Below, piece by piece: positions 1 through 28,009 of a DNA stretch of 28,009 bases. Both the position numbers and the translations under genes were made by a program. The stretch comes from a virus: the IMG/VR virus record IMGVR_UViG_3300025122_000110, positions 1-28,009 of that record. One strand, 5' to 3'. Below the pieces are notes generated by a model. That model had not been told where the DNA came from. It did no database searches and saw only the letters and a list, made by a program, of their open reading frames with translations. Numbering within the stretch: the first letter of the stretch is position 1; every line of letters begins with the position of its first letter.

Positions 1-275
1 CCTGTCATTTCGCCAGTATGCGTTGCATTGGTCGCTTTTGCATTATTTGTGGCTATATCGGCAAGATCTACATCAACATCTGGCATTGTGATAGTTCGAG
101 TGGTGGCAGTTGCTACGGCTCCGGTATCAATTCTAGTTTGTTTAGTATTATCAACAGGGTCTTGGACAATAGAAGTCGTATCGTCTACTGGTAAATTTCC
201 TGAAGGTGGATTGGTGAAATTTACATTACCCTCGAAATTAACATCTTTTACAAAAGTTTGTGGTACATCTGCCAT
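1..275 (-). CDS. Putative tail fibre protein, N-terminal part (runs off the window)
   Basis: Open from an ATG at 275 to the window edge (91 codons, no stop). The start follows a good ribosome site (AAGGAAA). The fragment begins MADVPQTFVKDVNFEGNVNF and later contains TRTITMPDVDVDLADI and NATHTGEMTG. Both are low-complexity Asn/Thr-rich phrases that recur in phage tail-fibre shafts. It is the last gene of the tail-tip run, in line with a host-recognition role. I infer the fibre role from these phrases and from position; the receptor-binding end lies outside the window. Another structural virion protein remains possible. Confidence 0.6.
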   Translation of the reverse strand, partial: MADVPQTFVKDVNFEGNVNFTNPPSGNLPVDDTTSIVQDPVDNTKQTRIDTGAVATATTRTITMPDVDVDLADIATNNAKATNATHTGEMT

Positions 276-292
276 AATAAAATTTCCTTAAA

Positions 293-1123
293 TTAAACGC
301 TTAAAAGGTATCCTTCTAAAGCTGGTATTATTTCTTCAGTTGTTGCTGTGCTGGCAACTGTTATTCCAAATTCCAATACTTCACCAGCAGGAACGGCTTC
401 GATGCCTGTAATGTCCCAAACTTCAATTTCATATTGCCCATTGGCAACTGTAACATCTGGTGAAAGCAAAAGAGCTGGCGTTGAGGTCGTACCGAATTGA
501 ACGGTTGGTGCTACTGCTGCGCCTGTAATATCTGTTACAAGTAAATGAAGCTTTAATGGTATAAAAACAGTGTCTGCCGGAACTGTGAATATAGTTGTTT
601 GCGCTATTGCTGTAGCATCCAATTTAGCATCTGGATTTAGCATTAATACTGGCGTAGTCGATCCAATTAAAGTTACATTACTGGTAATAAGCTGATTGGC
701 ATCTGTCTTGATTGTAGCATCGCTCTGAAAAACTAGCCGTTGCTCAACTCCACCACTAATTGCGGATAGCTCCATTTTTAAGCCGTTTGGTGATGTCTGA
801 TAATTTACAAAGGTATTCATCTCAGCAGTATTTAAATCGATCGTAATTTTTACTATTCCGGCAGCAAGTGTTGAACCTGAAGAATCTGTGCTTGATGCAA
901 GCTCAACTCCGCCCATATCATTCGGGTTTTTAATTCCCAATAAAAATGTATCGCCTGTAAAATCGATTGGCGCATTTGCACTATCGACAACTGAGAAAGT
1001 GAAAATAATTTTTTCACCACGAAAAAGCTGTACTGTTCCTGAAAAGGTACCTAAATCATTATCAACAATTAATTGCGAATCTTGATTGACCTTATAATCT
1101 AAAGTTTTATTTCCTGCTGGCAT
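293..1123 (-). CDS. Tail-tip/fibre-associated protein, paralogue of the next gene
   Basis: A 276-residue protein of unknown exact function. An N-terminal beta-rich segment (about residues 30-75) carries LFRGEKIIFTFSVVD, then PIDFTGDTFLLGIKNPND. A second block reads AEMNTFVNY (about 104-112). Both blocks recur at the same places in the protein at 1136-1969, so the two genes are paralogues. The layout resembles the immunoglobulin-like N-terminal domain of phage baseplate upper or fibre-attachment proteins, which is inference. No catalytic motif, signal peptide or membrane segment is visible. The C-terminal half is Ala/Thr/Val-rich and diverges from the paralogue. It is one of a close tandem series of tail genes. 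Confidence 0.6.
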   Translation of the reverse strand: MPAGNKTLDYKVNQDSQLIVDNDLGTFSGTVQLFRGEKIIFTFSVVDSANAPIDFTGDTFLLGIKNPNDMGGVELASSTDSSGSTLAAGIVKITIDLNTAEMNTFVNYQTSPNGLKMELSAISGGVEQRLVFQSDATIKTDANQLITSNVTLIGSTTPVLMLNPDAKLDATAIAQTTIFTVPADTVFIPLKLHLLVTDITGAAVAPTVQFGTTSTPALLLSPDVTVANGQYEIEVWDITGIEAVPAGEVLEFGITVASTATTEEIIPALEGYLLSV

Positions 1124-1135
1124 AATATTTTTCCT

Positions 1136-1969
1136 TTATCCGCAAGGGTCATTATCGGATACCTGCGAACCTCTTAAAATTGGGATGATTGTCATTGAGT
1201 CAGCTATTCCGGCAATAGTAACTGTGGCGATTATCTGTGTTGCCTGCCCAGCTTCCAAGCTACTAATTACGGCTGGCACCCCTGTGATATCAAAACTAAA
1301 TATCTGTCCTTGACTCATAGATGCTAATAATGTCGGTGCTAATATTAACTCGGGCAAAAGATCTGTGCCGACTGAGATAGTTATATCGCCAGTTAAATTG
1401 GTGATTTCCTTTATATAAAAATCAATCTTATTTATTTTATATGCTTCAAGTGTGGCCAAATCAAGTATTTTTGTTGAACCTGTAAAAAGCCCGTTTATAT
1501 CGCCACCCTGCCAACGCAAAGTATTTGCTATCTGATCTGCAATCGCTGCTGGCCCTTCAATACATTGATTCACATCTGAAGTGACAGTACCTTCTGAGAT
1601 AGCAAGCTTTCGATCCTGTATCGCACCAACAAACGCTGTAAGCTCCCACATAAACTTTTCAAGCTGTGAGCTATAATTGACAAATGTATTCATCTGCCCA
1701 GTATCACAATTGATTTCAAGCTCGATTATTCCATTGGGTAAATCGGAAGAAATTACCTCATCGGAAAAAGCCAACGTTCCATACTGTGCATCATTTGGAT
1801 CTTTAAACATTAGTTGCATATTGTTACCACTTAAATTTACAGGTGCGCCACCGCTTAAAACATGAAATGTAATTCGCAGAGTTTCTCCACGAAAAAACGA
1901 TATGGTGTCCAACCCTTCTTGGTTGTCCATATCAACATTAATAATCAATTCTCTTATTGAAGCAGCCAT
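1136..1969 (-). CDS. Tail-tip/fibre-associated protein, paralogue of the 293-1123 protein
   Basis: A 277-residue protein. Residues about 23-60 carry SFFRGETLRITFHVLSG, PVNLSGNNMQLMFKDPND, and about 91-99 GQMNTFVNY. These match the neighbouring gene in order and spacing, and the lengths are almost identical. The C-terminal half differs and is rich in Ile/Thr/Ala, as expected if the two share an attachment domain but contact different partners. It lies within the tail-tip run, 12 bp before the start of its paralogue. Function is inferred from position and the fold-like pattern only. A tail-spike anchor or a minor tail protein would fit equally well. Confidence 0.6.
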   Translation of the reverse strand: MAASIRELIINVDMDNQEGLDTISFFRGETLRITFHVLSGGAPVNLSGNNMQLMFKDPNDAQYGTLAFSDEVISSDLPNGIIELEINCDTGQMNTFVNYSSQLEKFMWELTAFVGAIQDRKLAISEGTVTSDVNQCIEGPAAIADQIANTLRWQGGDINGLFTGSTKILDLATLEAYKINKIDFYIKEITNLTGDITISVGTDLLPELILAPTLLASMSQGQIFSFDITGVPAVISSLEAGQATQIIATVTIAGIADSMTIIPILRGSQVSDNDPCG

Positions 1970-2009
1970 TCTTTATTGTACCTCAAACACATATTTAATC
2001 AATTTTATA

Positions 2010-2960
2010 TTAAACATAAGTAAAACCGCCTGTCACGTTGAACTTAAAGATTGCAAAAGGATCAACAAGACCCTCATACCAAGAATACTCTCTTAGAGGG
2101 GGTGTCAATGTTGATGGGTCTGGCTGAGTTGAATCGCCAAAATCCCCTGCTGTACCTGTTGCCCTTATGCCGTTTCCTGTTCCAGATGATACCTCACCAT
2201 AGTTATTTTCTATAATATTATAATCTGGATTGCTATATACTGTGGTCGGAGTTCCTATTCTTTTAGTAAAGTTGAAATAAAATACATAATCATATGTTAA
2301 TCCATCATCATTTAATACATTTTTAGTGTCCCAAGAACATCTATTTCTGACTATAATAAACTTATCCTGAACGAAGCTATAATTGGCCCAATGATCTGGA
2401 TCATTGCCGCTAGGCGTCCAAGGCAAAAGGTTGAAGGCTGTTTCACAAGCTACCCAACCTTCCCCAATAGCGCCATTATATCTTCTATCTTCTCTAACAG
2501 GACTAAAACCCGATATAGGTGCATGTGCATTAATCCATACAGCTTCATTTAATATATCATAACATTGAATTATAAATGGTGCCCAATAATTCAAACTTCT
2601 AAACTCAGGAGATCCTGTAGGATTAAATCTATCAGATGCGCCTATCTGAGCAAGCATTGCTGCCTCTGTCCACATAGGTGCTGCCGTTGGTGAATTATTC
2701 CAATCACCGCCTGAATCATATTGATTTACATAAAAATTATCGGCAAAACCATTAAATATAATAAGATTAATAGTATCATATGCCCATTCAGCCCATTCAT
2801 TTGCTCTATTAACTTCAAATTTTTCTGCCATTGCTGGCGGTGATGATATTGGTCTACTTAATGCGTTTGCTCTTTCTTGTATAGCTGCATTTATATCTGT
2901 TATTACTGCCGAACTAAAAGCTAGAAGATTAGGTGCAGATAAATCATATGTCCATGCCAT
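2010..2960 (-). CDS. Tail-region protein of unknown function
   Basis: A 316-residue protein I do not recognise. It starts MAWTYDLSAPNLLAFSSAV with an N-terminal helix-like segment (about 10-35). The middle (about 50-200) is rich in Trp and aromatic residues, with WAEWAYDTINLI and SLNYWAPFIIQCYDIL. The C-terminus is Gly/Thr/Tyr-rich and ends FKFNVTGGFTYV, a beta-rich ending common in virion tip proteins. No enzyme motif, signal peptide or clear transmembrane segment is seen. It starts 3 bp after the previous tail gene stops and precedes the two FRGE paralogues, so a tail-tip or fibre component is the likely role. Confidence 0.5.
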   Translation of the reverse strand: MAWTYDLSAPNLLAFSSAVITDINAAIQERANALSRPISSPPAMAEKFEVNRANEWAEWAYDTINLIIFNGFADNFYVNQYDSGGDWNNSPTAAPMWTEAAMLAQIGASDRFNPTGSPEFRSLNYWAPFIIQCYDILNEAVWINAHAPISGFSPVREDRRYNGAIGEGWVACETAFNLLPWTPSGNDPDHWANYSFVQDKFIIVRNRCSWDTKNVLNDDGLTYDYVFYFNFTKRIGTPTTVYSNPDYNIIENNYGEVSSGTGNGIRATGTAGDFGDSTQPDPSTLTPPLREYSWYEGLVDPFAIFKFNVTGGFTYV

Positions 2961-2963
2961 TTT

Positions 2964-3836
2964 TTACCACCTACCATCAAATACAATATTACCAAACTGC
3001 AATTGTCTTAAGGTTGTCATGGAAGTTCCATCATAAAAGTATCTAGCAAGCAATACCTGTGCAATGCTGTCTGTTTGAGCTGGGATTGAACCACCGTTGC
3101 TTATATTTAATGTTACATTGAAAAATGGTGAAAATGTTTGACCTGTAATCGAGTAATAAATATAGCCATTTGTATTTCCAGACCGATCAAGAAATTCTCT
3201 CACAGTCTTTTCAACTGTTGATGTTCCGCTGATTATAATATCTGAATGATAATCCATAGTTGATCGTAAATCACCAATAATAAATCGATCTGTATCTGAA
3301 TTGTAAGTTACTTTAAAAGGCCCCTCATATTCACCGCCAGCACCAGCTACAGCAAAAAGCCATTGATATTGCGCATCTGTATTTGATTTGTCACCAGTAA
3401 GCCTTTGAACTTTCATGGCATAGGCAATCGTGCCCTCTTCAATGCCTTCAGCAAAATTGATTTCCATTAGATCATCAACAACCAATAAATCTGCGGTAGA
3501 GTTGCCGAGTTCTTCTGTATCCCATTTCATATGATATCCAGTACGAGGAACCCATTCCCAAGGATCGACAGTTTTATCAAGTTCGACCTCTTCAGCCTTA
3601 TAAAGTCCAACACCGCCATTTAACGTCCCTACAAGCCCAATACTGACCACACGTATATCAACAGGCATCACAGCGAATTTGTTTGCTATGGCCACGGAAT
3701 TAAGCGAAAATACCGCATCTAGCCCAGTTACTTCGGCATTCAATAGCGCATTCATAAATCTAGCCATTGGATTCCAATCAACACTGGCGCTGATTACATC
3801 ATTATGTTTCTTCTGATCGTTGAATTTTTTAGCCAT
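2964..3836 (-). CDS. Minor tail/tail-tip protein
   Basis: A 290-residue protein whose ATG overlaps the stop of the upstream gene (TAATG at 3836). Such tight coupling is typical of tail-tip genes downstream of a tape measure. Beta-type stretches such as AVMPVDIRVVSIGLVG and TIAYAMKVQRLTGD dominate. It has a basic N-terminus (MAKKFNDQKKHNDV) and no Cys pattern, membrane segment or catalytic motif. I do not recognise the family. From position (second gene after the tape measure) it may correspond to a distal tail or hub component, which is inference only. Confidence 0.5.
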   Translation of the reverse strand: MAKKFNDQKKHNDVISASVDWNPMARFMNALLNAEVTGLDAVFSLNSVAIANKFAVMPVDIRVVSIGLVGTLNGGVGLYKAEEVELDKTVDPWEWVPRTGYHMKWDTEELGNSTADLLVVDDLMEINFAEGIEEGTIAYAMKVQRLTGDKSNTDAQYQWLFAVAGAGGEYEGPFKVTYNSDTDRFIIGDLRSTMDYHSDIIISGTSTVEKTVREFLDRSGNTNGYIYYSITGQTFSPFFNVTLNISNGGSIPAQTDSIAQVLLARYFYDGTSMTTLRQLQFGNIVFDGRW

Positions 3837-4711
3837 TATAAACCCGGCAATATATTACCAAAATTGAACTCAGGCGGAAAGGGTTTAAGCTCTGTTCCTG
3901 AACTATCATATATAGACGTTGGGGAAGCAACCTTTGTTTTTTTGAATTTATTCCAGCCACCCTCTTGATATAATGCCGAAAATCTAACGCCTACTTGTTC
4001 GGTTCCATCTGGGCCTATCCCAATATTGACATCTATTTCCTGAACTAATAATGTTTCTGGTGCAAAGGTTAATTTTAACGTGCTACGAGTTACGGTATCG
4101 CTATTCGTTTTACCTTCCATATTTTGCCAATTATCCCACATTTCAGGAATATCAGTATAATTTAAGGCCCATAGAACCTTAGATGTTTTTATTGAAGGAA
4201 ATTTATTTGAATCAACTGGTTCTGTTGCTCCGGTATCCCAAAAAGAACCATCGGCATCTATTTGTTCAATAACTGCTTGAGGCGCTGCACTCTCTGTAAA
4301 TAGCTGTGGTGATGAAATATTGCTAGAAATATTTAATGCTCTAGGCTTAAATTCAACGGTAATAACTGCAAAATTATATTCACCTGTTAAAACAGAACAA
4401 TTCTTTTTTATTACATCAAATGGCGCAGCAGAATATTTTGTTGCAAAAACATTTTCCCCTGCAAATTGTAATTGATAAGGATTATAGCGTGTAAATATTC
4501 CACCGGATAAAGTGTTATAACCAAGAAACCCTTTTCGACAATTGTCTATTTGATCCCAATCAATAATATATTTTGCAACGACAGTTAAATCGTCTTGAGA
4601 TGCATCGAGCGTTGGGTATCCCTGAAGAACTTGAATAGACGCACCGCCATCTTTTCTAGTTGCACCAATTAATGCGTCAAGGGGATTTGCTTTTATTATA
4701 TAAACTGACAT
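3836..4711 (-). CDS. Putative distal-tail-type protein following the tape measure
   Basis: A 291-residue protein starting at an ATG that overlaps the tape-measure stop (TAATG at 4711), so the two are translationally coupled. In siphoviruses the gene directly after the tape measure usually encodes the distal tail protein that joins the tube to the tip; this is the basis of the call. The sequence is beta-rich: NFAVITVEFKPRAL near residue 115-128 and ETLLVQEIDVNIGIG near 220-234. No peptidase or hub-lysozyme motif is visible. The length suits distal tail proteins, but I see no family-specific motif. Confidence 0.5.
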   Translation of the reverse strand: MSVYIIKANPLDALIGATRKDGGASIQVLQGYPTLDASQDDLTVVAKYIIDWDQIDNCRKGFLGYNTLSGGIFTRYNPYQLQFAGENVFATKYSAAPFDVIKKNCSVLTGEYNFAVITVEFKPRALNISSNISSPQLFTESAAPQAVIEQIDADGSFWDTGATEPVDSNKFPSIKTSKVLWALNYTDIPEMWDNWQNMEGKTNSDTVTRSTLKLTFAPETLLVQEIDVNIGIGPDGTEQVGVRFSALYQEGGWNKFKKTKVASPTSIYDSSGTELKPFPPEFNFGNILPGL

Positions 4712-6801
4712 TATGGTGCCAAGCCTCCAATGTTTTCAGTATTCTTTGCGATTATTTCAAGTGCGTTTAATTGATGTTCTTGCACTAATCCTTGTTCTTT
4801 GCCTGTTAAATCTGCTTGAAACTCTTGAAATGCTGTAACTGCATCTGAAACAACCCGAGGTGCTCCGGATACTGCTGCTAATTGCTTTCGAGCAGCAGCA
4901 GCAATTTTCTTTCGTTCTTCTTCGGTTTTTGACAGCTTTAACAAACGTGCTTCTTCTTCTTTAATTGCTCTCTTCGACTTTTCTTCTTCGGTTTGCGTAA
5001 AGTCTAAAATACTATCACGATTTGCCTTTTTTTCTTTTGCTGTTTTATCTTTGGCATCCTGTTCTTCTTTAGCCTTAATTTTTTCAAAGTCCTTTATGCG
5101 TTGATCGGTTAAATCATCAACTTTCTTTTTCTGATCCTCAATGCGGAGAATCAATTTATCAATTAATTCAATTTCTTTCTTGCTAATATTCTCTGATTTT
5201 TTGCGATCTTCCAAGTTTTTCTTTTGAACATCAAGCATATCTTTTGCCTGTCTCCCCTGCCTATCAATCTTTTCCAATTGAGCATCGCCATTAATACCAA
5301 TTTGCTCAGTGATCTTCAACTCATCAGAAAGTATTTTCTTTTCTATTAGCTTTAATTCATTTACACCCTTTAACATGGAAATCTTTTTATCATGGCTTTT
5401 TTCTTCTGCTGTAAATGTGTTTTGTATTTCTTTGCGCTTTTTTAATAATTTATTAAGTTCTTCTTCTTGTTCAGTGCCAGCAAACGATTCTTCAAAAGTA
5501 GGCAGTTTCTCACCGCCTAGTGCTTCCCTTAGCTTTTGCGCTGCACCTGCAAGCGGTGAGGTATTTTGACTCGCTAAAAATTCTTCTTTTGCTTCTTTTT
5601 TAAGTTTATTTATTTTCTTTTCAATACTTAATAATTCGATTGCTGATTTTTCTCTTGCTGTAAGATCTCTTTGATTGGAATTAAAATCAAGATTAAATCC
5701 CTGTATTGCTCTTTTTGCATCTGATAATGCTTCTGGTAAACCTTTTACCTTATCTTCAAACCGTCCCCATTTCATTGTGGCTGTTTCTACTTGCTGATTT
5801 AATACACCCATAGCAACAGCTGTTGCAGCCAGTGCAATTGCCAGTGGCCCAAGCATTGTTAAAACACTTCCAACAGATACTGTCGAAACTGCAAGAGCTG
5901 CCATTGCTGCCCGTAGCGCAATAGTAATCTGTAACATTTTTTTGAATATAATAATAGCTGCTGCTATCTGGGCAGCCAATTTTGTATTATTTAAAATCAG
6001 TTCTTTATTTGCTTTTACCCAATCAATCATCTTGGGAACAATTTGATTTAAATTTTCTAATACTCTTGTAACTTCAGGAAGAAAAGCATTCCCCATTTCT
6101 TCAGCAGTTTCGGCAATACCCGATTTTAATGCCTTCATTTGACCAGCAAAAGATCCTGCCTCTCGCAAAGCTGTTCCCATTGCATCTGCCGAGCCTTCAA
6201 GTATTAGTTGATATCTTAACAAAGCTTTTTCGGATTCAGTGAGTGCATTAGGATTCAACCCCTTAATGAACGCCTGTTGCTTTAATCGTGCCTCAGTGAT
6301 AACTATTCCGTATTTTCTGACCGTTTCTGTGTTGCCGACCAATGCAGATTGCAAATCTTTTAATACTTCAGAATCTGCCTTGTCATTAAATGCTGCCAAA
6401 TCCAGTGCAAGCGTTGTTAATGATTGAGAAAGTTGTCTTGCTTCGTCTCGGGCAAACCCTAATGGAACAAAGGTATCTTGTAGCGTTGATAAAAACCCCT
6501 TTAATTCTGTTTTGCTGCGTCCCAATTCAGAAGCTAAACCAGCCACAAATTCATTTGCTGCGCCGGATTGCTCCTTGAATACCGCTTCGAATTTTTGAAT
6601 AGTTTCCTGTGCTGCGCTTGCTTCTTTTAGGAAAAATGCCAAGCCAACAGAACCACCTAATAAAAATCCCTTTGCCAGCTTATCCAATTTCCCAAGAACA
6701 TCGATATTGCCGCTTAGTGTTTTATTTAGTTTTTTCGATTGCTGTTCAAAGTCACCTGTATCAAGACTTAGTTTAACAATCCCTGTTGCTGCATTAAACA
6801 T
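4711..6801 (-). CDS. Tail tape measure protein
   Basis: A 696-residue protein that sets tail length and lies inside the tube before DNA release. It has the family's usual build: a helical N-terminus, a hydrophobic segment near residues 43-63 (KGFLLGGSVGLAFFLKEASA), and a long hydrophobic/Ala-rich stretch around 275-335 with probable membrane helices. A long charged coiled coil of Lys/Glu-rich heptads follows (about 380-650). At roughly 1.5 angstrom per residue, a rule known for tape measures, 696 residues suggests a tail near 100 nm. It directly follows the frameshifted chaperone pair, the universal siphovirus order. The first ATG is used, 3 bp after the chaperone T-frame stop. Confidence 0.9.
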   Translation of the reverse strand: MFNAATGIVKLSLDTGDFEQQSKKLNKTLSGNIDVLGKLDKLAKGFLLGGSVGLAFFLKEASAAQETIQKFEAVFKEQSGAANEFVAGLASELGRSKTELKGFLSTLQDTFVPLGFARDEARQLSQSLTTLALDLAAFNDKADSEVLKDLQSALVGNTETVRKYGIVITEARLKQQAFIKGLNPNALTESEKALLRYQLILEGSADAMGTALREAGSFAGQMKALKSGIAETAEEMGNAFLPEVTRVLENLNQIVPKMIDWVKANKELILNNTKLAAQIAAAIIIFKKMLQITIALRAAMAALAVSTVSVGSVLTMLGPLAIALAATAVAMGVLNQQVETATMKWGRFEDKVKGLPEALSDAKRAIQGFNLDFNSNQRDLTAREKSAIELLSIEKKINKLKKEAKEEFLASQNTSPLAGAAQKLREALGGEKLPTFEESFAGTEQEEELNKLLKKRKEIQNTFTAEEKSHDKKISMLKGVNELKLIEKKILSDELKITEQIGINGDAQLEKIDRQGRQAKDMLDVQKKNLEDRKKSENISKKEIELIDKLILRIEDQKKKVDDLTDQRIKDFEKIKAKEEQDAKDKTAKEKKANRDSILDFTQTEEEKSKRAIKEEEARLLKLSKTEEERKKIAAAARKQLAAVSGAPRVVSDAVTAFQEFQADLTGKEQGLVQEHQLNALEIIAKNTENIGGLAP

Positions 6802-6804
6802 TTT

Positions 6805-7562
6805 TTATATTCCTTGCTTTAATCCTTCTGTAACTTCATCCGCATAAAATAATGCTTGACTAAAACTAAAGCTTAAAACCATTATTGGATCTTTATAATA
6901 ATTATTAAGTAACTGAATCAACGACTTAAAAGAAGAATTATTTTGCGATTCCCGAAAGATTCTCATTTTTACTTCGGAGATTTTTCCAAAGTTTCCTTCT
7001 TTGAACTTTCCTCTGGTTCCTTCAACTCGTTTTTTTTTGCAATATCACCATGCTTCAGTTCTTCTTCAATCTCATTAAGCAATTCCATTGTATCAGCCAT
7101 GCTTTGTTTAATTACCTTCTCAGTATTTTTGCGCCAATCTGGATGATCCAAGTCGGTATAGAGGTTATCTATAATCAATAAGTTTCTTGAGATTGTTACA
7201 ATATCAGATAAACTCATTTTATCACAAACCTGACGACATTGTTCTCTGCTTAAGGTGCCATTTGAGCTACTTTGTAAAGATAATTCAACAATATATCGTT
7301 GGTATGTTGCTGTATCCAATAATTTAAGCCCTTCTTCACTTGTAATTGCAACCCTTGCTCGATAAGAATAAGCTCTGTCAATAATAGTTGCTCGTCCTTC
7401 TTCATTTATTTGATATTGAGATAAGCTTTCAACTGCATTATCAATAACATCTTGTCGCATTTTTTGCTCTAAAATACTATATTGCTCAAGATTAAGTGCA
7501 GTATAAAATTGTCCTTTATACTCATATTGTGGCTTTGTGCCATCTCCTAATTTTACGCTCAT
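6805..7562 (-). CDS. Tail assembly chaperone, long form made by -1 frameshift (gpGT-like)
   Basis: Joined product of the gene at 6969-7562 and an overlapping -1 reading frame. At codons AAA-AAC (7034-7029), preceded by A, the heptamer A AAA AAC lets the ribosome slip back one base. The -1 frame is then open for 74 codons, through an in-frame ATG at 6966, to a TAA at 6807-6805, 3 bp before the tape-measure ATG. The product would be about 252 residues (178 before the shift) against 197 unshifted. Lambda G/GT-type pairs work this way: the long form binds the tape measure and recruits tail-tube subunits. The ATG-started part alone would be 53 residues (MRIFRESQNNSSFKSL...). The slip itself is inferred. 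Confidence 0.8.
6969..7562 (-). CDS. Tail assembly chaperone, short form (gpG-like)
   Basis: A 197-residue, mainly helical, charged protein directly before the tape measure, the place of lambda gpG. Its C-terminus is very hydrophilic (residues 165-197, Glu/Lys/Ser-rich), typical of the region where these genes frameshift. The start has a strong ribosome site, CTAGGAGGAC, nine bases ahead. The zero-frame stop TAA at 6971-6969 lies downstream of the slippery run. Sequence similarity to lambda gpG is not obvious; the call rests on position, length and the slippery site. It is expected to act in the cytoplasm during tail assembly and to be absent from finished virions. Confidence 0.8.
   Translation of the reverse strand: MSVKLGDGTKPQYEYKGQFYTALNLEQYSILEQKMRQDVIDNAVESLSQYQINEEGRATIIDRAYSYRARVAITSEEGLKLLDTATYQRYIVELSLQSSSNGTLSREQCRQVCDKMSLSDIVTISRNLLIIDNLYTDLDHPDWRKNTEKVIKQSMADTMELLNEIEEELKHGDIAKKNELKEPEESSKKETLEKSPK
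7029..7035 (-). promoter_or_regulatory. -1 ribosomal frameshift slippery heptamer A AAA AAC
   Basis: On the minus strand nine A residues are followed by C. In the chaperone's zero frame the codons read GCA AAA AAA AAC GAG, so A AAA AAC is phased exactly as the X XXY YYZ rule needs. Shifting at this point opens the frame that runs to 6805. I did not identify a clear downstream pseudoknot or stem by eye. Confidence 0.8.
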
Positions 7563-7594
7563 AGTGATGTCCTCCTAGACTTTTTATTTATTGA

Positions 7595-7996
7595 TTATGG
7601 ATTGTCAGTGATAGTTAAAAGACCATTACCTTCAAAGCCAACAGACCAAATCACCAAATCGCTTGCGCCATCGATTGTAACCTGAACAGGCAATGCAGTA
7701 ATTAAAACATTTCCAGTATATGTTACACCTTTTCCAGCAACAGTGCTTGTGTTTAATGCGATATCGAAATATGTACCGACATCAAAAGAAGGTGCTTTAC
7801 CATCTTCGGTTGCTAATTGAAAAGTCCCATTCCAATCTTTGAATGTTGGCACTTTTTCACGATTTCCGCCAGTGCAGTTCGAGTTGTAAGCAACAAATTC
7901 ATTGAAATAGTTCAATGCCCATGCTGTAGTGTGACAAAGCTGAACGCTGTCTTTTTTAACGTCACCGAATCTTCCAGTGATTGCTTGATTAGCCAT
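7595..7996 (-). CDS. Putative major tail tube protein
   Basis: A 133-residue, mostly beta protein just upstream of the chaperone pair, where siphoviruses usually place the tube protein. It opens MANQAITGRFGDVKKDSVQL and contains TFKDWNGTFQLATED, then alternating polar/hydrophobic strands to the end (VIWSVGFEGNGLLTITDNP). A late W-S-V-x-F-x-G-x-G pattern is common in tube folds built on an immunoglobulin-like or hairpin beta sandwich. It is the smallest abundant-looking structural gene of the tail block. Family membership is inferred from order, size and beta content. Confidence 0.65.
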   Translation of the reverse strand: MANQAITGRFGDVKKDSVQLCHTTAWALNYFNEFVAYNSNCTGGNREKVPTFKDWNGTFQLATEDGKAPSFDVGTYFDIALNTSTVAGKGVTYTGNVLITALPVQVTIDGASDLVIWSVGFEGNGLLTITDNP

Positions 7997-8017
7997 TTTT
8001 ATGACTCCTTTTTGTTG

Positions 8018-8548
8018 TTAATTAATGTTTAAATCTTCTTTCGAGATTGCATATGTTACGATCACAGGCAAAAACGTTGCCCAGCCATCGCTTTCAAATT
8101 CCAAAATACCTGCATCGACTGCCTGCCCAACTGTTCCAACTTGCCAAGTGATGTCTTGAACAAATGATAATCCCAATAAAGGGTAAGCGTTTACTCCTAA
8201 AAGCATTTGCCAAGCAAGCTCAAGTATATCTTCAACCTTTTGGCTCTTATCCAATAAGGTAAAGTCAAAGCCCATTAAAATACGGCCTGCGCAATTAGTA
8301 AACCCAAGCATTTGAGTGACATCAATATCTGAAGGCGATATAATTAAAGAAGGGCTAGAACCAGCATTTGATAACCGATTAGACCGAAACGCTGAGTTCA
8401 TCTTTTTATTATATGTCTCAATATTCAAATCCTTAACCTGACTTTTAAAATTACTATATAGCTGCAAGCTATTAGCCAATGCCTTTAATGTCTGCTGAAA
8501 CGGGTTTTCTTCTGATAACGGTTTTTCTGGATATGGGACAACGCTCAT
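8018..8548 (-). CDS. Putative tail terminator/neck protein
   Basis: A 176-residue protein with its ATG overlapping the stop of the gpG-like gene upstream by four bases. In lambda- and Mu-like gene orders the position between the gpG/gp10-like completion protein and the tube protein holds the tail terminator (lambda gpU type), which caps the tube. Helical N-terminus (about 20-60), then beta strands, including AGILEFESDGWATFLPVIV near the end. No motif confirms the family. It could instead be a head-tail joining protein. Confidence 0.5.
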   Translation of the reverse strand: MSVVPYPEKPLSEENPFQQTLKALANSLQLYSNFKSQVKDLNIETYNKKMNSAFRSNRLSNAGSSPSLIISPSDIDVTQMLGFTNCAGRILMGFDFTLLDKSQKVEDILELAWQMLLGVNAYPLLGLSFVQDITWQVGTVGQAVDAGILEFESDGWATFLPVIVTYAISKEDLNIN

Positions 8549-9039
8549 TTTAAACCTGCTTCCATTCGCTTCATAGCAATTTGCGTTGCTCTGATCATCT
8601 GCTTTAATGCCTGCGGTGATGGAGGTTCAAGTATTTCACGAACCGGATTATTGCCCTCGCCATTTTGATGGATTCTTGCCAGCTTATTATATGACAATTT
8701 CTTGTCGTGTTTTGCATCACTAAAACCAACTTGCACAGACATCTGAGACATAATAAACTCGACAAAGTTACCTGCTCCGCCAAGTTGTAGAGCATTACGC
8801 AATTTACCAGTTTCAACCAATATTAGATTATTGCCTTTTGCCTTTGCAGTAGATTTTTTAATAGCTGGCCATTGACCACCGCCACGACTATTTTTAACAT
8901 ATTTTCGCTGTTGATCTGCTAGATAGATTTTAGCCCATGTGCGCAACAATTCCTTACCGTAAGAACCTCCATTGGTAACTCTGCCAACGAATGTTTTCCA
9001 GTTTTTATCATTTACATTAAATGTTACGCCTTTTGCCAT
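8545..9039 (-). CDS. Mu gpG / HK97 gp10-like virion morphogenesis protein
   Basis: A 164-residue basic protein. The segment around residues 52-82 (SRGGGQWPAIKKSTAKAKG, then ILVETGKLRNAL) matches the pattern of Mu gpG-like tail-completion proteins, where 'G..W..l...T...K.....L..tG.L..s' is the usual core. A conserved-looking RIHQNGEGNNPVREILEP follows at about 120-140, the 'ihq.G....iP.R.fl' signature of this family. These proteins complete the head-tail interface. The gene order (DUF1320-like, unknowns, gpG-like, terminator-like, tube) supports the role. Confidence 0.75.
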   Translation of the reverse strand: MAKGVTFNVNDKNWKTFVGRVTNGGSYGKELLRTWAKIYLADQQRKYVKNSRGGGQWPAIKKSTAKAKGNNLILVETGKLRNALQLGGAGNFVEFIMSQMSVQVGFSDAKHDKKLSYNKLARIHQNGEGNNPVREILEPPSPQALKQMIRATQIAMKRMEAGLK

Positions 9040-9489
9040 TTATTCCACTTCTATTCTTACCCCAAGAAGATTAACTCTCTTGAGTAATGCCTTTTTTATA
9101 TCAATTGATTGTTTACTTGGCGCAACTGTAATCTTTGAAATCTTATTAAGATTTGCAATCATTACCACTGCTTCAATTTCGCTCTTAGCATGAACTAAAC
9201 CAATCTCGCCATTTGCCGAACCTGTGCCCATTGCATAAACTTGCTTTTCTGCTTTCACATCGCCTTTGCCAGTGCGTAGAGCAAAGGTGGTTGGGGTAGC
9301 TTTTGACAACTCCCCCAACACGATACTCTGGCGCCCTTTGTGGTCTATGCCAAAATCAGACGAAGTTTTTTCGAGAATAACAACACATGTATTGGGCAAT
9401 TGAACGGCTTTAATGTTCAATGCTTCTTTTACCACTTTTGCAGCGGTTGATTTTTCAACGTTTTTTGCTTCTGCTTTTTTCTTCGCCAT
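9040..9489 (-). CDS. Unknown neck/tail-region protein
   Basis: A 149-residue protein with a highly basic, Ala/Lys-rich N-terminal tail (about residues 1-25) followed by a mixed alpha/beta core containing NTCVVILEKTSSDFGIDHKG and ending LLGVRIEVE. It has a good ribosome site (CTAGGAGT). The stop immediately precedes the ATG of the gpG-like gene. I do not recognise the family. Its place in the neck block suggests a structural or assembly role. Confidence 0.45.
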   Translation of the reverse strand: MAKKKAEAKNVEKSTAAKVVKEALNIKAVQLPNTCVVILEKTSSDFGIDHKGRQSIVLGELSKATPTTFALRTGKGDVKAEKQVYAMGTGSANGEIGLVHAKSEIEAVVMIANLNKISKITVAPSKQSIDIKKALLKRVNLLGVRIEVE

Positions 9490-9498
9490 GATTTACTC

Positions 9499-9996
9499 CT
9501 AGACCTTAACGCCCATTAAATAGACCTCGATATTTGCATCGCCACCAGTTTGATTGATGAACTCAAGTACATCATTCTGAGCTGCAACGATTGTATAAGC
9601 TGTTCCGCTTGCAAGAGGCATTGAACCAGCATCAACTGGAATCATTGCTGCAAATTCATCTTTTCCACTAACCGAATCAGCAATAGAAAATAATACTGCT
9701 GCAAGGCCAGAACTTAGATTTTTGATGATAATTGCTTTTAGCTCTGCAAATCCAAAAGTTCCGCCAAGCTCATCAGATAAACCTGAAGAAATGGTCAAAT
9801 TCTGAGTTGCACCAGTTGTAATTGTGTAAGCAATTCGATATGCTCCATCAATTTGACCTGCACCAGTTCCGGCAGTAAATGTTTTAGCAATATTTGCTAC
9901 AGTTGATGGCAGTGTGTCGGTTGCTTCACCGAGTGCAACACCATCTTTTATTTCGATCCATTGACCGCTTGCTTGAATACTTCCTGTGAATGACAT
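9499..9996 (-). CDS. Putative minor structural protein (beta-rich)
   Basis: A 165-residue protein with a repetitive beta pattern rich in Gly, Ala, Thr and Ile: GQIDGAYRIAYTITTGATQN near 48-67 and SGTAYTIVAAQNDVLEFINQ near 130-149. It looks like a small beta-sandwich virion protein such as a decoration, neck or tube-associated protein. No Cys, signal peptide or membrane helix. It lies between the DUF1320-like gene and an unknown neck gene. Because the downstream 7595-7996 gene is a better tube candidate, I leave this as a minor structural protein. Confidence 0.45.
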   Translation of the reverse strand: MSFTGSIQASGQWIEIKDGVALGEATDTLPSTVANIAKTFTAGTGAGQIDGAYRIAYTITTGATQNLTISSGLSDELGGTFGFAELKAIIIKNLSSGLAAVLFSIADSVSGKDEFAAMIPVDAGSMPLASGTAYTIVAAQNDVLEFINQTGGDANIEVYLMGVKV

Positions 9997-10016
9997 TTAA
10001 TGTCTCCTTGTTTTTG

Positions 10017-10451
10017 TTATCGTCTATGGCTACTGCGAACAGGTACAGCCATTGGCGCATTGGTTTGATTATACCATTGAGTCGCACCAATAATTGTGCG
10101 TGATCCATCAGCATAGCCAGTTAATTTTGCTTGAGCTTTTTGATACATATTCTCAAGCCGTTCAATTGTTCCTTCCTCGCCCAAAATATTAGATTCAGCA
10201 AGGTTGTAAATTGTTAATCTATTGGCAATACCCTTTATATTTGCCAAATTATCAGCAGTTGCACCAGTTAAGGGAATATTATATCGAGCAGAAAATAGGC
10301 GTTCGTTAATCTCAGACTCAGCTTCATCGATTGCATCTTGGACTTTTTCTTTATCCAAATTCACTGGGTCGTTGTTATCTGGTTGACTCCAAATTAAGAG
10401 CTGCTGCTGACTTATAAACTTTTGAACACTATTTATGTCTGTATATGCCAT
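10017..10451 (-). CDS. DUF1320 / Mu gp36-like head-tail connector protein
   Basis: A 144-residue protein. The opening AYTDINSVQKFISQQQLLIWSQ resembles the DUF1320 (Mu gp36-like) start, 'Y.t..dl...fg..el..ltd'. Next come an acidic helix, DAIDEAESEINERLFSARYNIPL (about 38-60), and LANIKGIANRLTIYNLAES (about 68-86), the 'A..eidsyL..RY.lPl....p..l......ia.y.L' pattern of adaptor proteins. Its role is to connect portal and tail after packaging. The gene has a good ribosome site (AAAAGGTG) and follows a 79-bp gap with a likely promoter, so it probably heads the neck-tail transcription unit. Confidence 0.8.
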   Translation of the reverse strand: MAYTDINSVQKFISQQQLLIWSQPDNNDPVNLDKEKVQDAIDEAESEINERLFSARYNIPLTGATADNLANIKGIANRLTIYNLAESNILGEEGTIERLENMYQKAQAKLTGYADGSRTIIGATQWYNQTNAPMAVPVRSSHRR

Positions 10452-10474
10452 TGTTCACCTTTTGTCTGTTCCTA

Positions 10475-10510
10475 TACAATTATTGTACATTACCTGAATT
10501 AATCTATAAA
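10475..10510 (-). promoter_or_regulatory. Candidate promoter for the neck-tail genes, with a palindrome over the -10
   Basis: On the minus strand TTTATA (10510-10505) and TACAAT (10487-10482) are separated by 17 bp, in the only sizeable gap between the adhesin cassette and the neck genes. The -10 is part of the perfect 13-base palindrome TACAATTATTGTA at 10475-10487. The -35 is weak. Downstream start ATG is at 10451. Confidence 0.45.
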
Positions 10511-10530
10511 TCAAAATAATCATAAAAATA

Positions 10531-11004
10531 TTATTCCACTACTATCCAAGACAACGTTTCTTCATCCCAATTGTAGAAGTTGTCATCGTCTGGACAAGGT
10601 GTTGGTGATTCCCAATCTTTCAAAATATCACTCCAAATCCAAGAGGGATACGGTTGCAAAGGTCTGGGAACTGTCAATTGATAAGATTCAGTAATCTCGC
10701 CAAAAGTTTGTCTCATCCAAACTTCGATATCAATCACCATATCAGATTCCCATTGAACTCTATAGGTGCTTAGACTCGATTGGTTACTTCTGCGGATCTT
10801 TACGTCTTCGGGTGGGTATGTTTTTTCACCGATAGCCGTCTCGCCATTCTTTAAGATAACGCCATATTTCAAATCGCTAAATTCTAAAGTCTCCCCATCG
10901 GTATCCAAGCAAGCGACAACATCGCAGTAACGTGAATCAAGATCACTTGCGTCAAACTCGAATATACCTGTCGCCCTATTATATTTTATTTTTAGATTAC
11001 TCAT
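10531..11004 (-). CDS. Putative fibre accessory protein with C-terminal aromatic motif
   Basis: A 157-residue acidic protein downstream of the glycine-rich adhesin. The first two-thirds is beta-like. The end carries PYPSWIWSDILKDWESPTP, then PDDDNFYNWDEETLSWIVV. The 'YPSW....WE.P.P.P......W.E....W' arrangement is familiar from short phage proteins and fibre ends that accompany tail fibres and structural genes, where its exact role is not known to me. By position it could be a fibre chaperone or a receptor-contacting accessory protein. It ends the adhesion cassette. Confidence 0.55.
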   Translation of the reverse strand: MSNLKIKYNRATGIFEFDASDLDSRYCDVVACLDTDGETLEFSDLKYGVILKNGETAIGEKTYPPEDVKIRRSNQSSLSTYRVQWESDMVIDIEVWMRQTFGEITESYQLTVPRPLQPYPSWIWSDILKDWESPTPCPDDDNFYNWDEETLSWIVVE

Positions 11005-11006
11005 TA

Positions 11007-11849
11007 TTATATCTTATACCTTATGATTACGATCCCCGATCCCCCATTTCCCCCAGTGGCAAGGCCAGTACTGCGTCCAGCACCACCTCCGCCACCACCA
11101 GTATTCGCAGCGGCTGATATTCCGTCAGTATTCTTTACACCATTAGCACCGCCACCCAAACCACCAGTTCCAACAGTAGTGGAACCTAGACGACCACCAC
11201 CACCGCCACCGCCAGAATACCACTGTGCGATTCCAGTTTCGAAAGAGTTCTGTAATCCGTCCCCACCGTTTCCGGCTATCTTAGGAGGGGTGTCTGCGTC
11301 GCCACCGTCTTGGTTAGCACCTCCACCACCAGCCCCGACAAAGCTGTTGTCTCCGTCACCACCATCGTGCATATTTCCTTGAGTACCAAGTCCGCCAGCA
11401 CCAAGTCCAGCTCCACCGCCAGATGCGCCATCGTTGCCCGTATGCGGCCATATGCCGTTAGAACCTCCATAACCTCCACCGATGGTGCTTGCTATCCCTG
11501 CGATAATAGACGACCCCCCGTTTGTCGCATCTGTGCTGGGGCTCACAGCTCTCGCCCCACCGTCCCCAACTGTAATTGCATATGATTGAACTGTTACTGT
11601 ATCGGTACTTTCCAAGAACCCACCAGCACCGCCACCGCCACCCTCATACCGGCCCCCGCCACCGCCCCCACCACCAATAATTAAGTATTCAATGTCACCG
11701 CCTTGCGTGACGTCGAAAGTGTCCGCTGGATCAGTGAAAGTATGAGAGCGCCAATTGTCAACACCATCAAAATAATCGAGTTCGGTGCCTCCAGACGCAA
11801 TTACGCCGCCGCCAGAGGAAAGAGGTTTATTGAATGCAAAAAGTAACAT
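11007..11849 (-). CDS. Glycine-rich tip adhesin / tail fibre protein
   Basis: A 280-residue protein, extremely Gly-rich. After an N-terminal segment with HTFTDPADTFDVTQGG comes EYLIIGGGGGGGG (about 54-66), then many GGxGG runs to about residue 270. It closes with GNGGSGIVIIRYKI. This start and end pair (YLIIGGGGGG...GGSGIVIIRY) marks glycine-rich surface domains common in phage adhesins. Runs of this kind can pack as polyglycine type II helices, as in T4-like gp38 adhesins of the S16 type, with the variable loops between Gly runs touching the receptor. It lies right after the fibre gene, the usual place for a fibre-tip adhesin. Higher GC here follows from Gly codons. Receptor unknown. Confidence 0.75.
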   Translation of the reverse strand: MLLFAFNKPLSSGGGVIASGGTELDYFDGVDNWRSHTFTDPADTFDVTQGGDIEYLIIGGGGGGGGRYEGGGGGAGGFLESTDTVTVQSYAITVGDGGARAVSPSTDATNGGSSIIAGIASTIGGGYGGSNGIWPHTGNDGASGGGAGLGAGGLGTQGNMHDGGDGDNSFVGAGGGGANQDGGDADTPPKIAGNGGDGLQNSFETGIAQWYSGGGGGGGRLGSTTVGTGGLGGGANGVKNTDGISAAANTGGGGGGAGRSTGLATGGNGGSGIVIIRYKI

Positions 11850-11855
11850 GATATC

Positions 11856-13358
11856 CTATGCGGTTGGTTTTCTATATGCACCGTAGACGATGCCATTCAC
11901 CTGCCAAAAACTATAATGCCAAATTTCATTAGCAGGCACGCTTGCTGGCGTATCTGCGTCCATCCATGCAACCGTTGGGAAAGTGGTTGTTCTTAAAGTC
12001 CCATCAGCTTCAATTGATAAATTCAAAAATTTACCATCGCCAATATTCGTAAAGGTAAAAACCGTATTGGCTGTAATAGGTATATATTGCACTAAGCTGC
12101 CATCAAAATCTAAAGCACTGGTTGCAGTTTCTTCTTGCCGTATTGCTGCAATTATTTCTGCGTTGGTTTGATCAGTCGTTGCGCCTGTCTCGATACCGTC
12201 AAGCTTGGTTATCTGTGCAGCAGTGGCCACACCCTTTTGAACTGCTGTTGCGCTTTGTATATCGTCTACGCCATTTGTGTGAGATGCTGCATGCGCATTT
12301 GGTTCAGCCTGAGAAATCTCTTGCAACTGTGCTTGAACATTAATACTCGTTATGGCATCAAATGGAACTGCTTTTATGCCTTCAGCTAAATCTATCAAAT
12401 TAATATTTGGTGGTGGTGCGCTTCCAACAGGTGCAGTAAATTCTTGAACTTCCGCAAAAGTATTGGCATCCATGCCGACAATACCACTTTGAAGAGAAAA
12501 ATCGTAATCCTTTCCAGCTAAGAATCGAACACCATACCATTGATTAGGCAAAATTCCTATTGCATCGCAATCGTTTGAGATCAGCACATTATTTAATACT
12601 CCAAAACTACAATTTCCGGAAATACCCCCTATGCCGTGAACATCTCCGAAATCGGGATTAGACATTGCACCCCTTGCCCAAACTGTAATTATTGAACTGC
12701 CTGAAAGTGGGCCAATAGTTTGACCACCCTGTAAAGCTGAGTCAAATCGCACTTGACCACCTGAGTACGCTCCCTGCAATGAAGTGCTACCAGTTATTCC
12801 GCAATGATCGTAATTGACTTGGAAAAAGTTGGAGGTCGTGCTGGTGCTTGTTACAGTCAGATTTCCGATTATTCCATGATTATTAAGCACACCGATATCT
12901 GGCCAAAGTTCCCGAACACCATCAGAAGCAAAGACAAGCTGCGGTGAGGTTATACCACCACCATTCATTTGATCACCGATCGCCAGAGTATGATCTCCGG
13001 TAAGAGTTACACCATCAACCATCATTCGCAAATAGGGACGAAATGGGAATACTAAATCTTCAATATAGTCAGCAGGTGAAGCATTAACAATATAAGCCTG
13101 TTCACCTACTGCTTGCCAATCTGTGTTATTTGTAGCTGAACCAATAACATCTAAAGCCTTCTGAATAGTCAAATATGGTTTTCCAATTGAACCGTCACCA
13201 GTAGAATCGTTTCCGGCTGAATCGACATAATAAATATTTGTTAATGGTGGAACTGAATCGCCACCTGAACTACTGCCCTGTGTTAAAACATCTGTAGACA
13301 ATCCCCAAACGGTAGTACTCTGATCTAGGTGCCATTGTGGCTGTTCTAATTCTATCAT
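11856..13358 (-). CDS. Tail fibre/tailspike protein with beta-helix-type N-terminal region
   Basis: A 500-residue protein. Residues about 43-73 contain YYVDSAGNDSTGDGSIGKPY followed by LTIQKALD, the typical opening of right-handed parallel beta-helix proteins (DUF1565/pectate-lyase-like). Asn/Gly-rich strands continue to about residue 280. A linker around 350-405 reads HAASHTNGVDDIQSATA, then ITKLDGIETGATTDQTNAEI, phrases widespread in phage fibre shafts. The C-terminus (WHYSFWQVNGIVYGAYR) resembles fibre ends. No obvious depolymerase residue set can be assigned by eye, so binding or glycan cleavage are both open. The start overlaps the previous gene by four bases. Confidence 0.75.
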   Translation of the reverse strand: MIELEQPQWHLDQSTTVWGLSTDVLTQGSSSGGDSVPPLTNIYYVDSAGNDSTGDGSIGKPYLTIQKALDVIGSATNNTDWQAVGEQAYIVNASPADYIEDLVFPFRPYLRMMVDGVTLTGDHTLAIGDQMNGGGITSPQLVFASDGVRELWPDIGVLNNHGIIGNLTVTSTSTTSNFFQVNYDHCGITGSTSLQGAYSGGQVRFDSALQGGQTIGPLSGSSIITVWARGAMSNPDFGDVHGIGGISGNCSFGVLNNVLISNDCDAIGILPNQWYGVRFLAGKDYDFSLQSGIVGMDANTFAEVQEFTAPVGSAPPPNINLIDLAEGIKAVPFDAITSINVQAQLQEISQAEPNAHAASHTNGVDDIQSATAVQKGVATAAQITKLDGIETGATTDQTNAEIIAAIRQEETATSALDFDGSLVQYIPITANTVFTFTNIGDGKFLNLSIEADGTLRTTTFPTVAWMDADTPASVPANEIWHYSFWQVNGIVYGAYRKPTA

Positions 13359-13732
13359 GATAGATACGACCCCTCAAGCTTTCTAAGATTCCCTCTAATC
13401 GGCTTGTGAGGGCTTATGTCTGGATATTCGGTTAACATCACGGAAATATCGAAATTGTATGTCCTGTTTACTGGAAGTGATAGCACGTCGGTTTTTATGA
13501 TGTTTAATGTAAAGATTCCTGTCTCTGTTGAGATGATCCCAGTTGTATTAGCATCGGAAACGCTCGGCAATGCAAGAATTTCGGTTCCTTCACTATCAGT
13601 AATCGCACCTATACCGGAATTTGAATCAATTAGAATTGGCGCACCACCGCTATTAGTTAAACCGAAGGATTGCTGGTATTTTTGGCCATCTACAATATCT
13701 AAATTTACTCTGGCCGATAATGGTGTAGTCAT
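13355..13732 (-). CDS. Small fibre-associated/baseplate-type protein
   Basis: A 125-residue protein, first gene of the adhesion cassette. It is a single beta-rich domain with LDIVDGQKYQQSFGLTNSGG early, a middle strand set (ETGIFTLNIIKTDVL), and an ending of TYNFDISVMLTEYP and HKPIRGNLRKLEGSYLS. The '..y.fdi.v........rl.rG.l.i' ending is a common pattern in small domains preceding phage fibres, which may anchor them to the virion. It recalls the FRGE domain at 293-1969 in layout but has no clear shared motif. The stop overlaps the next gene's ATG (ATGA). Confidence 0.55.
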   Translation of the reverse strand: MTTPLSARVNLDIVDGQKYQQSFGLTNSGGAPILIDSNSGIGAITDSEGTEILALPSVSDANTTGIISTETGIFTLNIIKTDVLSLPVNRTYNFDISVMLTEYPDISPHKPIRGNLRKLEGSYLS

Positions 13733-13756
13733 GATTTTCCTCGCTTAAAAAATAGA

Positions 13757-13798
13757 TTAAAAAAAAAGATCGATCAACCCAAGAGTCAACCGATCTTT
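13757..13798 (-). terminator. Intrinsic terminator downstream of the major capsid gene
   Basis: Read on the minus strand, AAAGATCG (13798-13791) pairs perfectly with CGATCTTT (13772-13765), followed by a long T run. The 18-base loop can add a few weak pairs. It lies about 75 bp past the capsid stop and 25 bp before the next gene, so it should separate head from adhesin transcription, perhaps only partly. Confidence 0.8.
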
Positions 13799-13799
13799 A

Positions 13800-13847
13800 T
13801 ATGTTGTACCACTATCAACTGTCTAGGAGGACAATGGAAACAACATA
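13800..13847 (-). repeat. Inverted repeat in the capsid 3' untranslated region
   Basis: TATGTTGT (13800-13807) and ACAACATA (13840-13847) are perfect 8-base complements 32 bases apart. On the minus-strand transcript a small inner stem, TGTC with GACA, can also form. Together with the adjacent terminator it would give a doubly structured 3' end for capsid mRNA. Role (stability or processing) is inferred. Confidence 0.5.
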
Positions 13848-13874
13848 ATTCATATCATTTACCCAAATAAATTA

Positions 13875-14960
13875 TTACGGGGTAACATCAGCTTGGAAGA
13901 CAACATTTGCATTCTTGAGGATAGGCAAGAAGCAGTCACCTTGAGCAAATTTAATTGCCATGTCGCCACGGTTAATATAAGCATAACCATATGCACCACG
14001 AATCAGATTGATTGAATCAATAGCTTCTTGCTCGGACTGTTTAGGCTCGTAGCTTGAAGCAACAGGAGTTGTACCCTGTCCGATTTCCCACCATGCTTTG
14101 CTTACATCTGGTAGGAATATGATGTCATCGTCACCAATCCAGCTTTGGTTAGTTCCAGAAGCATCTTCATAGAACGCATCACCAAAGTACATCCAATCAC
14201 GAATACCGAGCAAACCACTTGGGATTGCATTAGTAAGTATTGAATCATTGAAAGATGCAGAAGCACCAGCCCATTGATTAGCAACACTATCATTCGTTGC
14301 AAGATACTTAAGGATATTTTTACCATATAGGGCGGTAGTTACTGGGAAACCAGCATCCTGACGAGATTTTGTGATAATCTCAAGTACTTGTTTTGGAATA
14401 TCAGTTGAAGCAGTGGCCCAAGAAGCAGAGATAATACCAGAGATATCACCTTTATTTCCAGCAGGTACACCAAAGTCAATGCTATTGGAAGCACCAGCAG
14501 AGCTTGGAAGCAGATTGTAATCTGAATCATAGCTCAATGTACCAGTTGCAAGAACTGATTGAACAGAAGCTTTGCGAAGATTGATGAAACGCTCAAGAAA
14601 ATCTTCACGCTCATTTTGAATCTTTAGCTCAACACGTTCAATGTTAGCTTGAACACCAGATTTTAGCAAAGTAATTGCCATTGGATCCATTGCTTTTTCT
14701 TCAGCAGCAGAAGCGAGTGTCACAGGTACTTCACGGCTTAGTTTTCCGTTCTGTGTATGACCCTTTGCGCCATATTCAGCAAATCGAGCAACTTGTTTCG
14801 TTCCATCGACTTCCATATATGTTCCAGAATTACCTTCGAAATCATTATTGAATGTACTCAATAACGCAGACGGCATATTATCAGTAATGAGACCGCCCAT
14901 TACACGTTGAACGATGCCAACTTGCTTTTTTATTGACAGAATGTCGTTTAAATCAGCCAT
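13875..14960 (-). CDS. Major capsid protein, lambda gpE-like
   Basis: A 361-residue HK97-fold shell protein. It has the marks of the Phage_cap_E family: an N-terminal helix, YMEVDGTKQVARFAEYGAKG (about 48-67), a long helix that begins NIERVELKIQNEREDFLERF, and the late GIRDWMYFGDAFYED, then KAWWEIGQGTTPVASSYEP. A domain near the C-terminus reads GDMAIKFAQGDCF. Length is close to lambda gpE (about 340). It follows the protease/scaffold and the putative decoration gene, as in lambda-like head modules, and is followed by a strong terminator as expected for the most abundant product. Confidence 0.9.
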   Translation of the reverse strand: MADLNDILSIKKQVGIVQRVMGGLITDNMPSALLSTFNNDFEGNSGTYMEVDGTKQVARFAEYGAKGHTQNGKLSREVPVTLASAAEEKAMDPMAITLLKSGVQANIERVELKIQNEREDFLERFINLRKASVQSVLATGTLSYDSDYNLLPSSAGASNSIDFGVPAGNKGDISGIISASWATASTDIPKQVLEIITKSRQDAGFPVTTALYGKNILKYLATNDSVANQWAGASASFNDSILTNAIPSGLLGIRDWMYFGDAFYEDASGTNQSWIGDDDIIFLPDVSKAWWEIGQGTTPVASSYEPKQSEQEAIDSINLIRGAYGYAYINRGDMAIKFAQGDCFLPILKNANVVFQADVTP

Positions 14961-14962
14961 TT

Positions 14963-15307
14963 TTATTTACTCCCTGCTTTTTTTGCATAGTTAAGTATTT
15001 TTTTGATTGTTGACAGAGAATAACCCTTGGCTTTAAATGCAAGTGCAGCACTTTCAGCAACAGTTTTTTTGTTTTTCTCTTTACCGAAATCGAGGCTCAA
15101 AAGAAAATCGAGTTTATTCTTTCCGGTTCCAGAAGCTTCAAGTTCGCTATATAGTCCAGAAACGATATCGGGGATACCTGCCTTGACTTTAGCTTTCTTG
15201 ATTACTTCGTCAGTTGCATCAACTTCCGCTTGAAGAGCTTCAATAGGTGACAAAATACTTGCCACTTCTTTCACTTCTTCAACATCTTCTTTTTTCTTTT
15301 TAGCCAT
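14963..15307 (-). CDS. Small Lys-rich head-module protein of unknown function
   Basis: A 114-residue protein, highly basic at both ends (starts MAKKKKEDVEEVKEV, ends ILNYAKKAGSK), with a helical centre. It stops 2 bp before the capsid gene start. I do not recognise the family. The residues AFKAKGYSLSTIKKILNYAKK (about 90-110) look like a short helix-turn-helix-like or DNA-contacting segment, but that is weak. By position it could be a head accessory or lambda FI-like packaging factor. Confidence 0.5.
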   Translation of the reverse strand: MAKKKKEDVEEVKEVASILSPIEALQAEVDATDEVIKKAKVKAGIPDIVSGLYSELEASGTGKNKLDFLLSLDFGKEKNKKTVAESAALAFKAKGYSLSTIKKILNYAKKAGSK

Positions 15308-15320
15308 CGTTATCTACTCC

Positions 15321-16007
15321 TTATCCAACGTACTGTTCTTGGAACTGGAAGTTGCCAAAAGAGTTTAATTCAGTACGCAAAGCAGTACGGAAAACACCAG
15401 CAGCAGGCCAGAAAGTAACATTTGCTTCAATAACCAATGCGGCAATCGCAACTGGTAAACGAGTATTCACATCAGTACCATCGACTTCACGAGTCATGCG
15501 CTGTGGGAAACCTTCATTGCTACCATTATATATAGTGACAACAGTTTCAGAACCGTCTTCAGGCTGAATCCAAGAATCAGCAGCATAAGTTACGCCAATA
15601 TTCGTAATGGTGATTGCACCAGTAGTTGTATTGACTGCACTGTATGTTACTTGATTACTCGCTACAGCACCAGAAACAATACCTTTCAAATTGAAAGTAC
15701 CAGTTAAACCGATACGGCGAACAAGTTCAGCAGCAGCAGCAGGGGTAGTTGTGAGAGTAGTTCCGCCAGATGTGTAAGCTTCACCGAGACCAATTACAGA
15801 TGGGGCATAACGTCCGCCAGAAGTAAGTCGGCCCAATGGCATACCAGCACCAAGATAGACAGGGTTTGATTGAGTTGCATCACGAGAATTTGCACCATCA
15901 ATAACACCACCACCACGAACGGTTGTGACATCATCTAGCACACGATTAGGCGATGTTTCGATTGATGGGCCGTATCCAGCCTCTAAATCATCGTTTGTTT
16001 GTGGCAT
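15321..16007 (-). CDS. Putative head decoration protein
   Basis: A 228-residue beta-rich protein between the protease/scaffold and capsid genes, the position of lambda gpD-type decoration proteins. A flexible N-terminus is followed by AGMPLGRLTSGGRYAPSVIG (about 54-73), resembling the 'G.vLg.it..G.y' start of gpD-like domains. There are repeated Thr/Val strands in the middle and a tail ending RTELNSFGNFQFQEQYVG. It is longer than lambda gpD (110 residues), so it either carries an extra domain or is a different minor capsid protein. No enzyme motif is visible. Confidence 0.6.
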   Translation of the reverse strand: MPQTNDDLEAGYGPSIETSPNRVLDDVTTVRGGGVIDGANSRDATQSNPVYLGAGMPLGRLTSGGRYAPSVIGLGEAYTSGGTTLTTTPAAAAELVRRIGLTGTFNLKGIVSGAVASNQVTYSAVNTTTGAITITNIGVTYAADSWIQPEDGSETVVTIYNGSNEGFPQRMTREVDGTDVNTRLPVAIAALVIEANVTFWPAAGVFRTALRTELNSFGNFQFQEQYVG

Positions 16008-16010
16008 CTT

Positions 16011-17234
16011 TTATGACTCCTTTTTTGACATACCGAGGTTTGCCAGTGTTTTGTTGGCTGTAGCATCCATTTCCGCTTCAGCTTCTTTTTCTTTTGCAGC
16101 ATCACTCTTTTCATGATACTCAGAAAGTTTAACAGTTTTTTCTTCAGTGCTAATCATTTCAATGTTTTCAATTATCGAAATGATTTCTTCTGCATGACAA
16201 TATCCATCTTCATTTTCAGAAAGATAAACCTTGTTCATTTTTTCCTCGTCTTCATTTAGACCAAGAGCAACAGCAAGTTTCGATTTAGCATCGGCCTGTA
16301 TTGGCAATTTATCCAAACGGGAAACGAATTTCTTTGCACTGGAAACGAGGCTTTCAAGGTTGCTCTTTTCGAGTGCCTTGTTTGCTTTTTCGTTTTTCTT
16401 TTCAGAAGCTTTCAATGCTTTGTCAGATTCTTCAAGCTGAGTTTTCATTGATTCCATTTCTGCTTTCAATTTATCTTCTGCGCTTGGCTCTTCAGACTTG
16501 CCTTCTTCATCTTCTACTTCTTCAGAAAGATTTAATTCTTTCTTTAGAAATGGAGCGAACATTTTAGCCAGTAGACCAAGTTGCTCGTCATCCTTTTTTA
16601 TTTCGTCTTTCATTGAGTCTTCCTCATTGGTTTGTGTTAACACGAAAGTTTCTGTATCGGCAAAATGTTCCGATAGCTTTAAGCTGTAGCCCTCTTGATT
16701 CGGGATAATGGGTTTTTGTACTGCTGCAACCTTTCTAATGACTGCTGGGTATTTATTGCCCTGAGTATCTACAAAATCATAATCTAATTCAATGGAAACA
16801 TCCTTTGAAGATTGAGCAAGCTTAACGCCCCCTTCAGAAGTCATGCCAATTTCGCAGTTTGCCCAGTTTCCATCTTTGGAAAAGTTTTTGCAGTAGCCAC
16901 CAATATTGATTACTGACTTTTTATCTTTCTGATTATCAAAGTTTTCAAATGGCTTATTGGTAGAACTGGTATGATCTGCGATATACTCAACTGAATTGCC
17001 ATTTTTAATATATTCATTAGTATTCGCAATAATTGCTTCGAGCTGTTCTTCATTTATATTCAAATTCTGGTTACGGTTGGGAAGTATAAAATTTCCAGTT
17101 GATAGAACATTCTTATCAAACACCATAGGATTATCCATAGAAACAGGTTTATCATTGTGACTTTTAGCACTGGCAATTGCTGCCTCTTGCGCTAAATAAA
17201 AGTTCGTTCTTGATGGTAATTCTCTGTTGTTCAT
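16011..17234 (-). CDS. Mu gpI-like capsid maturation protease with scaffold region
   Basis: A 407-residue protein using the ATG at 17234 (MNNRELPSRTNFYLAQEA). A start 14 codons earlier at 17276 lies over the likely promoter -10 and has no ribosome site, so I reject it. The first half resembles Mu gpI-type proteases: NIGGYCKNFSKDGNWANCEI, KLAQSSKDVSIELDYDFVD and AAVQKPIIPNQEG, where family members have a serine protease core next to a late 'P...P' motif. The second half (about 230-330) is a Glu/Lys coiled coil typical of an internal scaffold. It should guide procapsid assembly and then cut itself and head proteins. The catalytic residues cannot be fixed by eye. Confidence 0.7.
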   Translation of the reverse strand: MNNRELPSRTNFYLAQEAAIASAKSHNDKPVSMDNPMVFDKNVLSTGNFILPNRNQNLNINEEQLEAIIANTNEYIKNGNSVEYIADHTSSTNKPFENFDNQKDKKSVINIGGYCKNFSKDGNWANCEIGMTSEGGVKLAQSSKDVSIELDYDFVDTQGNKYPAVIRKVAAVQKPIIPNQEGYSLKLSEHFADTETFVLTQTNEEDSMKDEIKKDDEQLGLLAKMFAPFLKKELNLSEEVEDEEGKSEEPSAEDKLKAEMESMKTQLEESDKALKASEKKNEKANKALEKSNLESLVSSAKKFVSRLDKLPIQADAKSKLAVALGLNEDEEKMNKVYLSENEDGYCHAEEIISIIENIEMISTEEKTVKLSEYHEKSDAAKEKEAEAEMDATANKTLANLGMSKKES

Positions 17235-17264
17235 GAAATGCAGCCCTGTGTACAATTTTTGTAT

Positions 17265-17295
17265 ATCATAGTACAATGTAGGTATGATATATTAA
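17265..17295 (-). promoter_or_regulatory. Candidate promoter for the protease-capsid operon
   Basis: Minus-strand TATGAT (17270-17265) is a good -10 and sits about 31 bases ahead of the ATG at 17234. No convincing -35 is found; the upstream region is AT-rich (TTAATA near 17295). The gene upstream in the virion order (gpF) lies 2 kb away behind an opposing island, so a separate promoter here is needed or at least useful. Confidence 0.4.
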
Positions 17296-17333
17296 TAAAT
17301 CAAATAAATTTAGAAAAAACTTTTAATTATGAA

Positions 17334-17361
17334 TTGTAAGACTCTTACATTGAGCTATAGT
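17334..17361 (+). promoter_or_regulatory. Promoter of the plus-strand island, overlapping a palindrome
   Basis: TTGTAA (17334-17339) and TATAGT (17356-17361) are 16 bp apart, 28 bp ahead of the ATG at 17390. The spacer block TCTTACATTGAGC is nearly identical to that of the minus-strand promoter at 25849-25876. The perfect palindrome TGTAAGA-C-TCTTACA (17335-17349) covers the -35 and spacer, a natural operator position. Confidence 0.6.
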
Positions 17362-17389
17362 ATAGCAACTTAACAAAAGGAGTAATACA

Positions 17390-17788
17390 ATGGGAACACG
17401 CAGCAGAATCGGAATCAAACAAGAAGATGGAAAAATCAAATCAGTGTATTGTCACTGGGACGGATACCCATCGAACAACGGTAAAATCTTACTAGAAAAT
17501 TATATCACCAAAGAACAAGTTGAAGAATTGCTTTCTCATGGTGATATGTCCTCGTTGTATAAAAATTGTAATGGCGCAGATGGTCACACCTACGATAAGC
17601 CGGTAAAAGATCAAACTATTTATTATCATCGTGACCGTGGGGAAACACTTAATTCAGCTGTAATTCACGACACCCCAGACGATGCAAATCAAGAAGAATA
17701 TCTTTATGTCTTTGAGACTGATAAATGGATTGTACATGAAGGCGGTTCGAGGATGACAATTCAAGAGGCAATAGAAAAAGATAGTTAA
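17390..17788 (+). CDS. Conserved phage protein of unknown function (MGTRSRIGI type)
   Basis: A 132-residue protein starting MGTRSRIGIKQEDGKIKSVY, then CHWDGYPSNNG and a later GDMSSLYKN. I recognise this pattern ('G.RSrIGi...dG.i.siYcHwDGYps.nG..L...Y') from small proteins found widely in unrelated phages, with no function known to me. The compact aromatic N-terminus (Cys-His-Trp-Asp) could be a binding site, which is speculation. It has a strong ribosome site (AAAGGAGTAA) and is the first gene of the plus-strand island, next to tRNA genes, as accessory genes of this kind often are. Confidence 0.75.
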   Translation: MGTRSRIGIKQEDGKIKSVYCHWDGYPSNNGKILLENYITKEQVEELLSHGDMSSLYKNCNGADGHTYDKPVKDQTIYYHRDRGETLNSAVIHDTPDDANQEEYLYVFETDKWIVHEGGSRMTIQEAIEKDS

Positions 17789-17833
17789 ATCAATTGATTG
17801 GCTGATTGATTAGGCATAGTCAATTTTCCAATT

Positions 17834-17905
17834 CGTGCGGATAGTTTAATGGTAGAACACTGGTTTTCTAATCCAGAGGTTCGGGTTCAATTCCTGACTG
17901 CACGC
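17834..17905 (+). tRNA. tRNA-Arg (anticodon UCU)
   Basis: Cloverleaf parts: acceptor CGTGCGG/CTGCACG (17834-17840 with 17898-17904, one G-U pair); D arm GTTT-AATGGTA-GAAC; anticodon stem CTGGT/TCCAG with loop TTTCTAA, giving UCU for AGA codons; T arm TCGGG-TTCAATT-CCTGA. Oddities: the junction between acceptor and D stem is three bases (ATA) unless the helix is slid by one, and the base pair next to the anticodon loop is U-U. CCA is not encoded. Phage tRNAs for AGA commonly supplement hosts that read this codon poorly. Confidence 0.75.
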
Positions 17906-17915
17906 TAAATAATAT

Positions 17916-18030
17916 GGAGCAGTGGCGTAAGTGGAAAACGCTATCAGTTTAGCGGCTGATAAAAAATAACCGAACCGAAAGTGCAATTGTCCGTTCGGGA
18001 TTGTGAGTTCGAATCTCACCTGCTCCACCA
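17916..18030 (+). tRNA. Class II tRNA with 8-base anticodon loop and very long variable arm (Leu/Ser-like)
   Basis: Acceptor GGAGCAG/CTGCTCC is perfect and ends in A plus encoded CCA. D stem GCG/CGC. T arm GTGAG-TTCGAAT-CTCAC is perfect. The anticodon stem ATCAG/CTGAT, extendable to 6 bp, closes an 8-base loop TTTAGCGG instead of 7. Depending on phasing this presents UAG (Leu) or AGC. The variable region (17962-18002, 41 bases) is about twice the usual class II length, with a stem CCGAAC/GTTCGG around a 17-base loop. The D-arm sequence TGGCGTAAGTGGAAAACGC suggests leucine tRNA ancestry. Identity is uncertain, but the acceptor end looks fully functional. Confidence 0.65.
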
Positions 18031-18162
18031 ACAGAGCATTTTTTAGTGGTTTTGCGCTCTGACAAAAAACAATAATCACTCTTCCGTTGGCAGTGACATA
18101 AGTTATGGAACTGCATTCTTTATATGAACGATATAATGACTGCTAGGAAAGACTAGCAATTT
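18031..18162 (+). other. Structured non-coding stretch between tRNA-like elements
   Basis: No gene is seen. The plus strand holds a row of hairpins: CAGAGC/GCTCTG (18032-18037 with 18056-18061) inside CCAAC/GTTGG (18028-18032 with 18086-18090); GCAGT/ACTGC (18090-18094 with 18110-18114) enclosing CATAA-G-TTATG; TTATAT/ATATAA around GAACG (18120-18136); and GCTAG/CTAGC (18142-18146 with 18152-18156). It could be processed tRNA spacer, a degraded tRNA, or a separate small RNA. A TATAAT at 18132-18137 lacks a matching -35. Confidence 0.45.
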
Positions 18163-18246
18163 GAGAGAGTAGTTTAAGTGAAAAACACATGAAGGTATAG
18201 ACGTATACTGGATGGTTGGCTGTTCGTTGTCAGTCCCCTCTCACCA
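18163..18246 (+). tRNA. tRNA-like element with replaced anticodon arm and encoded CCA
   Basis: Acceptor GAGAGAG (18163-18169) pairs with CCCTCTC (18236-18242), one A-C mismatch, followed by A and encoded CCA. The TA linker and D stem GTTT/AAAC fit a tRNA and resemble the tRNA-Arg upstream, but the D loop lacks GG. T stem GGCTG/CAGTC has an 8-base loop (TTCGTTGT). Where the anticodon arm should be, a hairpin GTATA-GACG-TATAC with a 4-base loop is flanked by CAT/ATG, so no 7-base loop or readable anticodon exists. It may be a decayed tRNA or an RNA selected for its acceptor end. tRNA is the nearest type label. Confidence 0.45.
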
Positions 18247-18247
18247 T

Positions 18248-18342
18248 TCGTCCGTGGCGGAATAGGTAGACGCTATGCGGTAGTCAACAAACTGAATCAC
18301 GATAACAGTTGACATGTAAGGTGCAAATCCTTGCCGGACGAA
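18248..18342 (+). tRNA. Leu-like tRNA element lacking a canonical anticodon arm
   Basis: Acceptor TCGTCCG/CGGACGA (18248-18254 with 18335-18341) is perfect. TG linker and D arm GCG-GAATAGGTAGA-CGC are almost a consensus leucine tRNA D arm. The T arm GTAAGG/CCTTGC is 6 bp around TGCAAAT, giving a 13-bp acceptor/T stack instead of 12. The 42 bases between D and T arms form no 5-bp stem with a 7-base loop. Instead GTCAAC (18283-18288) pairs with GTTGAC (18308-18313) around 19 bases, with AACTG/CAGTT competing inside. No anticodon can be assigned. CCA is not encoded (A-CAA). Decayed or repurposed tRNA-Leu. Confidence 0.45.
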
Positions 18343-18363
18343 CAATTTAACAAGGAATAAAAT

Positions 18364-18537
18364 ATGAATGTAAAAATGCTACGTGAAAAGCATGGCTGGA
18401 CGCAAAAAGATATGGCAACCTATGTTGGTGTATCGGTTAGCACCATTCAGTCATGGGAACAAAACAAACAAGGCTCCGAGAACTCGCTGAGAAACCCAAG
18501 CAAACGGCATCTTGAAAAGCTGAGGAAATTAGTATGA
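18364..18537 (+). CDS. Short XRE/Cro-type helix-turn-helix protein
   Basis: 57 residues with a ribosome site (CAAGGAATAA). MLREKHGWTQKDMATYVGVS then VSTIQSWEQN is a clear helix-turn-helix of the Cro/CI (XRE) superfamily: 'lR...gwtQ.dlA...gvs..tis.wE.g'. The rest (SKRHLEKLRKL) is one closing helix, so this is close to the minimal DNA-binding domain with no separate oligomerisation or protease part. It lies straight after the tRNA cluster and ahead of three coupled genes (ATGA overlap with the next). It could regulate the island promoter with the palindrome at 17335-17349, but that link is inference. Confidence 0.8.
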   Translation: MNVKMLREKHGWTQKDMATYVGVSVSTIQSWEQNKQGSENSLRNPSKRHLEKLRKLV

Positions 18538-18773
18538 AAGTAGGCGAATTAATAAAGTTGCTACAGGAACAAGATCCAGAATTACTGGTATTAGTTGACG
18601 GGCCTGAGTTCGGATTGGTAGAGCCAGATTTAAGAATTGTGGAAGTCAACTTAAATGAAAATACAGAAGAAGACGGGGACACCATGATCTTTGCAGGCCC
18701 TCACAGCATTGCGCATGATCTTAATCGAGTAAAAGAAAAAACAAAAGCAATTTATTTAGAAGGTGATACATGA
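18534..18773 (+). CDS. Small conserved phage protein of unknown function
   Basis: 79 residues, start overlapping the HTH gene's stop (ATGA). It opens MKVGELIKLLQEQDPELLVL then VDGPEFGLVEPDL; the pattern 'MkvgELik.L...dpd..V.......' is common in short phage proteins located among accessory genes. Acidic overall (NENTEEDGD near 48-56). No catalytic residues are apparent and I cannot assign a function. It is in a translationally coupled run of four genes. Confidence 0.65.
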   Translation: MKVGELIKLLQEQDPELLVLVDGPEFGLVEPDLRIVEVNLNENTEEDGDTMIFAGPHSIAHDLNRVKEKTKAIYLEGDT

Positions 18774-18985
18774 GAAATTTAACAAAGCTAAACTTTCTTG
18801 AGCAGCAATTAATCCTCAAGGAAATAGAGGTTGCAGCATATGCACATTTAGACGAATCAAATAAAAAAAAGGGTTTGCCAGCTTGGGATATGGTCTCAGA
18901 GGGTGTTGCAAGAATGGAAGCATGCCTTATAAGAAAGAAAATTGCAGAGCTAAGAAAAGAAAACTTTCCGGAGGATGAAGCATGA
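18770..18985 (+). CDS. Small helical protein, unknown
   Basis: 71 residues, entirely helix-like and strongly charged (EQQLILKEIEVAAYAHLDES, KKIAELRKENFPEDEA). Its start overlaps the previous stop (ATGA at 18770) and its own stop overlaps the next start. The real-gene case rests on this coupling and on balanced codon use. No family recognised. A short accessory or regulatory protein is likely. Confidence 0.6.
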   Translation: MRNLTKLNFLEQQLILKEIEVAAYAHLDESNKKKGLPAWDMVSEGVARMEACLIRKKIAELRKENFPEDEA

Positions 18986-19269
18986 AAACCCCTTGCGGTC
19001 ATAATTGGCAATCATATACTGGCACTGGTAAAACAAATATTTATAAGTGCTCGATTTGCGAGACAGAAGCCGTACACTTCAAGCATTCACCTCGTAATGA
19101 AAGATTGGTTGATATAGAGCAGGTGTCACAATTACTCGAATTATATAGTCAGGCACTTACCTCAAGTGAAGATTGTCTAATGGTTGAATATGAAGGCTGT
19201 GCAGTAATGTGGGATGCCTATAACTACTCCAAAAGCAATCTGAATAAATTTTTGGGAGATGAAGCATGA
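18982..19269 (+). CDS. Small zinc-ribbon-like protein, unknown
   Basis: 95 residues. The N-terminus has CGHNW (Cys5, His7) and YKCSICE (Cys27, Cys30), a C-x-H...C-x2-C set that could bind one zinc ion. An acidic helical region follows, with two further Cys in the middle (SEDCLMVEYEGCAV). The start overlaps the previous gene by four bases (ATGA). Function unknown; similar short zinc proteins fill the minus-strand accessory block. Confidence 0.6.
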   Translation: MKTPCGHNWQSYTGTGKTNIYKCSICETEAVHFKHSPRNERLVDIEQVSQLLELYSQALTSSEDCLMVEYEGCAVMWDAYNYSKSNLNKFLGDEA

Positions 19270-19292
19270 AAACTAAACGAGGCGCTATTTAA
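19266..19292 (+). other. Eight-codon open frame at the convergent gene junction
   Basis: ATGA overlap continues from the previous gene: ATG at 19266 starts MKTKRGAI and stops at TAA 19290-19292, which overlaps the stop of the opposing gpF gene within the palindromic TTTAAA. It may be the stub of a gene lost when the island met gpF. Too short to call a gene. Confidence 0.25.
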
Positions 19293-20242
19293 ATCCCTTC
19301 AACAACTGGTCGAGCCTGCCAATCAGTCTCAAAATTAGGTGAGTCATTTACGTTTATCACATCTGAGCGTTTAACCTTTTCCTTTTCAAATATTTCTATC
19401 GCTATGCACCGACAATTAAATCCGCATGGTGGAAAGTTGATATTCCACCAAAGATCATCTTTAGGTAATACGGTGCCATCTGCTTGAACATGTAACGGCC
19501 TTACATGCTGGTCGCCCATTGTGACATATTCAAAACCCCAAAGCAACTCACCTGAGATTGGATCATTTGCCGATTGCCATCTACCGCCAGCCATAGCGAT
19601 TTGCGTTTCAGTCCGGTAAATCGTAGTGTACCAATAATCGTGACGAGCTGATACCCCAGCCAGTTGAAATGCTCGTTTGATTTCTTTTAGTGCTTGTGCT
19701 TCGGTTAGCTCCTGAGAAACAATATCAACAATCGATACTGATAAACGAGAAGTGAGGCGTTTAGTAAATTCTTTTCCGGCTGTTCTGGCAGTGGTAGCAT
19801 ATCGGTTTGCTATTCGTTGTCGTTCTATTGCTGATAGATCCAGTTCCTCGGCCAGCCCTTCAAATAATTCTAGTGAGGGTTCAATTGCTTGAGTGGTTGC
19901 AAGCCCAGTTGGATTTATACCAGCTCTCAATAACATGTTCTGCATATCTTCTTTTTCGGCAAGATGCGTTGTCTCTGGTGTTTGTTTAGCCAATTCCCGA
20001 TTATACATGACCATGCCGATCATATGCGCAATGATAGCGCCTATTTCTACCTGTGCGGTGAATGCAGTTGAATATTTATCTATGGTAGGTTGAAAGTCAT
20101 AATTTGAATCTTTGAATTGCTTTATAAGATCTTTATATAATCCCATTGATAAACGGTTTGAGACAGTAACGCCCTTTTTGGTAACCCTTTCGAGCATCTT
20201 TTGGTATTTTACTGCCAGCTTCCTAGACTTAGCTGATGCCAT
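19289..20242 (-). CDS. Mu gpF-like head morphogenesis protein
   Basis: A 317-residue minor head protein. The C-terminal domain has the Mu gpF/SPP1 gp7 signature: YRTETQIAMAGGRWQSA (about 206-222), then GDQHVRPLHVQADGTVL and FPPCGFNCRC (about 275-284), with Arg, His and paired Cys as in 'R..H...dG......pP.g..CRC'. The N-terminal two-thirds is helical with a long acidic segment. The family sits inside the procapsid near the portal. It is third after the portal, separated by two short genes. It faces the plus-strand island tail-to-tail with overlapping stop codons and no intrinsic terminator between. Confidence 0.85.
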   Translation of the reverse strand: MASAKSRKLAVKYQKMLERVTKKGVTVSNRLSMGLYKDLIKQFKDSNYDFQPTIDKYSTAFTAQVEIGAIIAHMIGMVMYNRELAKQTPETTHLAEKEDMQNMLLRAGINPTGLATTQAIEPSLELFEGLAEELDLSAIERQRIANRYATTARTAGKEFTKRLTSRLSVSIVDIVSQELTEAQALKEIKRAFQLAGVSARHDYWYTTIYRTETQIAMAGGRWQSANDPISGELLWGFEYVTMGDQHVRPLHVQADGTVLPKDDLWWNINFPPCGFNCRCIAIEIFEKEKVKRSDVINVNDSPNFETDWQARPVVEGI

Positions 20243-20244
20243 AA

Positions 20245-20400
20245 TTATAGATTCCCAAACCTTATTGGCTTCTTTTTAATTTGTTTATCAGATTCATGCT
20301 TTGCCTTGCTATATTCCTTCATCCAATGCGAAACAGACCCTTTATTTTCTTTTGCTAATTGTGCCAAAGTTACAGGCTTAAAATCGGGTAGATAGGCCAT
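20245..20400 (-). CDS. Short protein between portal and gpF, unknown
   Basis: 51 residues, MAYLPDFKPVTLAQLAKENK then GSVSHWMKEYSKAKHESDKQ, ending KKPIRFGNL. Stop TAA at 20245-20247, 2 bp before the gpF start; its ATG is 3 bp after the stop of the previous short gene. Spacing this tight supports a real gene despite the size. The VTLAQLAKENKGSVSHWMKEY part looks like a helix-turn-helix ('t.aqlA...g.s.s.w.k.y'), so a DNA-binding role is possible, including a small-terminase-like role, but it is much too short to claim that. Confidence 0.5.
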   Translation of the reverse strand: MAYLPDFKPVTLAQLAKENKGSVSHWMKEYSKAKHESDKQIKKKPIRFGNL

Positions 20401-20402
20401 GA

Positions 20403-20618
20403 TTACACCAATTCGTATAAATTGTCTGAAAGTATTTTTTCTGCGACTGGATCCGGTGATTGCATATTATTTAGAATATGAGAAAATATATTAAGTGTAT
20501 TTAATTCCTCAAGTATATCTTCGACAATATCAAAATCGTTTAGATAGTGGGCTTTTACTTCGATTGGATCATTGCCAGCTGTAGCAGATAAAATAGTCTG
20601 TAAGCTTATTGTAATCAT
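20403..20618 (-). CDS. Small acidic protein downstream of portal, unknown
   Basis: 71 residues, starting at an ATG that overlaps the portal stop (ATGA), so translated by coupling. Acidic and helical (FDIVEDILEELNTLNIFSHI), with no Cys or motif recognised. Short acidic genes behind a portal gene often encode head-assembly helpers; that is an inference. Confidence 0.5.
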   Translation of the reverse strand: MITISLQTILSATAGNDPIEVKAHYLNDFDIVEDILEELNTLNIFSHILNNMQSPDPVAEKILSDNLYELV

Positions 20619-22060
20619 GCTTCTGCTGGTTGTAATAGATCGTCTTGCTCGGGAGCTGCTTCACCTTCTGCAATTCGATTTGCATCACGAATGCTTTTAG
20701 TTATCAGCAGATTTTCTTCAATCTCTTCATCTGATTTACTTGGTACGCCAGTAGAATCAAGCATTTCAGGCACATCAAGATTTTCGTCAAAGTCTGCCAT
20801 TGGATTAGTGAGAACACCCTTAACAATTTCACGCTGAAATGCAATTACAGAAGGATCGATTGCTTCCGCTTCCAAGAAAATTGCGCCCCTTGCCTCGGGG
20901 CCAAAATTGACCTCAAGTAGATCGGCAATAAGCGTTTCGCTCATTTGCTGCAAGATCTCTTGCAAAGAAACTTTGCTCATCTGCATCATTAAATCTTTAT
21001 GCTCGCCAGACTCTGCCTTGGTTCCGAATTTGCCCTCTTCAACTGCACGTGGTAGTATTAACCACTGGTGAAATGCTTGATGGTCATAGTAGCGCAAGCC
21101 ATCAAGGAATGCAGGAGAAGCAGAGCCGGAGCTTTCATTCATTTCAATCTTCCATTTTTCCAAATCTTTTAACATAGATGGATTAATGTTTTGATTGTTT
21201 TGTAATATTTGCCCCATCATAGCCGACATATTAGAAGGGATTATGACAGGTAAATTTCTGTGAACTGTTTCCGCAAGGCGTTGAGCAACTAGCCACGATT
21301 CGATTTCTGTGCCATTGGCATCTGTGCTTTTGCCTTCAGGATAGGTTATTGTAGGGCTTGCGCCTGTGTTCTTGTTTAAGTAAATGCTGTATTGGTCTAT
21401 GATCGATTCAAAGCCATCATACCACTCAATTAAATGATCGTTCATTGATGTGCCATACATACCGTTTTCGCTTGCTTCTTCATCCCATGTATAAATATAG
21501 CTATTTACTCGATCAAGACTTACTTCATACTTTGTATCTGGAAAAACAATTAGGCCATCAAATTCTTGAGTCTGCCGATCCTGAGCAATTAAAACCTCTT
21601 CAGGCTGTAAATACTTAAGCTTTTTATATACTGCTACTTGTCCGCTTAAATCGTATTGATTACCATCTACAAAATCCCATATACGCTCAAATTCAGCAAC
21701 GCCATAATAGGGCGACCATAGGGAAATATTTTTAATTAAACGAGGGTAAAGGGTTTCAACAAAGGATTTTTTAACAAAGTCAATCCACTCATCTGGAATA
21801 TCTTCATTGCGCTTTTTGACCAGAATATTTGCCGAGCGCATTGGTAGAGCATGAGCATTTTGAGCCAGCTTTAATGCTCCCCAAGTTTTCATCCTACGAA
21901 AGATTTTGTATTTTTTCTTAAAATGATTCTTGCCAACTCCACGCTGGCTCTTACTGAACATCATATTTATTGCAGAAATCCCAGTGGCTGAAATAGGTTC
22001 TTCAACTCCCATTCCTTCTTCAATGGTGTTTAGCGTATCTGGGTTGATTGGGTCGCTCAT
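20615..22060 (-). CDS. Portal protein (Mu gp29/DUF935-like)
   Basis: A 481-residue protein in the place of the portal between TerL and gpF. The pattern fits phage portals: a helical, acidic N-terminus; WGALKLAQNAHALPMRSANI (about 60-79); WIDFVKKSFVETLYPRLIKN, with SLWSPYYGVAEFERIW (about 113-128); KLKYLQPEEV (about 146-155); and YGTSMNDHLIEWYDGFES. An acidic, flexible C-terminus (from about 430) is usual. It should form the dodecameric ring for DNA entry and exit. Length is near Mu gp29 (about 510). Ribosome site AAGGGAAA. A possible -10 (TATAGT) lies 35 bp upstream with no clear -35. Confidence 0.8.
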   Translation of the reverse strand: MSDPINPDTLNTIEEGMGVEEPISATGISAINMMFSKSQRGVGKNHFKKKYKIFRRMKTWGALKLAQNAHALPMRSANILVKKRNEDIPDEWIDFVKKSFVETLYPRLIKNISLWSPYYGVAEFERIWDFVDGNQYDLSGQVAVYKKLKYLQPEEVLIAQDRQTQEFDGLIVFPDTKYEVSLDRVNSYIYTWDEEASENGMYGTSMNDHLIEWYDGFESIIDQYSIYLNKNTGASPTITYPEGKSTDANGTEIESWLVAQRLAETVHRNLPVIIPSNMSAMMGQILQNNQNINPSMLKDLEKWKIEMNESSGSASPAFLDGLRYYDHQAFHQWLILPRAVEEGKFGTKAESGEHKDLMMQMSKVSLQEILQQMSETLIADLLEVNFGPEARGAIFLEAEAIDPSVIAFQREIVKGVLTNPMADFDENLDVPEMLDSTGVPSKSDEEIEENLLITKSIRDANRIAEGEAAPEQDDLLQPAEA

Positions 22061-22134
22061 ATGTATTTCCCTTGCTTTGAAAATACACTATACGCCCTAT
22101 CATGGAAAAATGCTATTAAAGGATAAAAATTATT

Positions 22135-22446
22135 TTATTGAACAATATAATCAATTCCGGCTTTCGCTTCCGGCATAAATACTTCTGGGATTGGTAAATC
22201 GATATGCTCATCTACATATATTTTAATAAAGCCTCTGCATATTCGCTGGCTGTATCCCAAGGTTTTTACTTTCAGGATAGGTCCATTATATGTAGTCTCT
22301 TTATTTTTACTGCATTCGACTACAGGTTTTAAGCGGTGCCCTTTTCGTATTGCCCGATTTGCAATATTGCGCACTGAGAAACCGTATCGTGCAGATAAAG
22401 CATTAAGCTCGTCCATTAATTCTTGTGATATTCTAAGACTTTTCAT
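22135..22446 (-). CDS. Ribbon-helix-helix type DNA-binding protein
   Basis: 103 residues, taking the ATG at 22446 (MKSLRISQELMDELNALSAR), which overlaps the previous stop (ATGA) and has a ribosome site TAGGAAC. A longer frame from 22476 would run deep into the upstream gene. The first 40 residues fit a ribbon-helix-helix fold: beta strand KSLRIS, helix QELMDELNALSARYG, turn and helix SVRNIANRAIRKG. The C-terminal part (KTLGYSQRICRGFIKIYVDE) is beta-like. It is last in the accessory block before the portal and may regulate transcription there. Operator unknown. Confidence 0.6.
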   Translation of the reverse strand: MKSLRISQELMDELNALSARYGFSVRNIANRAIRKGHRLKPVVECSKNKETTYNGPILKVKTLGYSQRICRGFIKIYVDEHIDLPIPEVFMPEAKAGIDYIVQ

Positions 22447-22652
22447 TTCATAGTTCCTATTTTTGGCAATGGGCATTCTGGATGTATTTTTTCTATATCA
22501 TCAATAAATAAGTGATTTTCACCTTCAATCATACAAAATGAAGTTTTACCATGATGTATTATTCTTGGACAAACATAGCAGCATGATACAGGTATAAATC
22601 TGCTATCCTTTGTCATTGCATCAACATCTTCTTGCCAATCTACTTTATTCAT
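22443..22652 (-). CDS. Small Cys-rich protein, unknown
   Basis: 69 residues with Cys24, Cys25 and Cys28 (VSCCYVCPRIIHHGKTSFCM), Cys40 and a later Cys60 (HPECPLPK), plus two His, enough for a zinc or redox site. Overlaps both neighbours by four bases. No family recognised. Confidence 0.55.
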   Translation of the reverse strand: MNKVDWQEDVDAMTKDSRFIPVSCCYVCPRIIHHGKTSFCMIEGENHLFIDDIEKIHPECPLPKIGTMK

Positions 22653-22861
22653 GTTCTTTCCTTTATCGTTATTTTATTAAGATGCTCATTGATTAACTCA
22701 CTAGATAATTCACCCATTTCTATCATACATCCTACGCATATAAAAAGTTCTGCTATGCAGTAAACATCTTTTAGTAATTCGTTCTTTTGAGTCTGTCCAC
22801 ATGTATCACAGAAACCATCAGCACAGTGTAAGGCTTTAGAAATTCCTATTTGTTTTTTCAT
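22649..22861 (-). CDS. Small zinc-finger-like protein, unknown
   Basis: 70 residues with two pairs: HCADGFCDTCGQTQKNE (Cys13, Cys18, Cys21) and YCIAELFICVGCMIEMGE (Cys35, Cys42, Cys45). The C-x2-C...C-x2-C spacing suits a treble-clef or ribbon zinc site. Acidic helical C-terminus. Four-base overlaps on both sides. Function unknown. Confidence 0.6.
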   Translation of the reverse strand: MKKQIGISKALHCADGFCDTCGQTQKNELLKDVYCIAELFICVGCMIEMGELSSELINEHLNKITIKERT

Positions 22862-23091
22862 TTTACTTTGCCCTCGTATTTTTCTTTGGTTAATTCAATT
22901 TGAAAATCTAAGTCATATGCGCTTTTTACTTTATAATGCCACCATTGCCTGTGCTTACCATAATATCTAAATACCACCATATCTTCTTCGACAATGGCAA
23001 CGATATGAATCTTGTATATGTGCCGGACAATAAACAATCTAAATTTCTGACCTACCTTGAAGGGGTTGGGGTCATTCAGGCTAATGCTCAT
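22858..23091 (-). CDS. Small SH3-like or beta-barrel protein, unknown
   Basis: 77 residues, basic and aromatic. NPFKVGQKFRLFIVRHIYKI then HIVAIVEEDMVVFRYYGKHR and WHYKVKSAYDL alternate hydrophobic and polar residues like a small beta barrel (KOW/SH3-like 'f.vGqk..l......i..I..d.vv.r'). That assignment is weak. Overlaps both neighbours by four bases. Confidence 0.5.
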   Translation of the reverse strand: MSISLNDPNPFKVGQKFRLFIVRHIYKIHIVAIVEEDMVVFRYYGKHRQWWHYKVKSAYDLDFQIELTKEKYEGKVK

Positions 23092-23348
23092 TTTCTCTTG
23101 CCCCTTCTTGTCATCATATCGGTCATGTTATCAATCGTCCATTCTTCGGGTTCTAATTCTTCCAACGTGTAGTATGGCTCATCGCCCAAGTCGTTCGTGA
23201 CTTTAATATCGTGATATGCATGAGCTACCAGAAACGATGGGACGAGCTTATGAGAATCAAGCAGGTTGCCAACTCCATGCATAGACTCCTGTGCAGCATC
23301 GCAGCACTCTCCGCAATCCTTGCAAGTTATAGTGTAGTATGTACTCAT
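23088..23348 (-). CDS. Small Cys-rich acidic protein, unknown
   Basis: 86 residues. CKDCGECCDAAQ places four Cys at 9, 12, 15 and 16, with His at 24, 33, 43 and 46, so metal binding is likely. The second half is acidic (LGDEPYYTLEELEPEEWTID). It ends in a basic tail. Start has no overlap; stop overlaps the next gene. Unknown function. Confidence 0.55.
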   Translation of the reverse strand: MSTYYTITCKDCGECCDAAQESMHGVGNLLDSHKLVPSFLVAHAYHDIKVTNDLGDEPYYTLEELEPEEWTIDNMTDMMTRRGKRK

Positions 23349-23349
23349 T

Positions 23350-23727
23350 TTATTTAATCCTCATATTCTTTAGCACATTTAATAAGTTAGATTTAATCTT
23401 GTTCTTTGATTGCCCATTATCATTGTATTTTACCTGCACTTGCTGATTGCTAGGCAAGTGGCAGATAATCATAACATTCTGATCCTTTAAGGGAACTTCG
23501 ATAAAATCAAGATCCTCGTTCTTGAACTCGTTTTCTTTGGTTGTTGGTATAATCTCTTTCTCTAGGCAATTTATGCAAAGTGGTTTTATTTCATCATCTA
23601 TCTTGACCATATGATTCCAATATTCACTGCAATTAGTGCATTGAGATTTATACGGCAAGCAGTTATCTTTTCTCTCTTGATTTTTCAGCATTTTAGGTTC
23701 CCAATTAGGGATTATCCATCCAAACAT
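23350..23727 (-). CDS. Zinc-ribbon-like protein, shortened duplicate of the upstream gene
   Basis: 125 residues using the ATG at 23727 (MFGWIIPNWEPKM), six bases after the ribosome site GGAGAGG and past the stop of the upstream gene. A frame from 23766 would overlap it and has no such site. Cys pairs: QCTNCSEYW and LCINCLEKE, a classic C-x2-C...C-x2-C ribbon. The first residues repeat two parts of the neighbour at 23744-24268: its start (MFG) and its internal WIIPNW...EPK segment, as if a copy had lost about 115 internal residues. C-terminus basic (NKIKSNLLNVLKNMRIK). Function unknown. Confidence 0.6.
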   Translation of the reverse strand: MFGWIIPNWEPKMLKNQERKDNCLPYKSQCTNCSEYWNHMVKIDDEIKPLCINCLEKEIIPTTKENEFKNEDLDFIEVPLKDQNVMIICHLPSNQQVQVKYNDNGQSKNKIKSNLLNVLKNMRIK

Positions 23728-23963
23728 TACGTTACCTCTCCGTTTATCTGTAATTATTGCATTCATTTACTGGGCTATAGTTCTCAATTTCTTCATCAAA
23801 TACTTTGCAATGATAAGTGGGGAATGACATTCCAACTTCCACACGGGCTGGGATTTCCTCACAATTATTACAAAGCTTGCAATCGCTCTCAAGTGGTATT
23901 TCGAACGGTACAAATATTTCTAGTATTTTGGGTTCCTCTTTTATCCAATTAGGGATTATCCAT
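23701..23963 (-). repeat. 19-bp direct repeat marking a partial gene duplication
   Basis: CCAATTAGGGATTATCCAT occurs exactly at 23701-23719 and 23945-23963 (plus-strand reading), in the same orientation, and encodes IIPNW in both genes. The start regions are also alike on the minus strand: GAGAGGTAACGTAATGTTTG near 23727 and GAGAGGGTGGCGTAATGTTT near 24268. Confidence 0.8.
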
Positions 23964-24268
23964 TCAGGATATTTGAAACTTAATTTACCATCGCTGGTTT
24001 TTTGAAAAGTACACTTATTTTTTGGAAACCACGCCTCTTGATGATTATCAATATCAAAGACCAGCACACCCTTTTCGGTACTGTGCTTTTCTTCAGCATG
24101 ATCGATTACTTTAAACTTTTCACACGTTGCGTTGCCTCGCTGTTCAAGGAAATTTTCTACTTCTCTTCGTTCCTTTGGGCTATCGAACTCGAATCTATCC
24201 CATACTGGGTCATAGTTTTCTTCTGTGTATAACTGTTGCCCATTAATGCTATCGCCATGTCCAAACAT
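23744..24268 (-). CDS. Accessory protein with Cys pairs, unknown (parent copy of the duplicate)
   Basis: 174 residues, starting MFGHGDSINGQQLYTEENYD. A middle portion, FKVIDHAEEKHSTEKGVLVF then EAWFPKNKCTFQKTSDGK, looks like a small mixed alpha/beta domain. The late WIIPNWIKEEPK (about 117-128) is followed by CKLCNNCEE and two further Cys (YHCKVF, NECNNY), a possible zinc site. The WIIPNW region is shared with the next gene. Not recognised as a known family. The start overlaps the previous stop by one base (TAATG). Confidence 0.55.
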   Translation of the reverse strand: MFGHGDSINGQQLYTEENYDPVWDRFEFDSPKERREVENFLEQRGNATCEKFKVIDHAEEKHSTEKGVLVFDIDNHQEAWFPKNKCTFQKTSDGKLSFKYPEWIIPNWIKEEPKILEIFVPFEIPLESDCKLCNNCEEIPARVEVGMSFPTYHCKVFDEEIENYSPVNECNNYR

Positions 24269-24552
24269 TACGCCACCCTCTCTTGTAGTTCTTTTAGGAT
24301 TTCATCATAGCATTCCAGCCAGATTTTATTAATACGTTCCTTGTCATCATCGATTTCAATAACTACGCCTTCCTCATTAATTAGATGCATGGTGACAAGC
24401 TCTAATTCTTCCTCACCTTCAGCAGGATGCCAGTTGTCGGGGTGTCCTGAAAGCTTTGCAGGTATTTCGTAGCCTGAGTAGTTCACTGTGATAACAGCAA
24501 AATATTCGTCGTTGTCAATCTCAAACTCTTGTTCAAAGTTCCATGTACTCAT
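24268..24552 (-). CDS. Small acidic protein of a common phage/plasmid type
   Basis: 94 residues, acidic. ITVNYSGYEIPAKLSGHPDN then WHPAEGEEELELVTMHLINE resembles a recurring short-protein pattern ('v..y.pg.pAr..gppe...PaeggevEi..v') in phages and plasmids, function unknown to me. The C-terminal helix is ERINKIWLECYDEILKELQE. Four-base overlap with the gene before it. Confidence 0.6.
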   Translation of the reverse strand: MSTWNFEQEFEIDNDEYFAVITVNYSGYEIPAKLSGHPDNWHPAEGEEELELVTMHLINEEGVVIEIDDDKERINKIWLECYDEILKELQERVA

Positions 24553-24842
24553 TTTGCTTCCTCCAATTCTTTAGCGCAGATTAAAAGCCCTCTTTCCTTA
24601 AAGCTCTCAAAGGTAAGCGTGAAGGTGTGACCTTCTGATTCGTAATAACGAAAAACGTAAGAATAAAAGTATTTACATGAAGAATAATAATTTACATATT
24701 TATCTAATGGTGTTGAATCGCCATCGTCATTTATTTCCTTGTCAATCTCTTCAAGAAATGCTTTACGATCTGCATAATCCTTGTCGAGCTGTTCAGGGTT
24801 GTTCTCGTACTTAGACGAGCCCATTAATGATTGCTTTTTCAT
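24549..24842 (-). CDS. Small charged protein, unknown
   Basis: 97 residues, highly charged, opening MKKQSLMGSSKYENNPEQLD. It has a Tyr/Phe-rich centre (YVNYYSSCKYFYSYVFRYYE) and a C-terminal helix. Overlaps neighbours on both sides by four bases. Not recognised. Confidence 0.55.
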   Translation of the reverse strand: MKKQSLMGSSKYENNPEQLDKDYADRKAFLEEIDKEINDDGDSTPLDKYVNYYSSCKYFYSYVFRYYESEGHTFTLTFESFKERGLLICAKELEEAK

Positions 24843-25117
24843 ATTATTGCCTCAAAATTAGTAAATTCTCTTACGGTATTAAAATCGTAATTAGAATCAA
24901 TTCTTTTCATTTTATTTCCTTCACTTGCAGCCGGAATAAAACCATTCACAAATAAATGAATGCTTGTATTACTAACTTCGTACTTCGTGATATATCCATA
25001 TTTATCATTCAAAAATTCTTTTGCATCTCGCAATGTATCAAAACTTTTAGTTTCTGTAGTACGCCCTAAATCTTCTTGTGTAGTCCAGTTGGCGAACCAA
25101 ATATTAATAGATTTCAT
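24839..25117 (-). CDS. Small mixed alpha/beta protein, unknown
   Basis: 92 residues with ribosome site GGAGAAA. SINIWFANWTTQEDLGRTTE then KSFDTLRDAKEFLNDKYGYI alternates strand and helix, like many short phage accessory proteins. It ends FNTVREFTNFEAII. Start overlaps the previous gene's stop by one base (TAATG). Function not recognised. Confidence 0.55.
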   Translation of the reverse strand: MKSINIWFANWTTQEDLGRTTETKSFDTLRDAKEFLNDKYGYITKYEVSNTSIHLFVNGFIPAASEGNKMKRIDSNYDFNTVREFTNFEAII

Positions 25118-25284
25118 TATGCGTTTCTCCGTTTTATAGATTTAAATCTTCTTTCTTGAGCCATAGACATAAATGGTGTTTTGGACATTTTTTGTTTATG
25201 CTCTTCGCATGTTGCAAGTTCGTGCCGTTCAAAATCCTCGGGGTCCATTGACATTTTGCAATCAAAACAAATCATTTTTTTCAT
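25117..25284 (-). CDS. Very small zinc-finger-like protein
   Basis: 55 residues: MKKMICFDCKMSMDPEDFER then HELATCEEHKQKM. The C-x2-C (Cys6, Cys9) with H21, C25 and H28 fits a single zinc finger. The C-terminus is basic (RRFKSIKRRNA), possibly for nucleic-acid binding. Both ends overlap neighbours by one base (TAATG), strong support for a genuine gene of this size. Confidence 0.6.
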   Translation of the reverse strand: MKKMICFDCKMSMDPEDFERHELATCEEHKQKMSKTPFMSMAQERRFKSIKRRNA

Positions 25285-25499
25285 TATGCTTCATTCTCCA
25301 TTGATTGTTGCGCCTCATCTATAAGGCTTGAAAGAGTTGTATCGTGCTGATTGCTGCTTGATCCTAGCTCAAACGCTCCAAATGCTTCGCCCCTATTGTG
25401 AAGATCTGAAAATTCATCTGCAAATATCTGGCTTGCTTCTGATGCAAGTTCTTCAAGCTCAAGTTGTATTTCTCTTAGTCTTTCGAGTGCTTCATTCAT
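25284..25499 (-). CDS. Small acidic helical protein, unknown
   Basis: 71 residues, Glu/Ala-rich helix at the start (ALERLREIQLELEELASEAS), then SDLHNRGEAFGAFELGSSSN, ending in an acidic helix. Might be a coiled-coil partner protein. One-base overlap (TAATG) with both neighbours. Not recognised. Confidence 0.55.
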   Translation of the reverse strand: MNEALERLREIQLELEELASEASQIFADEFSDLHNRGEAFGAFELGSSSNQHDTTLSSLIDEAQQSMENEA

Positions 25500-25627
25500 T
25501 ATGCTTCTCCCTGTATTAAAAGTAAAAATTTGATTTCGATCATACGTTTTTTGTCTGAATTAAATGGAAAGTCGAGTTTTTCTAGCTTGCTTAATTCTTC
25601 TTTGAGTACTGCGATTTGATTTTTCAT
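25499..25627 (-). CDS. Very small helical protein, unknown
   Basis: 42 residues, MKNQIAVLKEELSKLEKLDF then PFNSDKKRMIEIKFLLLIQG. The first 20 residues have leucine-type heptad spacing, suggesting a short coiled coil. Ribosome site AGGAAAC. The stop overlaps the next start (TAATG). Start codon context MKN matches the gene before it. Confidence 0.5.
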   Translation of the reverse strand: MKNQIAVLKEELSKLEKLDFPFNSDKKRMIEIKFLLLIQGEA

Positions 25628-25635
25628 TGTGTTTC

Positions 25636-25824
25636 CTATCCTTCCTTGGTTGGGACAGATGAAAATTTAGTCCAAGCTTCTGCTTCGCCTTTAGTTGTGA
25701 AGTGCTCTATCTCATCCCAGTATTTATTTTCATTTCGAACAAGCACGACCATGTAAGTTGTTTCGCCGTTGCCAGCCGTTCCTGTATGGTGCTCATAGTG
25801 GTGTGTTTCGCTTTGATTTTTCAT
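25636..25824 (-). CDS. Small accessory protein, first gene of the accessory operon
   Basis: 62 residues from the ATG at 25824 (MKNQSETHHYEHHTGTAGNG), with the ribosome site AAAGGAAAT. An apparent extension to a TTG at 25860 lies over the promoter -10 and is rejected. Beta-type core YMVVLVRNENKYWDEIEHFT followed by a helix, GEAEAWTKFSS; the pattern 'y.VvLv.n...y.dei.hF.t..eA..w' suggests a small single-domain fold found in short phage proteins. His-rich N-terminus. Function unknown. Confidence 0.6.
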   Translation of the reverse strand: MKNQSETHHYEHHTGTAGNGETTYMVVLVRNENKYWDEIEHFTTKGEAEAWTKFSSVPTKEG

Positions 25825-25848
25825 TGTATTTCCTTTTGTTATAATACT

Positions 25849-25876
25849 AATATAGTTCAAATGTAAGACTTGTAAA
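25849..25876 (-). promoter_or_regulatory. Promoter of the minus-strand accessory operon
   Basis: Minus-strand TTTACA (25876-25871), 16-bp spacer, TATATT (25854-25849), 25 bp before the ATG at 25824. The spacer AGTCTTACATTTGAAC and the following leader AACAAAAGGA match the plus-strand promoter at 17334-17361 closely, so both are probably read by the same polymerase under similar control. Confidence 0.6.
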
Positions 25877-25912
25877 GCTCTTTATTAAACTTTTTTTAAG
25901 TTTTTTTTAAAA

Positions 25913-27301
25913 CTATCTATAACGCTGGGAAGGGGGACGACCAACACGACCGCCAGTGGATTCTTCTTCAAGATCGAATCGGACAGGAAATTTATAGTCC
26001 CAATAATAGCCGATAGCATCTGATATGTGAGTCAGGGTAGTATCGCCACCAGCTTTAGGATTTATTTTGCGTAAAGTACCTTCAAGATACTGCACCAATT
26101 TTAAGTCACGTTTAAGGCGTGGATTATTCTTTGGATCTAATATCACCCCGACTTCTTTATTCGCATTCAGGATACGGCTATTCGTGGCATTTACCCTATC
26201 ACTAACCGCAGTATTGCCACGCTTAATATACATATTGATTTTTTCAGTGCCGTAATATCTATTTAGAGCATTTGAAATTATCTTCCAATCACTTCCGGTA
26301 GTCGCAGATGTTTTATCGCTGCCCCCTGAAGCATCACCATATACATGAATATCTCCATCGTGATCGCCCCATTGATTAATTACCTCACCGACAATTATCT
26401 CAGTATTGGAATTTACAGGCACCCATATTTCGCCCAAAATAACATCTACAGTGCTTTGAAATCTTACCTCATCGTAGTCATCATCATACAAAATTTTCTC
26501 TTGTAAAATGACCGCCACGCCGGGCGATACATTGAAATCAAAGCAAAAAATTAGGGGTTCATTTGGGCTATAATACTCATCTTTTTTAATCTCAAAATCG
26601 TGCGTATCTTCTTGATAGGAATAATAAACTCGGCCTTGAACATCTGTCTGAACCCCACGAATTTCTATGTCGTAGGTGATTTGATCCATTGATGAGCGCA
26701 TAATTTCTAATTCTGATTCGGGTAAAATATCTTCAGCAGACCATTTGAAGTGGTGCCATACATCTGGATTTTCTCGGGCAAGTCTTTGGAGCAATTCGTA
26801 TTCGATTGATGGTCGAGGCACACCCATAAAAATACCCCAGCCTTCAGTATCTGCTAATGCAGGTAAAACGTTTTGCGTGTATATGCCGCTTTTACAATCC
26901 GCCCATTCGTCTGCCAGTACACCGAAGCACTTAGATCCTTCTATGCGCTTTGGTTCGTCTAGCCCTACTAAAACGATAGTACAGCCGAATATTAAATGTA
27001 TTTCTAATGCACCCTCAAGCTCTTTCTTTTTCCATGACTTTGGAATTGCTGCTTTTAGCCTTGACCACCATATGCGCTTAACCTGTGTGAAGGTTGGTGC
27101 AGTGATATAATAAAAGCCATCCTTTAAGTGCAGGCCATGCCGTTGGTAATCTTGATGAATCAGATCCTTGAAGCACTTGGCAGGTATATCGGTTTTGCCA
27201 CTTCTACGCCCAGCCTGAATAAGAAAGAATCGCTTGCGCCTATTCTTGATTGCCTTAATCAGCCTATCTTGCTCAGGGTGGTAGCGTAGTTTATCGGGCA
27301 T
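25913..27301 (-). CDS. terL: Large terminase subunit (TerL)
   Basis: A 462-residue packaging motor. ATPase: Walker A AGRRSGKT at 30-37, Walker B hydrophobic run GVLADEW near 125-131 with the catalytic Glu. Nuclease (RNase H fold): first acidic motif FCFDFNVSPG (about 250-259), second VYGDASG (about 320-326), third HISDAIGYYWDY (about 425-436). All expected motifs are present in order. It cuts and translocates DNA into the procapsid through the portal. The start overlaps the folE-fusion stop by one base (TAATG). No small terminase is recognisable nearby. The portal is separated from it by the accessory block, which is unusual. Confidence 0.95.
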   Translation of the reverse strand: MPDKLRYHPEQDRLIKAIKNRRKRFFLIQAGRRSGKTDIPAKCFKDLIHQDYQRHGLHLKDGFYYITAPTFTQVKRIWWSRLKAAIPKSWKKKELEGALEIHLIFGCTIVLVGLDEPKRIEGSKCFGVLADEWADCKSGIYTQNVLPALADTEGWGIFMGVPRPSIEYELLQRLARENPDVWHHFKWSAEDILPESELEIMRSSMDQITYDIEIRGVQTDVQGRVYYSYQEDTHDFEIKKDEYYSPNEPLIFCFDFNVSPGVAVILQEKILYDDDYDEVRFQSTVDVILGEIWVPVNSNTEIIVGEVINQWGDHDGDIHVYGDASGGSDKTSATTGSDWKIISNALNRYYGTEKINMYIKRGNTAVSDRVNATNSRILNANKEVGVILDPKNNPRLKRDLKLVQYLEGTLRKINPKAGGDTTLTHISDAIGYYWDYKFPVRFDLEEESTGGRVGRPPSQRYR

Positions 27302-28009
27302 TATAACTTAATTAGATTTAAGAACTCAGATCTTACTTCATGTTCCTTGAATACATCTAAAAGCGCAGAAGTAACCATTGTTGAATTTTGTTTGTTTATT
27401 CCCCTTGAGCACATGCAAAAATGCTTTGCCTCAACAACCACTCCGCAACCCAAAATATCTGGAATATGTTCTTTTATGGCTGTTGCTATTTCCCAAGTCA
27501 TCTGTTCTTGAATCTGCAATCGTCTTGCGTAGGCATCAACAGTTCTTGCCAGCTTAGACAAACCGACAACCTTTCCATTCGGTATATAGCCAATATGAGC
27601 AGTGCCCACTATTGGAAGCATATGATGTTCGCACATTGAATAAAATTCAATATTATTACAGATCACCATTTCAGAGCAGTTAGAATTAAAACACTTTGAA
27701 AGAATTGCTTTTACGTCCATGCCATAACCAGCGTATAATTCTTTCCACGACTTAACCACTCTGGCAGGGGTTTCGATAACGCCCTCCCTTGTTGGGTCAT
27801 CACCAATCGCTTCGATGTATCTGGTAACAATATCCTCTGCGTCTTTTTCGGCTTCATCTTCCCAAGGAAATTGTAGCCATTCTTTTATTTTCTTTTCGGT
27901 TTTATCATATGGCGAATAAAATTCTTTATTCCATCCAACCATATATTTCAGTCGGGTTCTTCCTGAGTCAATTATATCATCAACAAATATATCGGCTTCT
28001 TCTGGTGTC
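27301..28009 (-). CDS. folE: Phosphoribosyltransferase-GTP cyclohydrolase I fusion (5' end outside window)
   Basis: The frame is open to the window edge; the ATG at 27942 is internal. Upstream of it the frame reads [20 protein letters not shown], where [12 protein letters not shown] is the PRPP-binding signature of phosphoribosyltransferases. It continues to [19 protein letters not shown], like the end of purine phosphoribosyltransferases. GTP cyclohydrolase I follows: [19 protein letters not shown], zinc ligands in MCEHHMLP (Cys and second His), [20 protein letters not shown], and HFCMCSRGI with the third ligand Cys. FolE turns GTP into dihydroneopterin triphosphate for preQ0 or folate. The fused domain might supply GMP from salvaged guanine or handle a deazaguanine base; both are inference. 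Confidence 0.9.

Follow-up and report, generated by a model that had tools for sequence, protein, structure and literature searches.

The question raised by this locus is whether a row of four tRNA-like elements in a viral genome, only the first of which was described as having an ordinary anticodon loop, represents tRNA genes in decay or RNAs retained for a purpose other than decoding. The window, that is, the whole 28-kb stretch of DNA analyzed (28,009 nt; IMG/VR record IMGVR_UViG_3300025122_000110), carries genes for GTP cyclohydrolase, large terminase, minor head, major head, and tape measure protein. The minus strand carries nearly all of its structural genes, and the four elements, e1 to e4, are located in a plus-strand island bounded by a conserved phage gene to which no function is assigned (17390-17788) and a gene for a small HTH regulator (18364-18537). 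The GTP cyclohydrolase gene, folE (27301-27942), adjoins the terminase gene and may hint at a modified guanine in the phage DNA. Searches with the capsid, terminase, and scaffold-region proteins revealed no close relatives of the window phage in the collections searched, and 80 distant terminase loci have, besides the terminase itself, at most folE in common with the window; because no near relative was found, the argument for e4 is built on evidence from its family.

The four elements are present at the positions originally proposed and are genuine features of the sequence, but they are not of a single kind, comprising a tRNA-Arg, an element that scores as a tRNA, a weak candidate, and e4, a member of the group named family A below. 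The first, e1 (17834-17905, plus strand), is an ordinary tRNA-Arg gene with the anticodon TCT in a regular 7-base loop, as had been noticed (ARAGORN; Rfam RF00005, 54.3 bits). The second, e2 (17916-18030, plus strand), is a class-II tRNA-like RNA (fold of -37.5 kcal/mol) whose cloverleaf includes a 7-bp acceptor free of mismatches, a D arm of the class-II type, a T arm, A73, CCA, and a very long variable arm of ~40 nt; its score of 41.6 bits is above the RF00005 gathering score of 29. Its anticodon loop, TTTAGCGG, does have the 8 bases originally counted instead of the 7 of a tRNA, and can be read as a tRNA-Leu(TAG)-type loop with one base added. Default ARAGORN missed e2, and in the search for relatives its D-arm pattern gave 0 hits and BLAST returned only tRNA T-arm matches.

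The third element, e3 (18163-18246, plus strand), possibly a degenerate tRNA-like element, has 6/7 acceptor pairs, CCA, and the GTATA/TATAC hairpin with a 4-base loop on which its description was based, but its tRNA-like status is weak and near chance in shuffles: the relaxed ARAGORN level at which it first appears is also reached by 2/150 shuffles, and combinations of an acceptor (at least 6/7 pairs) with CCA occur at chance level in the window (54, versus 56 in shuffled sequence). Its defects are one acceptor mismatch, a D loop lacking GG, and the T loop TTCGTTGT; the Rfam tRNA model, applied to 621 bases with the cut-off relaxed to E<=10, gave no match there. No relatives of e3 were found, the two hits of its D-arm 19-mer, both in apparent coding sequence, being judged chance. 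Weakly supported and apparently degenerate, e3 is not counted here as established. As predicted, CCA is encoded in two of the elements, e2 and e3, and is not encoded in e1 and e4.

The fourth element, e4 (18248-18342, plus strand), is an anticodon-less RNA resembling tRNA-Leu. Sequence and folding agree that acceptor, D, and T arms are kept and that the anticodon arm is absent, as the original prediction held, although the acceptor is better read as 18248-18254 (TCGTCCG) paired with 18335-18341, with seven perfect pairs; its 3' strand, CGGACGA, together with A73 extends over 18335-18342. The D arm, GCG-GAATAGGTAGA-CGC (18257-18273), is of the tRNA-Leu type and the same as that of canonical tRNA-Leu; the hairpin GTCAAC...GTTGAC (18283-18313) occupies the position of the anticodon and variable arms, where a hairpin is found family-wide, and the T arm, GTAAGG-TGCAAAT-CCTTGC (18316-18334), has 6 bp and a G at position 55 of the T-loop. 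No credible cloverleaf with a 7-base anticodon loop, which was named beforehand as evidence against the claim, was obtained for e4 in any folding or ARAGORN mode, and neither the Rfam tRNA model (at E<=10) nor the tmRNA model RF00023 matched it. Anticodon-intron readings of e4 by ARAGORN were rejected, since the matching arm is absent in other members, and permuted tmRNA hits and ARAGORN tag calls, obtained in very relaxed modes only, were taken as chance.

A relaxed BLAST search of e4 against annotated phages led mostly to un-annotated gaps in phages of Listeria, Leuconostoc, and Enterococcus, where the loci found have a common layout consisting of acceptor, TG, GCGGAATAGGTAGACGC, a variable middle, an ATG linker, GTAAGG-TGCAAAT-CCTTAC, and acceptor. 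A gapped pattern search recovered this family A in 39 IMG/VR stretches and, among 84,980 species genomes, in only 3 places, the single one examined of which (Fictibacillus) lies in a prophage and is flanked by a late-regulator-like gene on the upstream side and by genes for terminase and portal on the downstream side. A covariance model, R1, built from 21 family-A sequences, recovered members outside the pattern in LpeD, Lenus, JNU_P10, LP-037, B054, Pd_22F, API480, WC29P3, BtpYZU01, and phi3T, with middles of up to ~130 nt; in EFDG1, it matches the two ends separately, and inspection joins them over a ~150-nt middle. The family is thereby found in phages of Enterococcus, Listeria, Lactobacillus, Leuconostoc, Weissella, Brochothrix, Paenibacillus, and Bacillus (phi3T), and in a few prophages. 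A scan of 299 Bacillota genomes with R1 gave three family-like elements and four places occupied by ordinary tRNA-Leu. Under this model, canonical tRNA-Leu genes reach 44-48 bits and most family-A members 70-90 bits (82.2 bits for e4, which is itself among the building sequences); the scores of long-middle members extend into the range of tRNA-Leu, which makes a check of the T-loop necessary. The invariance of that loop is partly by construction, since the T-loop and a portion of the T stem were prescribed in the initial search pattern; UGCAAAU is nevertheless kept in the members found by BLAST and by the model, and one weaker relative (L231) has UUCAAAU.

ARAGORN found 0 of the family-A members tested, Rfam 15 gave no match at family A in the loci scanned (the window and L088-L090), and most phage records carry the elements without annotation, presumably as a consequence of tRNA finders requiring an anticodon arm. 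A search of open-licence papers for anticodon-less phage tRNA-like RNAs, or for their sequence strings, returned no description; family A is widespread and apparently undescribed. The very abundant non-coding RNA of Listeria phage cka15, which is reported to account for ~67% of the phage transcripts at 40 min (PMC12282133), was considered as a member and rejected, as its locus (L239:4389-4699) has no family-A or Rfam match. Listeria phage P100 has, on the minus strand at 126402-126543 (L236:1501-1642), a family-A-like copy that, with an intact acceptor and damaged D and T loops, looks like a member in decay.

The family-A fold is under selection, as indicated by the compensatory changes in its stems. 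In 21 full sequences, the three stems are paired in 98.2% of the cells, and 81 cells are double-changed versus 24±4.2 in shuffles; in 30 core sequences, the double-changed cells number 129 versus 35.8±5.2, and the covariation score is 0.681 versus 0.165 in shuffles and 0.05-0.13 in slid controls. Double changes affect 6/7 pairs of the acceptor, 2/3 of the D stem, and 3/6 of the T stem, the evidence for the last resting on BLAST-derived members (T stems GTAGGG/CCCTAC, GTCGGG/CCCGAC, GGGAGG/CCTCCC, and GTCAGG/CCTGAC), as some T-stem and T-loop positions were preset by the pattern. Unconstrained and given the alignment only, RNAalifold returned the same three helices. Disruptive acceptor changes in relatives, the other observation that was to count against the claim, were not seen for e4; the stem changes almost completely and stays paired. 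The original argument that kept acceptors speak against random decay is consequently borne out for e4 and does not extend to e2 and e3, neither of which has detected relatives; e1 is an ordinary tRNA.

The conserved tRNA-like fold has no decoding arm. In 27/36 members, the best candidate for an anticodon arm has three pairs or fewer, and five pairs were found in two; the region that replaces it is hypervariable, about 28-152 nt long, and usually has a hairpin at its end. The hairpin ending just before the ATG linker exceeds expectation in two tests (113 versus a mean of 68 and a maximum of 91 in 2000 shuffles, and 202 versus a mean of 130 and a maximum of 150 in 300 shuffles). A general pseudoknot in the middle is marginal overall, being reached by 8/300 shuffles; H-type pseudoknots can be recognized by eye in some members (L092, L098, L114, L117, and L122). 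The base following the acceptor is A73 in 33/43 members, and CCA at positions 74-76 is absent from the sequences inspected. Acceptor and T stems are adjacent and form what counts as a branch of 7+6 = 13 bp versus 12 in canonical tRNA-Leu, which, when aligned to R1, lacks one position in each strand of the T stem; the 13th pair, with G-C in 28/30 sequences, G-U in 2/30, and 0 double changes, is compatible with this count.

Among known RNAs, bacterial tRNA-Leu (RF00005) has in common with family A the acceptor stem, the Leu-type D arm, the T arm, and mostly A73, whereas family A lacks the anticodon arm and the Leu variable arm, has the T-loop UGCAAAU and one additional T-stem pair, contains the variable region described above, and, in the loci scanned, gives no Rfam tRNA match. 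Canonical tRNA-Leu, with the same D arm, is also detected by R1, which points to tRNA-Leu as the likely ancestor; both the Leu-type D arm and A73 are found in family A, and they bear on descent and not on function. The tRNA-like domain of tmRNA (RF00023) also lacks an anticodon and has a large inserted structure, but family A is much smaller, and its D arm is still paired and shows compensatory change; no reading frame for a tag was recognized in it, and RF00023 gave no match at e4 or at the L088-L090 elements. In Enterococcus phage EFDG1, an un-annotated tmRNA match (L090:1145-1495, 140.6 bits) is followed by the family-A RNA at 1498-1702. The bacterial Y RNA YrlA (RF02553), according to work cited in PMC12282133, is a tRNA mimic that does not decode, has D and T arms, and is present in phages. 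The YrlA Rfam model is permuted, with the T arm before the D arm, in contrast to the normal order of D then T in family A, and it gave no match at family A; EFDG1 has elsewhere (L090:3068-3168) a YrlA-like Y RNA match of 28.4 bits, under the curated cut-off.

An acceptor/T branch of 13 bp, the length counted in family A, is characteristic of tRNA-Sec (SelC), in which it is composed of 8+5 pairs and accompanied by a UCA anticodon, unlike the apparent 7+6 branch and absent anticodon arm of family A. In bacterial tRNA-Sec, the 13-bp branch disfavors EF-Tu, and by analogy family A is probably a poor EF-Tu substrate and kept out of translation, which is already implied by the missing anticodon. Stable non-tRNA RNAs within a phage tRNA cluster are exemplified by RNAs C and D of phage T4. 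Phage tRNAs have been proposed to counter tRNA-directed defense (PMC10264068, PMC11555353), including anticodon-loop variants (PMC10264068); these tRNAs have anticodon arms, whereas family A is devoid of an anticodon loop.

Members of family A occupy non-coding intergenic gaps that differ among phages. Some lie downstream of late-gene regulators, near terminase or HNH genes, and some after genes that look like those of single-stranded DNA-binding proteins; two loci (L213 and L104) are within tRNA clusters, and one (L090) directly follows the phage tmRNA. Most loci checked for tRNA genes have none on the stretch around the element, which is the part of the phage that the check covered. No neighbor gene shared across the family-A loci was found, which favors an action in trans and disfavors the simple cis-regulation of one gene. 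In annotated records, the element is co-directional with the preceding gene; no signal of an own promoter was detected, and downstream terminators are in modest excess (7/35 versus 6% in controls). This combination would be expected of an RNA excised from a longer transcript, although, given the missing promoter signal and the modest terminator excess, family A could also act only as part of such a transcript.

Homology, a conserved fold, the lack of an anticodon arm, and presence in many unrelated phages and prophages characterize family A, and the reading to which we give about an even chance is that e4 is a phage-borne, tRNA-Leu-derived RNA that is processed, does not decode, and mimics a tRNA in trans. 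The family keeps the parts read by tRNA-processing enzymes, i.e., the acceptor, D, and T arms and mostly A73; RNase P and the 3' tRNA nuclease would excise the RNA from a longer phage transcript, and CCA would be added rather than encoded. The resulting RNA, unable to decode, would be stable and act in trans, its common body engaging a host tRNA-binding factor such as a synthetase, a processing enzyme, or a tRNA-directed defense or toxin, and its variable region may provide specificity or evade recognition. A role as decoy or effector RNA would be the most likely one. In a more elaborate form, to which we give clearly less than an even chance, family A would be a modular anti-host or anti-defense RNA dedicated to this task in phages of many genera, whose common body, by virtue of its 13-bp branch and altered T-loop, would stay outside translation and capture a tRNA-binding host factor and whose hypervariable domain would be engaged in an arms race. 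The use as a decoy for anticodon nucleases, suggested earlier for the cluster, is unlikely for e4, as the cleavage site is missing without an anticodon loop; a decoy for factors acting on the acceptor end or elbow is possible, and the acyl-donor and protein-binding uses suggested alongside it are likewise conceivable.

The alternative that survives best, though we consider it unlikely, is that the element serves as processing punctuation, cleavage by RNase P and the 3' tRNA nuclease separating or stabilizing the flanking mRNAs and the excised RNA having no job of its own. Acceptor, D, and T arms suffice for cleavage by these enzymes, and the CCA not encoded in the members inspected, the co-directional preceding gene, and the absent promoter signal are all consistent with it; punctuation nevertheless leaves unexplained the unusual conserved T-loop, the apparent 13-bp branch, and the retained hypervariable region, and some members lie within tRNA clusters, where normal tRNAs would serve equally. 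Less probable still is a function as aminoacyl donor, in which the RNA would be charged, most likely with leucine, and the amino acid passed to a non-ribosomal reaction. Leucyl-tRNA synthetase does not need the anticodon, the tRNA-Leu body and the frequent A73 would suit it, and the tRNA-Sec-like branch would, by analogy, keep the RNA off EF-Tu, but the G55 of the T-loop may alter the elbow, the tRNA-Leu variable arm is lost, and no gene for a partner enzyme was found beside family A. The short distance to the gene start in the window and several loci would suit an operator of tRNA-like form within the 5' UTR of the gene that follows, a cis-regulatory role that appears doubtful to a further degree, as the following genes are unrelated among phages and sometimes on the opposite strand. 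That the elements are former tRNA genes decaying at random while their cluster shrinks is possible for e3, which appears degenerate, and the copy in phage P100 would fit it, but it is hardly credible as a general account and is excluded for e4 because of the compensatory changes in all three stems of its relatives, the derived features common to many unrelated phages, and the loci at which family A is present although the stretch examined has no tRNA gene.

Family A provides a concrete test case for the non-decoding roles of phage tRNAs, a question that is decades old. A conserved tRNA-like RNA is un-annotated in long-studied phages, such as PSA, B054, and LP-037 (Listeria), EFDG1 (Enterococcus), Lenus and LpeD (Lactobacillus), and phi3T (B. 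subtilis), and R1 is applicable to any phage genome.

A further element of the island, which the original prediction did not mention, is located between e2 and e3. This element B (18120-18158, plus strand) consists of a stem, TTATAT/ATATAA, followed by a conserved hairpin, TGACTGCTAGGAAAGACTAGCA (T-GACTGCTAGGAAAGACTAGC-A, motif 18138-18157). Its 20-base core is found exactly in 76 IMG/VR stretches (L130-L205) and also in Acinetobacter, Cellulophaga, and Vibrio phages; a stem one base upstream of the hairpin exceeds expectation (226 versus a mean of 175 and a maximum of 197 in shuffles), and Streptococcus phage phi30c has a compensatory variant, TGACTGGTAGGAAAGACTACCA. Scans of the window, L086, and L087 gave no Rfam match for element B, other loci of which are L086:1501-1535 and L240 at about 1200-1223. 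Element B is often a neighbor of tRNA genes, also within tRNA clusters, or of Leu-like elements devoid of an anticodon, or it comes after ssDNA-binding-protein-like genes.

Two additional types of tRNA-like element were observed. In the Lactobacillus phages LpeD (L210, ~2100-2187) and Lenus (L213, ~1604-1690), another tRNA-like element adjoins tRNA-Arg genes and has the stem TCAGG/CCTGA or TCGGG/CCCGA, a compensatory difference, with a loop of ~20 bases versus the 7 of an anticodon loop. Near element B, the loci L131, L133, L157, L163, L143, and L199 contain Leu-like elements whose middles are long and whose T-loops are of the TTCGAGT or TTCAAAT type; these possibly represent a sister family of anticodon-less tRNA-like RNAs.
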